From Calothrix sp. NIES-4101 (lineage in GTDB: Bacteria; Cyanobacteriota; Cyanobacteriia; Cyanobacteriales; Nostocaceae), in assembly GCA_004296455.1 (NCBI GenBank), contig AP018280.1:6932794-6996793 (forward strand): 64,000 nucleotides of DNA. Reading direction: 5' to 3'. Position numbers and translations under genes: made by a program. Position 1 is the stretch's first letter. Each line of letters opens with the position of its first letter. Below the pieces are notes generated by a model. The model had not been told where the DNA came from, made no database searches, and saw only the letters and a list, made by a program, of their open reading frames with translations. Of the stretch, positions 1 through 64,000 are shown piece after piece.

Positions 1-1110
1 AGTGCGGATACTGGAGATGAAGTGACACCACGTTGGGTGGAAACCTCCACAGGTGAAATCGTCCGTATTTGGTGTGGAGATATCGAAGTTCATATCAATA
101 CTGATGTTGCCTATGGAGTCTGGCAATATTGGCAAGCCACAGGCGATAATGATTGGATGCGATCGCGTGGTGCAGAAATTATTCTCGATACGGCGATTTT
201 TTGGGAAAGTCGCGTCGAATGGAATCAAGAGCGTTGCGGTTACGATATCTTGGATGTAGTTGGCCCCGATGAAAACCATGATCGGGTTAACAATAATGCT
301 TTTACGAATATTATGGTGAGGTGGCATTTACAGACTGCATTGCAAATATGGGAATGGTTAACAACAAATTATCCCGACACTGCTGCGGAACTCACACAAA
401 AATTCAGCTTAACAGATATTAGACGCGATCGATGGACAGAAATTGCCCAGCGTTTATTTGTGAATCAAGATGCTGAAACTGGTTTAATTGAACAATTTGA
501 GGGATTCTTCGATTTAGAAGATGTCAACCTGGCAGACTACGAACCCCGCACCAAATCAATGCAAGCGCTGCTAGGAATTGAAAGCACAAATGAAAAGCAA
601 ATCCTCAAGCAACCAGATGTATTAATGATGTTGTACTTATTACGGGGTGTCTCTCCGCAAGTATCGTCAAATCTGCACTACAACCACAAAACCCTGCAAG
701 CTAACTGGAATTATTATCACTGTCGCACCGATCATAGCTACGGTTCTTCCCTAGGTCCAGCAATTCATGCAATCTTAGCTTGTGAATTAAACCAACCAGA
801 GGAAGCCTACAACCGCTTTTTACAATCAGCATTAGTGGACTTAGCAGACACACGCAAAAATGCCCACGAAGGTATTCATGCAGCAACTGCGGGAGGGGTT
901 TGGCAGGCTGTGATATTTGGCTTCGCGGGGATTCGCATGACTAAATTTGGTCCCTTAGCTTGTCCTAATCTTCCTCCAAGTTGGCGGCGACTCAAATTCA
1001 AATTAACGTGGCAAAATCATGACTACGAATTTGATTTAACCTCGGCAGATGTCAGCCAAGAACTAGCAGCAAATTCTCTTTCTCTGTCTATTTCTCAACT
1101 TCAGAATTGA
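1..1110 (+). CDS. Glycoside hydrolase family 65 phosphorylase, C-terminal part (cut by window edge)
   Basis: The reading frame is open from base 1, so this is the 3' part (369 codons) of a longer gene; the GTG at 22 is internal. The protein carries the GH65 signature GPDENH followed by NNNAFTN. The Glu of GPDE (codon 271-273) matches the family's general acid. GH65 enzymes phosphorolyse or hydrolyse alpha-glucosides such as maltose, trehalose or kojibiose, releasing beta-glucose 1-phosphate. The opening SADTGDE and the later EGIHAATAGGVWQ stretch fit the (alpha/alpha)6 barrel, and the tail fits the small C-terminal beta domain. The exact disaccharide substrate cannot be read from this part. 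A strong hairpin follows downstream. Confidence 0.85.
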   Translation, partial: SADTGDEVTPRWVETSTGEIVRIWCGDIEVHINTDVAYGVWQYWQATGDNDWMRSRGAEIILDTAIFWESRVEWNQERCGYDILDVVGPDENHDRVNNNAFTNIMVRWHLQTALQIWEWLTTNYPDTAAELTQKFSLTDIRRDRWTEIAQRLFVNQDAETGLIEQFEGFFDLEDVNLADYEPRTKSMQALLGIESTNEKQILKQPDVLMMLYLLRGVSPQVSSNLHYNHKTLQANWNYYHCRTDHSYGSSLGPAIHAILACELNQPEEAYNRFLQSALVDLADTRKNAHEGIHAATAGGVWQAVIFGFAGIRMTKFGPLACPNLPPSWRRLKFKLTWQNHDYEFDLTSADVSQELAANSLSLSISQLQN

Positions 1111-1161
1111 TGAGTTGTCTGTTTCTGTGCTGCAAAATAATTACAAGTACAATAATTAGGC

Positions 1162-1212
1162 TTGTAGTGATACTTTACCTATGCAATAAGCATAGGTAAA
1201 GTACAACTACAA
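1162..1212. terminator. Long hairpin between convergent genes, likely bidirectional terminator
   Basis: A perfect 13-bp stem (ACTTTACCTATGC / GCATAGGTAAAGT) with a 5-nt AATAA loop is extended by outer arms TTGTAGT / ACTACAA. It lies between the convergent GH65 gene (ends 1110) and the minus-strand gene at 1239-1805. T-rich sequence follows on the plus strand from about 1216. A role as terminator for both genes is inferred from position. Confidence 0.7.
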
Positions 1213-1238
1213 ACCTATCTTTTATTTTTAATTATTCA

Positions 1239-1805
1239 TTATTCTGGTAATTCAAATTTGGGAGCACCTATTTCTTCCGAAACCCTTTCAATTTCAAAAT
1301 TTTCGATATTGCTTTCAAAACGATTAAATGTAACGCGAATTTCATGATAACCAATAGCACTAGAAGCTCCTCTTGGAGTGCTGCACTTAATTCGCATCAA
1401 AGTTTGAAAACCACCAAATTCATCATTAATATAAAATCTGCGAGTACAATCAAAACCAATAAAATTTTCTAGTGCTACTTGATTGAGAGCAGCTACTCCC
1501 ATCCGACTATTAATTAATGATTTAATTTCCTCCACTTCTTGTTGAGGTGTCATCTTGCGCCATTGATTTTTAGACATATTATTTCCTAGTATTTCATTTA
1601 ATTTAGACCAAGTTTTTGCACCGACAATTCCATCAGCGACTAATCCATGAGAACGTTGAAATCTAATGACAGCATCTTTGGTGCCGGCACCAAAAATCCC
1701 ATCAATCGCACCCGCATAAAAATTGAGTTTTTTCAAACCTTCTTGCAGTTTGACAACTTCCTGTCCTTTAGAACCTTCTTTTAGTACTGTAGAAGTAGCA
1801 TTCAT
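1239..1805 (-). CDS. Peptidoglycan-binding domain protein with unknown C-terminal domain
   Basis: A 188-residue protein. Residues about 8-72 form a PG_binding_1 domain: GSKGQEVVKLQEGLKKLNFY, then DGIFGAGTKDAVIRFQ and DGIVGAKTWSKL, the usual three-helix repeat. The remaining ~115 residues (KMTPQQEVEEIKSLIN onward) are not a domain I recognise; they hold two Cys and several aromatic residues. There is no signal peptide, unusual for a wall-binding domain, so the protein may stay in the cytoplasm or leave by another route. The ATG at 1805 is the obvious start. It stands alone, convergent with the GH65 gene. A wall-associated or toxin/immunity-like role is speculation. Confidence 0.7.
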   Translation of the reverse strand: MNATSTVLKEGSKGQEVVKLQEGLKKLNFYAGAIDGIFGAGTKDAVIRFQRSHGLVADGIVGAKTWSKLNEILGNNMSKNQWRKMTPQQEVEEIKSLINSRMGVAALNQVALENFIGFDCTRRFYINDEFGGFQTLMRIKCSTPRGASSAIGYHEIRVTFNRFESNIENFEIERVSEEIGAPKFELPE

Positions 1806-2123
1806 ATTTTTCCCTCTTGTCCTAATAGTTGAGTACTGTTAACTTGATTTGTATTGTGTGTATCTGTGTTTAGAATCACTCTCTAGATTCTTAATTCCGC
1901 AAACACAAGCATCAAATTTAATAATTAATTTGATAAATAATCCGATAGTGTCAAATCATCCCCTTGCCACAAAGCAGTGGAGTACAACAAATAAGCTTCT
2001 AATCCTGTCAGTGAGCCTCTTTGAGATGATGTGTCTCACACATTTGCAATGCTACATTGGTGAAGATGTTGCACAAACTTATACGGCAGCAATAATAAAT
2101 TTATAACAGCGAATAATTAGTAT
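1806..2123. other. Intergenic region between divergent genes, no supported gene
   Basis: This AT-rich 318-bp stretch separates the divergent genes starting at 1805 and 2124 and must hold their promoters. An 85-codon open frame at 1849-2106 has no family resemblance and is probably chance. Confidence 0.5.
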
Positions 2124-2798
2124 ATGCCGATGAAGAATTTAATCCGAATTATTGCCTCTACTGTTTGTCCCTTAATAGTTATTAGTTCTACTTCAACGGG
2201 CGTTACTGCAAAAGCGGTTAATGTCGCCACAGCAGCTTCAGTCAAAGCCAGTAAAAATAAATCTACATTACCAACAGTTGGTACAGTTAAAAAACTTGTC
2301 AATGGTGACTTAGCATGTTGTGTCACTCTCGTTGATGACAAAGGTAAATCCTATAATCTTTACGGAGACTTTCGCTTTTGCGGACAAGAGAAAACTTACT
2401 TGAATAAAAAAGTTCGCTTAACTTATAAATTAACCAATATCGATAGTCCCCAATGTCAAGGTAGAGTACCCTGCAACAAAAAGCAAAGAGTAAATCTGGT
2501 TGCCAAAATGGAAGTGATTGGCGCTAAAGTTGGAACAGTTGTGACTCTACCAAAGATTGGCACAGTGAAAAGAATTACAAACGGTGATTTGCTGTGCTAT
2601 GTGTCGATTGTGGACGAAAAGGGGAAACAGCACGAACTTGGTGCTGATTTTGGTATTTGTGAACAGGAAAAAGCATTCTTAAATAAGAAAGTACGTTTGA
2701 TTTATGGATTAGCAAATGTAAACGATTGTCAAAGTGCCGAACCTTGTGGAAAAACTCGTCAACAGCAAATTATCCAGGAAATGGAATTAGTTCGTTAG
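2124..2798 (+). CDS. Secreted protein with two tandem Cys-containing repeats, unknown function
   Basis: A 224-residue protein with a likely signal peptide (residues 1-30, basic MPMKNLIR then a hydrophobic stretch and small residues). The rest is an internal duplication. Repeat 1 (about 53-131) and repeat 2 (about 146-222) share GTVK(K/R)(L/I)xNGDL, DxKGK, (F/G)xCxQEK, LNKKVRL and a late Cys pair near PCxK. Four to five Cys per copy suggest disulfides outside the cytoplasm. I do not recognise a characterised family. The fold is probably a small beta barrel, judging from the alternating pattern; this is inference. It is monocistronic between intergenic stretches. Confidence 0.65.
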   Translation: MPMKNLIRIIASTVCPLIVISSTSTGVTAKAVNVATAASVKASKNKSTLPTVGTVKKLVNGDLACCVTLVDDKGKSYNLYGDFRFCGQEKTYLNKKVRLTYKLTNIDSPQCQGRVPCNKKQRVNLVAKMEVIGAKVGTVVTLPKIGTVKRITNGDLLCYVSIVDEKGKQHELGADFGICEQEKAFLNKKVRLIYGLANVNDCQSAEPCGKTRQQQIIQEMELVR

Positions 2799-2923
2799 GT
2801 TAAAATTAAAGTGCGATCGCACTTGATCATAAATCATCAAGTAATATTTTATCTATTCAAATCTAGTTGTTTGTCTTTTTTTGATGAACGACTAGATTAA
2901 AGTGAATTAAAGGTGATATTTCG

Positions 2924-3376
2924 ATGAATAAAGACGATTTAATGTTTTTTCGGTTATTTACCTCATTATTTCTTGGCGTTGGTGGTGTATTTGCAATCGC
3001 TGGTGTAATTATTGGAGTTAATATTCATTCACATATTCGTAGTTCTCTGATTACACAAGGAACTGTAATTGATTATGTGCAGTATACATATAAAGATGAA
3101 GATGGTATTTATGTAAAAACTTACCATCCCATAGTGCAATATAAACCTATTAACGAGGAACCACTGGTATTTGAAGATAGTTCCAGTAGCAATCCACCAG
3201 CATATAAAAAAGGTCAAAAAGTCGAAGTTATCTATAATCCTAAACTAATAGAAGTAGCATCAATTTACTCTCGCTTCGACTCATGGTTTTTGCCTTCCCT
3301 ATTTACTGGCATCGGTACAATTTTGATATTGATTGGCTTGATTCCATTATTGAGAAGGCTTTTGCGTCGAAGTTAA
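2924..3376 (+). CDS. DUF3592-type two-helix membrane protein
   Basis: A 150-residue protein with a transmembrane helix near each end (about 12-32 and 122-145). Between them lies an extracytoplasmic beta-rich segment containing YHPIVQYKP, PPAYKKGQKVEVIYNP and similar strands. This layout, with the KGQKVxVxYNP motif, fits the DUF3592 family, whose function is unknown. The start ATG at 2924 has AAAGGTGA upstream as ribosome site. It runs in the same direction as the preceding secreted protein but is 125 bp away, so an operon is uncertain. Confidence 0.7.
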   Translation: MNKDDLMFFRLFTSLFLGVGGVFAIAGVIIGVNIHSHIRSSLITQGTVIDYVQYTYKDEDGIYVKTYHPIVQYKPINEEPLVFEDSSSSNPPAYKKGQKVEVIYNPKLIEVASIYSRFDSWFLPSLFTGIGTILILIGLIPLLRRLLRRS

Positions 3377-3446
3377 TCTGGTGGTGTGGAAAATTTTACC
3401 CTGTCTATACTCAATTCAAAAACTAAAACAATAACACCATTTATGG

Positions 3447-4148
3447 CTACTTCTCTCTACATTGATTCGCTTTGAATTTTTGTATAACCTCAGTTGGCAG
3501 AGAAGAATCTAACTTAGGAATACCCTTGGAAGCATATAATTGCACCTTCTGTTTCCCAATGGCAATTCCCAAAAACTCCATATCTCCAGGAATATTATTT
3601 TTACTAATCAGAGATTTATGTAATCGAAACTTACCTTGTTGTCCTTGTCCTTGATTAATCTTCAGAGTATAAAATCGTGGCATTGGGTTAGGTGGACGAG
3701 GTTCACCTGGATAGATAATATAATTTTCATTGTCTTGATATTCAATCATACAAACTTGTCCCTTTACAGTGGATGGGAAAACAACCATCGTTACAGCTGG
3801 TTGAAACATTTCCCAATTATTCATCCAATAGCCGAGAAAGGGCGCAATTTGGGGATTAACTTTAGACCATTGGGCACGATAAGGCTGAAGATTAGCATCA
3901 AAAGTAGGGGGTTTAACAATCTTACCTAAGCCAGCTAAGTCTAGTGTTGCTTGCATTTCCTCCTTCATTTTTTTCTGCAACTTCGCTAGTTCATTGGGTT
4001 TGAAAACCTGAATAGTTTTACTACTATTTTTTGAAGGGATTTTTTTGGCGATCGCAGTTTGATTGAATGTTATTGTTAAAGTTGTACTGAAAGATAAACT
4101 TAAATATAGAACTGAATTAATTAATGTATGACCAAACTTGATTTTCAT
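3447..4148 (-). CDS. Hypothetical secreted cyanobacterial protein
   Basis: A 233-residue protein with an N-terminal signal peptide (basic start, then LINSVLYLSLSFSTTLTI, ending near an AIAKK site). The mature part has a lysine-rich helix (about 50-75) followed by a globular region with aromatic and Pro-rich stretches (PGEPRPPNPMPRFYTL) and two Cys (one near the C-terminus). I do not recognise the family. It is convergent with the DUF3592 gene and divergent from the LRAT-type gene. Only the export prediction is well supported. Confidence 0.6.
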   Translation of the reverse strand: MKIKFGHTLINSVLYLSLSFSTTLTITFNQTAIAKKIPSKNSSKTIQVFKPNELAKLQKKMKEEMQATLDLAGLGKIVKPPTFDANLQPYRAQWSKVNPQIAPFLGYWMNNWEMFQPAVTMVVFPSTVKGQVCMIEYQDNENYIIYPGEPRPPNPMPRFYTLKINQGQGQQGKFRLHKSLISKNNIPGDMEFLGIAIGKQKVQLYASKGIPKLDSSLPTEVIQKFKANQCREK

Positions 4149-4502
4149 GTCGCTTTAACAAGTACCAGGAAGGTTTAACATGTAATGACGTAGAAGCCAT
4201 TTTTTGTGTTCCTGTAACCTAGCTATTGTAGTGTTTACTGAATAATATGTAGTGCAGATGGGGAAATTATCTTATTTTTTATATTAGGCGATCGCATACT
4301 ATTTCATTTTTTTTATTCAGGCATTTAATTGCGATATTCATTTCCCTAAATCATTTTTTTACCCAAAATAGAATATTTTTTTCTTTTCGCTGCATTCAAA
4401 TTTATCTAACTTTAATAGTTTTTCCCGTAATTTTACTAAGCCTAAAATTGCAATTTAATATTTATAACGGAATAATCAGGGATAATTCAAGATGTAACTC
4501 AC
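4149..4502. other. AT-rich intergenic region between divergent genes
   Basis: 354 bp of AT-rich DNA with one HIP1-like GCGATCGC near 4289. It separates the divergent genes starting at 4148 and 4503. I see no open frame, hairpin or repeat that stands out; it presumably holds both promoters. Confidence 0.5.
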
Positions 4503-4994
4503 ATGAAAGAAGGCGATCATATATATATTTATTTACGCGATAAAGCCACAGGTGTAAAATTTACTCATCATGGTATTTACATTGGTGATAATAGGGTAAT
4601 TCATTATTGGGATGGAAAAATTAGACGCAGTAAGATATATAAAGATAAGTGGTTACGCAGAAGTATTCATATTAAAAAATATAAAAAATGTTATGATTCA
4701 GAGCGTGTAATCAAAAGAGCTAAGAAAAGATTAGGGGAGAAAAAATATCATCTAATATTCAACAATTGTGAACATTTCGCATATTGGTGTAAAACTGGCA
4801 AGCATAAGAGTAAACAAGTGAATGATAAAGTTAAGATTATTAAGATTAAAACTCCGAAAATCAAAGTCTCTGAAGTTAAGATTCCTAAAATTAAAACCCC
4901 TAAGATTAAAATTCCTAAGATTAAAACCCCTAAGATTAAAACCCCTAAGATTAAAACCCCTAAGATTAAACTACGTAAAATAAGATTTTTCTAA
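4503..4994 (+). CDS. LRAT/NlpC-P60-fold acyltransferase-like protein with lysine-rich repeat tail
   Basis: A 163-residue protein. Residues 1-100 fit the LRAT domain (permuted NlpC/P60 papain-like fold): HHGIYIGDNRVIH carries His22 and His34, and NNCEHFAYWC carries the nucleophile-type Cys89. The 12-residue His-His spacing matches HRASLS/LRAT proteins. Members transfer acyl groups from phospholipids or hydrolyse them; the bacterial substrate is unknown. From residue ~112 the protein becomes a strongly basic tail of TPKIK/IPKIK units, encoded by a 15-bp tandem repeat. No signal peptide is visible. The tail could bind acidic surfaces such as membranes or nucleic acid (inference). Confidence 0.75.
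   Translation: MKEGDHIYIYLRDKATGVKFTHHGIYIGDNRVIHYWDGKIRRSKIYKDKWLRRSIHIKKYKKCYDSERVIKRAKKRLGEKKYHLIFNNCEHFAYWCKTGKHKSKQVNDKVKIIKIKTPKIKVSEVKIPKIKTPKIKIPKIKTPKIKTPKIKTPKIKLRKIRFF
4878..4970 (+). repeat. 15-bp tandem repeat coding for the TPKIK tail
   Basis: Units of the type CCTAAGATTAAAACC recur about six times with few changes inside the 3' end of the LRAT-type gene. The most 3' units are nearly identical, which suggests recent copy-number change by slippage. Confidence 0.85.
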
Positions 4995-5047
4995 CCCCAC
5001 TCAGGATAAACCCAAATGGGGTATGTATGGTAAACAGCCGAATATTC

Positions 5048-7252
5048 TTACCCCAGCAAACTAATTCCCCGGTTCACCAAAGCATCGGCAGTTAAACCAT
5101 TAAAAGACATCAATTCACCTGCACTTGCGGTAGTTTCCCCACGCTTCCAAGCAAAAGTATCACGCTGACAATTACTTCTCAACATCACAGGTTCTAACAT
5201 CGCAGATGCACCACCAGTAACACCAATTAAAGCATCTCCAGCAAATAGTTCATTGAATTTAGCATCATTCATAAATCCACCATCAGCTTCCGAACAAGTG
5301 TCCCAAGCAACATCACTAGCGCGGTATAAACGACGAGGATTAATCACAGAAACTATGCGACTTCCTATGCCTTGCTCTTGTAATTTTTGAACAGCTTCGT
5401 AAACAGGAACTAATGTAATGTCACCAATAACTGCAAAAACTACTGTTTTACTTCCAGGAGTTTCTTGGAGAATTACCGCGCCATTTTCTAAACCTTCTCT
5501 TGTCTGAGCAAAAGTAGTTCTAATCGCCAAAGGTGACTTGCTGGCAGTAATCACAATTCCCTTATTCTTGGTAGTTAATGCCCAGTCATAACAAACTTGA
5601 ATACTGTTGGCATCGGGTGGGAAAACAGGAAAAACATTCCCATTTCGCATCATCGCTGCAAAATAAGCTTCAATCTCCGGACGTTGGTGAGTCCAACCGT
5701 TGCGCCCTTGCTCTAATGCTCCGGCGGTATATAAGGTAATTGTCGAAGGTGTGGGACGACGTAATTCTGCCATTGCTTGGGTAACGGTTTGCCATATGGG
5801 TAATCCATTGATAGCAAAGGACTCGTAGGAACACCATAATGTTCTCGCACCCATTAAAGCTAAACCGGCTGCTAAACCTGCACATGCGTCTTCGCTGAGG
5901 GGTTCGTAAACTTGTCCACCTGGTGCTTGATTATACAAATCATCTTTGACGGGGTGGTTGATTTTCAAGGCTTGGTTGATATTGGCAATCCCCGATGCTT
6001 CATTTCCGTCTGCGTTGGTGACAATGAAGTTTTGATCTTTTTGTCCGACATAACCGACTAATCTGCCCATTGCGGTGGTGGAAACTTTTGTTTCTCCTCC
6101 GACTGCATATTCTTCCAAAGGTAATTTACCAATGTCTGCTAAAGGTAAAACAAATTCGGTGACGGCTGTTTTTGATGCGGAACCACCACCTGCTGTTTCC
6201 AAGTTGGTGCGTACCAATTGCCAAGCGGCGGGAGGTAATGCGATCGCCTTTAATGCTTCAATAATATGTGGTGCGTCGAGGGTATCTTTCGGATAGAGGT
6301 TATGGGATTTGGCTCCGCGTGCATGTACTCCTGCACCTTTGAGTTGTTTAATGATAAATACGGTGAGTTTACCCCCTAACGCAGATTTTGCGGCTCTATC
6401 AACTCCCGTTAATATTGCTTTGGTAAATTCCATTCTCTTGGGAATTGAGAATGCGGTGCTATCTACATAATCACCAGGTTGGTTTTTGTCGTCGAAGTCT
6501 TTGGCATCAACTAAGATGACTTCGTCAAAACCATTACCTTGCCAATAGGCAATCATCTCTGCGTTGGTTTTGGTGGACACCATACTGTGGTGTTCTTGGC
6601 TAAATCCATTCCATACCAAGACTGGTAAGAAATTTGTCACTTCCGGGTAGGCTGTATGGAAATGTGCCATGCCACTCATGATGTAGGGTTCACCTAAACC
6701 ACCATCCCCAACGGTGAAGGGGAAAAGTTTGTCACGGTGGAGTAATGCTGCGGACATTGCGAAATGTTGTCCTTGTCCTAAGGGGCCTGCCGGTGCGAGA
6801 ATACCAGGAATGTAACCCGAAAGGTGTCCCAAAAGCCCGTGTTTTTCGCGGAAGCGATCGCGTAATTGTTGTACTGTGGATATACCCATGTCTTCGAGCG
6901 ATCGGTCTAAGAACATGGCACTATAAAATCCAGGGGCGTGGTGTCCAACTTCGGTAATAATATTTTTGTGACCGAGCATGACAAGTGCTGCATATGCCTC
7001 TGCTTGGCTGGCAAATCCACCGGGGTGCCCAGAAGCCTTACTTCCAGTAATTTGTAGAGTCAGATAGCGCAATGCATCAGCATAGAGAATAGTTTGGTAT
7101 ACTGCGGCATCTTCGTGAGGATTCACAGTACCGTTAGCTACTGCACTTTCTTTTCCATACTTATCAAATTCCGGCAGAGGTTCCCCAAAATATTGGATTC
7201 CTTCACAAAAATCGGGAACTGCTGAAGTTTGTTTTGGGGTTGTTGCTGTCAT
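5048..7252 (-). CDS. Thiamine-diphosphate enzyme of the transketolase/phosphoketolase type
   Basis: A 734-residue protein. The N-terminal part has SGHPGG and the ThDP/Mg motif GDGGLGEP followed ~28 residues later by NG (VLVWNGFS), which resembles phosphoketolase (GDGE...LHLNGY) more than classical transketolase. The central domain (EDACAGLAAGLALMGARTLW, then YESFAINGLPIW) matches the transketolase-type pyrimidine domain, and a C-terminal domain follows. Such enzymes cleave ketose phosphates to move two-carbon units or make acetyl phosphate. It is shorter than typical ~800-residue phosphoketolases, so the reaction is not certain. ATG at 7252 is the start. It is divergent from the P450 gene and not visibly in an operon. 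Confidence 0.65.
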   Translation of the reverse strand: MTATTPKQTSAVPDFCEGIQYFGEPLPEFDKYGKESAVANGTVNPHEDAAVYQTILYADALRYLTLQITGSKASGHPGGFASQAEAYAALVMLGHKNIITEVGHHAPGFYSAMFLDRSLEDMGISTVQQLRDRFREKHGLLGHLSGYIPGILAPAGPLGQGQHFAMSAALLHRDKLFPFTVGDGGLGEPYIMSGMAHFHTAYPEVTNFLPVLVWNGFSQEHHSMVSTKTNAEMIAYWQGNGFDEVILVDAKDFDDKNQPGDYVDSTAFSIPKRMEFTKAILTGVDRAAKSALGGKLTVFIIKQLKGAGVHARGAKSHNLYPKDTLDAPHIIEALKAIALPPAAWQLVRTNLETAGGGSASKTAVTEFVLPLADIGKLPLEEYAVGGETKVSTTAMGRLVGYVGQKDQNFIVTNADGNEASGIANINQALKINHPVKDDLYNQAPGGQVYEPLSEDACAGLAAGLALMGARTLWCSYESFAINGLPIWQTVTQAMAELRRPTPSTITLYTAGALEQGRNGWTHQRPEIEAYFAAMMRNGNVFPVFPPDANSIQVCYDWALTTKNKGIVITASKSPLAIRTTFAQTREGLENGAVILQETPGSKTVVFAVIGDITLVPVYEAVQKLQEQGIGSRIVSVINPRRLYRASDVAWDTCSEADGGFMNDAKFNELFAGDALIGVTGGASAMLEPVMLRSNCQRDTFAWKRGETTASAGELMSFNGLTADALVNRGISLLG

Positions 7253-7611
7253 GCTAAGTACCTTAAAAATATGCTGTACGGATAGAGCCTTGATTTCCCA
7301 TTTGGTTTTAGATTGGTGATGTTAACGGCTAAAAACTTGGCTGGGCTTGGGTTAAAACCGTTAAAAATCTAAAATTTACATGAATGACAATGCTTGTTCA
7401 ATTTAACAAAAATTTTACAACTTCCCGACCATAGAGATTTATTTGTTTTTCACAAGCAAACTATAAGTAAAACCAGGGGTAACAGTAAATAAATTTTGTC
7501 TAGATGCATTAATTAGTACATATAACTTGTTAATGCAATAAATCTTAATATTTGGCTAGAGGTTTAAATGGCAAAACAGAAGAAAAGCCGGAAAACCTTC
7601 CTTCTCCAACT
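7253..7611. other. Divergent promoter region between ThDP enzyme and P450 genes
   Basis: About 360 bp between the ThDP enzyme start at 7252 and the preferred P450 start at 7612. It is AT-rich without a clear hairpin or operator. A TTG at 7552 opens the P450 frame earlier and could be an alternative start. Confidence 0.45.
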
Positions 7612-8952
7612 ATGAAACTTCCAAATGGTCCCCAAAGTCCTGCGATCGCACAAATGCTTCAGTGGGTTGCGATTCCTATGTCGTTGATGACAGCCTGTGC
7701 AAAGCGCTATGGGGATATTTTTACCTTGAATCTAACTATACCAATTGTAATTGTGAGTAATCCCCAGGCGTTGCAGCAGATATTAACTGGAGATACTAAA
7801 GAATTTACAGCACCGAGTGATTGGAATAAGCAGTTTGAATCTTTGTTAGGCAAGAATTCCGTGATTACAATTGCTGGGGAAGCACACAAACGACAGAGGC
7901 AATTATTAACACCAGCATTTCATGGTGAAATAATACAGAATTATGCGGCAATTATTCGTAATATTACTGAAGAAATTATGCAATCTTGCCAGGAAAATAA
8001 AACCTTTTGTCTACGCACTGTAATGCAGCAAATAACATTACGAGTGATAATGCAAGCGGTATTTGGTTTGTATAAAGGCGATCGCGCCCAGGAATTAGAG
8101 AAGGTTGTCAGTGCGATCATGGATGCTGGCGCAAATTCACCTTTACGAACACTGTTTCTTTATTATCCGGCACTACAACGCGACTTAGGGAAGTTGACAC
8201 CTTGGGGTACTTTTTTGCGTCGCCGAGAATATGCGAATCAATTAATATATGCGGAAATTAGAGAACGTCGGCAAAATTTTGATGCTTCGCGTACTGATAT
8301 TTTAAGTTTGCTGATGGCGGCGCGAGATGAAAATGGTGAAGCCATGACAGATGAAGAACTGCGGGATGAGTTAATGACTTTATTAACGGCGGGACATGAA
8401 ACTACGGCAACTGCTTTAACTTGGGCTTTATATTGGATACATAAGTTTCCTTCTGTTCGCTATAAATTACTCGAAGAATTGCAGAATTTAGGTGATAGAT
8501 TTGATATTAATACTATTCAGAAATTACCTTATTTAAATGCTGTTTGTAATGAAACCTTGCGAATTTATCCTGTGGGAATGCTCACTTTTCCCAGGGAGGT
8601 AAAAGAAGCTGTGAATTTGTGTGGTTATGATTTAGAACCAGGGACAATTTTAATGGGTTCGATTTATTTGACTCATCAACGCCCGGATATATATCCAGAA
8701 CCGCAGATATTTAAACCAGAAAGATTTTTGGAACGGCAATTTTCACCATACGAATTTTTACCTTTTGGTGGAGGTGTCAGACGTTGCATTGGCAATGTCT
8801 TTGCCTTATTTGAAATGAAAATTGTCTTAACTACAATTCTCTCAAAATTAGATTTAGAATTAGTTACAAAACAAGATGTCAAACCGCAACGACGTGGATT
8901 AGTCACAGGGCCAAATCAACGGATTAATTTGATGGTTAAAGGCAAAAAGTAA
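7612..8952 (+). CDS. Cytochrome P450, CYP110-like
   Basis: A 446-residue soluble P450. Visible marks are the I-helix oxygen-binding motif AGHETTA, the K-helix ExxR (ETLR) and the haem loop FGGGVRRCIGN with Cys392 as axial ligand. The N-terminus MKLPNGPQSP and the following segment match cyanobacterial CYP110 enzymes, some of which hydroxylate fatty acids or terpenes. I chose ATG 7612 because the protein then starts like CYP110 members; an in-frame TTG at 7552 would add 20 residues. Redox partners are not encoded nearby. The substrate cannot be inferred from this locus. Confidence 0.9.
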   Translation: MKLPNGPQSPAIAQMLQWVAIPMSLMTACAKRYGDIFTLNLTIPIVIVSNPQALQQILTGDTKEFTAPSDWNKQFESLLGKNSVITIAGEAHKRQRQLLTPAFHGEIIQNYAAIIRNITEEIMQSCQENKTFCLRTVMQQITLRVIMQAVFGLYKGDRAQELEKVVSAIMDAGANSPLRTLFLYYPALQRDLGKLTPWGTFLRRREYANQLIYAEIRERRQNFDASRTDILSLLMAARDENGEAMTDEELRDELMTLLTAGHETTATALTWALYWIHKFPSVRYKLLEELQNLGDRFDINTIQKLPYLNAVCNETLRIYPVGMLTFPREVKEAVNLCGYDLEPGTILMGSIYLTHQRPDIYPEPQIFKPERFLERQFSPYEFLPFGGGVRRCIGNVFALFEMKIVLTTILSKLDLELVTKQDVKPQRRGLVTGPNQRINLMVKGKK

Positions 8953-9142
8953 CAAGAAATGGGGAGATATAGAGACAGATACAGAAATAATTTTTATGTT
9001 TTTCTCATCTCCCGTCTTTACTTTGCATCTACCCAATACTTCATCCCTAGTCTTAATATTTCTCAACTTTTAGTGAATATTCTTAAGAAATTATTTAACA
9101 TTCTCAATCAAAAATCTGGGCTTGAGTATCTACAATTAGGAT

Positions 9143-9562
9143 ATGGCAACAACACAAGATGTTAAAAACTATTTAGCTTATTGGTTTCAACTTGGCAGAA
9201 AAGTTGTGACTAATGATGGGGTGACGGCAATTTTACCCCATGAGATTTTCAGGAGCGATCGCTATAGTCCAGAGTTTGAAGAATGCTGGCAAAAAATCAT
9301 CGCCAATGCTAGCAATTATCACCTGGAAGGGACGCATCAAACAATTGGCGAACTTCTGCAAGCAGAATGGGAAATGCATCCTTGTGCGCGATGTGATATG
9401 CCAGTACCCATGCGGAATATTGGTATGCCGCCATTGGTATGCCCCTGTCACGACTTAATTGGTTGGCCCAATACTGAAATACCCGCACCGCGAGGCCCCA
9501 TAAATAACCAAAATCAACTCGTCGCCATTCGCGATCGCCTGAAAAATTTACCAGTTTCCTAA
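9143..9562 (+). CDS. Conserved hypothetical protein with Cys-rich motif
   Basis: A 139-residue protein without signal peptide or membrane helix. It has a C-terminal half with CARCDMPVPM followed by CPCHDLIGWP, a Cys/His set (CxxC...CxCH) that could bind zinc or an Fe-S cluster. I do not know a function. The start ATG at 9143 follows a region with no strong Shine-Dalgarno. It lies between P450 and RNase Z on the same strand, with gaps of 190 and 247 bp, so separate transcription is likely. Confidence 0.65.
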   Translation: MATTQDVKNYLAYWFQLGRKVVTNDGVTAILPHEIFRSDRYSPEFEECWQKIIANASNYHLEGTHQTIGELLQAEWEMHPCARCDMPVPMRNIGMPPLVCPCHDLIGWPNTEIPAPRGPINNQNQLVAIRDRLKNLPVS

Positions 9563-9809
9563 AATTTAAACTTCGATTCAGAATCAACAGTTAAAAATCA
9601 TCATATTTTGATATGAATACTAAGTATTTTAGTAGTATCTGTATCATGTTTTGGTCAGGGTGCAGTCATTAGTACCTTACTTTTTTATCGATTTTGTATA
9701 GAAATTAAGTTCAGATTCTCAAGTTTTATATCCTCTACCTCTTCCCGTTCCATGCCACTATAGAGAAGAGAAGGTGATAATTGAGCAAACAAAAGGCAGA
9801 TAGAAGGCT

Positions 9810-10778
9810 GTGCAGATAACATTTCTAGGGACGAGTTCCGGTGTACCTACGCGATCGCGCAATGTGTCAAGTGTTGCCCTGAGGTTACCTCAAAGGGCGG
9901 AATTATGGCTGTTGGATTGCGGCGAGGGTACGCAGCATCAAATACTCAGAAGCGAACTCAAAGTCAGTCAGCTGTCCCGGATTTTTATCACTCACATGCA
10001 TGGCGACCACATTTTTGGTTTAATGGGATTGCTGGCTAGTTGTGGCTTGGCTGGAAATGTAGACCGAGTTGATATCTACGGGCCCGCAGGATTAAATGAC
10101 TATCTCCAAGCTTGTTCTCGTTACTCCCACACCCATTTTTCTTACCCAGTTAAAGTTCATACAGTCAAGCCTGGTATAATTTACGAGGATGACGAATACA
10201 CGGTAGTTTGCAATCAATTACACCACCGGGTTACAGCTTTTGGTTACCGCATTGTTGAAAAAGACCGCACTGGACGTTTTGATGTCGAAAAAGCCAAAGC
10301 CATGCAAATACCCCCTGGGCGAGTTTATGGACAACTCAAACGCGGTGAAACTGTCACCCTTAATGATGGACGAGTAATTCATGGTAGTGAACTTTGTGGG
10401 CCAACGGAAATCGGACGTAAAATCGCCTACTGTACGGATACAGTCTACTGTGATACTGCTGTGGAATTAGCCGAGGATGCAGATGTTCTCATCCATGAAG
10501 CCACTTTTGCACACCAAGACTCGGAAATGGCATTTCAACGCTTGCACTCTACCACCACAATGGCGGCACAAACGGCTTTGGTAGCAGGGGCACACCGCCT
10601 AATTATGACCCATTTTAGCCCTCGTTATGCCCCTGGAAATGCGATCGAACTCAAAGATTTATTGCAAGAGGCGCGGGCAATTTTTCCCAAAACGGAAATG
10701 GCATACGACTTTATGAATTATGAAGTGCCCCGACGACGGGCAAAAGAATTAAGTGCGGTAAGCTCGGTAAATAGTTAA
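9810..10778 (+). CDS. rnz: Ribonuclease Z (tRNA 3' processing endonuclease)
   Basis: A 322-residue metallo-beta-lactamase protein of the short RNase Z type, which cuts the 3' trailer from tRNA precursors. The zinc motif HMHGDH is at residues 62-67, after MQITFLGTSSGVPT at the N-terminus. Downstream ligands appear in the HEATF and THFSPRY motifs, as in the ElaC family. The length is typical. The start is GTG at 9810, which gives the canonical N-terminus. Its stop overlaps the convergent pentapeptide gene by 4 bp. Confidence 0.95.
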   Translation: MQITFLGTSSGVPTRSRNVSSVALRLPQRAELWLLDCGEGTQHQILRSELKVSQLSRIFITHMHGDHIFGLMGLLASCGLAGNVDRVDIYGPAGLNDYLQACSRYSHTHFSYPVKVHTVKPGIIYEDDEYTVVCNQLHHRVTAFGYRIVEKDRTGRFDVEKAKAMQIPPGRVYGQLKRGETVTLNDGRVIHGSELCGPTEIGRKIAYCTDTVYCDTAVELAEDADVLIHEATFAHQDSEMAFQRLHSTTTMAAQTALVAGAHRLIMTHFSPRYAPGNAIELKDLLQEARAIFPKTEMAYDFMNYEVPRRRAKELSAVSSVNS

Positions 10779-11143
10779 AAAATTTGCATCTTGTGACTTT
10801 TGGGATCGAAACCACGCGAAAACTTCGTACTGGCATCGTAGATTGCATCAGTTAAGTTTGCACCATACAACTTAGTATAGTGGAGTCGTGCGCCGCGCAA
10901 GTTAGCTTGCATCAAGTTCGCTCCACTCAAATTAGCTCTTGTCAGATTTGCCCGTGCCAAATTTGTATTACTCAAATTAGCTCCCCACAATCTCGCTTGA
11001 GCTAAATTAACTTCTGTTAAATCTGCTCCCCAAAGATTAATTCCCGGTAGGTAAGCAGCGATTAATTTTTTTTGACTTAAATCAACTGCTGGGAAATTAC
11101 GTTCTCCGGCAGCATAACGTCGTATCAATTCATCAACATCCAT
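10775..11143 (-). CDS. Pentapeptide repeat protein
   Basis: A 122-residue protein. From about residue 25 it consists of A(D/N)Lxx pentapeptides (for example ANLSNTNLARANLTRANLSG), which fold as a right-handed quadrilateral beta helix. The N-terminal ~25 residues (DVDELIRRYAAGERNFPAVD) are a short helical cap common in cyanobacterial members. No signal peptide is seen, so it is probably cytoplasmic. Functions in this family are diverse. It is convergent with rnz, their 3' ends overlapping by 4 bp. Confidence 0.9.
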   Translation of the reverse strand: MDVDELIRRYAAGERNFPAVDLSQKKLIAAYLPGINLWGADLTEVNLAQARLWGANLSNTNLARANLTRANLSGANLMQANLRGARLHYTKLYGANLTDAIYDASTKFSRGFDPKSHKMQIF

Positions 11144-11626
11144 AAATTTGAGATTTTGGATTTTCTACTTTAAATTCTAGCGAAAAAAGTTTTTTAAGAA
11201 TACGAAAACTCTATAAAATTAAGTTTTTTGAATTATAGTATTTTTCAATTTGAGAATTACTCATACAAATGTAGAAATGTAGCAATTAGCAAATAAACGC
11301 ATTATCGTGTGTAGGCTTGATAGTTTTCCTTCCCATCCTTTGACTTCTAACTACTGAATTGCACTGTATTACATGTCATCCCAATTCACAATTCGTAATT
11401 CGCAATACGCAATTAATAAATCCAGGTCTGACAAAGGTTGTAGAACTTGAATCTGTTTCAGGATTTTCGTGAAATGTTATCAGCTAGAGAACTTAAACCT
11501 TATGCCTCGTCATGCCTCTACAAATTTGCAAAGAATTTTAACAGACAATTAGCATCATACTGTGTTATCTAATAGACTCGGAGTTTAAGTTTAATCAACT
11601 TTAAGCACTAGTTAGGAGTAATTGAT
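11144..11626. other. Intergenic region upstream of the ketoacyl synthase gene
   Basis: 483 bp between the divergent pentapeptide gene and the KAS III gene. A GTTAGGAGTAATT ribosome site ends it. No open frame or clear hairpin is supported. Confidence 0.5.
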
Positions 11627-12658
11627 TTGCAACAACCACAAAATCAACGAAAAATTAAAATTATCTCTACCGGGAAATATCTACCAAAAAAGAAAGTTAC
11701 AGCAGCAGAATTAGGAAAAACTATTGGTGTCAGTGCTGAATGGATAGAGAAAAAATCAGGTGTATTAGTGAGGCATTTTGTTGATGGGGAAACAGCATCG
11801 CTAATGGGTGCATTTGCCGCCAAAAATGCTCTTGAAGAAGCAGGTTTATCAATTCAAGACATCGACTGTATTGTCAGTACCAGTGGAATTCCCGAACAAG
11901 CAATTCCCTGTAATGCTGCCTTAATTCAAGAACAACTAGGTGCAACTAATCTAGGAATTCCCGCATTTGATATTAACTCAACCTGTTTAAGTTTTATTAC
12001 TGGTTTAGATACAATCTCTTATTTAGTTGTAGCAGGTAGATACAAGCGAGTTTTGTTAGTCGCTACCGAGGTTTCTAGCCATGGAATCAACTGGAAAGAT
12101 AAAGAAAGTTCAACATTATTTGGTGATGGTGCCGCAGCAGTAATTATTACTCAATCTGATGATGGCAAACATAATAATAATGCTCCTCAAAGTAGCTCCC
12201 ACATCATCAATTCATGTATCGAAACTTATAGTAAAGGGGCACATATGACGGAATGTATTGGCGGAGGAAATAAATACCATCCTCGTGAATATGGCAAAAA
12301 TCCCGAAAAATTCTTATTTAGAATGGATGGAAGGGCTGTTTTTCGCTTATCATCACAAATTTTGCCGGGATTTGTCGAGCGATTATTAGCACCAACAGGG
12401 TTAAAAATAGCCGACTTAAAAATGGTAATTCCCCACCAAGCTAGTCTGATGGCAGTGCGTTTACTTAGCAAACAATTGGGTATACCCCCAGAAAAAGTCA
12501 TGATTATTGCCCATAATCATGGTAATGCAGTTGCTGCATCAGTACCAATGGCATTACATGAAGCGATCGCACAGTGTAAAATTAAACGTGGTGATAAAAT
12601 CATGCTATTGGGGACATCCGCAGGTTTTTCTGTAGGGGGAATAATTCTTGAATATTAA
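11627..12658 (+). CDS. 3-Oxoacyl-ACP synthase III-like enzyme (KAS III fold)
   Basis: A 343-residue thiolase-fold protein. The Cys-His-Asn triad of KAS III is complete: Cys120 (INSTCLSF), His270 (IPHQAS) and Asn300 (HNHGNAVAASVP). The C-terminal GTSAGFSVGGIILEY also fits. KAS III enzymes condense acyl-CoA with malonyl-ACP, and some relatives make esters or amides in natural-product pathways. Its coupling to an ATP-grasp gene and distance from plsX or other fatty-acid genes suggest a specialised paralogue, not housekeeping fabH. The start is TTG at 11627, supported by AGGAG about nine bases upstream. It overlaps the next gene by 11 bp. Confidence 0.85.
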   Translation: MQQPQNQRKIKIISTGKYLPKKKVTAAELGKTIGVSAEWIEKKSGVLVRHFVDGETASLMGAFAAKNALEEAGLSIQDIDCIVSTSGIPEQAIPCNAALIQEQLGATNLGIPAFDINSTCLSFITGLDTISYLVVAGRYKRVLLVATEVSSHGINWKDKESSTLFGDGAAAVIITQSDDGKHNNNAPQSSSHIINSCIETYSKGAHMTECIGGGNKYHPREYGKNPEKFLFRMDGRAVFRLSSQILPGFVERLLAPTGLKIADLKMVIPHQASLMAVRLLSKQLGIPPEKVMIIAHNHGNAVAASVPMALHEAIAQCKIKRGDKIMLLGTSAGFSVGGIILEY

Positions 12659-13850
12659 TTTGAATAATCAACTAATTAAGAATATTCTACTTACCGGAGG
12701 ACGTGCACCAGTTACTTTAGAATTAGCAAGATTTTTTGCTGTTGCTGGTTATCAAGTTTTTGTAGCTGATAGTATTAAGCATCATCTATGTACAAATTCA
12801 AGATATGTATTGAAAAACTTTTTAGTTCCTCAGCCAAGATATAATCCCACAGATTATATTCGAGCATTATTAGAAATAGTAAAACAGGAACATATTCATT
12901 TATTAATTCCGACTTGTGAAGAAATTTTTTATATTTCCCATGGACTTGCAGAACTGAATAAATATTGCCAAGTTTTTGCAGAACCAATTCATATACTGAA
13001 TAAATTACATAATAAATGGGAGTTTATTTGCCAAGTTAAAAAAATAGAGTTAGTAACACCACAAACTTGGCTAGTAAAATCAAAAGAAGATATATTTGAT
13101 ATTTTACAATCATCAAACTCTTTTCATAAATTAATTCTTAAACCTGTTTATTCGCGTTTTGCTAGTAATATACATATTTTATCTCCAGAAAATTATCAGC
13201 TAAGTGTTAAAGCGATCGAAAAAATTAAAATTAGCGAAAATAAAAGTTGGGTTTTACAAGAATTTATTCCCGGAAAACATTATTCTAGTTATAGTATTGT
13301 ACATCAAGGTAAAATTACGGCACATGCTGTATACCCAACGGTATTTACTGCTGGCAAAGGTTCTTGTATATATTTTGAGGCTGTAAATCATCCACAAATT
13401 TTACAATGGGTAAAAAGATTTGTGGAATCTCTAGAATTTACTGGGCAAATTGCATTTGATTTTATCGAGACTAATGATATTTTATATCCTTTAGAATGTA
13501 ATCCACGAGCAATTAGCGCAATTCATATTTTTCAAGTATCAGATAAATTAGAAACAGCTTTTTTGAATACAACTAGCGAAATTATTCAACCTCAGATTCA
13601 TCAAAAGGCTATGATTTCAATGGCTATGCTTATCTATGGCTTACCTGATGCAATTAGATATCATCAATTACGTCAGTGGTTGATGATATTTTTTAGCACT
13701 GAAGATGTTATTTTTCGCCTATCTGATATAATGCCATTTTTCAGTATTTTTATTGTTCTCTGGCAATCATTATTAATGAGTTTCAAAACGGGTTTAAGTC
13801 TCATTCAAGTTTCTACGCAAGATATTGAATGGGATGGAGAAAATATATAG
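12648..13850 (+). CDS. ATP-grasp ligase
   Basis: A 400-residue protein. An N-terminal Rossmann-like part (ILLTGGRAPVTLELARFF) precedes an ATP-grasp domain with KLILKPVYSRF, VLQEFIPGKHYSSYS and the metal-binding stretch AFDFIETN...PLECNPRA. ATP-grasp ligases activate a carboxylate as acyl phosphate and join it to an amine, thiol or hydroxyl. The C-terminal ~60 residues contain a hydrophobic segment (FFSIFIVLWQSLLM) that may contact the membrane. It starts at TTG 12648 within the end of the KAS III gene, so translation is probably coupled. Substrates are unknown. Confidence 0.85.
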   Translation: MNINLNNQLIKNILLTGGRAPVTLELARFFAVAGYQVFVADSIKHHLCTNSRYVLKNFLVPQPRYNPTDYIRALLEIVKQEHIHLLIPTCEEIFYISHGLAELNKYCQVFAEPIHILNKLHNKWEFICQVKKIELVTPQTWLVKSKEDIFDILQSSNSFHKLILKPVYSRFASNIHILSPENYQLSVKAIEKIKISENKSWVLQEFIPGKHYSSYSIVHQGKITAHAVYPTVFTAGKGSCIYFEAVNHPQILQWVKRFVESLEFTGQIAFDFIETNDILYPLECNPRAISAIHIFQVSDKLETAFLNTTSEIIQPQIHQKAMISMAMLIYGLPDAIRYHQLRQWLMIFFSTEDVIFRLSDIMPFFSIFIVLWQSLLMSFKTGLSLIQVSTQDIEWDGENI

Positions 13851-13921
13851 TGACTTATGATTGCTAGAAAAAATTAATAATTCAGAATTCAAAATCAATT
13901 TTGAGAGTATTTAAAAATCTC

Positions 13922-13952
13922 ACCTCTCTGTATGAGAAGTTGACAGGGAGGT
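13922..13952 (+). terminator. Hairpin after the ATP-grasp gene
   Basis: ACCTCTCTGT pairs with ACAGGGAGGT (one G-U) around an 11-nt loop, 72 bp after the ATP-grasp stop. No T-tract follows, so intrinsic termination is uncertain. It separates the KAS III/ATP-grasp pair from the Rieske gene. Confidence 0.35.
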
Positions 13953-14148
13953 TAACAGATACTTGTCTAATTCATATATAATTCAATTCTTATTTCTAAG
14001 TATTAACACCTGATTTTTCTCAAAAATAATCAAATAATTATGAAGGAAAATTATTTGTAAGACGCATTTCGACTATGCTCAATGTCACTATTGAATGAGC
14101 ATCTGCTTTGCTTTAATTCTACTCAGCTACTTAGAAGACTAGAAAACA

Positions 14149-15195
14149 ATGAAAAATTATATATATAGCGATTGGTATATTGTTTGTACTTCCCGTGAAT
14201 TAAAACATCAGCCAATTGCACGAACTGTTTTAGAAATACCTTTAGTATTATTTCGAGGAAGTAATAAAAAACCTATTGCATTATTAGATAAATGCCCACA
14301 TCGAAATGTACCTCTATCTCAAGGGTGGGTGAGAGAGAATCAAATCATTTGTAGATATCATGGCTGGAAATTTGATGCAGATGGTATTTGTCAGGAAATT
14401 CCGGGGTTATGTAATGCGACAAATAATAGCAAAAATAATCATAAACTAAACGCTGTTTCTTATCCTGTAATTGAACAAGATAATTTTATTTGGGTGTATT
14501 GTCAATTGAATGAAGAACCCAAAACACAGCCTTTTAAATTTCCATTAATTAATGAATCTAATTTTTCCACTTTTTACTGGCAGGCAAGAGGAATTAAAGC
14601 AGCTTCGGTTAATATTGTAGAAAACTTTTTAGATGCAACTCATACCCACTTTGTTCATGCTGGGTTAATCAGAAATCAAAACCGTAAAAATGTTAATGTA
14701 CAAATTACTCGTAATGCCAAAATGGTAGAAGCTATGTATTTAGGCGAACAAAATATTTCCGGCTTAATCTATCAATTATTAGCTCCAGGATGTCAAGAAA
14801 TTGTTTCGATTGGTAGATTTATTTTACCTAGTATAGCTCAACTAGAATATCGTACAGATAAAGAAGGATATAAATTATTGATTTCCCTATTTTTAACACC
14901 AATTTCTGAAAATTTAACCAAGTTGTATGCTGTTGTGACTTTTCACTGGGGTTTACCTAACTGGCTGGGTAAACTGATTGCAATCCCTCTATTCTATATA
15001 GCAGTACAGCAAGATACAAAAATATTAGAATTACAAGCAACAAATATTAAAAAGTTTGCTGGAGAAGATTTCGCTTCCACAGCAATTGATGTTATAAAAC
15101 CACATATTTCCTATTTGCAAAAACAATATATATCTAATCATTGTAATAATGACAAAGATGAAATTTTTGTTAAAAGCATAATTATAAAAATTTAA
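14149..15195 (+). CDS. Rieske non-haem iron oxygenase
   Basis: A 348-residue alpha-subunit-type oxygenase. The Rieske [2Fe-2S] ligands are Cys49-x-His51 (CPHRN) and Cys68-x2-His71 (CRYHGW) with 16 residues between His51 and Cys68. The mononuclear iron motif follows in ENFLDATHTHFVH (Asp162, His165, His170). Such enzymes hydroxylate, demethylate or desaturate with electrons from a reductase not encoded here. The short length and single-gene layout fit the pheophorbide/vanillate/cholesterol oxygenase side of the family. It lies 298 bp after the ATP-grasp gene on the same strand; whether it belongs to the same pathway is inference. Confidence 0.88.
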   Translation: MKNYIYSDWYIVCTSRELKHQPIARTVLEIPLVLFRGSNKKPIALLDKCPHRNVPLSQGWVRENQIICRYHGWKFDADGICQEIPGLCNATNNSKNNHKLNAVSYPVIEQDNFIWVYCQLNEEPKTQPFKFPLINESNFSTFYWQARGIKAASVNIVENFLDATHTHFVHAGLIRNQNRKNVNVQITRNAKMVEAMYLGEQNISGLIYQLLAPGCQEIVSIGRFILPSIAQLEYRTDKEGYKLLISLFLTPISENLTKLYAVVTFHWGLPNWLGKLIAIPLFYIAVQQDTKILELQATNIKKFAGEDFASTAIDVIKPHISYLQKQYISNHCNNDKDEIFVKSIIIKI

Positions 15196-15214
15196 AAAAA
15201 AACATGTTTTTTTT
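15193..15214 (+). terminator. A/T palindrome after the Rieske gene
   Basis: A run of A, then CATG, then a run of T forms a near-perfect palindrome right at the Rieske stop codon. The T-run of eight makes an intrinsic terminator plausible although the stem is A-T only. Confidence 0.4.
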
Positions 15215-15414
15215 ACTTCATCTTTTGAGATTATTATATTTTCATTTCCACTAGATAATTGTTCAATTTGTAGTTATGTAAATATTTGTTTAAGCTTGAA
15301 TAGAATGTCTAGTTATACAAAAAAACTTGTAAACAAACTAATTAATTATGTGGGGCTTCGCATTAAAATAGTATTAGAAAGTATAATAGCAAATAAGCTA
15401 AGTGAGTTAAGGGT

Positions 15415-16032
15415 ATGAAAGATAGACTACTTTTAGAAGCATTTTTAGAAAATGGAGAGGTATGTGTAGATGCATTGATATCAAACGATTTCGTTAAAGA
15501 TATTCCAGTCTTTGGAACTATTATCAAGGCTTACAAAGCATTTGATAATTTCAAAGATAAGTTGTTTCTCGCAAAGATTTCGCGTTTTATTGAAGAGCTT
15601 GCTTCAGTACAACCTGAGGTTCAAGAAGCAATTGTAGAAAAAATGAGAAATCATCCTGATGAAGCCAAAAAAGTTGGAGAAGTTGTACTCTTCGCTATAG
15701 ATAAAGCATCTGATTTAGAAAAACCAGAAATCATTGCAAAAATCTTTCTTGCTTATATAAGTAACCAGATAAACTGTAGCGAGCTTAGACGTATGACTGA
15801 AGCAGTTAATCTAGTATTCGTGGATGATTTGAAGACTTTGATTAATGAACGTGGTATTGCGAGCAAATCACAACACATATACCTAAAATGTTTGGTTAGT
15901 ACTGGTTTAACTGAAGTTGTGGCTGGAAAGACTGTTAATGAAGGAGGAGAACTCTACTTTGAGATAACTGAATTTGGACGCAAGTTTTTAAAAGCGTATC
16001 AGTATGGGAGTACACTAGTTAGTCATTGTTAA
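15415..16032 (+). CDS. Hypothetical accessory protein
   Basis: A 205-residue protein I cannot assign. The N-terminal part (residues ~25-60: KDIPVFGTIIKAYKAFDNFKDK) has a Gly/Pro-containing hydrophobic hairpin that could touch a membrane. A long helical middle and a C-terminal part resembling a winged-helix (LKCLVSTGLTEVV...YFEITEFGRKFLKAY) follow. The last segment looks like wHTH domains with a terminal T(E/D)xG motif. It has its own ribosome site (AAGGGT) and sits alone between the Rieske gene and tetR. Stand-alone genes of this look often occur in accessory or defence contexts, which is only a guess here. Confidence 0.6.
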   Translation: MKDRLLLEAFLENGEVCVDALISNDFVKDIPVFGTIIKAYKAFDNFKDKLFLAKISRFIEELASVQPEVQEAIVEKMRNHPDEAKKVGEVVLFAIDKASDLEKPEIIAKIFLAYISNQINCSELRRMTEAVNLVFVDDLKTLINERGIASKSQHIYLKCLVSTGLTEVVAGKTVNEGGELYFEITEFGRKFLKAYQYGSTLVSHC

Positions 16033-16162
16033 CGAAATACTAACTAATTCAAAAAATCGCCAAAATATCTGATTGACAGCTTTTGATTCTATATTCTCTA
16101 TTTTTTATACTAGGTTTTTTCTCCGTTCTTAGCATCGTAATTTATTAGAATAAAATTAAATT

Positions 16163-16780
16163 TTAATCCATCCCCTGCAAAAGATGGTGCATTAAACAAT
16201 CCACCATCCGCTCGCTTGCCATTGGTATAATTTCTTTACCGTACAACATTTCCTGAGTCATCATAAAATGTACCATTGATCCAATCACCATTCGTACTGT
16301 CGCTTCTGTGTCGGGTATGTTTAGCTCTGGGTGTCTATCTAAATATTTGCCAACAATTTCTAGCGTCGGTGTCATAATGTCATGAATCCAAGCCTTTGCT
16401 AGTTCCGGAAACCTCCCCGACTCCCCAATTAATACCCTGACAAACGCTTGGTGTTCGCGATCGCTTATCATTTTATTTAGGGCTTTAGTGATGACAATTC
16501 GTAGCACCACCGCAGGTTCTCCTTCCAATGGCACAGTTGCAAAGGTATCCCGAAATTTTTCTTCCGCTAGCTGACGTATAAGTGCTTTAAATAACCCTTC
16601 TTTATCTTTGAAGTGACTGTACACAGTTGCTTTTGACACACCTGCCCGTGATGCCACTTTATCCATACTTGTCCCCGCATAGCCATGCTTGAGAAATTCC
16701 TGCATAGCTCCTGTGAGGATTTTTTCAATTTTTTCTGCTGTACTTTCCCGTTCTGTTTCACTCACTTTTATATGTGCCAT
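16163..16780 (-). CDS. TetR-family transcriptional regulator
   Basis: A 205-residue repressor-type protein. The N-terminal helix-turn-helix is at residues ~20-66 (TGAMQEFLKHGYAGTSMDKV then RAGVSKATVYSHFKDKEGLF). The C-terminal ligand domain resembles the AefR-like group. It is divergent from devB, with 151 bp between starts. That gap holds a palindrome CTAAAC-N6-GTTTAG lying inside a TTGACA-N17-TAGTTT promoter for devB. The simplest model is that it represses the adjacent exporter and perhaps itself. The inducer is unknown. Confidence 0.92.
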   Translation of the reverse strand: MAHIKVSETERESTAEKIEKILTGAMQEFLKHGYAGTSMDKVASRAGVSKATVYSHFKDKEGLFKALIRQLAEEKFRDTFATVPLEGEPAVVLRIVITKALNKMISDREHQAFVRVLIGESGRFPELAKAWIHDIMTPTLEIVGKYLDRHPELNIPDTEATVRMVIGSMVHFMMTQEMLYGKEIIPMASERMVDCLMHHLLQGMD

Positions 16781-16842
16781 TTTTGAAGTTTTTTTGTACT
16801 ATCACATAGAGTAATAGCTGTAATAAGTATAATTATTTTCAA

Positions 16843-16871
16843 TTGACATTCTAAACTAGTCGGTTTAGTTT
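16843..16871 (+). promoter_or_regulatory. Sigma-70-type promoter of the devB operon
   Basis: A consensus -35 TTGACA (16843-16848) is followed after 17 bp by TAGTTT (16866-16871), which fits the cyanobacterial TAnnnT -10 rule. It points toward devB, whose ATG is at 16932. Confidence 0.55.
16851..16868. promoter_or_regulatory. Probable TetR operator
   Basis: CTAAAC-N6-GTTTAG is an inverted repeat between the -35 and -10 elements of the devB promoter. A further half-like copy CGGTTTAG lies at 16902-16909, matching CGGTTTAG at 16861-16868. Position and symmetry fit steric repression by the divergent TetR protein. Confidence 0.6.
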
Positions 16872-16931
16872 AGTGATATTGTAAAACAAAATAAAACCCA
16901 ACGGTTTAGTCATCTAACCACAAGTGGTGTT

Positions 16932-18242
16932 ATGCTGCCAACTCCGAAATTAGAAGAATCTTCTGCGCCTCAACCCAATTCCCGTCCACCATCTGCTATT
17001 TTGTTCATTGTTGCGGCGTTGTTAGTAGGTGGTATTGGCATTTTTGTAGTCAACCGAATGCGAGCAGCAAATGCTCCACCAAAGCCAGCACCATTAGTGA
17101 GTGTACCAGAAGTTAAAACCGTAACTGCCTTGGGAAGGCTGGAACCGCAGGGTGAAGTCATTAAGTTATCCGCACCAACATCAAATCAAGGTAGTCGTGT
17201 TGAACAACTTTTAGTCAAAGAAGGCGATCGCGTCACCAAAGGACAGATAATAGCAATTATGGAAAATCGCGATCGTTTGCAAGCATCTTTAAAAGAGGCT
17301 GAAAGGAAAGTGGCTGTAGCCAAAGCCCAGCTAGAGCAAGTCAAAGCAGGAGCGAAAAAAGGTGAACTAACAGCACGCAGTGCAGATATAAACCGTTTAC
17401 AAACCGAATTAACGGGTGATGTAAACACACAACAAGCTACCATTGCTAGACTAACAGCCGAACTGCAAGGACAAAAACAAGCTCTACAAGCCACTGTTGC
17501 CCGCATCGCAGCAGAACGACGCAATGCTCAAATAGAAGTGCAGCGCTATGAAAACTTATATAAGGAAGGTGTAATTTCCAGCCAAGAAGTTGATAGACGC
17601 AGATTAAGCGCCGAAACCTCTACTCAGCAACTTCTTGAAAGCCAAGCTACTCAAAATCGCACTATCGCCACCTTAGAGCAACAAATAAGAGAAGCCAAAG
17701 CCAATCTCAACAAAACAGTTGGGAGTATGCAGCAGCAGATTAAACAAGCTCAAGGCACATTCGCACAAACCGCCGAAGTTCGTCCTACCGATATTGCCGC
17801 CGCCGCAGCAGAAATCAATAGCGCTCAAGCAACTGTAGAACGTATTCGTGCTGAACTTGCCCTAGCATACATCCGTGCACCGAAGACTGGACGTGTTTTA
17901 AAAATTAATACCCGTGCCGGGGAAACAGTGGCTAATGAGGGGATTCTCGATTTTGGGGAAACTAATCAAATGTATGCGGTAGCCGAAGTTTATCAAAGTG
18001 ATGTGAGTAAGGTAAAACAAGGGCAAAAGGTACGCATAACTAGCGATTCTTTACCACAGGAATTGCAGGGAACAGTCGATTGGGTTGGCTATCAAGTTCA
18101 GCGTCAGAATATCATTAATAGTGATCCGTCAAGTAATATTGATTCACGTATTGTCGAAGTACATGTACGTTTAGATAACGAATCGAGTGAACAAGCAAGT
18201 AAATTTACTAATCTACAAATACAAGCAGTAATTGACATTTAG
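16932..18242 (+). CDS. devB: DevB-type membrane fusion protein of an ABC exporter
   Basis: A 436-residue HlyD-family periplasmic adaptor. One N-terminal transmembrane helix (about 24-43, ILFIVAALLVGGIGIFVV) is followed by a lipoyl/barrel-sandwich half. A long alpha-helical coiled-coil hairpin rich in Gln, Ala and Glu spans about residues 110-300, then comes the returning beta domain (AYIRAPKTGRVLKI) and a beta-barrel end. The TALGRLEPQGEV motif is typical of cyanobacterial DevB proteins. With devC and devA downstream it should form an exporter working with a TolC-like channel. In heterocyst formers one paralogue exports envelope glycolipids; several paralogues exist, so the cargo here is unknown. 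Confidence 0.88.
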   Translation: MLPTPKLEESSAPQPNSRPPSAILFIVAALLVGGIGIFVVNRMRAANAPPKPAPLVSVPEVKTVTALGRLEPQGEVIKLSAPTSNQGSRVEQLLVKEGDRVTKGQIIAIMENRDRLQASLKEAERKVAVAKAQLEQVKAGAKKGELTARSADINRLQTELTGDVNTQQATIARLTAELQGQKQALQATVARIAAERRNAQIEVQRYENLYKEGVISSQEVDRRRLSAETSTQQLLESQATQNRTIATLEQQIREAKANLNKTVGSMQQQIKQAQGTFAQTAEVRPTDIAAAAAEINSAQATVERIRAELALAYIRAPKTGRVLKINTRAGETVANEGILDFGETNQMYAVAEVYQSDVSKVKQGQKVRITSDSLPQELQGTVDWVGYQVQRQNIINSDPSSNIDSRIVEVHVRLDNESSEQASKFTNLQIQAVIDI

Positions 18243-18290
18243 TTGTTGATTTAATAGCTGAGGTACACAATATTACAATTGGAGTGAAAA

Positions 18291-19439
18291 ATGAGCAATA
18301 TTATTCAATCTCCACAGATGCAAGCAGCATTAAATGCCAATACACCAAGTCAAAAGCTAAGAGAATTAGTCAAAAGTAAAAGTAAAAATATTCGTTTAGC
18401 TGTTGCTCAAAATCCAAATACACCACCTGATATCTTCATCGAATTATTTCCTGAATTTCCCACCCAAATTTTAAATAATCCCATCATTGATTTTTTATTA
18501 CTAGAAAATCCTAACTTCCTGGAAGAAATATACTATCAAAGTCGGGATATTAATCCTTTGACGGCGAGTAAAAGTATTAATCCTTTTAGAATTGATGGAC
18601 TTCCATTATTTTTTATTGAATGGGCTGCCAAACATCCAGATGTGTATATTCGTTATGATGTTGCCAGAGGAAAAAATATACCTCTGCGTATCTTAGAAAA
18701 TTTGGCTCAAGACAAAGATGAAAATGTCAGAATCGGTGTTGCTGGTAATGAGTATACACCTAGTTATATTTTAGAAAAATTAGCCCAAGATGAAGATATT
18801 GATGTACGTGAAAATATTGCAGCTAATCACAGTACGCCCAGTTTTATATTAGAAAAACTAGCTCAAGATGAAGACATAGTGGTGAAAGCGAATATTGCTC
18901 GTAATTCTAATACCCCAGTTCACACTTTAGAAATATTATCTCAAGCAGAAAACCTTGATATAGATATTCAAGTAAGTCTTGTCGAAAATCAAAATACTAC
19001 AAGTCAGATTTTAGAGGTTTTAGTCCAAGATGGGAGCCCAGCTATTAGAAGTGATATTGCCCGCCATGCAAAAGCTTCCATTAATATCTTAGATTTATTA
19101 TCAAAAGATGAAAGTGAAGATGTGAGAAGTCAGGTTGCTGGCAATACGAATACACCTCTAAAAATTTTAGATATTCTCGCAGAAGATAAATCTTCCGTAG
19201 TTAGAAGGCAAGTGGCAATTAATCCAGTTACACCCGTAAAAATCTTAGATAAATTAGCTGAAGATGAATCACCATTTGTCAGACGGAATACTGCTGAAAA
19301 TGAAAATACTCCAGTTCATCTTCTCGAAAAATTAGCTCGAGATAAATATGGTTTAGTACGTAATAGTGTTGCAAAAAATCAAAATACTCCAAGCTATATT
19401 CAAGAAATTATCAATTCAGTAGTCAAGTCTCATTCATAA
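18291..19439 (+). CDS. LRV/HEAT-like repeat protein inside the dev operon
   Basis: A 382-residue protein built mostly from ~24-residue repeats (about residues 120-375, some ten copies). The consensus is NxxTPxxILExLAxDxxxxVRxxVAxN, matching the leucine-rich variant/alpha-helical repeat class used for protein binding. The N-terminal 100 residues hold related but degenerate copies. No signal peptide is seen. A good ribosome site (GGAG, six bases) precedes ATG 18291. It sits on the same strand between devB (49 bp) and devC (31 bp), where DevBCA operons normally have nothing, so it is probably co-transcribed. A scaffold or regulatory role for the exporter is speculation. Confidence 0.8.
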   Translation: MSNIIQSPQMQAALNANTPSQKLRELVKSKSKNIRLAVAQNPNTPPDIFIELFPEFPTQILNNPIIDFLLLENPNFLEEIYYQSRDINPLTASKSINPFRIDGLPLFFIEWAAKHPDVYIRYDVARGKNIPLRILENLAQDKDENVRIGVAGNEYTPSYILEKLAQDEDIDVRENIAANHSTPSFILEKLAQDEDIVVKANIARNSNTPVHTLEILSQAENLDIDIQVSLVENQNTTSQILEVLVQDGSPAIRSDIARHAKASINILDLLSKDESEDVRSQVAGNTNTPLKILDILAEDKSSVVRRQVAINPVTPVKILDKLAEDESPFVRRNTAENENTPVHLLEKLARDKYGLVRNSVAKNQNTPSYIQEIINSVVKSHS

Positions 19440-19469
19440 ACATATAAAATTCAAAATCTCAAATTATAT

Positions 19470-20645
19470 ATGCTTTCTCCTATACAAAATTTACAACGTC
19501 GCACCCCACTCGGCTGGTTGCAACTAACCCGCCAAAAGGGGCGCTTTCTTGTCGCCTTGTCAGGCATTGCTTTTGCGGACATATTAATGTTTATGCAACT
19601 AGGATTTCAGGCTGCATTATTCGACAGTAACACCCGGCTACACCGCAGCATGGAAGCAGATATTTTCCTAATCAGCCCCCAAGCACGCAACTTGGCAAAT
19701 ATGTCTACATTTACAAGACGTAGGCTATTTCAAGCCAACGATGTACCAGGAGTAAAGTCAGCAGAACCGATGCATGTTAACTTTATCGACTGGAAAAATC
19801 CCGAAACTGGTAAAAAATCAACACTACTAATAATGGGTTTTAATCCCGATAAATCAGCAGTTGACTTACCTGAAGTTAATCAACAGCTAAATAAAGTTAA
19901 ACTTGCAGATAGTGTTTTATTTGATCGCGCTGGACGTGGAGATTACGCAGAAGTTATTAAAAAAGTTGACCAGGGCAAAAAAGTAAATGCTGAGATTGAA
20001 CGTCGTACTGTTCATGTCAGTGGTTTATTTAAAGTTGGAGCCTCATTTATTGCCGATGCAACATTAATTACCAGCGACCAAAATTTCTTAAGATTATTTC
20101 CCCGACGTGAAGTTGGTAGCATTAGTATTGGTTTAGTCAAATTAAAACCAGAATCAGACCCACAAAAAGTCGCTGCACAGTTAAAAACTCATCTTGGTAA
20201 TGATGTCCGAGTTCTAACTAAAGAAGAATTTATTACCTTTGAAAAAGACTACTGGCAGAAAAGCACCTCCATCGGCTTTATCTTCAACCTGGGGGTAATG
20301 ATGGGCTTTATGGTGGGGGTAATTATTGTTTACCAAGTTCTCTCCACCGACGTTAATGCCCATATGAAAGAATATGCGACATTTAAAGCCATGGGTTTTC
20401 GTAACTCTTACTTATTGAGTGTCGTGTTTGAAGAAGCGATTATTTTAGCAATTTTAGGTTTTATTCCTGGCATTTCCGTTTCCTTGGCATTGTACACAAT
20501 GACTAGTAATGCCACAAATTTACCAGTAATTATGACCTTCGCCAGGGCAATTCAAGTCATGATTATGACTGTGATTATGTGCATGATTTCCGGCGCTGTT
20601 GCCACCCGTAAAGTCCAATCCGCAGACCCCGCAGATATGTTTTAA
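19470..20645 (+). CDS. devC: DevC-type ABC exporter permease
   Basis: A 391-residue MacB/FtsX-like permease of the DevC family. One transmembrane helix near the N-terminus (~28-50) is followed by a large periplasmic domain (~60-265). Three more helices lie at ~270-295, ~320-345 and ~355-378. The opening RRTPLGWLQLTRQKGRFLVA and the phrase VYQVLSTDVNAHMKEYATFK are characteristic. It should pair with DevA for ATP-driven transport and DevB as adaptor. devA begins 79 bp downstream. Confidence 0.92.
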   Translation: MLSPIQNLQRRTPLGWLQLTRQKGRFLVALSGIAFADILMFMQLGFQAALFDSNTRLHRSMEADIFLISPQARNLANMSTFTRRRLFQANDVPGVKSAEPMHVNFIDWKNPETGKKSTLLIMGFNPDKSAVDLPEVNQQLNKVKLADSVLFDRAGRGDYAEVIKKVDQGKKVNAEIERRTVHVSGLFKVGASFIADATLITSDQNFLRLFPRREVGSISIGLVKLKPESDPQKVAAQLKTHLGNDVRVLTKEEFITFEKDYWQKSTSIGFIFNLGVMMGFMVGVIIVYQVLSTDVNAHMKEYATFKAMGFRNSYLLSVVFEEAIILAILGFIPGISVSLALYTMTSNATNLPVIMTFARAIQVMIMTVIMCMISGAVATRKVQSADPADMF

Positions 20646-20724
20646 ATTCGTTAAAGATGTAGTGACGCGGATATTTCCTATCTCTTCCAGTTCCCGATTT
20701 CCAATAATTCAGCAATTTCAACTT

Positions 20725-21423
20725 ATGGAATCCGTAATCTCTGTCAAAAATCTCGACCATTTCTTCGGCAAAAATCAACTTCGCAAACAAGTATTATTTA
20801 ATGTCAACCTGGAGATTGCTGCTGGTGAAATTATCATTATGACTGGTCCCTCCGGCTCCGGGAAAACTACATTACTAACACTGGTGGGTGGCTTACGCTC
20901 AGCACAATCTGGCAACTTGCGCGTTTTGGGACAGGACTTAGTGGGAGCCAATGCCAGGAAACTCACACAAGCACGTCGTCATCACGGTTATATTTTTCAA
21001 GCACATAATTTACACGGAAGTTTGACAGCATTACAAAACGTGCGAATGGGTTTAGAAGTACAAAAAGGCATTTCATCAAGAGAAATGAACCAACGCGCGA
21101 TCGCAATGCTGGAACATGTAGGATTAGGAAATCGTGTTAATTATTACCCAGATGATTTATCAGGGGGACAAAAACAACGGGTAGCGATCGCCCGAGCACT
21201 TGTTAGCCGTCCAAAAATAGTCTTGGCAGATGAACCAACGGCAGCACTCGATAGTAAATCTGGTCGCGATGTTGTCAATTTGATGCAAATGCTCGCCAAA
21301 GAACAGGGTTGCACAATTTTACTTGTGACCCACGATAACCGTATTCTCGATATTGCTGACCGTATTGTACATCTGGAAGATGGAAAGCTAGCAAATGACA
21401 CAAATTTAGCACCAGCTAGCTAA
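20725..21423 (+). CDS. devA: DevA-type ABC exporter ATP-binding protein
   Basis: A 232-residue nucleotide-binding protein. Walker A is GPSGSGKTT, the signature is LSGGQKQRVAIARAL, Walker B is IVLADEPTAALD, and the switch His is in LLVTHDNRI. It belongs to the LolD/MacB-like group that serves DevBC exporters. I chose ATG 20725 because MESVISVKNLDHFFGKNQLR matches DevA N-termini. The frame is open upstream to a TTG inside devC, but that would add 42 atypical residues. It is the last gene of the operon; the next start is about 200 bp away. Confidence 0.93.
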   Translation: MESVISVKNLDHFFGKNQLRKQVLFNVNLEIAAGEIIIMTGPSGSGKTTLLTLVGGLRSAQSGNLRVLGQDLVGANARKLTQARRHHGYIFQAHNLHGSLTALQNVRMGLEVQKGISSREMNQRAIAMLEHVGLGNRVNYYPDDLSGGQKQRVAIARALVSRPKIVLADEPTAALDSKSGRDVVNLMQMLAKEQGCTILLVTHDNRILDIADRIVHLEDGKLANDTNLAPAS

Positions 21424-21619
21424 AACCACGTAATTTACCCCTAAATCAGGATGTAATCGGTTCAGGTAAATGTTGCATTTATACAATTTATACACATAAT
21501 ATTAAGGGCAGTTTAATTTAACTATTAATCAATCCGCCAATTACTTGCTCCTGCCGGAAACACAGACAACAACCCTTTAGTCTGTTGTTCACAGTAGTCA
21601 GAAATCGTTGTGCAACTCT

Positions 21620-22573
21620 ATGATCACAATCGACCGTAATAGTCAGTCCCCAAGCTCACAAAACCTTTGGATGAATGCAACAGTCAATGGCTTAAATCAA
21701 ACTTTTAAAAAATATATTCGAGCCGCTAGCATCACCGCAGGCGTGGCAGCTTTACCCATTGCTTTTGCTTTCCCTGCCAATGCTTTGCAAGTCCAAATTA
21801 ATCCCCCATCTCCCCGATTGGGAGATACCATTTCCGTAGTAGTTAGCTTGGATAACCCGGCTAGTGGTAACAGTGTGACTGTAAGTCGTGGCAACGAAAA
21901 CTACACAGCCTATGAAGTTGCTCCCAACAAGTACCGTGCTTTTATCCCGACTACACCTCTGGAAAAAGCAGGTGGTAGAACAATTACAGTGACAGGCGGT
22001 GGTGAAACCAAAAAAATCCCCGTTGAAGTAAAACCGCGTACCTTTAAAGTTCAACGTATTAATTTGCCCCCAGGTAAGGCTGGCGTTTCGGCAACCAAAC
22101 TTGAACTACAACGGGCTTCTGAATTTCGCGCTGTACGCACTCCCGAAAAATTCTGGAAAGGCACGTTTATTAAGCCAAGTAACGCCCGGATGACTACCCC
22201 ATTTGGAGTCCGTCGCTACTACAACGGTGTATTCGCCAAGGATTACTACCATCGTGGTCTAGATTTCGCCGGAGGAACTGGTTCCCCGGTTGCCGCTCCC
22301 GCCGCAGGTCGTGTTGTTTTAGTAGGAACTGTCAAAGAAGGGTTCAGAGTCCACGGTAACGTCATTGGTGTTGATCATGGACAAGGAGTGGCAAGTATCT
22401 TTATGCACCTGAGTAAAATCTTGGTCAAGGAAGGTGATATGGTACAGCCCGGTCAAAAAATCGGCGAAATTGGTTCGACAGGCGCATCTACAGGGCCACA
22501 CCTACATTGGGGCTTGTATGTAAATGGCAAAAGCATCGACCCAATCCCTTGGCTCAATAGTACTTTTGAATAG
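21620..22573 (+). CDS. M23-family metallopeptidase (LytM domain), exported
   Basis: A 317-residue protein with an internal hydrophobic signal (about 38-58, ITAGVAALPIAFAFPANALQ). A beta-rich middle region precedes a C-terminal M23 domain. The zinc ligands are His211 and Asp215 (HRGLDFAGG) and His296 of GPHLHWG, with His294 also in place. M23 enzymes cut peptide cross-links in peptidoglycan or, when degenerate, activate amidases; here all ligands are present. ATG 21620 is preferred over a TTG four codons earlier. It follows devA after about 200 bp and is probably separate. Confidence 0.9.
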   Translation: MITIDRNSQSPSSQNLWMNATVNGLNQTFKKYIRAASITAGVAALPIAFAFPANALQVQINPPSPRLGDTISVVVSLDNPASGNSVTVSRGNENYTAYEVAPNKYRAFIPTTPLEKAGGRTITVTGGGETKKIPVEVKPRTFKVQRINLPPGKAGVSATKLELQRASEFRAVRTPEKFWKGTFIKPSNARMTTPFGVRRYYNGVFAKDYYHRGLDFAGGTGSPVAAPAAGRVVLVGTVKEGFRVHGNVIGVDHGQGVASIFMHLSKILVKEGDMVQPGQKIGEIGSTGASTGPHLHWGLYVNGKSIDPIPWLNSTFE

Positions 22574-22718
22574 TCAAGTTGAGTAGTAAAAATGTATCTA
22601 GATGCATTTTTGCTACATAATTTATGTGTAAACTGTTTACAATTGAGCAAAATAGAGCAAATATAGATTCGATTGGTATCCGTCCCTACCTCACTTGGGT
22701 GGCAAGACAAATTTAAAG

Positions 22719-23270
22719 ATGAGTGCTATGAGTATAGGAAAAATTGTAGAACACGCTCTCCAAGATGGTTATCTAACACCAGCTATGGAAGCTGAAGTTG
22801 GAAGAATCTGTGACCATGCCTCAGAACTGTCAATTGAGGAGTACATGGCGTTAGACAGGCTGATGGGCGCACTATTAACGGGTGAAGTAGTGGCGGTACC
22901 TCGCAAACAGTTTATTAACGTCATGGAAGATTTGGTGTTGACTGAGGCTGTTGCTCGTGTTGCCGAGATCGAAGCTACTAGTGAAAGAACCTTAGATGTT
23001 GGAGATATCGCCGCTTACGCTCTCAACCGCCTTCCCCCCCTCTATGCGACTACCGAAGAGGGTGCTAGCTGGCAGCGCCAACGTGCAAAAGCTGAATTGC
23101 AAGATTTAATTAGCCAGCAGGTTGGAGAAGCAATCTCCCGGAACCTGGATCGACCCAACGATGATAAAACACCAGTATTGGCGAAAAATACCGGTAATGA
23201 ACTGGTATCTCAAGTTAGTAAGTTACTCCAAGCTTATGCGCCTAACTTTGAGCAAAAGGCACAGCCTTAA
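22719..23270 (+). CDS. ComFB-family protein, possible cyclic-dinucleotide receptor
   Basis: A 183-residue protein. The central part (EDLVLTEAV then DIAAYALNRLPPLYATTEEG) matches the late competence ComFB family. From literature memory, cyanobacterial ComFB-domain proteins such as CdgR bind c-di-GMP and affect cell size; whether this is that orthologue is not shown here. The N-terminal ~50 residues are helical and the C-terminal ~50 are polar. ATG 22719 is preferred; a TTG at 22695 and an ATG at 22728 are alternatives. Monocistronic by spacing. Confidence 0.8.
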   Translation: MSAMSIGKIVEHALQDGYLTPAMEAEVGRICDHASELSIEEYMALDRLMGALLTGEVVAVPRKQFINVMEDLVLTEAVARVAEIEATSERTLDVGDIAAYALNRLPPLYATTEEGASWQRQRAKAELQDLISQQVGEAISRNLDRPNDDKTPVLAKNTGNELVSQVSKLLQAYAPNFEQKAQP

Positions 23271-23359
23271 GTTAAGAGTTAATAGTTAATTTGGCAATAC
23301 TTGATGGTTAATAGTTAATAGTTATTTCATAACTTCAATTAACTTTAACTAATCACCAA

Positions 23360-24067
23360 CTAATGTCTTACTTCTACAGGTGTCCCTATTTTGATTTGGT
23401 TATACAACATCCGGACATCCGGGTTACGCATTCGCAAACAACCATGAGATACAGGACTTCCCACTAAGCTGTCATCTGGCGTTCCGTGAAAACCAATTTC
23501 ACCATCCTTATCGGACAGAAAACCGATCCAGCGATCGCCTAAAGGACTATCTTCACCTGGTGGGAAAACTTTCCCAGTAATTGGATGTCGCCATACTGGA
23601 TCATGTTGCATATGGAAAACTTTAAATGAACCTGTAGGTGTCTCCCAACCTTTTTTACCAATACCTGTGGGATAACTCGCTATCACTTCACCCATTCGGT
23701 AAACATAGACACGGCGATCGCTTAAATCTACAACTAATCGGGATTCTTTGGATATAGAGTCTGGTTGCGAATTCAAAGATGACTGCTGGGGAGATGAAGC
23801 CCTGGCAGAATCATTGCCATTATTACTGTTTTGATCTAACTGGAGAAATTTCGCCAGTTTATCTGTTATTGAAGTTTCGTTATTGGTAGAATTCTGAGAT
23901 TTTGAATTTTGAGATTTTGCACTTTGAGCTTGTTTTGATGATGGCATTGATTCCATCGAAGTTGTGGAACTCGAGATATGCAAATGTACAGCTATAGTCA
24001 GCAAGGCTGTACTAAAGCAGAGCAACATCACTATACGCGCTACAGATTCATTTCTCACCATTGCCAT
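23360..24067 (-). CDS. L,D-transpeptidase (YkuD domain), membrane-anchored
   Basis: A 235-residue protein. An N-terminal signal/anchor (residues ~9-27) is followed by a low-complexity Ser/Gln/Asn linker (~35-105). The YkuD domain starts at LVVDLSDRRVYVYRMGEV and includes GFHGTP and the catalytic SHGCLRMRN with Cys210. Such enzymes make 3-3 cross-links in peptidoglycan or attach proteins to it. It is convergent with the ComFB gene. The N-terminal linker probably spans to the wall. Confidence 0.93.
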   Translation of the reverse strand: MAMVRNESVARIVMLLCFSTALLTIAVHLHISSSTTSMESMPSSKQAQSAKSQNSKSQNSTNNETSITDKLAKFLQLDQNSNNGNDSARASSPQQSSLNSQPDSISKESRLVVDLSDRRVYVYRMGEVIASYPTGIGKKGWETPTGSFKVFHMQHDPVWRHPITGKVFPPGEDSPLGDRWIGFLSDKDGEIGFHGTPDDSLVGSPVSHGCLRMRNPDVRMLYNQIKIGTPVEVRH

Positions 24068-24450
24068 CGCCTATCTTTAGCTAACATACCTAATAAATAC
24101 ATTAAGTTACATATCTTTATCAAGACAGACGTTAAATACATCAAGATATTTCCTCGCCAGAGGTTTTTTCTTTTTTCGATTGTAATTTACACAATCTTGA
24201 ATATAACTCCGTTACTGGCAAAAAAACTGCTTACTCCTTGAAACTAATAGTCCGATGATTCACCAAAACATCAAAAATTTATAAACTTTTCTCTATTCCC
24301 TCATGAATATTCCAATACTAGTGGGCACACTAGGGTTAAGGCAAATACACGACTGATTGTATTTGCAAAGCTTCGGATCGAAATTATTTCCCAGGAACTT
24401 GGTGGGTGTAAAGAACAATCTTTATAGATGGTGTGGATGAGATAAAAATT

Positions 24451-24612
24451 ATGTTTGAAAAATTAATTCTTGCGATCGCAATTACATTTTCCCTTAATTT
24501 GTGTTTGCATATCCGTGAACCTAGCACAAATAATACATACATAACCGTTGACGAAAAAGTTAATTCAGCAGCAACCATTTTAGTCAAGGATTTTGGAACT
24601 GCTGAGGAGTAG
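24451..24612 (+). CDS. Possible small exported peptide (53 aa)
   Basis: ATG 24451 opens a 53-residue frame. It starts with two Lys/Glu residues and a hydrophobic run (LILAIAITFSLNLCL), like a signal peptide, and continues with a polar 35-residue tail. A HIP1-like GCGATCGC lies inside. No homologue is known to me and the ribosome site is weak, so this may be chance. Confidence 0.3.
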   Translation: MFEKLILAIAITFSLNLCLHIREPSTNNTYITVDEKVNSAATILVKDFGTAEE

Positions 24613-24931
24613 AAATTGGTGATTGAGCAAAAATATGCACAGGGAATACAGGGACGTTGGCAAAATCTGAGTCGATGTTGCATGATTGCGGGATAATTTT
24701 GTCATGTGATGACTACAAAACTCCATCACTCAGCCTCCATCTCACTCTCTTTCACTCCCTGTTGCAGCTTGTATTATCAAACACTTGTAAATTCAGTATT
24801 TATTGTTTTTATTTTTTCCTGAAAAATATTATTTCCAAAGCTAAATGGCTAAATAGCAATATATTAGCTGCTCTAGTTTTGCTGCATTTATATACATCGG
24901 TGTTACAGTCAAGAATCCGTCACTACCTTGA

Positions 24932-24958
24932 GGAACTAATTACAAATTAGCAGGTCTA
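24932..24958 (+). promoter_or_regulatory. ECF-type promoter candidate of the sigma-factor gene
   Basis: GGAACT (24932-24937) and TCTA (24955-24958) are separated by 17 bp, resembling the GGAAC/TCT pattern of ECF sigma promoters. It lies 33 bp before the ECF sigma start, which would allow autoregulation. Not tested. Confidence 0.35.
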
Positions 24959-24991
24959 ATAGATAGGGATGTTAAAAAGCCAGTACGATCT

Positions 24992-25651
24992 ATGAGTCAA
25001 TCGATTACTGTATCCTGGTCAACAATAGATACCAGGCTTCCGGAAAATAAGGAAGTGCAAGTTGACAAACTCTCAAACCACGACTTAATTTTACGCTGTC
25101 AAGCTGGGCTGCGTCCTGATCGTGCTGCGTTTGAAGAATTAATGCGTCGTTATCAGACTCAGGTTGAAAGAGTTTTGTATCACCTAGCACCAGACTGGGC
25201 TGATCGAGCCGATTTGGCTCAGGAAGTTTGGATTCGAGTTTTTCGGAATATTAGCAAATTACAAGAGCCATCCAAATTTAGAGGTTGGTTAAGCCGGATT
25301 GCCACCAACTTGTTTTATGACGAGTTACGGAAACGCAAACGGGTTGTCAGTCCTCTGTCGCTCGATGCTCCCCGCTCGGTAGACGACGGCGAAATGGATT
25401 GGGAAATTGCTGGGGATACCCCAGGGCCAGAAGAAGAACTAACTACTCGCGAGTTTTACGAACAACTGCGCGAAGCGATCGCCGACCTACCCGAAGTATT
25501 CCGGACTACGATTGTCCTCAGAGAAATCGAAGGTATGGCATACGAAGAAATAGCCGAAATCACAGGCGTTTCTTTGGGTACAGTCAAATCTCGTATCGCT
25601 CGTGCGAGAACCAGATTACAAGCACAATTGCAAAACTATCTTGATGCCTAG
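24992..25651 (+). CDS. sigG: ECF (group 3) RNA polymerase sigma factor, SigG-like
   Basis: A 219-residue sigma factor. Region 2 lies at ~48-115 (FEELMRRYQTQVERVLYHL, DLAQEVWIRVFRNI, FRGWLSRIATNLFYDELRKR). Region 4 lies at ~155-215 (LPEVFRTTIVLREIEGMAYE then EIAEITGVSLGTVKSRIARA). No region 1.1 or 3 is present, so it is an ECF type. A probable anti-sigma gene follows 172 bp downstream. The pair resembles SigG and its partner in other cyanobacteria, linked to envelope or general stress; the symbol rests on family recognition without an alignment. Confidence 0.88.
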   Translation: MSQSITVSWSTIDTRLPENKEVQVDKLSNHDLILRCQAGLRPDRAAFEELMRRYQTQVERVLYHLAPDWADRADLAQEVWIRVFRNISKLQEPSKFRGWLSRIATNLFYDELRKRKRVVSPLSLDAPRSVDDGEMDWEIAGDTPGPEEELTTREFYEQLREAIADLPEVFRTTIVLREIEGMAYEEIAEITGVSLGTVKSRIARARTRLQAQLQNYLDA

Positions 25652-25823
25652 GCTTGTAGTAGAAGCCAAATGCAAATGCAATTTTTAGTCAATCACGGGA
25701 CTCTAGAAATAAGTTGAACAAAATAAACAAATCAAGTAGAGTGCTTCTGCCAAAAGAAATAAATACAATTTCTCACCTTTGTCCGATCTGTTTACCCGTG
25801 TATGAATTGGTAATAGTGTTAAG

Positions 25824-26447
25824 ATGAATACTGATTCTGGATTTAACTACCGTTCTCATTCAGAAGCCTCTCAACCAGGACTGGATGAAAATGTTGTCAA
25901 GCATACCAACGATTTAACGGGTGCTATGGATATGGTGAAGCGCGATCGCTTCGAGTTATTAAGTGCTTACCTCGATGGCGAGGTGACAGCAACAGAACGC
26001 AAGCAAATCGAAGAATGGCTGGCAAATGACCCGTCATCTCAAAAGTTATATAACAGATTGTTAAAACTACGGCACGGACTGCGGACTCTCCCGATTCCCC
26101 AACCGGAAGTATCCGTGGAAACAACTGTAGAAAAAGTTCTGGAACGTTTGCAACGTCGGCGTTTAAGATTAGCAAGTATATTCGGTGGAACTGCGATCGC
26201 AGCTTGTGTTCTGGGCTCGATTTCTGGTTTGTTGAATGGTGAAACTAGCAGATTCCAATTTGCACAAAGACCAATTGAGCAGGTTAAAGAACAGCTAAAA
26301 TCAAGCCCAATTCAACCAGAAGTTACAAGTTCGTCTTTGATGGTTGCAATTAACGGTCCAGTTATCCCAATTCCCAAAACGGAAAAGCTGGAGCCGAAAA
26401 ATTTTAATAAGCAACAAACGCCAAATCATGACAACAGTCTTTATTAA
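25824..26447 (+). CDS. Probable anti-sigma factor, membrane protein
   Basis: A 207-residue protein. Residues ~38-95 (DRFELLSAYLDGEVTATERK then WLANDPSSQKLYNRL) match the anti-sigma N-terminal domain without the usual His-Cys-Cys zinc ligands. A transmembrane helix follows at ~117-135 (LASIFGGTAIAACVLGSI), then a ~70-residue likely periplasmic tail. This is the layout expected for an anti-sigma factor that holds the adjacent ECF sigma at the membrane. ATG 25824 is the start; ATG at 25926 (MDMVKRDR) is an alternative. Confidence 0.82.
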   Translation: MNTDSGFNYRSHSEASQPGLDENVVKHTNDLTGAMDMVKRDRFELLSAYLDGEVTATERKQIEEWLANDPSSQKLYNRLLKLRHGLRTLPIPQPEVSVETTVEKVLERLQRRRLRLASIFGGTAIAACVLGSISGLLNGETSRFQFAQRPIEQVKEQLKSSPIQPEVTSSSLMVAINGPVIPIPKTEKLEPKNFNKQQTPNHDNSLY

Positions 26448-26472
26448 TTAGGCAATCATATCGCTAGTCTAT

Positions 26473-26943
26473 TTAGTTCTGGCGAAATTGCTCAATATTA
26501 ATACTCTTACCAGTCCACCAACCATCAATTTGTCGGACACCATTTAGCTGATGCACTTGACTTTTTGTCATCAAGTAAGTCCAAGCTAAACCAAGAAATT
26601 GCTGGGTTTGAAAAGGTTGGTTTTGAAAAGAAAAATCTATATTACTTTCTAGATTGAATATTTCAATCTGCTCTCGCTGATAAAGGTTTTCTGAATTTTG
26701 CCTAGAGGGATAGTAATCTTCTAACTCATCTAGCTTCGTCAAAACCTCTAAATCAGCGAATGTAAGGAGATAGCCGTAAACTCGGTTGTCTCCTTTTATC
26801 ATTGCTGGGTATCCCTGGGGTAATGCAAATAATTCGCCCAATGTGTAAACCGGTTTGGCATCCACAATTTTACCCGCGCAATATTCTGCATAATTTTCCT
26901 CGCCGGGTTTCAATGTACCGTAAACAAATACTTTGAACACCAC
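26473..26943 (-). CDS. Gamma-glutamylcyclotransferase-like protein (GGCT/AIG2 fold)
   Basis: A 156-residue protein. The N-terminal FVYGTLKPGEENY is the substrate-binding loop of the GGCT/BtrG fold. VYGYLLTF and KLDELEDYYP supply the expected acidic catalytic region. Members cyclise gamma-glutamyl amines or remove gamma-glutamyl groups; the substrate here is unknown. The start is GTG 26943. It is convergent with the anti-sigma gene. Confidence 0.85.
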   Translation of the reverse strand: MVFKVFVYGTLKPGEENYAEYCAGKIVDAKPVYTLGELFALPQGYPAMIKGDNRVYGYLLTFADLEVLTKLDELEDYYPSRQNSENLYQREQIEIFNLESNIDFSFQNQPFQTQQFLGLAWTYLMTKSQVHQLNGVRQIDGWWTGKSINIEQFRQN

Positions 26944-27039
26944 TCATCCTCAACTCTAGTTGTAGTAATTTTCTGCCTGCAATACAAATTTCTCCAGAAC
27001 CGCCGCACATAATTTGACTTTTTGACGAACTTTTGCCGG

Positions 27040-27387
27040 CTAACCAGCTAAACTTTCGATTAAATGCCAATAGCGGCTATGTTCGATTTCCTGCTTAATA
27101 TAGTCAAATACTTGTCGGCAGTGATTATCAAACTGAAGCGGCAATTCTTCATTTTTAATCACTAAAGTCATGCGAGTTTCTGATTCTGTAGCAGTTGTTT
27201 TGTCAATTAATGCTTCCACTGTGACTAATTTGGAGAATGCAATACTACCAGGAAATTCACGCGCCATGATGTAATCGGCGGTGTAATATTGCACATCTAG
27301 CCCACAACTATCTAGAAGCTGTATGAGTGATGGTTGAAGGATTTCTACCGAAACAGAAAGAACAAAAGAACATGTATACCGAGCCAT
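27040..27387 (-). CDS. Conserved hypothetical protein
   Basis: A 115-residue soluble protein without a motif I recognise. It has an N-terminal strand-rich half (YTCSFVLSVSVEILQPSLIQ) and a C-terminal helical stretch ending YIKQEIEHSRYWHLIESLAG. It lies 96 bp upstream of the GGCT-like gene on the same strand and may share its transcript. The length and tidy ATG at 27387 support a real gene. Confidence 0.65.
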   Translation of the reverse strand: MARYTCSFVLSVSVEILQPSLIQLLDSCGLDVQYYTADYIMAREFPGSIAFSKLVTVEALIDKTTATESETRMTLVIKNEELPLQFDNHCRQVFDYIKQEIEHSRYWHLIESLAG

Positions 27388-27539
27388 AATAGCCCCAACC
27401 CTTGTAACACTGCGTACATCCTATAATACCTGACTATCTCACAGGTAACTATTTTTCAACTTATTCTTATTTTCCCTGCCCTTTACCCCTTACCCTTTTA
27501 CCTTTAACCTAAGCATTAAGTGCTTTGGTAGAGGTTTTC

Positions 27540-28460
27540 ATGAAAGTCGCGATTACAGGTGCAACAGGATTTGTCGGAAGTCATTTGGTTAAACGACTCC
27601 ACGCACAAGATATGGAGATAGTAGTGTTAACTAGAAATAGCGATCGCGCTGTCAAGTTGTTTCCCAAAAGCTCATTTCCCAAAGTCGAGATTGTGCCTGC
27701 AACTACAACTGCGTCCGGTAATTGGCAAAATAGCATATCTGGATGCGATGCTGTAGTTAATTTGGCTGGCGAACCGATTGCAGAGGGACGTTGGACACAA
27801 GAACGGAAACAGCAGATTCTCAACAGTCGTAAATTAGGGACTGAAAAAGTCGTCGAAGCGATAATTAATGCTGATGCCAAACCCCGCGTTTTAATCAATG
27901 CTTCGGCAATTGGATTTTATGGAACTAGCGAAACTGCTAGCTTTGACGAAAATAGTCAGTCGGGTAACGATTTCCTGGCACAAGTTTGTCAAGCTTGGGA
28001 AGCGGAAGCGCAAAAAGTTAAAGATGTGGGTGTCAGGTTAGTAATTTTGCGTTTCGGTATTGTTTTGGGTAATGGTGGCGCTTTAGAGAAAATGATTACA
28101 CCATTTAAATTGTTTGCAGGTGGCCCTCTTGGTAGTGGAAAACAGTGGTTTTCCTGGATTCACATTGATGATTTAGTGAACCTCATTATCCAATCACTGA
28201 CAAAAGCAGATATGGATGGTGTATATAATGCAACTGCACCTCAGCCAGTTCGGATGTCGGAATTATGCGAAGCAATGGGAAAAGTAATGAATCGTCCTTC
28301 ATGGTTACCTGTACCAGCTTTTGCACTTGAAGGGTTGCTCGGTGAAGGGGCAATAATGGTACTTGAAGGACAACAAGTGATGCCAAAACGTACCTTGGAA
28401 AGTGGATTCACTTACCAGTACTCAAAGGTGCAGCCAGCTTTAGAGCAAATATTAAAGTAG
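27540..28460 (+). CDS. TIGR01777-family NAD(P)-dependent epimerase
   Basis: A 306-residue SDR-type protein. MKVAITGATGFVGSHLVKRL gives the Rossmann GxxGxxG motif at the N-terminus. VVNLAGEPIAEGRW and NASAIGFYG are typical of the TIGR01777 (YfcH) group. The C-terminal DUF1731 part (PSWLPVPAFALEGLLGEGA, QQVMPKRTLESGF) completes the family layout. The substrate is not known; the plant and cyanobacterial relatives are implicated in cell division or sugar metabolism. ATG 27540 was chosen over TTG 27525. Confidence 0.92.
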   Translation: MKVAITGATGFVGSHLVKRLHAQDMEIVVLTRNSDRAVKLFPKSSFPKVEIVPATTTASGNWQNSISGCDAVVNLAGEPIAEGRWTQERKQQILNSRKLGTEKVVEAIINADAKPRVLINASAIGFYGTSETASFDENSQSGNDFLAQVCQAWEAEAQKVKDVGVRLVILRFGIVLGNGGALEKMITPFKLFAGGPLGSGKQWFSWIHIDDLVNLIIQSLTKADMDGVYNATAPQPVRMSELCEAMGKVMNRPSWLPVPAFALEGLLGEGAIMVLEGQQVMPKRTLESGFTYQYSKVQPALEQILK

Positions 28461-28473
28461 TTAATGACACTAG

Positions 28474-28719
28474 CTAACGATTTGCGGCAAATTTTTTAGA
28501 AACCCAACTAATCAAACCGCTAAGAATCGCACCACCCATCAAAATGCCGATCGCAGGATTAAAAACAGGTTGCCAAAGCTGATGCCACAAATCTAAACCA
28601 AGATGGATTCCGCTAGCATCCCCAATAACTGCGATCGCAAACCATGCAAATCCCAAAAATACTAAAAAAACATCGGCTACAAGTATTATATTTAACCAGT
28701 TCAAAAATTTTTCTTTCAT
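28474..28719 (-). CDS. Small two-helix membrane protein
   Basis: An 81-residue protein with two hydrophobic helices (about 11-33 and 55-73) joined by a polar loop. It starts MKEKFLNWLNIILVADVFLV. ATG 28719 is preferred to an upstream TTG at 28737. Function unknown. It is convergent with the epimerase gene and follows the TPR gene on the same strand. Confidence 0.6.
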   Translation of the reverse strand: MKEKFLNWLNIILVADVFLVFLGFAWFAIAVIGDASGIHLGLDLWHQLWQPVFNPAIGILMGGAILSGLISWVSKKFAANR

Positions 28720-28735
28720 AAATTTGTTGTTTGTC

Positions 28736-28767
28736 AATGGGGTATGGGTAATAACCCATGACCCATT
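28736..28767 (-). terminator. Imperfect hairpin downstream of the TPR gene
   Basis: ATGGGT and ACCCAT pair around AATA near 28743-28758, with further flanking GGGT/ACCC matches. It follows the minus-strand TPR gene but has no T-tract, so it may instead be a palindromic repeat. Confidence 0.3.
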
Positions 28768-28802
28768 ACTTATTACTTGTTACCCATGAAGTATTAACTA
28801 AG

Positions 28803-29225
28803 TCAAGATTCAAATAACCATTGCTTGACTTTTGTTAAACTTTTCCATTCCGGTTTTCTCACAAAACCATCTTCAATGCTTTGCTTGAGTTCATCCCGCC
28901 ATTCTTCATTAACAAAAATCAACTGTTGGGCAAATTCCACATGTTCGCGCAGTCCTTTTTGTCCGGTTTCTAACATTGCCAAAGCCAAGTTAACCCGTGC
29001 TTGGGGATCTTGGGGGTTGATTTTGACGGCTTTTTGGGCAGCTTTGTAGGCTAAATTTGCTTTTTCATCAAGTAGGTATAGCCAAGCCAAGCAAGTCCAC
29101 GCAGAACTGCTTTTAGGAGAGCGATCGCATACCTCTTTAAAAACAGGAATTAGTTCGCTGACGCTTTCTCCTGCTTTATAGTGTTCTAAACCTGTATCAA
29201 ATAGGGATTCAACAGTTTGAGTCAT
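28803..29225 (-). CDS. TPR-repeat protein
   Basis: A 140-residue protein with about three tetratricopeptide-like helix pairs. Examples are SSAWTCLAWLYLLDEKANLA, AYKAAQKAVKINPQDPQARV and NLALAMLETGQKGLREHVEF. TPR domains bind partner proteins. No signal peptide or other domain is present. The A-type Fe-S carrier gene lies 100 bp upstream on the same strand, so they may be co-transcribed. Confidence 0.85.
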   Translation of the reverse strand: MTQTVESLFDTGLEHYKAGESVSELIPVFKEVCDRSPKSSSAWTCLAWLYLLDEKANLAYKAAQKAVKINPQDPQARVNLALAMLETGQKGLREHVEFAQQLIFVNEEWRDELKQSIEDGFVRKPEWKSLTKVKQWLFES

Positions 29226-29325
29226 AGTAGCTTCATCGTTAGTCGTTGCTTATTGGTGATTGGTTAATAGTTACTGTTTATGAGTGAATATCCAATGCCC
29301 ATTAACTAATAACACATCACAAATG

Positions 29326-29682
29326 TCAAACACCAAAGGATTTGCCGCAACCACAGGTTTGAGCCGCATTGGGGTTGGTAAACTGGAATCCACCACCAAT
29401 CATGGCATCACTGTAATCGAGCATTAAACCATAAAGATATAATAAGCTCTTGCGATCGCTGACTATTTTGAAGCCATCATAGTCAAACACTTCGTCGTTA
29501 GAGGTAATCTTACTTACGTCTTCAAAATCCATGATGTAAGACATGCCGGAACATCCACCTTGGCGAACTCCAACCCGCAAACATAGGTCTTGATTTTGCT
29601 TATCACGCAAAGATTTAACTTGTTGCAACGCAGCTTCGCTTAACAGGATGCCTCTTTTTTGAGATTCGGTTGCTTGTGTCAT
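29326..29682 (-). CDS. A-type iron-sulfur cluster carrier (IscA/SufA/HesB family)
   Basis: A 118-residue protein. The three conserved cluster Cys are Cys44 (GGCSGMSY), Cys110 and Cys112 (QTCGCGKSF). These proteins carry [2Fe-2S] or [4Fe-4S] clusters to apoproteins. The length and C-terminal CGCGKSF match the chloroplast/cyanobacterial SufA-type. It is not next to suf or nif genes here. Confidence 0.95.
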
Positions 29683-30122
29683 TACTTTTTGCTCCTTAAG
29701 TTTAGTGATTAGGGTTAGGATTTAGAGATTAGAGGATGTGGGATTAGAGGTTAGGAGGTAGAAAATAGATGTATTTTTATTATTAATTATAGAACGAATG
29801 CTGAAAACCCTATGCGATCGCAGCCTGGGGAAGTTAGCGAAATTATCCTGGAAGCAGAGGGCTACTACAGGATGGAGACTATAAAATACAGAATACAGAA
29901 CGAATTAGCGTTGAAATTCAAGCCTTTAAGTCAATATAAATAGTTTGCTTAAGTTTGCTGATTTCCCCATCCTCTGTACTAGCCTAATATTTTAGGTATC
30001 TTGGGAGTTTTGAACTGAATGGGAGTTTCGTCTAATGATCTCCTACTTTTCTCAAAAATCATGTTCTCGAAAACCCAAAAAACAAAAACACCATATCTCG
30101 CTTGTTTAGATTCAATTAGTTT
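29683..30122. other. Intergenic region with degenerate TTAG-rich tandem repeats
   Basis: 440 bp between divergent genes. From about 29698 to 29760 the sequence is a loose series of GATTAGRG/GGTTAG units. A HIP1-like GCGATCGC lies near 29814. No gene is supported. Confidence 0.5.
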
Positions 30123-31742
30123 ATGACAAGTTTTAATCGCTCTACCAGTCGTCGGTTGAAGAAACTACCTCAGATTCCTTCTGTGTGGGAGGGCGATCGC
30201 CGTCCATTATCAAATATGCATTCTCCACAGCCTGACGAAGATAAAGGGGAATGCATTCTTTGGGTGGATGGTTCGCAAGGTATTGTTCGGGGCATGGATG
30301 TTGTGGCACCAGATACCGGACCTGAGGCAATTGTGCGGACATTAATGCGAGCCATGGAAAATCCCCATAGTCCAGCAAAACCATCACGTCCTCAGCGAAT
30401 TGTGGTGCGCGATCGCGAAATCCAATTTTACTTGCGTGGTGTCCTCCAAGACCTTGATATCGCTATAGATTATGTACCAGAATTACCCTTAATAGATGAA
30501 TTATTTCGCGGATTTGCTGAACTCATCGATAGCCAAGTCCCCGACTTACCACCGCAATATGCCCAAACCTTACATGAAAAAGCTTATGCGATTTGGGAAG
30601 CATCACCGTGGAATTTTTTAGAAGAACAGCAAATCATTTCCATAGAAATTAATAAATGGGATATAGGTACTCTCTACGCCTCAATTATGGGGATGTTGGG
30701 GATGGAATATGGTATTTTGCTATATCGTTCTGAAGAGTCGCTCAAACGCTTTCGAGCCGAAGTTTTAAGAGATAATGAATCGACCGAAGGCTTGGAAGAA
30801 GCTTTTCTCAAGCAGGATTGTTTATTCTTGACGTTTGAGCGTCTGGAAGAAGACGACAGTGAGGTTTCTGAAGACCTTGCCGATTTACCATTATCGGAAA
30901 TTAACCCCACCTTCGGGAATATTCACCCCTTAGAAGGACTACGTTCTGTTTTATACGATGAAGAAGCATTGGTGGTTTATGTGGCACTGGAAAGCCTATT
31001 TCGATTTGTTCGCGATCATCGCCGCCAACTAAATAGTTCAGAATTTCCCGCCCTCAACCGTCGCTATCGGATTAACTTACCAGAAAACGAAGAAACCAAG
31101 TTAGTCAGCGTTAATGTTGCAACGATGCCAGAATTAGCCGCCGAATTAGAAGAAATGGCTGGTGATGATAACGAAGAGGAACATGGTGAATCGATGTTTC
31201 GGTCATTGCGGGATGATTTAATCCCCGAAGATTCATTTTTGAGTTTGGGTGTCGTTTCGTGGGAAATGCTGGATTATTTACGCAAAGGTGTCACATATCA
31301 AACGGCTGGGAACATTAAGGCAACGGGGGATGGATTACCTGTGATTTTAATTCAAACTTCGCGCCCCAAAGCTAAAACTGTGATTGAAAGTATCGAAGCG
31401 GCTGGCGGGCTGAAAGCCATCTGTTTTAATCCAGGTGCAGACCCTTTGGGTGGTGAAAGTTATGACCTTGGTTTACTGCAAACTAATAATGGCGAGTTAT
31501 TTTTATTTGGGGAATTTGAAGATGAAGACCCCACCCATGTTGAAGCTCGGAAAAAATGGAACCAACGCTGCAAAAATACTCAGGGTTATTGTGGTTTGAT
31601 TATTGCCAAGGGACTGACGGGTGCAAGTCGTGGGAATCCCCAACTACGTGACATGATGGCATTATTTGAAGCGCGATCGCTCTCTCCCCATGACCTGGGT
31701 ATTGGGACTTTACAACTTATGCCCCAACTGCAAATTGAGTGA
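30123..31742 (+). CDS. Conserved cyanobacterial hypothetical protein, 539 aa
   Basis: A soluble 539-residue protein with no signal peptide. The N-terminal half contains ECILWVDGSQGIVRGMDVV and PQRIVVRDREIQFYLRGVLQ, a pattern seen in DUF6930-like proteins of unknown role (tentative). A long acidic region (~235-260 and ~335-360) separates it from the C-terminal half (GLPVILIQTSRPKAKTVIES, LGLLQTNNGELFLFGEF). I can assign no activity. The gene is monocistronic between two long intergenic stretches. Confidence 0.75.
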   Translation: MTSFNRSTSRRLKKLPQIPSVWEGDRRPLSNMHSPQPDEDKGECILWVDGSQGIVRGMDVVAPDTGPEAIVRTLMRAMENPHSPAKPSRPQRIVVRDREIQFYLRGVLQDLDIAIDYVPELPLIDELFRGFAELIDSQVPDLPPQYAQTLHEKAYAIWEASPWNFLEEQQIISIEINKWDIGTLYASIMGMLGMEYGILLYRSEESLKRFRAEVLRDNESTEGLEEAFLKQDCLFLTFERLEEDDSEVSEDLADLPLSEINPTFGNIHPLEGLRSVLYDEEALVVYVALESLFRFVRDHRRQLNSSEFPALNRRYRINLPENEETKLVSVNVATMPELAAELEEMAGDDNEEEHGESMFRSLRDDLIPEDSFLSLGVVSWEMLDYLRKGVTYQTAGNIKATGDGLPVILIQTSRPKAKTVIESIEAAGGLKAICFNPGADPLGGESYDLGLLQTNNGELFLFGEFEDEDPTHVEARKKWNQRCKNTQGYCGLIIAKGLTGASRGNPQLRDMMALFEARSLSPHDLGIGTLQLMPQLQIE

Positions 31743-32453
31743 TTTCTAAAATGAAAATGACCATAAAATTATGATTCTGTCGTCGGGGTAAATAGTTGTT
31801 TGCCTCGATAATGGAAAATATTGCTGAAGAAAAATTTTCTCGGCGTATGTTTCTTCAGAGTTTACATCTGTTGACAAAAATTTAATTGATTACCCAAAGT
31901 AAATAATTTCGTTGTCAAATCAAGCGATCGCCTTGGCAAATAATACCAATTTTCCAAAAGAAAGTAACAGATGATGATGCAAAGATGGAGAAACACGGAG
32001 ATTTATTTTATCTGTTGCCAGATTTTGGAGAAATGATATGAGCATACTAAAATTAGTCAGTCTTGAATATTTTCAGTAAATTAGTTTATTTAAGCATTCC
32101 CATCACTCCAGGTTCATTAACATTGAAGAATTTGACCTTGTAGTTTTAAATTCCGTGAATTATCTCTAGTGATATTCTTTATATATAGAAAAAATAAATT
32201 TTAGATGAACCAGATATATTGATTAAAATTAATCGATAAGTTGTTAATTAGTACAGGATTAAGAGTATGTTTTTGTATTAGTTATTGCCATTGCTCACCG
32301 GGTTCATACTAAATATAATTTGAGGGAAAAGAGGAAAAGAGTAGATGCTCGGCTACAACTTGGTAGCTCGGTTGCTCTAGTTTAGTTAATTTACGGGAAA
32401 CTCCTGTCCGTGAGAACGTCAGATAAATATTAGGTGTACGTCAGACTATCAGC
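31743..32453. other. Long intergenic region containing a dispersed repeat
   Basis: 711 bp without a supported gene. It contains copy A of the ~100-bp dispersed repeat (31943-32040). Two ACGTCAGA direct repeats lie at about 32414 and 32437, shortly upstream of the SpoIID-type gene and perhaps in its promoter. Confidence 0.5.
31943..32040 (+). repeat. Dispersed ~100-bp repeat, copy A
   Basis: Begins ATACCAATTTTCCAAAAGAA and ends near TTTTGGAGAAATGATAT. It shares its plan with copies at 34959-35063 and, inverted, 58561-58660. The ends form an imperfect inverted repeat (TTTTCCAAAA / TTTTGGAGAA). Confidence 0.8.
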
Positions 32454-33620
32454 ATGAAAATCCAAATGTTACTAATTTCTTTATTTTCCCCACTCAAATC
32501 GCAACTTCAGACGCGCTATTGGTGGCTTGGTATTCTCTTATGGATGGCAATGCTTGCACCTGCTCAAGCTTCGGTGATTTTGCGTGTGGCAATTGAGCGC
32601 GATGTCAACCAAGTTAAGGTTGGTAGTTCGACGGCTGCGGCGGTAAAAGATAGTAGTGGTAGGACTTTGGGACAGTTACCAGCCATGAGTGCCTACTATG
32701 CACAAACCGTACCTGGTGGTGGAGTAGCTTTAGATAAATGGCGATCCGGTTTATTTTGGATTGAACCGACAGGCAAAGGTTTTGTCTATATTGGCGACAA
32801 GTGGTATCGTGGTCGCATCCTGGTAATTCCCACAGGAAAAGGTGTGACTGCGGTGAACTGGGTTGATTTAGAGGAGTATCTCTACAGTGTCATTGGTGGC
32901 GAGATGGATGCACGTTGGCCCCAAGAAGCTTTGAAAGCTCAAGCGATCGCAGCTCGAACCTATGCTATTTATAAGCGGGAACAACAACGTAATGACCCTG
33001 TTTTTGATCTCGGTGATAGTCCCGACAGATGGCAAATTTACAAAGGTGTCATCAGCGAATCCCCGACAACTTACGATGCCGTCGATAAAACTGCGGGACA
33101 GGTTTTAACCTATAAAAACCGGATTATTCTCTCTGTCTTTCACGCTTGCTCTGGTGGGCATACAGAAAATGTGGAAGATGTTTGGGGCGGAGACGAGGGT
33201 AAAAACTATTTGCGGGCTGTTCCAGATTTTGACCAGAACATACCCGAATGCTCGTGGCAGCGTGCTTTTTCCACAACAGAAATTAGCCAGCGCTTTCCTG
33301 AACTGGGTAAGGTAAAGGAAATGAAGGTACAAACGGCATCGCCATTTGGCAGCGTCAAAGCTTTGCAAATAATTGGTGATAAAGGCTCGAAAGTGCTGCG
33401 TGGTGAAGATGTGCGTACGGCTTTAAAGCTGAGAAGTACCCGGTTTACAGTGACCAAAACCCCTGATGGTAATTTTGCCATGCAAGGCAAAGGCTATGGT
33501 CATGCTGTCGGTATGAGTCAGTGGGGTGCATACAATTTAGCCTTGCAAAGGGCGAATTATTTGCAAATTTTGGCTCATTATTTCCGAGGTGTTTCCCTAT
33601 CGCCGATTCAAGCAAAATGA
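32454..33620 (+). CDS. SpoIID/LytB-domain protein, exported
   Basis: A 388-residue protein. A signal/anchor lies at residues ~20-40 (YWWLGILLWMAMLAPAQAS). The SpoIID domain includes LEEYLYSVIGGEMDARWPQE, ALKAQAIAARTYAIYKRE and the C-terminal GKGYGHAVGMSQWGAYNLA. SpoIID proteins are lytic transglycosylases acting on denuded glycan; many cyanobacteria carry relatives of unknown role. Its stop codon directly abuts that of the convergent gene. Confidence 0.92.
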   Translation: MKIQMLLISLFSPLKSQLQTRYWWLGILLWMAMLAPAQASVILRVAIERDVNQVKVGSSTAAAVKDSSGRTLGQLPAMSAYYAQTVPGGGVALDKWRSGLFWIEPTGKGFVYIGDKWYRGRILVIPTGKGVTAVNWVDLEEYLYSVIGGEMDARWPQEALKAQAIAARTYAIYKREQQRNDPVFDLGDSPDRWQIYKGVISESPTTYDAVDKTAGQVLTYKNRIILSVFHACSGGHTENVEDVWGGDEGKNYLRAVPDFDQNIPECSWQRAFSTTEISQRFPELGKVKEMKVQTASPFGSVKALQIIGDKGSKVLRGEDVRTALKLRSTRFTVTKTPDGNFAMQGKGYGHAVGMSQWGAYNLALQRANYLQILAHYFRGVSLSPIQAK

Positions 33621-34877
33621 TTATTCCCGACTTCCTTCTTCCAATCGTTTAACTTCCTGTTGGAGTAAGTCCTCTTCGGTGGAGTAAGCGAGATTTTCCG
33701 TGCCAATATATTTTTCTGATGCAAATTGGTTAGCGAAAGCGATTTTATTTTGTAAATTTTCGTCTGCGCTACTTAATACTTTGGCACGGGAAATGCGATC
33801 GCGGTTTCTTTCGACAACTTTAGTATTGCGCCATTGAATCCAGAAGTACCTGACTAAGGGTATAACTAAGAAGCCTACGCCGTAAGCTAGCAATAACCAA
33901 TAAATACTTTGGACAAATGCCACAAGTCCACCTAATTGGGCGGCGACAATTCCACCGCGCAATAAGTTGCCAAGAATTAAAGCAGCAATTAAATTTGCGG
34001 CACCTAAACCCGCACTCAGCATGATTTGTCCGGATGTTGCCGCACTGAATCGCCAGGGAAATTCTTCCAGGTAAGATGCGATCGCATGACGGCGTTTTTT
34101 GACGGCGCTGATTTGTAATTCTGGAAAATAATAAACTATTTGCCCTTCGGGACTCACTTGGGGTTTTCCATTAAACCGCATGAGTACGGGCAGCATGTAA
34201 TCTTCGTATTCTTGTTGATACTTTTCGCCAATATCATCTAAATAGGGTGAAATTTGCTCGGCGACAACAGCACCGCGATTACTGCTAATGACTGTACCAA
34301 TTTCTTGCCAGCGACGTTCTTCTAAATTGGCATTGGGATTACCATCACCAAATAAAAATGAAAATATAGCTTCAAAAAAATTCAGTTCGCTTTTTTCGCG
34401 GCGATGTTCCTGATAGTGTGTGTTGTAACCAGGACTAAAATACCAAAATAAATCGGGGAAAAAGAAAAATCCTCCACCTCCTCCCCAACTACTGTTATTA
34501 TCGTTGTCGCGATCGCTATTCATTGCCGCAATAATCAGAAAAATTGCGATCGTAATTAGGGCAATAGAAGCTATTAATAAGGCTCCAAAGGAAATGCGAA
34601 TTAGGTAAAATATAACACCCCAGATTTTTTTACCCCATTCCTGTAACTTGATTTTAAAATACTTGTTGCGTAATATATCTCGGAAATTCTTGGGAAATAA
34701 GTATACGATGTCACCTGTATCGGCAACCTGTAAATGTCCCCCTGCATCAGATGCCAGGGCTAACAAACCTTGATTTGCCTCTGCAACATTTAAACCTGCT
34801 TGGGTTGCTACGTCGCCAACAGTAACGCGGTAGCCAAGCCGTTCAACCGCCTGCATAATGGTGGGATTAGGAGTCAT
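33621..34877 (-). CDS. Conserved hypothetical membrane protein
   Basis: A 418-residue protein. A short N-terminal winged-helix-like part (GYRVTVGDVATQAGLNVAEA, residues ~13-50) is followed by two hydrophobic segments around 83-118. A Gly/Phe-rich cytoplasmic or lumenal loop comes next, then a soluble middle with ISAVKKRRHAIASYLEE. Two or three more membrane helices occupy ~285-355. Related proteins occur in cyanobacteria and plastids, but I know no function. ATG 34877 is the start. Confidence 0.72.
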   Translation of the reverse strand: MTPNPTIMQAVERLGYRVTVGDVATQAGLNVAEANQGLLALASDAGGHLQVADTGDIVYLFPKNFRDILRNKYFKIKLQEWGKKIWGVIFYLIRISFGALLIASIALITIAIFLIIAAMNSDRDNDNNSSWGGGGGFFFFPDLFWYFSPGYNTHYQEHRREKSELNFFEAIFSFLFGDGNPNANLEERRWQEIGTVISSNRGAVVAEQISPYLDDIGEKYQQEYEDYMLPVLMRFNGKPQVSPEGQIVYYFPELQISAVKKRRHAIASYLEEFPWRFSAATSGQIMLSAGLGAANLIAALILGNLLRGGIVAAQLGGLVAFVQSIYWLLLAYGVGFLVIPLVRYFWIQWRNTKVVERNRDRISRAKVLSSADENLQNKIAFANQFASEKYIGTENLAYSTEEDLLQQEVKRLEEGSRE

Positions 34878-34958
34878 GCCTGCGTTTTCCTGTGAAAAAG
34901 TCTTCCTATCTCAAGTATAAAGTTTGATTTTAATTGCTGTTGGTGTGTTGGGCGTTTA

Positions 34959-35063
34959 ATACCAATTCTCCCAAAGAAAGTAATAGAGGCTGACGCGGAG
35001 ACGCAAAGATGGAGAGATATGGAGATTTGTTTGATGTGTTGTCAGATTTTGGAGAAACGATAT
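34959..35063 (+). repeat. Dispersed ~100-bp repeat, copy B
   Basis: Begins ATACCAATTCTCCCAAAGAA and includes GACGCGGAGACGCAAAGATG and GTCAGATTTTGGAGAAACGA. It is the same family as copies A and C. It lies between two minus-strand genes; a 65-codon open frame over it is not a gene. Confidence 0.8.
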
Positions 35064-35175
35064 AACAGGCTATGTATAAAGCAAACCTGAAGACAAAAAA
35101 ACCCAGTTTCTTGGATTTAAGTAGCAAGCATTATCTTATCTTTTTGATGAGAAACCTAGTATCTCCCTGCACTGA

Positions 35176-35529
35176 CTAACACTTTTCTAGTTTGAGTATT
35201 CGTTGTTCTAGGGTGTTGACTTGCTGTTTAAGTTCGATGACTAAAGTCGCTAAGCGATCGAACATTTGGTCACGTTGTTGTTGACTTCGTTGAGTCCGAG
35301 ATGGAGATGACGGGGATGGGGTTGTTTTAGAGGGCGCAGGTGAATTGCTTCGATTTATTTGTGATTCGATTAGTGATAAGCGTGATTCCAAACGATTTAA
35401 ATCTGCTTCGACATTGTTCAACCGAGATTCAATGAGTTGTGATGAGGCGGTTTTGGCAAAGAAACTACCCCAAAATAATAGAGTTAAAATTAATGCGATT
35501 AATAATGTGCGAATTTTCCAGACATACAT
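35176..35529 (-). CDS. Small membrane-anchored coiled-coil protein
   Basis: A 117-residue protein. An N-terminal signal/anchor (TLLIALILTLLFWGSFF) is followed by a heptad region (SRLNNVEADLNRLESRLSLI). A Ser/Pro-rich linker and a second heptad (LVIELKQQVNTLEQRILKLE) complete it. Function unknown; this kind of protein often forms dimers or bundles in the periplasm. The Wzc-type gene is separated by ~180 bp. Confidence 0.65.
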   Translation of the reverse strand: MYVWKIRTLLIALILTLLFWGSFFAKTASSQLIESRLNNVEADLNRLESRLSLIESQINRSNSPAPSKTTPSPSSPSRTQRSQQQRDQMFDRLATLVIELKQQVNTLEQRILKLEKC

Positions 35530-35659
35530 AGGGAAGGTAAAACGGGCAAATTCTGGCTAATTTACTGACAGCCACGTTTTAGAACACATCATATAAAATT
35601 TTTCTAATCTAAATGTATCCCTTTTGGTATATGTCTTTGTATGGGTTTCCGGACTTTAT

Positions 35660-35688
35660 ATCCCTGACTTTTTAATCAACTCAGGGAT
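35660..35688 (-). terminator. Hairpin downstream of the Wzc/GumC gene
   Basis: ATCCCTGA and TCAGGGAT pair around a 13-nt loop, 21 bp after the stop of the minus-strand gene at 35709. No long T-tract follows in that direction, so the call is moderate. Confidence 0.45.
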
Positions 35689-35708
35689 TTAATCAAAGAG
35701 AATTGAGA

Positions 35709-38033
35709 TTAATCGAATTTTTTCGGTTGGTTGGCGATAATTCCAACTAAATTTAACTTTTCCAAGATTTCTTTAGCTTCGACAACTTCTGTACGGGTAA
35801 CTTGCCCCATTCTTGCCACCAAAACGATCGCATCACATAATGTTGCCAAAATTCTCGCATCGACTGTTCCCAAAATTGGCGATGCATCAACTAAAACTAG
35901 GTCATAAATTTGCTCGAAGTATTCTAACAGTTCTCTCATTTGCCGGGAACTTAGTAATTGCACAGCATCTTCGGGGAAGGGGCCAGCTGTAAGAATATCG
36001 ATCGCCGGGTGAACTGGCTGGATATACTCTTTATATGGTGGGTTCGCTTCATCAACCAGGAGCAGAGATAAGCCCCAATCGTTGGAAAGGTCGAGTTGCT
36101 CATGCAGACTGGGGTTCCGCAGATTTGCGTCAATGATCAGGACTCGGTGGTGCATTCGTGCAGCACTGACTGCTAATCCCAATGCAACTGTTGATTTACC
36201 TTCTCCCACCTGTGCTGATGTCACCATCAGAGATTTGTAGGGTAAAGGTGAGTTGAGTATTTGGATGTTTTGATATGCCATGTCGATGGTTTCATGGGAT
36301 GGTAATGATGCCATCGTCACTGGCGAATCTATAACTAGGGTTCTAGTATTTTGAGTTCTGCTGTTGTTTGTATTTTTGAATACTGGGATTGTGCGTTTAG
36401 GTTTCTTGGGTGGGAGGAGTTTCGGCACTATACCCAGTAAGCGAAGATTGGTGATGCGTTGTAATTCGTAGGGTACGTAAAGTTTGTCATTGAGCAATTC
36501 TAAAATCAGGGCAATGACAATAGCTAAAATTGGCCCCAAAAGCAGACCGCCACCAAGTAAAATCATCCGACCGCTACCTATGTAGGTTCCTTTTTCAGGT
36601 GCTTCAATGATTTGCCAATCAAAGCCTCCTTGGGCAATTTTTAAACCTAAGGATTGTTGCGCTTGCATGAGTTGTTCGAGGGTTTTGCGACTGGTTTGAA
36701 CTTCGGGTAGCAAGCGATTGTATTCGGCTATCAAGCTGGGGTAGCGACTGAGTTCGGTTCGCAATCGCTTTTCTGACTCTGTAAGACTCTGTTGATTGGC
36801 AATTAATCCTAGTGCTGTTGTTTGTACCTGAATCATTTCTTCTACTAGTTTGAGGTCTACTCCGGCGAGTTGTCCTTTTCCTAATAGGGATTCGTTATTG
36901 TTGGCTGGGGGATTGAGTGGTTGATTGAGAGATTGATTGAGGATTTTCTCAATGGTGCTATCAATTGCGGAACTGCTGGGAGGAGATGTACTTTTTCCGA
37001 CTTGATCACTGAGCGATCGCCCGACTTCTTGCCGCAGTAATGATAGTTGACTTTGTCTCTGTTCGAGTAACTTCTGGACTGCTGGGGAGTTGTCTGTATA
37101 ACGAATTCTTTCTTGTGATATTGCTAACTCTGTTTTCTGAATTTCATTCAGTAGAGTTTGATAGCGAGTTGATTGACTTAAGCGGGATGAAACTAAGGCG
37201 CTGCGAGGAGATGCTGCTAATTTCTGCTGAATTGCTGTGTATCTGGCTTGGGAATCTTGCAGTTGTGCTTGTGTTGTTTGTAACTGCTTCTGAGTATCTG
37301 CCAGAGATGCTAATAGGATTTTGGATTGGGCTTCGGGATCGAGTATTTTGTTGCGATTGCGGAATAGTTCTAAATTTCGCTCGGCTTGGGTAACTTCACT
37401 TTTGACTTTGGGTAGGCGTTCGTTAACAAATGCCATTCCTCTAGATAAGCGCAATTTTTGCTGCTCAATGTTGTAGTCTTGATAAACCTGTTTAAGTGCT
37501 TCTAGAACTTGTTGGGTTTTGATGGGATTTTTGTCTTTATAGGTGATTTCAAATACCTGGCTGGGAATCCGATTGATACCACTTCCAGATTCCACACGGG
37601 CTACACTTAATGGTGGTTTTTTGCCTTTTTTATTTTTTTCGCCTTTGATATCCTCAACTTTTATCTGCGGATATTCAGAACGCAGTTTCGCTACAGCTTT
37701 TTCAATTAATTGATTACTCAACATTAACTGTAATTGTGCTGTGTAATCTACTACTTCTAAATTTGCATCTGTGAAGTCGCTATCTCCATCCCCTGGAGAA
37801 TTTCTTGACCTCGTGCTTTCATAAATATTGGAGCTAACGAGCATTTGCATGGAACTTTGGTAATTGGGCTTGGCAAGCAGTGCCAAAACTCCTGCTGCTG
37901 ACATTACCAAACAAGATATGCTAGCAATGAGAAAGCGACGGCGATGTAAAATTTTTAATAGTTGTCTTATATCAACTGCACTTGATGAAGATGTAGCGAC
38001 CAGTTGTTCTTGTTCTAGACCAGTATCAGCCAC
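35709..38033 (-). CDS. Polysaccharide co-polymerase with BY-kinase-like domain (Wzc/GumC family)
   Basis: A 774-residue inner-membrane protein. The Wzz part has a helix at ~35-55 and a second near ~490-512, with a long periplasmic coiled-coil between. The cytoplasmic ATPase part has Walker A GEGKST, Walker A' VLIIDANLRNP and Walker B LVLVDAS. It controls chain length and export of an exopolysaccharide. The C-terminus IIANQPKKFD lacks the tyrosine cluster of true BY-kinases. The start is GTG 38033 with AAGGGG upstream. It anchors the minus-strand arm of the glycan locus. Confidence 0.9.
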   Translation of the reverse strand: MADTGLEQEQLVATSSSSAVDIRQLLKILHRRRFLIASISCLVMSAAGVLALLAKPNYQSSMQMLVSSNIYESTRSRNSPGDGDSDFTDANLEVVDYTAQLQLMLSNQLIEKAVAKLRSEYPQIKVEDIKGEKNKKGKKPPLSVARVESGSGINRIPSQVFEITYKDKNPIKTQQVLEALKQVYQDYNIEQQKLRLSRGMAFVNERLPKVKSEVTQAERNLELFRNRNKILDPEAQSKILLASLADTQKQLQTTQAQLQDSQARYTAIQQKLAASPRSALVSSRLSQSTRYQTLLNEIQKTELAISQERIRYTDNSPAVQKLLEQRQSQLSLLRQEVGRSLSDQVGKSTSPPSSSAIDSTIEKILNQSLNQPLNPPANNNESLLGKGQLAGVDLKLVEEMIQVQTTALGLIANQQSLTESEKRLRTELSRYPSLIAEYNRLLPEVQTSRKTLEQLMQAQQSLGLKIAQGGFDWQIIEAPEKGTYIGSGRMILLGGGLLLGPILAIVIALILELLNDKLYVPYELQRITNLRLLGIVPKLLPPKKPKRTIPVFKNTNNSRTQNTRTLVIDSPVTMASLPSHETIDMAYQNIQILNSPLPYKSLMVTSAQVGEGKSTVALGLAVSAARMHHRVLIIDANLRNPSLHEQLDLSNDWGLSLLLVDEANPPYKEYIQPVHPAIDILTAGPFPEDAVQLLSSRQMRELLEYFEQIYDLVLVDASPILGTVDARILATLCDAIVLVARMGQVTRTEVVEAKEILEKLNLVGIIANQPKKFD

Positions 38034-38296
38034 TATCCAACCCCTTTTATGGAAATTATTTTGTAATAATGCTTTGAGTTATGGAAATGATTCTATCAAT
38101 TTTGATGTGGAAGATGTGATAATTATCAGTCTATGAAAGGTGGAATTTACTTAGACTAGAATTATGCCATTTTTTCTGCGATCGCTGATCAATTCTTAAG
38201 CATATTTTTCTTTATATTCGATCATCACTTGTTAAGAAATCATCCAATTATAGAACTGATTACATTATTGTCATCTGCCAAAAGGTATAATATTTT

Positions 38297-39220
38297 TTAT
38301 ACATTCCAGATTTGTCTTAACTTCATTTTGATTCGCCAATTAAGGCTGGGATCAAACTGGGTAGACTGGGTAAATTTGTCGGCTTGGGTATCACGAATAA
38401 TAAATGGTGGATGTTTGAGGGGAAAACTAATTGCATTAGTAGGGTGATTATCAAATAAACTATTTACAGCTTTACTATTTAGGGCATTAGGACTAAATCC
38501 AATGTTAGTAACTAAGTTGGTATTGGGAATAATACTTAAACTATTTTGTAGCCAAGATGTGAAAGTCCAAGCATAATCCCAGGTATCAAGATTACCTTGA
38601 TAGCACTTTTGAAAAATTCGCGACCAATATTTTACTGCTCGATGATCATCTAGTAAATCTTGTAACCATTTACCATCACGAATTATTTCCCAATGCTGCA
38701 TTGCTAAATCATATTTTTGCCATGCTCTGCGCCAAGTTGCCCAGCCCCAAATCAAGGGATAACGTGAAAAGTAGTAGCTATATTCATGACGTTGAGAATG
38801 AGATTTTTTTGATTGAGCAAATTGAAAGTTATTACCAGAAATTGTCATAATTCTGGCATCATTATCAAAGTATTCAAGCAATTCTTCACAAAATGGGAAA
38901 AAGTGGGGATGAGGTAAACAATCGTCTTCTAAAATGATTGCTGTTTCAACCTGTGCAAATACCCAATCTAAACCACTCGATACTCGTTTTTTAGTGCCTA
39001 AATTTGTTTCTGAATAGTTACAAAGTATTTCACAATCCCAATCTGCTTGTTCAATAATTTTGCGAGTTGCTGCACATTTCTCCACATCATCGGGGCAATG
39101 CTGGCGAATACCATCAGCAATCACAAACAGTTTGGCTGGTTTTGCCTCACGGATGGCATTAAATACTCTTTGGGTAGTATGTGGGCGATTGAAAATTATT
39201 AAGGCGATCGCATTTTTCAT
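38297..39220 (-). CDS. Glycosyltransferase, GT2/GNT-I-like
   Basis: A 307-residue GT-A-fold enzyme. MKNAIALIIFNRPHTTQRVF begins the nucleotide-sugar fold, IILEDDCLPHP holds the EDD metal site, and a WGWATWRRAW motif follows. Similar proteins are often annotated as hemolysin-like HlpA or glycosyltransferases. No membrane segment. ATG 39220 is preferred over TTG 39244. It lies between the co-polymerase and the ABC exporter on the same strand and presumably adds a sugar to the same glycan. Confidence 0.8.
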   Translation of the reverse strand: MKNAIALIIFNRPHTTQRVFNAIREAKPAKLFVIADGIRQHCPDDVEKCAATRKIIEQADWDCEILCNYSETNLGTKKRVSSGLDWVFAQVETAIILEDDCLPHPHFFPFCEELLEYFDNDARIMTISGNNFQFAQSKKSHSQRHEYSYYFSRYPLIWGWATWRRAWQKYDLAMQHWEIIRDGKWLQDLLDDHRAVKYWSRIFQKCYQGNLDTWDYAWTFTSWLQNSLSIIPNTNLVTNIGFSPNALNSKAVNSLFDNHPTNAISFPLKHPPFIIRDTQADKFTQSTQFDPSLNWRIKMKLRQIWNV

Positions 39221-39256
39221 ACTATCAGGAATAGAAAAGGACAATCGGCAAATTAA

Positions 39257-39302
39257 TAACTATTAACTATTAACTATTAACTATTAACTATTAACTATTA
39301 AC
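39257..39302. repeat. Heptamer tandem repeat (TAACTAT)n
   Basis: Six perfect TAACTAT units (39257-39298) and a partial seventh. It is an STRR of the kind common in heterocystous cyanobacteria. The last codons and stop of the adjacent minus-strand ABC gene (stop 39291-39293) lie inside it. Confidence 0.9.
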
Positions 39303-41141
39303 TCCAATCTCATGCTGCATTTGATGATATTTCCAGAGTTTGCCACGCTGGTGCAACAATTCTTGATAGCTGCCTTGTTCGACTATTTTCCCGGATTCGA
39401 GTACAATTACCTTATCTGCTTTGTAAATTGTCGATAGTCGATGAGCAATCGCAATTACAGTTCTGCCACTAACTAATCTTTCCAACGATTCCTGCACCAA
39501 ACGTTCGGATATTGAATCTAAAGCACTTGTGGCTTCATCTAAAATCAAAATATCTGGGTTGCGAAGTAATGCCCTGGCAATGGCAATTCTCTGTTTTTGC
39601 CCTCCCGATAATCTTACACCGCGATCGCCTAATTTTGTCTCAAATCCTTCCGGCATCTCTAACACAAATTCCAAGGCATTAGCTTGTTGTGCCACTTCTG
39701 CAATTGCAGCATTGCTAATTCCTTCGAGTCCATAAGCAATATTTTCCCGAACCGATGTATTAAAAATAAATGTATCCTGGCTAACAACTGCGATTTTTTG
39801 CCGCCAAGTACAGAGTTTATATTGATTTAAATTCACACCATCAACAAAAATGTTACCAAGTGTTGGCTCGTAAAATCGAATCAGCAAATCTGCTAAAGTT
39901 GTCTTTCCTGAACCCGAAGCCCCGACAATGGCAATACTTTGACCTCGTTCAATAGTTAGGTTAATCTTTTCCAAGATGGTATTGTTGTTGTCATAAGCAA
40001 AATCAATGTTGTCAAAACAGATTTCCTGTTGCAATCTGGTAAATTCAACTTCACCGTCCCTAATATAGGATTTGTTATCGGTACGTAACAGTTCGTGAAC
40101 TACTCGTAAAGAACCCGCAAGACTGGCAATAGTGCCCCAAGAACTATTCATATGAGCAAGAATTGGTAGTAAGCGAAATAGGGCAAATAAAAATGCCAGC
40201 AGCGAGATAACATGTAAGCTACCGTTACTCACAAGTGTAGAAACGCCAAAAATTATAATCCCTATCAATATTGTTGTTGCTGCCGCTTCTGCCAGAGGAA
40301 GTACACTACTACCAATGCGGTTACTTTGCATGTATGCTTTGGCAAACATTTTTGAGGCTTTGTCGAAGCGCTTGCCTTCAAATTCTTGACTCCAGGAAGC
40401 CTGTATAGTCTTCACACCATTAATATACTCTGTTGCAATTGCCGCCATATTAGCTGCTGTGCTTGTCATCTCAAAACTAGCTTCGCGTACCCATCGAATG
40501 AGGTTGGAGACAACCGCAGCAAGTAAACTAAATGCGAGTACAGTTGCGAAAGTCAGTTGCCAGGAAATCAACAGCATTACCAATCCATAAGCGATGATTA
40601 CACAGCTTTTAGTTACAAAGTTAATAATTTCATTAAAAGCTTGGTTAATATTACCTACTTCCAAGGAAAAGGTGTTGATTAATTCTGCACTGCGATTTTG
40701 GCTGTAGTAACTGAGATTAAAGCGTTGAAATTGTTCAAAAATTCGCCTTCTCAAGGCATCAACTAATTTGATTTCACAAGTTTTTGCCAGATATTTTCCC
40801 AAGTAGGCAAAAATTGCTCTCATCCAGACAGTGAATAAAATTAAACCCGAAATTTTGTAGATACGAACTGTTGCACTGGCTTGTACACCTAAAAACCAAA
40901 TATCAAACCACTCTAATCCTGTATGTATAGGTGGTTGATTAGGATTTGTTAAACCTTGTAATAGCGACGCAATTAAACCGATACCTGTTGCTTCCAAAAC
41001 TGCTGCAATTAGCGTAAATAAGATTGCTTGGATAACTTTTGTGCGGAAAGGTTGAAACTCATGCAAAATCAGATAGTTATCTTGCCAAAACTTGCTAGTT
41101 GCTAACAGCTTACGGATTGCTTGAGGGAGGTTAATAACCAT
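39291..41141 (-). CDS. ABC exporter with fused membrane and ATPase domains, HepA-like
   Basis: A 616-residue half-transporter. Six transmembrane helices fill ~35-330. The ATPase domain has Walker A GASGSGKTT, signature LSGGQKQRIAIARALL, Walker B ILILDEATSALD and the H-loop AIAHRLS. It belongs to the MsbA/lipid-linked glycan exporter class. Its N-terminus and length resemble HepA of the heterocyst polysaccharide layer (from memory, not an alignment). The C-terminal residues are encoded within a heptamer repeat. It likely exports a lipid-linked sugar unit made by the neighbouring transferases. Confidence 0.88.
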   Translation of the reverse strand: MVINLPQAIRKLLATSKFWQDNYLILHEFQPFRTKVIQAILFTLIAAVLEATGIGLIASLLQGLTNPNQPPIHTGLEWFDIWFLGVQASATVRIYKISGLILFTVWMRAIFAYLGKYLAKTCEIKLVDALRRRIFEQFQRFNLSYYSQNRSAELINTFSLEVGNINQAFNEIINFVTKSCVIIAYGLVMLLISWQLTFATVLAFSLLAAVVSNLIRWVREASFEMTSTAANMAAIATEYINGVKTIQASWSQEFEGKRFDKASKMFAKAYMQSNRIGSSVLPLAEAAATTILIGIIIFGVSTLVSNGSLHVISLLAFLFALFRLLPILAHMNSSWGTIASLAGSLRVVHELLRTDNKSYIRDGEVEFTRLQQEICFDNIDFAYDNNNTILEKINLTIERGQSIAIVGASGSGKTTLADLLIRFYEPTLGNIFVDGVNLNQYKLCTWRQKIAVVSQDTFIFNTSVRENIAYGLEGISNAAIAEVAQQANALEFVLEMPEGFETKLGDRGVRLSGGQKQRIAIARALLRNPDILILDEATSALDSISERLVQESLERLVSGRTVIAIAHRLSTIYKADKVIVLESGKIVEQGSYQELLHQRGKLWKYHQMQHEIGVNS

Positions 41142-41378
41142 TTTGGTTTAAAAATTCAGAATACATAATTCAGGAATAAAAATATAAAATTTTATTGTGA
41201 TATTTGCATATTAAATTCGAGAGCAGAGGATGTAGTCTAAATCGAATTTGCCTGATTGATGATAATTGAAATTCTCAAATTATAATCAGTTATTTGATCA
41301 TAGCGATATGGTTCACATTAGTTTTGTTGAGACTATACTAGTACGGAAATATAGTCTAGCGACAAACTCAAATGGGAA

Positions 41379-42263
41379 TTAACTCCTTAGCCCTAGCTCA
41401 TGACTTCTCCAAACTGGAGTCACTTTAATTAACCAGGAAATCACCTGCCATTGTATCTGATAAGGTCTATATTTTGCAAAAAATTTCAATGCAGAAATTA
41501 TATGTATAAAAGTCAGATAATTAAATTTAGAACTAGTACTCGCTTGCCTATACAAATGTAAGGCTGAGGCTTGTGGTTGATAAAGTACTCGATAACCATT
41601 TTGCCAAGCATCTACACACAAACTTACATCCTCAAAATAGAGGAAAAATCTTTCATCAAATAATCCATATTTGGCAATATAATCTCCCGAAATCATCATA
41701 AAAGCTCCAATTCCCCAATTAATCTCTACAGCTTTTTCGGGTTGAGGCATTTCTGCATAATAATAATCAAAAGTGTATATCAACCGGAGAAATTTTTCAC
41801 CGACAAAATGTTTGAGAAATAAATAAGTAAATGTCGGAAATCTCCGAATAGATTTTTGTGGTGTTCGATCAAGATGTAATAACTTTGGGCAAACAATTGC
41901 AATATCTGGAGCAGAGTATAACGTATTTTGCAGATATTTAATCGTTTCTGGCTTAAATATCACATCGGGATTTACTAATACATATTCACGGCTTGGTGAT
42001 GCTGCGACAGCTTGATTATTGCCTCTGGCAAAACCTAAATTTCGTATTCCTTGAATACCGATAAATGTATCTGGATACTTCTGAGCAAACTCATTAATAA
42101 TTTTGGGTGAGTCATCTGAGGAAGCATTATCATACACCACTACTCTAGCCTGGGATGAGTTGTATGTTTCCACTGCCATTAAACAGGACTCAATCGAACC
42201 CCGCAATGTTTTAGCTGAGTTATGAGAAACAATGATAAAACTAATATCGCACTTAACTGTCAT
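41379..42263 (-). CDS. Glycosyltransferase family 2 (rhamnosyltransferase-like)
   Basis: A 294-residue GT2 enzyme. ISFIIVSHNSAKTLRGSIES opens the fold, VVYDNASSDDS and VLVNPDVIF follow, and FFLYFEDVSLCVDAWQNGYR carries the ED acid region typical of rhamnosyl-like enzymes. ATG 42263 with AAGGGTG seven bases upstream is preferred to GTG 42272. It is the first gene of the minus-strand arm, separated from the plus-strand arm by a 1-kb gap. Confidence 0.88.
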   Translation of the reverse strand: MTVKCDISFIIVSHNSAKTLRGSIESCLMAVETYNSSQARVVVYDNASSDDSPKIINEFAQKYPDTFIGIQGIRNLGFARGNNQAVAASPSREYVLVNPDVIFKPETIKYLQNTLYSAPDIAIVCPKLLHLDRTPQKSIRRFPTFTYLFLKHFVGEKFLRLIYTFDYYYAEMPQPEKAVEINWGIGAFMMISGDYIAKYGLFDERFFLYFEDVSLCVDAWQNGYRVLYQPQASALHLYRQASTSSKFNYLTFIHIISALKFFAKYRPYQIQWQVISWLIKVTPVWRSHELGLRS

Positions 42264-43301
42264 GATAAACACCCTTATCCATGTAAATGCTTTGATAGCA
42301 ACAAGGATACCTACATACTTATTGAAGTTAACTTCTGTTAATATTTTTGCGATCGCTCTTGCAAATTTGAACTCTATCTAGAGCTAGATATCTGAATGTG
42401 TCCAAAGCTTGATTTAGACACAAAATCTGACTCATCGCAATCACATATTACTTGTTATCATTTTTACAACTCATCTAGTTTATGATGTTGACTGAATTGG
42501 AGCATAAAATTCACAATTAGGCATCTCCAAATTCTTAATATTTGAGGATTTTTACGAGAACATCTCCCTAGGAAGTTCTCTCTGCGCTGATGCAGGGAAC
42601 AAATTCATATTTGTATGCAGTAACACCAGAAAATCAAGGATTTGATTCGCTATAGCCATAAATAAAAGTTTATAAATGTTACTGTCACCATAGGTCATCA
42701 TACTAGGATAGTAAGTATGTTTTGTCAATGTTTAATCCTTATTTAGAGAGGTTTTTGCTCCTCAATTATTACTAATCTGAGACTATTTTTATACAGCGAC
42801 TTGATTTGATAAATTGCTCATTAATTAGCTTCTATTCTTTAAATTACGTTGAATTCTCTTACTATCTCCTACGAGATTTTATATTAAAAAGTATTTTAAT
42901 TTACTTAGCAAATATTATATGGCAGTGAAATTATTGATTTTTAGACAAAAAATTATTAAAGATTTTGTAAAGATATTTGGATGATTACGGATATAAACAC
43001 AATCGACATGTAAAATTAGGCTTGTTAAATTCTGTAACTGATTTTACCTATCTGGAGACAAATTCTGGATATTACCCGCAAGCGCCTTCACTTGGGGAAG
43101 TAAGTAATGTTGATAGATGTTAACTGATGAATGTTGACATCAGATTAAGTGAAAGCATTTCCGATTCTCAAATTATTTATTGTTCCTTGACTCAATCCCT
43201 GGCTGCCTTCACATTAATGATTGAGTTTCAGTTATTTAAAGTTAAGAGTCTGAGAAAGACAATTTAAGTCAGTAACTCTCAAGTTCCAGCAAGTAATATT
43301 A
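42264..43301. other. Divergent control region of the polysaccharide locus
   Basis: About 1 kb without a supported gene, between the two arms of the locus. A perfect small palindrome TATCTAG-AG-CTAGATA lies at 42375-42390. I looked for NtcA-type GTA-N8-TAC sites and found none convincing. It likely holds both arms' promoters. Confidence 0.5.
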
Positions 43302-44132
43302 GTGGCTAAGTTTCAATATTCTCAATTGATTTATGATGCCTGTAACTCTGGCTGTGACTTACCTCAGGAGGATAATTTGGCTGTGAAAGCAAATACTGAA
43401 AAGAAGAGTTGGGATTACCACATTACTAATCCTCATATCTGTAAGCAAGATGAAACTTTATCAGAGTTAAATTCTAATTTTGGTTATCAAGTCAAACAGA
43501 AAAATCGTTTTTTGCTCGTGAGACGGATAAAAAGTGCAGACAAAGCCCATTTACTAGCTGAACGAAATGAGCAATTTTTGGCTGGATGGTTGCAATTTTG
43601 TTCTGCGGCTGTGGTAATTATTGATCCAGGATTGAATAAGTATCATATTCAGACATGGGCAGACATCTGTCAAAGGTATGGGAAAGCGGTTTTTTTACAG
43701 ATACCGCGATACAGTCAGCCAGTAAATAACTCAATAGCCTGGTTACTGAAGCGGGTGTTTGATTGGATTATTGCAGTGATTTTGTTACTCGTAATCAGTC
43801 CTATCTTGTTAGGATTATTATTATTGAAGCCTTTGAGTTTTTCCGAAGAATTTACATTGACGAATAAGTGGTGTGTTGGTGAGCGTGGTAGACTTTTTCG
43901 CTTGCATGAATTTCGTCATCTAAAATCGAATCAGCTTGCTTTCAATAGTTATTTGAATAAATGCTTACAGAATCAGACTTTGAGTAAATTGCCAAAATTA
44001 TTGAACGTACTGAAAGGACAAATGAGTTTAGTGGGAAGAGAACCTGTATCATTAGCGGAAGCATTAGAAATCGAATCAATTCAGCAAAGTTATTTGAATT
44101 GTATACCTGGGATTCTGAGTTGGTGGAAATAG
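43302..44132 (+). CDS. HepC-like sugar transferase, truncated and without catalytic dyad
   Basis: A 276-residue protein. An N-terminal ~145-residue part of the type seen in HepC precedes one membrane helix (~153-176) and a bacterial sugar-transferase domain (WCVGERGRLFRLHEF, LLNVLKGQMSLVGREP). Normal members transfer a sugar phosphate to undecaprenyl phosphate using an Asp-Glu dyad in SLDELPQL. Here the matching residues are Ser228-Lys229 (TLSKLPKL). The chain also stops at PGILSWWK, where others continue ~40-60 residues. The start is GTG 43302. It may be inactive, regulatory or decaying. Confidence 0.75.
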   Translation: MAKFQYSQLIYDACNSGCDLPQEDNLAVKANTEKKSWDYHITNPHICKQDETLSELNSNFGYQVKQKNRFLLVRRIKSADKAHLLAERNEQFLAGWLQFCSAAVVIIDPGLNKYHIQTWADICQRYGKAVFLQIPRYSQPVNNSIAWLLKRVFDWIIAVILLLVISPILLGLLLLKPLSFSEEFTLTNKWCVGERGRLFRLHEFRHLKSNQLAFNSYLNKCLQNQTLSKLPKLLNVLKGQMSLVGREPVSLAEALEIESIQQSYLNCIPGILSWWK

Positions 44133-44224
44133 GAGTTAGAAATTACAGCTTCAGAGTTAAAATTTTCAGTGAGATGAAGGAAGCGTTTCCAGACAAATAG
44201 TTCAAGTTGAGATATCAAAAGTGA

Positions 44225-45169
44225 ATGAAAACTATGTCAGGGTATTTCCTCAAAAATCAGGCAACCGCAATTAAAGCATACTACGATGAATATGGTTATG
44301 TTATCATTCAAGACGCTATACCTATCGAGAAGATCGCCGCCTTTCATAATGCATATGAAATCTTAAAAAAGTCTCAAAATTATTACTTTTTATCGCAAGA
44401 TACTAACCAAATCGAAAAATTAGAAATAAATTCTCAAGGTTTTATTGAACACTCAATTTTGAACCCGATTGATTTAGTGTTTCAAAATACTTTTAACCAA
44501 GCAGCATTAGATATTATCACATTGTCGCAGGTTTCTCAGTTATTAACAACTTTGAGCGATCGCCAACAGCATATCATATGGCAAACGATGTTTTTTGATA
44601 AATCTACGGGTACAGTTGCCCATCAAGACCATTATTACTTAGATAGTGACCCACCGGGAAATTTAATTGCTTGTTGGTTTGCACTTGAAGATATTCATGC
44701 TGATGCCGGGGCTTTTTTTGTCATACCCAAAAGTCATAAAGGAAAATTAATCACTCAAAATGCAAATAATAATAATTTTAGCAATCATGAAGAGTATGTT
44801 AGTAAAATTCAAACATTAATTAAACAGGAAAATTATCAGCCTCAACCAATGTTATTAAAAAAGGGTTCAATTTTATGTTGGCATCCATATCTTATTCATG
44901 GTGCATTTCCCAACCAAAACCCAGAATATTCCCGTAAATCACTGACTGCACACTTTTTACCAGAGGGGTATGGAAGATTAGGTAAAAATTTACCAACACA
45001 AATTTCTTCTGATAATCCCGACATTTTAGTCTGGAAAAAGACGATAATTGAACATATCAAAGCCAGCGTTCGTCATTTCCGTTTTCAGGTGATATACCAC
45101 CTCAGAAATAAACAAAAACGCGCCAAAATGGAAATGCGTTCCTCTAAATATGAGGAGGTAGCAAATTGA
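44225..45169 (+). CDS. Phytanoyl-CoA dioxygenase (PhyH) family oxygenase
   Basis: A 314-residue Fe(II)/2-oxoglutarate enzyme. The metal triad is His133 and Asp135 (AHQDHYY) with distal His225 (YLIHGAF); Arg237 fits as 2-oxoglutarate ligand. Such enzymes hydroxylate lipids, sugars or amino acids. In glycan loci they may modify the lipid carrier or a sugar (inference). Its stop shares TTGA with the next gene, so translation is coupled to the methyltransferase. Confidence 0.9.
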   Translation: MKTMSGYFLKNQATAIKAYYDEYGYVIIQDAIPIEKIAAFHNAYEILKKSQNYYFLSQDTNQIEKLEINSQGFIEHSILNPIDLVFQNTFNQAALDIITLSQVSQLLTTLSDRQQHIIWQTMFFDKSTGTVAHQDHYYLDSDPPGNLIACWFALEDIHADAGAFFVIPKSHKGKLITQNANNNNFSNHEEYVSKIQTLIKQENYQPQPMLLKKGSILCWHPYLIHGAFPNQNPEYSRKSLTAHFLPEGYGRLGKNLPTQISSDNPDILVWKKTIIEHIKASVRHFRFQVIYHLRNKQKRAKMEMRSSKYEEVAN

Positions 45170-45963
45170 AAATTGCTCAAGTTACCAAAGCCGCTATTGA
45201 AAATTTACCTTATCACCAACTTGGCACATGTAATATTTGTGGAAATATAACTTTTTTTGTTTGTATTGATGCAAAAACAGCGCGCAACAATATGTATTGT
45301 CCCTTCTGTTATAGTTCTTCACGGAAGCGACATGTGGCAAAAGTTTTATTAGAGCAAATTGCAAAAAGTCAAATTGAAAAACCAAAAAATATCAAAAAAA
45401 TCTCATCAATTGCCCAACTGGCAACAGTCAATCATGGGAGTTTCTATAATGCGGATGTAGATGATGCCTTTTTTAAATATTTACATCCCAGCGAGTCATA
45501 TATCTGTTCGAGTTTTCAACCTGGTATTCAACCTGGAATCGAAACCAGAAAACGAGTCTATTGTCAATCTTTAGAGAAGCTCACATTTGCCGATGCTAGT
45601 TTTGATTTTGTGATTACCGAAGATGTCTTAGAACATGTGAGACATCATGAACAAGCCTTTCAAGAATTGCATCGGGTATTAAAACCTGGGGGATATCATA
45701 TTTTTACCATTCCCTGTAATTTTGACCAAGTAACCATTTTGCGTGTGGACACTTCAGGGGACGAAGATATTCACCTGTTACCACCAGAATATCATGGCGA
45801 TCGCCTTAGAGGGCAAATACTTGCATATCGAACTTTTGGAATCGATATATTTGAGTTTTTAGATAAAATTGGTTTTAAAACTCAAGTCGATTTCTCTAGC
45901 TATATCGACAGAAAATCAGGAATTTTTGATAGTTACGTTTTTTGTTCGCAGAAAATCAGGTAA
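45166..45963 (+). CDS. SAM-dependent methyltransferase with zinc-ribbon N-terminus
   Basis: A 265-residue protein. Cys22, Cys25, Cys45 and Cys48 (CNICGN...CPFC) form a probable zinc ribbon. The class I methyltransferase core follows, with FADASFDFVITEDVLEHVRH and LKPGGYHIFTIPC. It starts at TTG 45166 overlapping the PhyH stop by four bases. The next glycosyltransferase begins seven bases later, so PhyH, methyltransferase and GT form one operon. O-methylation of a glycan residue is the likely but unproven role. Confidence 0.85.
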   Translation: MKIAQVTKAAIENLPYHQLGTCNICGNITFFVCIDAKTARNNMYCPFCYSSSRKRHVAKVLLEQIAKSQIEKPKNIKKISSIAQLATVNHGSFYNADVDDAFFKYLHPSESYICSSFQPGIQPGIETRKRVYCQSLEKLTFADASFDFVITEDVLEHVRHHEQAFQELHRVLKPGGYHIFTIPCNFDQVTILRVDTSGDEDIHLLPPEYHGDRLRGQILAYRTFGIDIFEFLDKIGFKTQVDFSSYIDRKSGIFDSYVFCSQKIR

Positions 45964-45969
45964 ACAATA

Positions 45970-47250
45970 ATGCGCCCTCTCATCCTCAGTACATTTGATA
46001 TTAGTGGTGGTGCCGCAAAAGCCGCTTTCCGCCTCCATCAAGGATTGAGGAAAATACATATTGATTCGACAATGTTAGTTCAATATCCAGAAAGCAGTGA
46101 AAATAACATTATTGGAGCCACAAATAAACTTGAAAAATACCTCAACCAAGCCAGACCAACATTAGATAATCTACCATTAAATAGATATCAAGGTCGGGGT
46201 TATGGTACATTTTCCCCCCAATGGTTTCCCGATTTCACGAACAGCAAAATTGCCAATTTATCGCCCGATATCATCAATTTGCATTGGATATGTGGTTATA
46301 TCCAAATCGAAAGCATCCCTCGCTGGAATAAACCCCTAGTCTGGACATTACATGATATGTGGACATTTACAGGAGGATGCCAGTATAGTAACGGTTGCGA
46401 TCGCTATATTAAATCCTGTGGTGCATGTCCGCAACTCCATAGCCACAGAGAAAAAGACATATCGCGGTGGATATGGGAGCGTAAAGCCAAAGCTTGGCAA
46501 AATCTAGACATTACCATTGTCACACCAAGTCAATGGCTAGCAAATTGCACCCGTACAAGTTCATTATTTTCACGAGCCAGCATCAAAGTCATCCCCAACG
46601 GTATCGATATTCAGCGCTACAAACCCTTAAATCGCACATTTGTCCGTGAATGTTTGAATTTACCACAAGATAAACAACTGGTACTAGCGGGTGCAAACTC
46701 GCTTTACCTCCCACGTAAGGGTTCTGCCTACCTCCACAAAACATTAAAATCCTTGCAAACAGAATATAAACACAAAATAGAACTCATCGTTTTTGGTTCA
46801 TTACCAAGCGAAGCTCAAAGCAGATTTCAATTAGATTTTGGATTTCCCATTCACTATTTTGGCAATCTTAAAGACGATATCTCTCTTGCCTTAATCTACG
46901 CTGCCAGCGATGTATTCATAGCACCATACATCGAAGATAACCTACCCAATACCATCATCGAAGCACTAGCCTGTGGAACACCATGCGTTGGCTTTGCCAT
47001 TGGTGGAATTCCCGAAATAATTGAACACCAAAAAAATGGATTTCTTGCTCAATATTTAGATGCAGAAGAATTAGCAGTTGGAATTAGTTGGGTTTTGGAA
47101 AATAATCAGCGTTGGCAAGAACTCAGTCAAAATGCTCGTCAAAAAGTTGAAAGGGAATATACTCAAGAAATCCAAGTAAAACGCTATTTACAATTATTTA
47201 CAGAAATCATGAATAATACTCTTGAATCAAGAAAAATGCGTTATGAATAA
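45970..47250 (+). CDS. Glycosyltransferase family 4
   Basis: A 426-residue GT-B enzyme. ILSTFDISGGAAKAAFRLHQ starts the acceptor domain. VLAGANSLYLPRKGSAYLHK begins the donor domain, and EDNLPNTIIEALACGTPCVG is the ExxxxxxxE motif of GT4. A Cys-rich insertion (GGCQYSNGCDRY, SCGACPQL) matches the WcaC-type group. It directly follows the methyltransferase gene in the same operon. Confidence 0.92.
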   Translation: MRPLILSTFDISGGAAKAAFRLHQGLRKIHIDSTMLVQYPESSENNIIGATNKLEKYLNQARPTLDNLPLNRYQGRGYGTFSPQWFPDFTNSKIANLSPDIINLHWICGYIQIESIPRWNKPLVWTLHDMWTFTGGCQYSNGCDRYIKSCGACPQLHSHREKDISRWIWERKAKAWQNLDITIVTPSQWLANCTRTSSLFSRASIKVIPNGIDIQRYKPLNRTFVRECLNLPQDKQLVLAGANSLYLPRKGSAYLHKTLKSLQTEYKHKIELIVFGSLPSEAQSRFQLDFGFPIHYFGNLKDDISLALIYAASDVFIAPYIEDNLPNTIIEALACGTPCVGFAIGGIPEIIEHQKNGFLAQYLDAEELAVGISWVLENNQRWQELSQNARQKVEREYTQEIQVKRYLQLFTEIMNNTLESRKMRYE

Positions 47251-47401
47251 ATCCTATTTTTTTCTAGGCTGTCTATTCTGCGGATAAGCGCAAAGTAATT
47301 ACTGAACAACCTACTACATATTTATATTCATCATCTTGTAATTAAATTAATTTGTATTTTTATCTAATATTCCTAATTTTCGATTTCTCATCTTACTTAA
47401 T

Positions 47402-48493
47402 ATGCAAATGCCTCTAATCAAAACAGAAATAAACTATTTTTACTACACCCTATTTTTATATTGTATTACAGCCTTATACCTCATCCCATACAATCTAGAA
47501 ATACCCCATGCGAAACTCTTTCTACCAATACTTGCAATTATATTAATTTTGCAACTAATTTACTATCGAAATAAACTACAAATCAGCGACATAATCATCA
47601 CCTGTCTAGTTTTCCTCATCACACTAATTAATACTTCCAGTTATCAATTATTGAGATATAGCTTACCCATTTCTTTAATTGCGATCGGATTTAGTGGTTT
47701 TCCGAAAATTAAAATAGAAAAGGCATATTTAACAATATTATGCTGGTTATCAAGTATTGCCATAATATATCAAATGACAGTCTACCGTCGTATTGAATTT
47801 GATGGTTCATTACGTATTAGCTTAAGTAACGAAGATCCAAATGTTTCCGGTTTATTTATGCTATTATTTTTCTTCTTATCTATTAAAGCTAAATTCAAAC
47901 CAGGAATAATCCTGGCATTAGTATCATCATGCTTATTTCTCAGTCGTAACTTTTTTTTCAGTTTAATTATATTTTTTACTATCTTATGTTTTGAAAAAAC
48001 TTTCGCCAGACTAGCAAGTAAAACTAACTTTCTCATAATTTTTATTATTGCTAATATTTTTGGTATTTTAGTTGGTGAATTTTTTCTCAATTTTGTTGAA
48101 GTTGGTTACGAATATAATACAGGCTCAAATCGATTATTTTCAGTGAATGATGCATCTAACTTATTCCGATTTGAAGCCAACAGATTTCTGATGCAATCTT
48201 ACTTAAATGATTGGCATTTAGCACTAAAGGGTTATGGAGAAAATTATGAAACAATATTTAGACCAATTGGAGCCATTATTCATAACTCATTTTTGGAAGT
48301 CATTGCCTATACAGGTATTATTCTCGGTATGATCTATTTTTGTATACTAATTCGAGCAATTAGTAGCTATTACAAATATGACAACTATAAATATATTTTT
48401 TCTTATTTATTCTTTAGCTTATTTTTACACAGTGCATTTCAAGGAGTAACACCATTTCTCTTCATTAGTATTCTTGCCTTATCTCTTGAATAA
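47402..48493 (+). CDS. Multi-pass membrane protein, Wzy/WaaL-like polymerase or ligase
   Basis: A 363-residue protein with about ten hydrophobic helices and a short central periplasmic loop (VGYEYNTGSNRLFSVNDASN...YGENYETIFRPIGAIIHNSF). The GAIIHNSFLE phrase matches the conserved region of O-antigen ligase/polymerase proteins. It likely joins repeat units of the glycan. It is lower in G+C and richer in Ile/Phe than neighbours, as usual for such genes. Confidence 0.8.
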   Translation: MQMPLIKTEINYFYYTLFLYCITALYLIPYNLEIPHAKLFLPILAIILILQLIYYRNKLQISDIIITCLVFLITLINTSSYQLLRYSLPISLIAIGFSGFPKIKIEKAYLTILCWLSSIAIIYQMTVYRRIEFDGSLRISLSNEDPNVSGLFMLLFFFLSIKAKFKPGIILALVSSCLFLSRNFFFSLIIFFTILCFEKTFARLASKTNFLIIFIIANIFGILVGEFFLNFVEVGYEYNTGSNRLFSVNDASNLFRFEANRFLMQSYLNDWHLALKGYGENYETIFRPIGAIIHNSFLEVIAYTGIILGMIYFCILIRAISSYYKYDNYKYIFSYLFFSLFLHSAFQGVTPFLFISILALSLE

Positions 48494-48544
48494 AATCGAC
48501 CGCAAAATCTGGTAAAAAATAGATAGCTACATGAGGAGATAATC

Positions 48545-49393
48545 ATGAAAATATCAATAATTACACCTACCTTTAATTCTGAAAAAACAATCGAAAAAAC
48601 AATAATTAGTGTAATCTCTCAGCCCCATAAATCCCAACTTGAATATATTATTGTGGATGGGAAATCTACAGATAAAACTTGTGAAATAATCAAAAAATAT
48701 TCAGATTATATTGATATTTTTATTTCCGAACCAGACTCTGGTGCATATGATGCAATGAATAAAGGTATATACCTTGCCAGTGGAGATATTATCGGCATTA
48801 TAAATTCAGATGATTGGTACAATTATGGTGCAATTGAAATAGTAGAGAATACATTTGCTAGCAATCTTAAAATAGATATTATCTACTCACCTATTGACAA
48901 CTATTATCAAGGAGAATACGTCTCTACATTCTTTCCAGGTGACTTAGAAAAATTACTAATTCGTTTCACTTTAAATCATCCCTCATGTTTCATCAAAACA
49001 TCAGCTTATCAATTAGTTGGTTTATATAATACGGATTTCTCTATAGCTGCTGATTATGACCTAATTTTGCGTTTATTTTTAGGCAATTGCAATTTTCATT
49101 ATGTAGATACTCCACTGGCAGCTTATTCTCTGAATGGTATGAGTTCATCGACTAATCCAATCACGAGAGCAAAATTAATTTATGAATCCTGGAAAATCAG
49201 CCAGCAAGCAAATACTCATCCCCATAGTAAATTGCTTGTGCAGCACCATCAAGCCTATATGGCATGGGTATTTAATGAAATATTTGCTTTACCAGCACGA
49301 TATTTTCTTAATCCCCTAAATGCTAGAAAACTCAAAAATACGATTAATAAATATATTCAAAAACCTGTTGCTGATAGTTTTGGTAAATGGTGA
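48545..49393 (+). CDS. Glycosyltransferase family 2
   Basis: A 282-residue GT2 enzyme. MKISIITPTFNSEKTIEKTI starts the nucleotide-sugar fold, IIVDGKSTDKT follows, and IINSDDWYNYGA holds the DxD-type metal site. ADYDLILRLF fits the acceptor-side acid motif. A GGAG-like site (ATGAGGAG) precedes ATG 48545. Part of the plus-strand arm. Confidence 0.92.
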   Translation: MKISIITPTFNSEKTIEKTIISVISQPHKSQLEYIIVDGKSTDKTCEIIKKYSDYIDIFISEPDSGAYDAMNKGIYLASGDIIGIINSDDWYNYGAIEIVENTFASNLKIDIIYSPIDNYYQGEYVSTFFPGDLEKLLIRFTLNHPSCFIKTSAYQLVGLYNTDFSIAADYDLILRLFLGNCNFHYVDTPLAAYSLNGMSSSTNPITRAKLIYESWKISQQANTHPHSKLLVQHHQAYMAWVFNEIFALPARYFLNPLNARKLKNTINKYIQKPVADSFGKW

Positions 49394-49442
49394 TTTATAA
49401 AAAATCATAAGATTTAAGAGAAAGATTCAAAAAAATCAAAAA

Positions 49443-50543
49443 ATGTCAAAAATACTTTTTATATCGGCACATACACCGACTTATAAATATCCCCAAGCTG
49501 GGCAAAAGATAGCCTTTAATAATCTTCAAGAATACATTGATTTAGGTTATGAAATACATATTTTAATTATTGCTAATGTATTGGAAATTAATTGTGCTAC
49601 GGATTTAATTGATTTATTAAATAAATTTAATGCAAAAGACGATAAAAATCACGGTATTTACTTTTACCCACTGACTGTACTTAGGAAGATTATTAGCTGT
49701 TTAAATTATCTAAATATTCCCCTAAAATTTGCCACGCGATCGCAAACTCAAATATATCATAAAATTAGAGAATTAATTACTACAATTAACTACGATATTA
49801 TCCATTTTGAATATTCTCACGCGGCGGTATACTTACCATTAGTTAGTTCTCTAATTAAATCAGAATTGACAAAAACAGTAATTAGCATTCACGATATTGA
49901 AACTCAGGCTTTTTTAAGAAAAACAGTAAAGAACCCGATTTTAGGTATCGAATTGGCCAGAATATTTAATTACGAAAATCAAATATATACTAGTGCAAAT
50001 AACTTATGGGTATTATCGCAGAAAGATAAAAATATTTTGACTGCTTTATTCTCAATTTCTTCAGAAAAAATATTAGTAAAGCCTCCTAAACTAAGCTCTT
50101 TTGTCTATCAAATTTGCCGGAAACCAGAAAATATTGAAAAGAAAACTCTACTTTTTTGGGCAGCAATGAATCGTCCAGAAAATGAAACAGCAATCCTAAA
50201 ATTTATAGATAATTGTTTTCAGTCTTTATTAGCAAAAGATTCGGAGTTTAAGCTGTATATAGTTGGTGCCAACCCTTCACCGAAGCTTCAGTGTCTAGCA
50301 AATAAAAACATTATTATTACTGGCTTTATCGAAAACCCCAGTAATTTTTTTGAATGGGCAGAAATGGGAATTGTCCCTTTACAAACAGGTGCAGGCATTA
50401 AGTTAAAGACGTTAGAAATGTTGGCTGCTGGTTTACCGGTACTGAGTACCAGCATCGGTGCTGAAGGTATAGATAGAGAAGGAAAAAATTTAATTGTCAG
50501 TGATAATTTTCAGGAATGGGTGAATTTAATTATCAATCATTAA
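49443..50543 (+). CDS. Glycosyltransferase, GT-B fold (GT4-like)
   Basis: A 366-residue protein. The N-terminal ILFISAHTPTYKYPQAGQKI and the C-terminal GIVPLQTGAGIKLKTLEMLA, AAGLPVLSTSIGAEGID fit the GT1/GT4 donor-binding region, with Lys and Glu in the expected places. It is the last gene of the plus-strand arm and is convergent with the flavoprotein gene. Confidence 0.85.
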   Translation: MSKILFISAHTPTYKYPQAGQKIAFNNLQEYIDLGYEIHILIIANVLEINCATDLIDLLNKFNAKDDKNHGIYFYPLTVLRKIISCLNYLNIPLKFATRSQTQIYHKIRELITTINYDIIHFEYSHAAVYLPLVSSLIKSELTKTVISIHDIETQAFLRKTVKNPILGIELARIFNYENQIYTSANNLWVLSQKDKNILTALFSISSEKILVKPPKLSSFVYQICRKPENIEKKTLLFWAAMNRPENETAILKFIDNCFQSLLAKDSEFKLYIVGANPSPKLQCLANKNIIITGFIENPSNFFEWAEMGIVPLQTGAGIKLKTLEMLAAGLPVLSTSIGAEGIDREGKNLIVSDNFQEWVNLIINH

Positions 50544-50557
50544 ATATTATTTGTTCT

Positions 50558-51793
50558 TTATCCTTCATCACTAGCCATACCTAAACCAGCTAAATATGCA
50601 GTAGTCCATGCACTCTGAAAATTAAACCCACCTGTGACACCATCAATATCTAAAACCTCCCCAGCAAAATAAAGTCCGGGAACTAACCTACTTTCCATCA
50701 TCTTGAAGTCAACTTCTTTTAAATTAACTCCACCACAAGTCACAAATTCGTCCTTAAATACACCCTTCCCATTGACTAAATACTGCCCTTGAGATAATTC
50801 TTGTATGAGTAAATTCAGATGTTTCTTGGAGATTTCTGCCCAACGGGTTTCAGAATTAATCCCCACACGAGCAACCATATATTGCCAAAGACGATGGGGC
50901 ATATCAATACCGCGATGTAAGAGAATTGAACGTCTAGGTACTTCTGCTTTCGTTGCTAGTAATTTATCTCTGATTTCTTCTGGCTTTAGCTCAGGTAACC
51001 AATTTACCAATAAATTCCCTTGATATTTACTTTCATGAAGCGCTCTAGCACCCCAAGCAGATAGTTTTAATACCGCAGGACCACTCATACCCCAATGTGT
51101 AATTAATAACGCCCCTGTTTGTTCCAGTTGCGGCTGTTCGGGAATATTTAAACGCAATTTCACAGGATTAACACTGACACCAGCCAACTCCCGCAAACTT
51201 TCATCACGAATATTGAAAGTAAATAACGACGGCACAGGTGTGTTAATTGTATGTCCAAATCCTTCAGCTATCTTATAACCAACTGGATTACTACCAGTAG
51301 CAATTAAAACACGATCGCATTCCAACTTTTCCCCAGATTTCAAGACCACTGTAAATTCGGAAGCATTTTTCTCCACCGAAACGACTGCTGTACCCGTACA
51401 AATTTTTACACCAGCCATTTTTGCAGCGCTCAGTAAACAATCAACAATAGTCTCCGAACTATCAGTGATGGGAAACATACGTCCATCAGCTTCAGTTTTC
51501 AACTGCACACCGTGCTTATTAAACCAAGCAACAGTATCTTGAGGTTGAAAGCGGGAAAAAGCACCAATTAAAGCCTTATTACCCCTGGGATAATTTTGCA
51601 CCAAAGCCTTAACATCAAAACAAGCATGGGTAACATTACACCTACCACCGCCAGAAATGCGTACTTTGGTTAACAATTGCTGACTAGCTTCGAGTACAAT
51701 AACTTGAGCAAAGGGGTTGATTCTAGCAGTTGCGATCGCACCAAAAAAACCAGCTGCCCCACCCCCAATCACAATAATTCTTACATGTTGCAA
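50558..51793 (-). CDS. HI0933/YhiN-family flavoprotein
   Basis: A 411-residue FAD-dependent oxidoreductase. VIGGGAAGFFGAIATARINP is the dinucleotide-binding motif. KVRISGGGRCNVTHACFD and the C-terminal VTGGFNFQSAWTTAYLAGLG are family marks. Substrate unknown, although the family is widespread. The start is TTG 51793 with an AGGA about ten bases upstream. Confidence 0.93.
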   Translation of the reverse strand: MQHVRIIVIGGGAAGFFGAIATARINPFAQVIVLEASQQLLTKVRISGGGRCNVTHACFDVKALVQNYPRGNKALIGAFSRFQPQDTVAWFNKHGVQLKTEADGRMFPITDSSETIVDCLLSAAKMAGVKICTGTAVVSVEKNASEFTVVLKSGEKLECDRVLIATGSNPVGYKIAEGFGHTINTPVPSLFTFNIRDESLRELAGVSVNPVKLRLNIPEQPQLEQTGALLITHWGMSGPAVLKLSAWGARALHESKYQGNLLVNWLPELKPEEIRDKLLATKAEVPRRSILLHRGIDMPHRLWQYMVARVGINSETRWAEISKKHLNLLIQELSQGQYLVNGKGVFKDEFVTCGGVNLKEVDFKMMESRLVPGLYFAGEVLDIDGVTGGFNFQSAWTTAYLAGLGMASDEG

Positions 51794-51858
51794 GGAAACT
51801 ATTCCTACTTAACTAGAGATTTCACGATTCTGTCTTCTGACTTCTAACTTCTTTTAAT

Positions 51859-52023
51859 CTATTCCTCAACCTCTTCAAATTGCTCCTTAGTCGCACCACA
51901 AATCGGACAAACCCAATCATCGGGGATATCTTCAAATGCGGTTCCTGGTTCGATTCCACTATCTGGGTCTCCCATTTCTGGGTCGTACTCATACCCGCAA
52001 ACGCTACATATATATTTTTTCAT
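51859..52023 (-). CDS. Rubredoxin
   Basis: A 54-residue iron protein. The four Fe ligands are Cys6, Cys9 (CSVCGY) and Cys39, Cys42 (CPICGA). The acidic middle and WVCP motif are typical of soluble rubredoxins, which carry single electrons. ATG 52023 is chosen because AAGGTGG lies just upstream; an earlier in-frame ATG at 52044 would include that site. It is separate from the membrane-bound RubA type because no C-terminal anchor is present. Confidence 0.95.
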
Positions 52024-52258
52024 AGCTTGCCACCTTCGCGACATCTGGAAGTAACTTTTATCTTACCGAGATTAAGCATCTAATTACTGATTTTTGCGTG
52101 CGATCGTCAAATTAATCGCCTACTTTCTGTTTAATATGATGTAGTAGCATAATAGATGAGAACATAAATAGAAAAATTATTGTCGCGCTATCGCCCAGAA
52201 TTTGGAGATTTAGCTGAGTGAATACAATACTTATCTAAAAACATCTTATTTTTGATTA

Positions 52259-52301
52259 TAGAGACATTATTTATTATCAATCGAAATAAATACTGTCTCT
52301 A
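52259..52301 (-). terminator. Hairpin after asnS
   Basis: TAGAGACA and TGTCTCTA pair, with an inner A/T stem, 18 bp beyond the minus-strand asnS stop (52319). Sequence beyond is AT-rich. A likely terminator. Confidence 0.5.
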
Positions 52302-52318
52302 AACTTACTTTGTCAAAA

Positions 52319-53722
52319 CTAAAACTCTGCACTCTGTGGTGTTCTCGGAAATGGAATTACATCTCGAATATTTCCCATCCCCGTCATAAATTGCACCAAT
52401 CTTTCAAAGCCCAAACCAAAACCTGCGTGGGGCACTGTACCAAATTTACGCAAATCTAAATACCACCATAAATCTTCTTCTTTCATCCCTTGTGCTGCTA
52501 TCCTTCTTTGCAACACATCTAACCTTTCTTCCCTTTGTGAACCACCAATAATTTCCCCAATTTTCGGCGCGAGAATATCCATTGCGGAAACTGTTTTCTC
52601 ATCATCATCTAAACGCATATAAAATGCTTTGATTTGTGCAGGATAATTAGTTACAATAGTTGGTTTTTTAAATAATTGTTCACACAAATATCTTTCATGT
52701 TCCGATTGTAAATCTGCACCCCAACTCACAGGATATTCAAACTTGACATCGCCCTTTTCAATAGCTTTTTCTAAGAGTTTAATAGCTTCAGTATAAGTGA
52801 TACGTTCAAACTGATTATTAATAATATTTTCTGCTGTTTCCACAACTGTCTTGTCAATGCGCTCTTGGAAAAATTGCATATCTTCGGGACATTTTTCCAA
52901 CACATATCTAAAGATATATTGGAGAAATGCCTCAGCTAAATCCATATCTTCTTTTAAATCGCAAAATGCCATTTCTGGCTCTACCATCCAAAATTCTGCC
53001 AAATGTCGGGATGTATTAGAATTCTCAGCGCGGAAGGTGGGGCCAAATGTGTAAACATTAGCAAAAGCCATCGCCATAACTTCGGCTTCCAGTTGTCCGC
53101 TTACCGTTAAATATGTGGGTTTCCCGAAAAAATCCTTGCTGTAATCAATAGTATTTTCCTTCGTGTGGGGAATATTTCGCAAATCAAAGCCAGTGACGCT
53201 AAACATTTCCCCTGCACCTTCGCAGTCACTAGCGGTGATGATGGGGGTATGTACCCAGAGAAAACCGCGTTGCTGAAAAAATTCATGAATAGCTGTTGCA
53301 CAAGCATTACGAACACGGAACACAGCTCCAAAAGAGTTTGTCCGACTGCGTAAATGCCCAATGTCGCGCAAAAACTCGAAGGAATGGCGTTTTTTTTGCA
53401 ACGGATAGGTTTCTGGGTCTGCTTCCCCGTATACTTTAAGGCTATTGGCTTTAACTTCGATGCGCTGTCCCTTACCTTGGGATGCGACTAAAACCCCGTC
53501 AACTTCAACAGAAGCACCTGTATTTGCCTTTTTGATTAATTCCTCATAACCGACAACATCTTCGTTGACAACAACTTGCAAACTTGCCATCGACGAACCA
53601 TCATTTACTTCAATAAAAGCAAAACCTTTGAGTTCTCGTTTGGTACGTACCCAACCTTGAACTTTGATATATTCATCAGGCTGTCCACTTCGCAATATTT
53701 CCGCAATACGTTTTTCGATCAT
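52319..53722 (-). CDS. asnS: Asparaginyl-tRNA synthetase
   Basis: A 467-residue class II synthetase. The N-terminal OB-fold anticodon domain starts [20 protein letters not shown]. The catalytic core includes [40 protein letters not shown] (motif 2) and [20 protein letters not shown] (motif 3). The length matches bacterial AsnRS. It attaches Asn to tRNA(Asn). ATG 53722 is the start. Confidence 0.97.
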
Positions 53723-53888
53723 ATTTTGTACTCAAAAATAATAATTTTTGTGGTCTGATTATTTCAAATTTTAGAGTTCAGATTTTGGAACTTAAGTAAA
53801 AACATCATCTAAAATCTAAGAAAGCGCGCGATCGCGACTACGTTCTAGAAGCCACTCCCACCTACCCGCAAGTTGCTCAATCATGAAA

Positions 53889-54251
53889 TTAACCAACAGA
53901 TGACTTTAATAACCAGCCAATAATAACGCCCAATCCACTAAAGCGGACAATCTGCCAAAATGGGTCTTTAAGACTACGCCAAGTAAATAAGCGACTTTCT
54001 AGGTTGATCTCCAGTACTTCCAACTGTTGTTCAATATACTTTAACTCCGCTTTCATTTCTGGTAATTTACTTTGACGGAGTTCTTCAGCCCGTTGTTGCA
54101 GTTCCGCTTGCAGATTGCGATCGCACTCCACTTGCTGATAACGTTCCTTCAACGCTACCAAAGCTTGCTCAATTTCTTCAAGTCCTTGCTTAAACTCTAA
54201 AGACTGATTGTCTTCACCCGATGACTCAGATGGCTGTTTCAATGGCTTCAT
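53889..54251 (-). CDS. Conserved coiled-coil protein with C-terminal membrane helix
   Basis: A 120-residue protein. A polar start leads to a long heptad helix (residues ~19-85, GLEEIEQALVALKERYQQVE and AELKYIEQQLEVLEINLESR), then a single C-terminal helix (IVRFSGLGVIIGWLL) that would anchor it in a membrane. Function unknown; similar small tail-anchored proteins are conserved in cyanobacteria. ATG 54251 is preferred over TTG 54314. Confidence 0.65.
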   Translation of the reverse strand: MKPLKQPSESSGEDNQSLEFKQGLEEIEQALVALKERYQQVECDRNLQAELQQRAEELRQSKLPEMKAELKYIEQQLEVLEINLESRLFTWRSLKDPFWQIVRFSGLGVIIGWLLKSSVG

Positions 54252-54495
54252 GCACGGTTTCTTAACTACAACTAATCCAAATTTGGTTATAGTCGAACCT
54301 GTACCAACAAGCAAATATTATGATTAACAATAGTATAGGTAGTTAGTTATTTATTTATCTATCGTTGAATAATCCAAAGTATCAGACCAAAAATATTTAA
54401 CGGGCAATCATAGCAAAATAAAACCAATCCCCACTTATTCCTCTCGCCCCTTCCCCCTTTCACCCCTCTTGCCAAATCCTCAACTACCATTTAAT

Positions 54496-54780
54496 ATGAC
54501 TCAATCAACAGAACAGTTGGAAAATCAGCAATTACAAGAATTCAGTGACTTAGAACTTGCCCAGCTATTAGTGCAACGTCTAAGCATTACGGAGAAAGAC
54601 TGGCACAAGCTAAAATCTAATCGCAAAGCTCGCGCTAGCGAACAAGTTGCAGCCGCATTAGTCTATTTGCTGAAAGACCAAAAAGAGGAAGCATTACAGC
54701 GACTCACACAAGCCACTGGCTGGTTAGATCGCTCTCTCTCAGCACCTCCTTGCCCAACTCATGGAACCCAAAAAACTTAG
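54496..54780 (+). CDS. Small conserved cyanobacterial protein (DUF6439-like)
   Basis: A 94-residue helical protein. FSDLELAQLLVQRLSITEKD and QVAAALVYLLKDQKEEALQR suggest a helical bundle; the family assignment is tentative. ATG 54496 is preferred over TTG 54469, which lies in a C-rich tract. No signal peptide. It is divergent from the coiled-coil gene and convergent with the RsbW-like gene. Confidence 0.65.
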   Translation: MTQSTEQLENQQLQEFSDLELAQLLVQRLSITEKDWHKLKSNRKARASEQVAAALVYLLKDQKEEALQRLTQATGWLDRSLSAPPCPTHGTQKT

Positions 54781-54905
54781 AGTTTAGACCTGACTAAGTT
54801 TAGATGCTGCAAGCAAGAGATAATGAGTTAGTAGAATTAATCAGAAACTTAATTTTACAAAAATTAATTCACGAATTCTAATTCTCAACTCTTAACTCTT
54901 CATAG

Positions 54906-55370
54906 TTATATTCTCAACGATAATTTCCGCCGAGTCTGCAACTGCTTGCAAAGTCGTAACTCAGTACCTTTTTTATTCCATTCAACTTGGTCAAAGATTT
55001 GATGGAGTATGCACATACCTCGGCCATTTTCCGACTCATCGGGTGGCAAGTAGTCTGTTGGATCGGTTTCAGTTTCGCAATCTAAATCGGAAGATTTAGG
55101 GTCAAAACCACCCCCTTGATCTGATATGACCCACCAATACTGGTTATCGATTAGAGAAAAACGAACTATAACTTTTTTACTGGGGTCGAGATTATTACCA
55201 TGTTTAGCTGCGTTGACTAGAGCCTCTTGAAGACCTAGACGTAGTTCAGCCTGTAGTTTTGCCGGAATTTCCGCAAGTAACAAATCCAAAATCGGGCAAA
55301 GGTATAGAGTGGAGGCGAAACTAATTGTCCCCCAGTTGCGTCCGACAGGACGAAGCGAGATAGTAATCAC
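54906..55370 (-). CDS. RsbW-like anti-sigma factor / serine kinase (HATPase_c_2)
   Basis: A 154-residue GHKL-fold ATPase. The N box is EALVNAAKHGN, the G1 box SDQGGGFDP and the G2 box NGRGMCILHQI. Such proteins bind and phosphorylate anti-sigma-factor antagonists or inhibit sigma factors. A partner STAS protein is not encoded nearby. The start is GTG 55370. Confidence 0.88.
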   Translation of the reverse strand: MITISLRPVGRNWGTISFASTLYLCPILDLLLAEIPAKLQAELRLGLQEALVNAAKHGNNLDPSKKVIVRFSLIDNQYWWVISDQGGGFDPKSSDLDCETETDPTDYLPPDESENGRGMCILHQIFDQVEWNKKGTELRLCKQLQTRRKLSLRI

Positions 55371-55784
55371 AAGAAAAACCCCATAGCTTTCAGAGTTAGC
55401 TAGACATCAGTTTGCTGTCACAGGCACCCTGATAAAAATTGAGGTGGTCGTGTTGCCTTCAAACTTGCGTCTTTAGAACTAAATTTTGAAAATGCTAGGG
55501 TGCAAAGTCTCTCTCAATTTGATGAGGGTGAATGCCTACAAAGGGACTAGTTTTAGCCAGCAAGGCGAATAGCAACTTAGTAGATGCTGGAAATTGCTGG
55601 GAGTATAAGGTACTCATTTGTTAGTCTATTTGTATTCTTAGACAACCTCATTAGCATCTTTTAAGTGACAGTGCAACTTCAACTTCTTTAATCAAAAGGA
55701 ATTATAATTTCAGCTTAATTCCAGTTTAGCATTTTTACTATGCACTAGACTACAAATTTGAAACTTGAGTTTTTGTAAAGGGAC
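55371..55784. other. Intergenic region between two minus-strand genes
   Basis: 414 bp between rlmD and the RsbW-like gene, both on the minus strand. No gene is supported. It could contain a long leader of the RsbW-like gene, but I see no known riboswitch motif. Confidence 0.45.
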
Positions 55785-57161
55785 TCAATACCCCTTGTCC
55801 AACTGTGATAACACAAGAAATGCTGCAACTTCCACATGTGCTGTCTGAGGAAAGAAGTCAGCTGGTTGGACAAGCTTTAGCTTATATACTCCATCTTGAC
55901 AAAGTAATTTGAGGTCGCGTGCCAATGTGGCAACTTTGCAGCTAACATAAACAATTTGTTTGGGCTTAGATAACAACAAAGCTTCAATTACACTGCGATC
56001 GCAACCTTTACGCGGTGGGTCGAGAATAACAATATCAGGTTTGATATTCATATTTGGAAGTAACTCTTCAACCTTCCCAGGATGAAACTCGACATTCTTA
56101 ATGCCGTTATATTCGGCGTTTAACTTCGCTTGTTCCACCGCTTCTGGTTGTACTTCCAACCCCCAGGCGTAATTAACATGCTGTGCCAGTGGCAAAGTTA
56201 AGGTTCCAATGCCACAATAGGCATCGAGGAGATTTTCTTCACCACTTAGACCGAGTTCTAACTGAATTTGTTGCAATAAAGCCTCCGCCGTTTCGGTGTA
56301 AACCTGAAAAAACGTGTCGGGACGCACTTGAAATTTCAATCCGGCAAATTCTTCCCACAAGAAATTTCTGCCAACTAGACAGCGAGTGTCTCGCCCAAAG
56401 ATGACATTCGTGCGATCGCCATTCAGGTTTAACATCACTCCAACTAATGGGGGATAGCGGTCTAACCACTCTTGTGCAATAGCCGTAATATCTGGTATCA
56501 TTAGTTGTTTAACTACAAGCGTTAACAGTATTTCCCCTGTACGACGACCAATCCGCAAGCTCAAATGACGAATTAATCCAGTGTGGCGATTTTCGTCATA
56601 GGGTTGCCAACCTTGTTTTTGGATATCTTGTTTAATTTCCCGCAGCAACACATTTAAACGCTGGTCTTGTACAGGGCATTGATTTAAATTCACAATTTGA
56701 TGACTACCTTTTTGGTAATAGCCCGCAACTAAATTCCCCGTTGCTGATTTCCCTACCGGATAAGTCGCCTTATTGCGATAACCGAAAGAATCCCCCACCG
56801 CTAAAACCTGATTCACAGGTGGCGCTGCAAAACCTCCAATCCGTTCCAATGCTTGGATAACTTGATTGCGTTTAGCTTGTAATTGCAATTCATAATCAAT
56901 ATGCTGCCACTGACAGCCCCCGCATTTATCAGCCACAATGCAATTTGGACGAATACGGTGCCGAGATGGTTGTAATATTTCCTTAGCGATAGCATGAGCA
57001 AACTTGGGCTTCACGTGCAGCAAGCGGGCTTGAATGACATCCCCAGGTACCGTATCGGGAACAAATACAACCCGCTCACAACTACGTCCAACACCATCTC
57101 CAGTATCAGTTAAGTCGGTAATTTCAACTTCAATTAATTCGCCTTGCTGCCAAATAGTCAT
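55785..57161 (-). CDS. rlmD: 23S rRNA (uracil-C5)-methyltransferase, RlmD/RumA type
   Basis: A 458-residue RNA methyltransferase. An N-terminal TRAM domain (ELIEVEITDLTDTGDGVGRS) is followed by the [4Fe-4S] Cys set including CIVADKCGGC and a later CPVQ. The SAM motif is LLDAYCGIGTLTLPLA, VILDPPRKGCDRS follows, and SCKVATLARDL holds the nucleophile Cys. Bacterial cousins modify U1939 or U747; cyanobacteria usually have one such enzyme, so the exact target is not fixed. ATG 57161 is preferred over the upstream start at 57209. Confidence 0.92.
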   Translation of the reverse strand: MTIWQQGELIEVEITDLTDTGDGVGRSCERVVFVPDTVPGDVIQARLLHVKPKFAHAIAKEILQPSRHRIRPNCIVADKCGGCQWQHIDYELQLQAKRNQVIQALERIGGFAAPPVNQVLAVGDSFGYRNKATYPVGKSATGNLVAGYYQKGSHQIVNLNQCPVQDQRLNVLLREIKQDIQKQGWQPYDENRHTGLIRHLSLRIGRRTGEILLTLVVKQLMIPDITAIAQEWLDRYPPLVGVMLNLNGDRTNVIFGRDTRCLVGRNFLWEEFAGLKFQVRPDTFFQVYTETAEALLQQIQLELGLSGEENLLDAYCGIGTLTLPLAQHVNYAWGLEVQPEAVEQAKLNAEYNGIKNVEFHPGKVEELLPNMNIKPDIVILDPPRKGCDRSVIEALLLSKPKQIVYVSCKVATLARDLKLLCQDGVYKLKLVQPADFFPQTAHVEVAAFLVLSQLDKGY

Positions 57162-57622
57162 TTGTTTATTGGTTATATAGTTTAGTGATTGAGTTTTGGG
57201 CAATAGCACTCAGTAAAGCCTTCTCAACCCATGGTTTGGGTTTCCTGCACCTTCAGAACCAAAGGCATTGTGATGGGAGTTGAGAGGAGAGTTGCAAATC
57301 TTTATAAAGATTGCTCATCTAGAATCGCTAGATGTTGCATTGTAAAATATGTGTAGTTAACTAAAGTAAAATTTCTGCCTTGGGAAGCAGGGTAGCTGCC
57401 TGGATTGCGATTAGGTGACTAATTGCATAAAGGTTCGTAAAACAACCAGAGACGCTATGTAATGCCATGCTCAGATTTTGGAGACTCTTTGAGAGTAGCG
57501 AAAATACTGATGGTAAAGGCGGATGAGACAGGAAACCCGCACGATTATTTTGTAATTGGTGGTGGGTACTTCACAAAAAGCAAATATTATTTAATTAATG
57601 CGATCGCATTTCCTCATTAATC
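57162..57622. other. Divergent region between rlmD and apcD
   Basis: 461 bp holding the promoters of both genes. Small hairpins such as ACTCT-TTG-AGAGT near 57483-57495 could lie in an apcD leader. A HIP1 site overlaps 57600-57607. No open frame is supported. Confidence 0.5.
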
Positions 57623-58111
57623 ATGACCGTAGTAAGCCAAGTTATTCTCAAATCCGACGACGAACTGCGTTACCCCAGCAGTGGCGAACTCAGAAATATC
57701 AATGACTTTTTGAAAACCGGCGAACAAAGAGTTCGCATCGTCACCACCTTGTCGGAAAACGAAAAGAAAATTGTTCAAGAAGCAACTAAACAATTGTGGC
57801 GGAAACGTCCTGACTTTATTTCACCAGGAGGGAATGCTTACGGACAGCGTGAACGTGCCCAATGTATCCGCGATTTTGGCTGGTACTTGCGTCTCGTGAC
57901 TTATGGAGTCCTTGCTGGTGATAAAGAACCAATCGAAACAATTGGTCTTCTTGGCGCAAGGGAAATGTACAATTCCTTAGGTGTACCCCTAGCTGGAATG
58001 GTAGAAGCTATTAGCAGCCTCAAAAATGCCTCGCTGGAACTTTTAAACTCTGAAGATGCAGCTGAAACTGCGCCTTACTTTGATTACATCATTCAAGGTA
58101 TGTCGTCCTAA
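57623..58111 (+). CDS. apcD: Allophycocyanin alpha-B subunit
   Basis: A 162-residue phycobiliprotein. [20 protein letters not shown] and the central [12 protein letters not shown] are characteristic of ApcD. Cys81 ([14 protein letters not shown]) binds phycocyanobilin. ApcD is a terminal emitter of the phycobilisome core that passes energy mainly toward photosystem I. The gene stands apart from an apc operon, as is usual for apcD. A long hairpin follows at 58194-58251. Confidence 0.97.
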
Positions 58112-58193
58112 CCTCAATGAATGCAATTAAAGAGTGAGTGTTCAGCTTTGGCACTATAAACACCCATAACATTCCCAATTATTAATTCTACCT

Positions 58194-58251
58194 CCCCACA
58201 TCTTGTGGTTATTCAGGCAGTAATCTGTCGAATGACTAACAAGCTGTGGGG
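58194..58251 (+). terminator. Long hairpin downstream of apcD
   Basis: CCCCACATCTTGT pairs with ACAAGCTGTGGGG (one mismatch) around a ~32-nt loop, followed by a short TTTTAT. It begins 83 bp after the apcD stop and is the likely apcD terminator. It lies downstream of the minus-strand small RNAs as well. Confidence 0.5.
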
Positions 58252-58334
58252 CAATTTTATGTAGTTAGGAATGGGGTATGGGACAAACAAAAGGTCGTAG
58301 TGTGAATTGCGAATTGGTATAATTCTAAATAAAC

Positions 58335-58410
58335 AAAAAACCGACAGTCTTGTGAAAGGCTGACGGCACTCAAGTGTGTTCCCTATTAATGACTCGGTTA
58401 GAGTTCAGTT
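58335..58410 (-). ncRNA. Tandem small RNA, copy 1
   Basis: A 76-nt unit read on the minus strand from AACTGAACTC (5' end near 58410) to a T6 tract (58335-58340). The 3' end is a GC-rich hairpin of the CCGTCAG...CTGTCGG type followed by T6, a standard intrinsic terminator. The central part GAGTCATTAATAGGGAACAC is identical in all three copies. GATACT (58417-58422 on plus) is the -10 candidate, six bases upstream. I cannot match it to a named small RNA from memory. Copy 1 has the most differences in the stem. Confidence 0.7.
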
Positions 58411-58416
58411 AAGCTG

Positions 58417-58422
58417 AGTATC
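58417..58422 (-). promoter_or_regulatory. -10 element of small RNA copy 1
   Basis: GATACT on the minus strand, six bases upstream of the conserved 5' end and 52 bases downstream of the CRP-type palindrome centre. Confidence 0.5.
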
Positions 58423-58465
58423 TCTAATTTCTCCGGTTGATCATAGGATTTAAATCCCAGCGAAC

Positions 58466-58481
58466 AGTGATTCTCGTCACT
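58466..58481. promoter_or_regulatory. CRP-type palindrome upstream of small RNA copy 1
   Basis: AGTGA-N6-TCACT, one base away from the CRP consensus in each arm. Its centre is about 64 bp upstream of the predicted start, as in the other two copies. Confidence 0.55.
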
Positions 58482-58560
58482 CAAGAGGAGAGGTAGAAGC
58501 TCAAAAGCAGCAACACGGGGAGTTTTGTATCACTGATACTTTCTGAATTGCAATATTTAA

Positions 58561-58660
58561 TATTGTTTCTCCAAAATCTGGCAACACATAAAATAAATCT
58601 CCGTGTCTCTCCATCTGTGCGTCCCCGCGTCACCATCTATTACTTTCTTTTGGATAATTT
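58561..58660 (-). repeat. Dispersed ~100-bp repeat, copy C (inverted)
   Basis: The inverted form of copies A and B: AATTATCCAAAAGAAAGTAA at one end and TTTTGGAGAAACAATA at the other when read on the minus strand. It lies between small RNA copies 1 and 2. Confidence 0.8.
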
Positions 58661-58808
58661 AAGTCGTTGCGATCGCAGCAATAACCCCAACAGGGTTTAA
58701 ACCTCTGCGGAAATTACTGATTTTTTACGTGAAAGAATCTTATATACTAGCTTCCTAAGTTTGATCCCTGAAATGTGGCACATCGCTACCAAGTCTTAGG
58801 GCAAAAAC

Positions 58809-58884
58809 AAAAAACCGACAGCCTTTTGAAAGACTGACGGCGCTTAAGTGTGTTCCCTATTAATGACTCGGCTAGAGTTCAGTT
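58809..58884 (-). ncRNA. Tandem small RNA, copy 2
   Basis: A 76-nt unit with the same start (AACTGAACTCTAGCC), core and 3' hairpin plus T6 (58809-58814) as copies 1 and 3. It differs from copy 3 at only about four positions. The AATAAT -10 candidate is at 58892-58897 and a perfect TGTGA-N6-TCACA is further upstream, so it should be transcribed independently. Confidence 0.75.
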
Positions 58885-58891
58885 ATTTTTG

Positions 58892-58897
58892 ATTATT
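58892..58897 (-). promoter_or_regulatory. -10 element of small RNA copy 2
   Basis: AATAAT on the minus strand, seven bases upstream of the conserved 5' end. Confidence 0.5.
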
Positions 58898-58941
58898 CCA
58901 GTGCTGAGAAGACAAAGAGACGATCTTCATCAATACTTTAG

Positions 58942-58957
58942 TGTGATTCTTGTCACA
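58942..58957. promoter_or_regulatory. CRP-type operator upstream of small RNA copy 2
   Basis: A perfect TGTGA-TTCTTG-TCACA palindrome. Its centre is 53 bases upstream of the -10 hexamer, near -64 relative to the predicted start, compatible with class I activation. Confidence 0.7.
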
Positions 58958-59014
58958 ACACAAATGCAACAACATCTGTTCTGACTTTATTGATGGGCAA
59001 AGGGCTGTAAAAAC

Positions 59015-59090
59015 AAAAAACCGACAGCCTCTTGAAAGACTGACGGCGTTTAAATGTGTTCCCTATTAATGACTCGGCTAGAGTTCAGTT
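59015..59090 (-). ncRNA. Tandem small RNA, copy 3
   Basis: A 76-nt unit from AACTGAACTCTAGCC (near 59090) to T6 (59015-59020), with the same core and terminator hairpin. The CATAAT -10 candidate is at 59097-59102 and a perfect CRP-type palindrome at 59146-59161. It lies closest to purL, which is divergent. Confidence 0.75.
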
Positions 59091-59096
59091 GGTTAC

Positions 59097-59102
59097 ATTA
59101 TG
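59097..59102 (-). promoter_or_regulatory. -10 element of small RNA copy 3
   Basis: CATAAT on the minus strand, six bases upstream of the conserved 5' end. Confidence 0.5.
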
Positions 59103-59145
59103 ACTTTTTCACCCTGAAAGGTGTACGATCCTTATCAAGTAATTA

Positions 59146-59161
59146 TGTGATTTTCATCACA
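59146..59161. promoter_or_regulatory. CRP-type operator upstream of small RNA copy 3
   Basis: A perfect TGTGA-TTTTCA-TCACA palindrome, centred 52 bases upstream of the -10 hexamer. It also lies about 150 bp upstream of purL on the other strand. Confidence 0.7.
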
Positions 59162-59306
59162 AGCTATTTATGTTGACTATCTAGCCAAAATTTTTTTATC
59201 CCCACATCTTGATTCCAAAATTGCGATCGCAACTGCTTGACTTTGACTAGAGGAATGGGTCAGAAGCCGATAAAATATTTTTCTATCCCTTTGGTGCATT
59301 GTAAAC

Positions 59307-61664
59307 ATGACCGTTTCCTCACAACCTCCGTTTTCTCCCCAGGAAATCGCATCGGAAGGCATTAAACCTGAAGAATACCAAGATATAGTCCAACGATTAG
59401 GTCGCCATCCCAATAAAGCCGAACTGGGTATGTTTGGTGTCATGTGGTCAGAACATTGTTGTTACAAGAATTCTCGACCATTATTAAAGCAATTCCCCAC
59501 CACGGGTAAACGTATTCTCGTTGGCCCCGGCGAAAATGCAGGCGTTGTAGACTTGGGTGATGGCTTACAACTAGCATTTAAAATTGAATCCCATAACCAT
59601 CCCTCAGCAGTCGAACCGTTTCAAGGAGCAGCTACAGGTGTTGGAGGCATACTGCGAGATATTTTTACCATGGGTGCGCGTCCCATTGCGATTTTAAATT
59701 CACTGCGATTCGGCTCATTAGAGGATTCCCGAACCCAAAGACTTTTCCAGGGAGTTGTTGCTGGTATTTCCCACTACGGCAATTGTGTTGGGGTTCCCAC
59801 TGTTGGGGGTGAAGTTTATTTTGACCCCGCCTATTCGGGAAATCCCCTGGTGAATGTGATGGCGCTGGGGTTGATGGAAACAGCCGAAATTGTCAAGTCC
59901 GGGGCTTCTGGCTACGGGAATCCGGTATTATATGTGGGCTCCACAACTGGACGCGATGGCATGGGTGGTGCCAGCTTTGCCAGCGCCGAACTTAGCGATG
60001 AATCAATGGACGATCGCCCAGCCGTACAAGTTGGTGATCCATTTTTGGAAAAGTCACTGATTGAAGCTTGTTTAGAAGCTTTTAAAACAGGTGCAGTTGT
60101 CGCCGCCCAGGATATGGGTGCTGCGGGTATTACTTGTTCGACATCGGAAATGGCTGCTAAAGGTGGAGTTGGGGTTGAATTCGATTTAGATAAAATTCCC
60201 GCACGAGAATTCGGTATGGTGCCTTATGAATATCTGCTTTCGGAGTCGCAGGAGCGGATGTTATTTGTGGCACACAAAGGGCGCGAGCAGGAATTAATTG
60301 ATATTTTCCACCGTTGGGGTTTGCAAGCAGTTGTCGCGGGGACCGTGATTTCAGAACCAATTGTGAGAATATTCTTCCAAGGAGAAATTGCGGCCGAGAT
60401 TCCCGCAACTGCATTGTCAGAAAATACTCCTTTGTATGAGCGAGAAGTATTAACAGAAGCCCCAGAATATGCTCGTCAAGCGTGGGAATGGACAGCCGAT
60501 TTATTGCCCAGTTGTACTGTCAAGGGAATCGAAATTAATGGCGACTGGCACAGTTGGAATGATGTGTTATTTACTTTGCTCGATACCCCGACAATTGCCT
60601 CGAAGCGTTGGGTTTATCGCCAATATGACCATCAAGTCCAGAATAATACGGTACTTATGCCTGGCGGAGCCGATGCGGCAGTGATTCGCTTACGCCCATT
60701 AGAACCGGGAGAGACGAAACATACCGCATCTGTAACGAAAGCTGTTGCCGCAACTGTAGATTGTAATCCCCGTTACGTGTATCTTGACCCTTATGAGGGT
60801 GCCAAGGCTGTTGTGGCTGAGGCGGCACGTAATTTATCTTGTGTGGGTGCAGAACCGTTGGCGGTGACGGATAATCTAAATTTCGGCAGCCCTGAAAAAC
60901 CAATTGGTTACTGGCAATTGGCAGAAGCTTGTCGGGGGTTGGCGGCAGGCTGCCGTGAACTGGAGACTCCTGTGACGGGTGGAAATGTCTCTTTGTATAA
61001 TGAGACGCTGGATTCCCAGGGAAATCCCCAACCAATTTATCCAACTCCAGTGGTGGGTATGGTTGGTTTAATCAATGATTTATCGAAAATTTGTGGCCAA
61101 GGGTGGAAAAATGTCGGTGATGCAATTTACTTGCTAGGTGTATCTGGAGAATCCCCAGTTGCATTGGGTGCATCTGAATATTTAGCAACCATTCACAACA
61201 CCGTTGCCGGGAAACCTCCCCGCGTTGATTTTGATTTAGAACGTCGGGTACAAAAAGCTTGCCGTCAAGGAATTGCCCAAGGCTGGGTAAGTTCTGCCCA
61301 TGATTGTGCCGAAGGTGGTTTAATTGTAGCGATCGCCGAAGCTTGTATCAGTAACAATTTGGGCGCAGAAATCACACTAGATTTACCCGCAAACTTATCC
61401 AATTGCCGTTGGGATGAAGTTTTATTTGGCGAGGCGGGTGCCAGAATTTTGGTTTCTGTATCTCCAGAAAAACAAGCCGCTTGGGAAGATTACCTCCAAC
61501 AAAACCTCGAAAATAAATGGCAAAAAATCGGCAAGGTTGGTAATTGCGACAATGGTTTGCGGGTTTTAACGGCAGATAACCAAGCTGCGATCGCAGTTAG
61601 GATGGAAGAAATGTCAGAAAAATTTTTCCAGGCGATCGAGCGTCGATTAATTTTAGAGTCCTGA
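59307..61664 (+). CDS. purL: Phosphoribosylformylglycinamidine synthase subunit PurL
   Basis: A 785-residue small-type Pur[27 protein letters not shown] and [20 protein letters not shown] are the ATP/substrate motifs, and the second half repeats the AIRS fold ([25 protein letters not shown]). It acts with PurQ and PurS to make FGAM in purine synthesis. ATG 59307 starts it. purF follows on the same strand after ~250 bp, so purine genes cluster here. Confidence 0.97.
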
Positions 61665-61918
61665 GTAGAAAGTGTGAGGTGCTGAGTAAATAACACTTAC
61701 GATTGAAGAGTCAGCAGTGGAGAATGAGAATTAACTACTCACTACTCAGCACTTCCCCACTAAAATCTGAAAACTTATTATTCCTCTATGAGCATAAATA
61801 CGCTACTGTTTTAATGGGCGGTTAAGAAATATTTAAAAATTCTACTTCTATCCAGCGACATAAATCTGACACCATTCCAGTGACTCGACACCCTCATGCA
61901 TCAGGAGCAGACCTAGCA

Positions 61919-63403
61919 ATGAATCCCGACCATCCCGTCACTCTGGATTTAGACAATCAATCAAATCATCAGGAAGAAAGACCAGATAAGCCAGAGGAAG
62001 CTTGTGGCGTTTTTGGCATCTACGCGCCCGGTGAAGACGTTGCCAAGCTAACTTACTTCGGTTTGTATGCACTACAACACCGGGGTCAAGAATCGGCTGG
62101 TATTGCCACATTTGCAGGCGACGAGGTTCATTTGCACAAAGACATGGGCTTAGTCTCCCAAGTCTTTAATGAATCGGTTTTAAGCCAATTACCTGGCACA
62201 ATTGGTGTTGGTCACACGCGCTATTCGACTACTGGTTCTAGCCGCAAAGTTAATGCTCAACCTGCGGTTGTCAATACCCGATTAGGTAAAATAGCTCTAG
62301 CACACAACGGTAATTTAGTCAATACCGTAAAATTGCGCGAAGAATTGGTTAAGGACAGCATTAACCTAGTGACGACGACCGATTCCGAGATGATAGCCTA
62401 TGCGATCGCACAACAAATCAACGCCGGTTCAGATTGGTTAGATGGGGCAATTCAGGCATTCCATCGCTGTCAAGGTGCATTTAGCCTAGTAATAGGTACT
62501 CCTGTAGGGGTGATGGGTGTACGCGATCCCAACGGGATTCGTCCGCTTGTGATTGGCACCTATGGCGAAAATCCAGTTCGCTATGTCTTGGCTTCCGAGA
62601 CTTGTGGTTTAGATATTATTGGTGCGGATTATTTGCGGGATGTCGAACCTGGTGAGGTTGTTTGGATTACTGAAACTGGTTTAGCATCATATCATTGGAG
62701 CCAGCAGCCCGAAAAGAAACTGTGCGTCTTTGAAATGATCTATTTTGCTCGCCCCGATAGCTTAATGCACAACGAGACGTTATACAGTTATCGGATGCGC
62801 TTGGGACGAAGACTGGCACGAGAGTCTCCAGTAGATGCAGACATTGTATTTGGTGTACCCGATTCAGGTATACCAGCTGCGATCGGATATTCACAAGCAT
62901 CGGGTGTCACCTATGCTGAGGGGTTGATCAAAAACCGTTATGTTGGACGTACTTTTATTCAGCCAACCCAAGCGATGCGTGAATCGGGCATCAAAATGAA
63001 ATTGAACCCGCTTAAAGACGTGTTAACTGGGAAAAGGGTGATAATTATCGATGACTCAATCGTCAGAGGAACAACAAGCCGCAAATTAGTCAAAGCCTTG
63101 CGTGACGCAGGTGCAGTCGAAGTTCATATGCTCATTTCCTCCCCTCCCGTCACTCATCCTTGCTTTTACGGCATTGATACGGATACCCAGGATCAATTAA
63201 TAGCAGCCCGAATGTCTGTTCAAGAAATTGCCAACCAACTCGAAGTTGATAGTCTAGCTTATTTGTCTTGGGAAGGGATGTTAGAAGAAACCAGGGAAAA
63301 TACCAATAATTTCTGTTCGGCTTGTTTTACCGGTAATTATCCCGTTGCAATTCCGGAACAAGTGAAGCGTTCTAAATTAATGTTGGAAAAAGCAACAGTT
63401 TAG
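61919..63403 (+). CDS. purF: Amidophosphoribosyltransferase (first step of purine synthesis)
   Basis: A 494-residue enzyme. A short propeptide precedes the catalytic Cys29 (EEACGVFGIYAPG), the N-terminal nucleophile after processing. RGQESAGIA and HNGNLVN complete the glutaminase domain. The PRPP loop is VIIIDDSIVRGTTS, and NNFCSACFTG holds Cys ligands of the [4Fe-4S] cluster seen in the B. subtilis type. It transfers glutamine ammonia to PRPP. ATG 61919 with AGGAG upstream is preferred; GTG 61880 would add 13 residues. Confidence 0.96.
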   Translation: MNPDHPVTLDLDNQSNHQEERPDKPEEACGVFGIYAPGEDVAKLTYFGLYALQHRGQESAGIATFAGDEVHLHKDMGLVSQVFNESVLSQLPGTIGVGHTRYSTTGSSRKVNAQPAVVNTRLGKIALAHNGNLVNTVKLREELVKDSINLVTTTDSEMIAYAIAQQINAGSDWLDGAIQAFHRCQGAFSLVIGTPVGVMGVRDPNGIRPLVIGTYGENPVRYVLASETCGLDIIGADYLRDVEPGEVVWITETGLASYHWSQQPEKKLCVFEMIYFARPDSLMHNETLYSYRMRLGRRLARESPVDADIVFGVPDSGIPAAIGYSQASGVTYAEGLIKNRYVGRTFIQPTQAMRESGIKMKLNPLKDVLTGKRVIIIDDSIVRGTTSRKLVKALRDAGAVEVHMLISSPPVTHPCFYGIDTDTQDQLIAARMSVQEIANQLEVDSLAYLSWEGMLEETRENTNNFCSACFTGNYPVAIPEQVKRSKLMLEKATV

Positions 63404-63414
63404 ATTTTAAAGTT

Positions 63415-63445
63415 TGTAGAGACATTGCAATGCAATGTCTCTACA
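63415..63445 (+). repeat. 31-bp palindrome downstream of purF, possible terminator
   Basis: TGTAGAGACATTGCA and TGCAATGTCTCTACA form a nearly perfect palindrome 12 bp after the purF stop. Similar GTAGAGAC palindromes are common dispersed elements in Nostocales. It may end the purF transcript. Confidence 0.7.
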
Positions 63446-63590
63446 TTTGCAATTGCAAGCAAAGATTCCATCCCCAATGATCCGGCAATTAGGTAATACT
63501 CATAATCGAAAACCTGGAATTGCAAGGTTTAATTTTATTTTGTGATTCCGTGTTATGTATTTTTGGTTTTGTATTTTTTGCAATTTTGTC

Positions 63591-64000
63591 CTAGTAATTG
63601 TTAGTACGGGGACTACGACTACCAACAGCAGCACCTATCATCGAAGCGATTAGACCTAATAAAGAACCAAAAACAAACCACCACAAACCTTGACGAATTG
63701 CAGATGCAGTTTCACGGGCTTGTTGGGCAGTCACATTAGTTTGGGGCACATTCACACCACCCTGTTGTTGCACTTGGTTAATCACCTCACCTGCATTAGA
63801 TGCAGCAACACCAAATGCACCAGATACACCGCTAGCGAGTAACCAGGAACTAACAGCCAAAGTTGTTGCCCAGAGAATTGCCCCGTTGAGGAGTGCAGTG
63901 TTACGATTCATCGGACCACAAGCACGGGCTGCCACCCAACCACCTGTAAATAGAGAAATCAACAGAGCAATGGTTGACCAAATACCAACGTTACCAGCTA
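63591..64000 (-). CDS. Small membrane protein, cut by right window edge
   Basis: The frame is open to the last full codon of the window, so the true start lies beyond 64000; the TTG at 63962 is internal. The visible ~136 residues have three hydrophobic helices: one near the cut (GIWSTIALLISLFTGGWVAA), a second (GAILWATTLAVSSWLLASGV) and a third near the C-terminus (GLWWFVFGSLLGLIASMIGA). A Gln/Asn-rich loop joins the last two. Function unknown; it resembles small cyanobacterial envelope proteins of the YrzE-like type, tentatively. Confidence 0.7.
   Translation of the reverse strand, partial: AGNVGIWSTIALLISLFTGGWVAARACGPMNRNTALLNGAILWATTLAVSSWLLASGVSGAFGVAASNAGEVINQVQQQGGVNVPQTNVTAQQARETASAIRQGLWWFVFGSLLGLIASMIGAAVGSRSPRTNNY

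Follow-up and report, generated by a model that had tools for sequence, protein, structure and literature searches.

Spot 42 and CyaR are small RNAs under the control of CRP, with a CRP site in the promoter, and NsiR1 of Nostoc is located upstream of hetF. Few regulatory RNAs have been followed from one cyanobacterial order to another; those known to us are Yfr1 and Yfr2. The accessible text of a paper on Nostoc 7120 names Spot 42 and CyaR as enterobacterial small RNAs and describes NsrR1, which is ~110 nt long, lies between alr1709 and all1710, carries an NtcA site over its −10 box and is repressed (PMC6166021). For CRP itself, GTGA-N6-TCAC is the form reported for cyanobacteria in the accessible part of a 2009 study of CRP sites, which puts some 22 bp between the CRP site of such promoters and the −10 box that follows (PMC2633013). 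AnCrpA binds cAMP and a palindromic consensus, and its nif targets may follow another pattern, according to the accessible portions of PMC2633013 and PMC4284465. A total of 327 small RNAs have been predicted in Nostoc 7120 (PMC4734099, accessible text).

We analysed a locus in a 64-kb window (the whole stretch of Calothrix DNA under study) that contains three minus-strand units of exactly 76 nt each: copy 1, proximal to purL (59015–59090), copy 2 (58809–58884) and copy 3, proximal to apcD (58335–58410). The preliminary description had reported three equal-length units with a near-invariant 5′ half, a hairpin followed by T6 on the minus strand alone and no encoded protein, and these observations were all borne out. 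The first 36 nt are the same in all copies apart from G13A in copy 3, the most diverged unit; pairwise differences amount to 3, 6 and 9 of 76 positions, and the nine variable positions are 13, 37, 40, 42, 43, 52, 59, 60 and 63. Protein coding was rejected; inspection of the sequences found no ATG inside any unit. Intrinsic terminators with T6 after the hairpin were identified in copy 1 (59015–59047) and copy 2 (58809–58841) by terminator scan and folding, and the corresponding element of copy 3 (58335–58367), in which a C/A mismatch breaks one stem pair, is absent from the scan list; the scan thus picks up two of the three copies on the minus strand and gives no plus-strand terminator (0.7 expected). 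The same description had placed the variation in the terminator stem, often as pair-preserving changes, which the alignment contradicts: only positions 52, 60 and 63 lie in the stem, and pair 55–60 remains paired but 52–63 turns from U–G into the mismatch of copy 3. Its untouched single-stranded middle stands in part—the unpaired segment is indeed untouched, but the GAGTC included in it is predicted to pair in a 5′ hairpin. The upstream flanks of the copies are mutually unrelated (31–38% ungapped identity over 90 nt), so the conservation belongs to the 76-nt unit itself and selection or conversion has acted on the units rather than on their surroundings. A 20-mer of the unit has three occurrences in the whole genome, allowing up to two mismatches. 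Each unit has the attributes of a free-standing intergenic small RNA gene (promoter-like region, intrinsic terminator, no ORF, kept as a unit), which supports the earlier view of a conserved non-coding RNA with its own promoter-like region and terminator.

Upstream of the units lie CRP-type sites that the earlier description had overlooked. The promoter layout consists of GTGA-N6-TCAC ~64 nt before the RNA, a TGA-N6-TC dyad 22–23 bp nearer and then a −10 box, all on the minus strand, with the dyads and boxes read from the sequence. Copy 1 has site I (GTGATGAAAATCAC, 59147–59160) centred 63.5 nt before the unit, site II (TTGATAAGGATCGT, 59125–59138) 22 bp after site I and the −10-like box CATAAT (59097–59102); copy 2 has site I (GTGACAAGAATCAC, 58943–58956) centred 65.5 nt before the unit, site II (TTGATGAAGATCGT, 58920–58933) 23 bp after it and AATAAT (58892–58897). 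Copy 3 has site I (GTGACGAGAATCAC, 58467–58480; outer bases A..T) centred at 63.5 nt, a degenerate site II (GGGATTTAAATCCT, 58445–58458) and GATACT (58417–58422). Judged by eye, the spacing from site II to the −10 box agrees with the ~22-bp cyanobacterial pattern, and relative to the putative start site a TGTGA-N6-TCACA-type site occupies a class I/II position. Perfect GTGA-N6-TCAC occurs exactly three times in the window, each time preceding one copy (0.9 expected from block shuffles); TGTGA-N6-TCACA with one mismatch occurs twice (copies 1 and 2; 1.95 expected) and is not enriched, and its outer T/A are not always kept.

The layout recurs in relatives. A perfect site I was found in 137 of 143 distinct upstream regions (L005–L146 and the window), usually centred 64.5 nt before the first A of the unit with spacing that varies by a few nucleotides, and 34 of 35 further loci keep seven or eight of its eight letters; site II, 22–23 bp from site I, is present in 141/143 upstream regions and 33/35 further loci, copy 3 of the window being among the regions without a standard one. 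The six exceptions to a perfect site I carry one change each, with a perfect palindrome 22 bp further up (spacing by eye). A series of three dyads, in which the upper two are spaced by 22 bp and the strongest is furthest from the RNA, was seen in L038, L058, L088, L096, L117 and L142. Of 33 units from other orders, 30 are preceded by a perfect site at a distance of 38–72 nt, with 25 sites at 63.5–65.5, four at 43.5 and two at 41.5 (L248 has two). Four loci of family f58 have a perfect site at −43.5 only. The −42 site is perfect where the −64 site is worn (L256, perfect site at −41.5) or missing (L265–L268); such interchange is the pattern expected of tandem CRP sites. The remaining three units (L249, L262 and L269) are without a perfect site. 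No CRP site is recognisable at L249 (RNA intact) or L262 (RNA nearly intact), whose genomes also have a copy with a full promoter (L250 and L263); these two copies are possibly silent duplicates or under different control.

The genome has eleven HTH_Crp_2 matches, seven of them above the cut-off. The most CRP-like, judged from the translations, is G000:C1:6164296-6164994; among NCBIfam models it scores best with CRP (81.9 bits, short of the 266-bit cut-off; the NtcA model gives 48), its PDB matches include catabolite activator proteins, and by sequence it is a putative AnCrpA orthologue. Across the order sample, 333 of 388 genomes gave an AnCrpA-like match (E ≤ 1e-50). Among the 95 RNA-containing genomes 93 did so, the exceptions being G048 and the 67%-complete G461. 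The first of these is a complete genome in which the RNA (L023) has an intact palindrome. RNA and protein are co-absent in the family sample (RNA-positive genomes, 58 with and 1 without the protein; RNA-negative genomes, 6 with and 6 without; Fisher p = 4e-5), and the link is weaker in the order sample outside the family (35/36 RNA-positive versus 234/281 RNA-negative genomes with the protein; p = 0.025), with both p values overstating independence because the genomes are related. From this co-occurrence, CRP looks needed, not sufficient, for presence of the RNA. Elsewhere in the genome, a CRP/FNR-family match with one TAA inside (G000:C1:4210014-4210199, L239) may represent a paralogue in decay, or the match may have been extended artefactually beyond the end of the gene.

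BLAST with one unit found the RNA in 194 of 217 genomes of its own family. A covariance-model search for the 76-nt unit in other cyanobacteria, to which the preliminary description had pointed, was positive for 95 of 388 genomes of the order in nine families (59/71 of the own family and 36/317 others in eight further families) and for 181 of 388 genomes of a class-wide sample (22 belong to the own order and the other 159 to 14 families of other orders, one carrier outside the order being a genome of 2,593,857 bases). With matches in 22 other families over the order and class samples, the label of a Nostocales small RNA is too narrow. The covariance-model searches used stricter filters than the family BLAST, so that absences in the order and class samples can be misses—G046 has a BLAST match of 2.4e-6 and none in the order covariance search. 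A second covariance model, applied to 40 genomes negative in the order search, gave six weak matches (E 0.004–0.08; uncounted), the best of them in G046; since it adds only weak matches, absence of the RNA from many lineages is probably real. Loci were fetched for inspection from 28 of the 36 non-family order genomes with a match and from 23 of the 159 genomes outside the order (26 loci, hand-picked from the listing). Given its occurrence in many distant cyanobacteria, nearly always with CRP-like sites, this is probably a regulatory RNA of old origin that had been overlooked.

In the window, the units are flanked by a convergent apcD-like allophycocyanin alpha gene (57623–58111, plus strand; 208 bits with the ApcA model, whose cut-off is 270, and no match to an apcD-specific model) and by the divergent purL (59307–61664, plus strand), and the next gene past apcD is a rumA/rlmD-like 23S rRNA methyltransferase gene (55785–57209, minus strand). 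Loss of the unit from relatives with the same gene order had been named beforehand as an argument against an RNA; instead, of 106 loci with 1.5 kb of downstream sequence (some genomes counted twice), 100 retain the RNA in convergent orientation to apcD, as do 33 of 36 additional loci, made up of 28 from other families and 8 divergent or extra own-family copies. A divergent purL lies upstream at 33 of the 44 loci examined over 5 kb; among the 28 loci of other families purL was seen once, 3.2 kb away. In other orders, apcD is within the stretch in 4 of 19 cases and convergent in 3, and six of the 106 loci (five genomes) keep the RNA with apcD not within the stretch. Judged from this gene order, the apcD linkage is old and the purL linkage local. 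Many loci across families share a conserved block (TTGTGT..CC...GAGTCGTTAAACTA-like) located ~60 nt upstream of the start of apcD, which is probably the apcD promoter.

Single matches prevail, in 181 of 194 family genomes (BLAST, up to four candidates scored per genome); among the matches listed, tandem sets of 2–5 copies occur in several lineages, and we infer that these arose independently. The region upstream of window copy 2 resembles that of the first (purL-proximal) copy of four other Calothrix sets (z 7–19), and the region upstream of copy 3 resembles, more weakly, those of later copies of three of these sets (z 4.5–7.9; not L070), suggesting that part of the duplication probably predates the genus. 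L175 and L176 are additional, dispersed copies in two Calothrix genomes; each lies apart from apcD, is preceded by a perfect CRP-type site and occurs alongside a tandem set (L144 and L137, respectively).

Comparison of 71 distinct sequences identified GAGTCAT(T/C)(A/G)A(T/C)AGGGAACACA as the best-kept stretch; it comprises the 5′ hairpin strand, continues into the unpaired segment and is followed by the intrinsic terminator. The 5′ half is almost constant across relatives, and the terminator loop and linker are variable. As L034–L146 were selected, among the matches listed, by an exact 26-base pattern, that stretch is invariant in them by construction; bias-free support comes from bases outside the pattern and from the BLAST and covariance-model matches. 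Several of L005–L033 come from the same genomes as some of L034–L146. Removal of similar units and of one containing N left 60 of the 107 distinct units in sequence set A1, and set A2 omitted L151 and L257 (ended early by a T-run) and a few near-duplicates. GAGTC has a full stem with the inner ACTC in 62 of 71 sequences and with the more 5′ outer GACTC in 22, and at least one of the two in 67, despite changing loop letters. Two-sided changes are nearly absent (none as inner stem, one pair as outer stem), so the support for the 5′ hairpin is persistence. The terminator stem has five pairs with changes on both sides, compared with 0.7 after letter shuffling, but sliding the structure by two or three columns also yields five, making the covariation weak; in the true register 96% of stem cells pair, compared with 20–42% with the partners slid. 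The AGGGAACACA stretch is predicted to be mainly unpaired (weakly part-paired in 2 of 5 folded members).

Target searches were kept shallow, with a single seed word, a single genome and neither accessibility nor multi-species scoring, and found no conserved complementarity to mRNA 5′ regions. The 11-mer complement TGTGTTCCCTA occurs at 58 places in 21 genomes, of which the 19 at the RNA locus itself were discarded from the target count; the other 39 compare with 20 for the reversed control word, and part of this excess may be explained by low-complexity stretches, as at least four off-locus places (L193, L203, L228 and L232) lie in TTCCCTATTCCC-like sequence. No recurrent 5′ target site was found in the 37 of 39 contexts read in these genomes (G086:C46 and G221:C136 excluded), and the one site common to two genomes (L223 and L229) is in no called ORF on that strand. 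Against shuffled RNA, the 5′ regions of apcD, purL, purF and rumA yielded no counted target. Duplexes with the apcD 5′ region were slightly lower in energy (−16.3 versus −14.2 with shuffled RNA; 123 loci); apcD was dropped as a target, part of this signal coming from the conserved block ~60 nt upstream, which resembles its own promoter. A duplex scan of the starts of 1,928 called genes (2.0 of 2.59 Mb, 77%, of one genome) gave none above the control, with the best scores of the reversed seed exceeding those of the real seed.

We consider the best explanation, at a probability of about 0.6, to be that the units are genes for a cAMP-CRP-activated, trans-acting small RNA. Each unit would be a free-standing gene for a regulatory RNA of ~75 nt. 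A cAMP-bound CRP-type protein, putatively the AnCrpA-like G000:C1:6164296-6164994, would bind the palindrome centred at about −64, and a CRP-type protein would also bind the −42 dyad, alone or with a second dimer; in this class I plus class II layout, bound CRP would recruit RNA polymerase to the −10 box, activating rather than repressing transcription from the predicted start site. The transcript would form a short 5′ hairpin through its GAGTC strand and a strong terminator at its end, leaving CAU(U/C)(A/G)A(U/C)AGGGAACACA largely unpaired. When cAMP rises, this segment may pair with target RNAs and alter their translation or decay, and extra tandem copies may provide a higher dosage. The same CRP-controlled RNA could instead titrate a protein or another small RNA as a sponge, without mRNA pairing, and copy number would then matter for stoichiometry. 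The conserved stretch (hairpin strand plus AGGGAACACA, ~22–35 nt) exceeds a typical seed in length and rigidity, tandem copies recur (up to five among the matches listed) and the searches gave no mRNA target signal; these searches were shallow, however, and there is no known binding partner. We regard a sponge as unlikely.

Somewhat less probable still is that the palindromes are bound by another CRP/FNR-family protein (NtcA or a paralogue), which would replace cAMP with a nitrogen or redox signal. Among the eleven HTH_Crp_2 matches one appears NtcA-like in translation, and NsrR1 provides the precedent of a Nostoc small RNA controlled by NtcA (PMC6166021, accessible text), but the motif is GTGA-N6-TCAC, the cyanobacterial CRP form in the accessible part of PMC2633013, and not GTA-N8-TAC, and the co-absence of the RNA is with the AnCrpA-like protein (that protein alone was compared). 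We give very little credence to the units being terminators or attenuators acting in cis for apcD or the purL promoter region, rather than free RNAs: the tail-to-tail position with apcD (100/106 loci) and the divergent purL upstream (33/44) would suit such elements, but the T-run is solely on the strand opposite apcD, the unit has its own promoter at a fixed spacing, and the RNA is kept with no apcD in the stretch in 15 of 19 other-order stretches and at the six loci (five genomes) noted above. The activated trans-acting RNA may belong to a wider scheme to which we assign slightly less than even odds, an ancient cyanobacterial cAMP riboregulon in which one RNA family, spread over several orders, would convert cAMP-CRP input into post-transcriptional control, with dosage tuned by tandem duplication. 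If so, signals passing through cAMP-CRP (far-red light, nutrient stress and salt stress, for example) would be relayed by a module consisting of the near-invariant hairpin plus AGGGAACACA. The RNA, with its rigid core and predicted direct link to cAMP, would be the first known small RNA placed under cAMP-CRP in cyanobacteria; a role of cAMP beyond motility and some nitrogen genes would become testable with one promoter, one receptor and one RNA, and the natural series of one to five copies offers material for a study of small-RNA dosage.

In keeping with the preliminary description, which could name no family, the units match no Rfam 15 family at gathering score; sub-threshold matches (L10_leader, 29.4 bits against 44, and SNORA21) were taken as chance. 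Six sequence words of the RNA are absent from the literature searched, and no report on this RNA or on a cAMP-CRP-controlled cyanobacterial small RNA was found there, subscription papers and supplements being outside its coverage in both cases. In Nostoc 7120, all3653 is presumably apcD. Neither apcD, purL and all3653 nor small RNA is mentioned in the main text of PMC2633013, the 2009 study of CRP sites. The RNA may be an unnamed entry in the published Nostoc 7120 small-RNA table (PMC4734099); entry 4408600f, listed in the accessible text with 236 nt and 19 homologs, differs in length from the 76-nt unit and lies ~35 kb from the position of all3653, interpolated between two published coordinates.

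Small regulatory RNAs are a known kind of element, and this family is without an Rfam entry. It resembles Spot 42 and CyaR, by description and not by direct comparison, in being a short RNA gene with an intrinsic terminator and a CRP site, and differs from them in its cyanobacterial host, its tandem −64/−42 sites and the lack of an Rfam family match. Like Yfr1 and Yfr2 it is widely distributed and has a strongly conserved motif that is presumably unpaired; this motif is CACUCCUCACACC in Yfr1 (PMC4734099, accessible text) versus AGGGAACACA here; Yfr2 has four repeats in 7120 according to the accessible part of PMC6974561. NsrR1 is likewise conserved and intergenic, and is controlled by a protein of the CRP/FNR family (PMC6166021, accessible text). 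Membership of NsrR1 or Yfr1 was rejected by place and motif. NsiR1 is similar as a tandem multi-copy small RNA of heterocystous cyanobacteria, but is HetR-dependent in the accessible part of its description, whereas the RNA here has a CRP-type promoter; set apart from NsiR1 by description rather than by sequence, it is linked to apcD, mostly single-copy and present in 22 other families.
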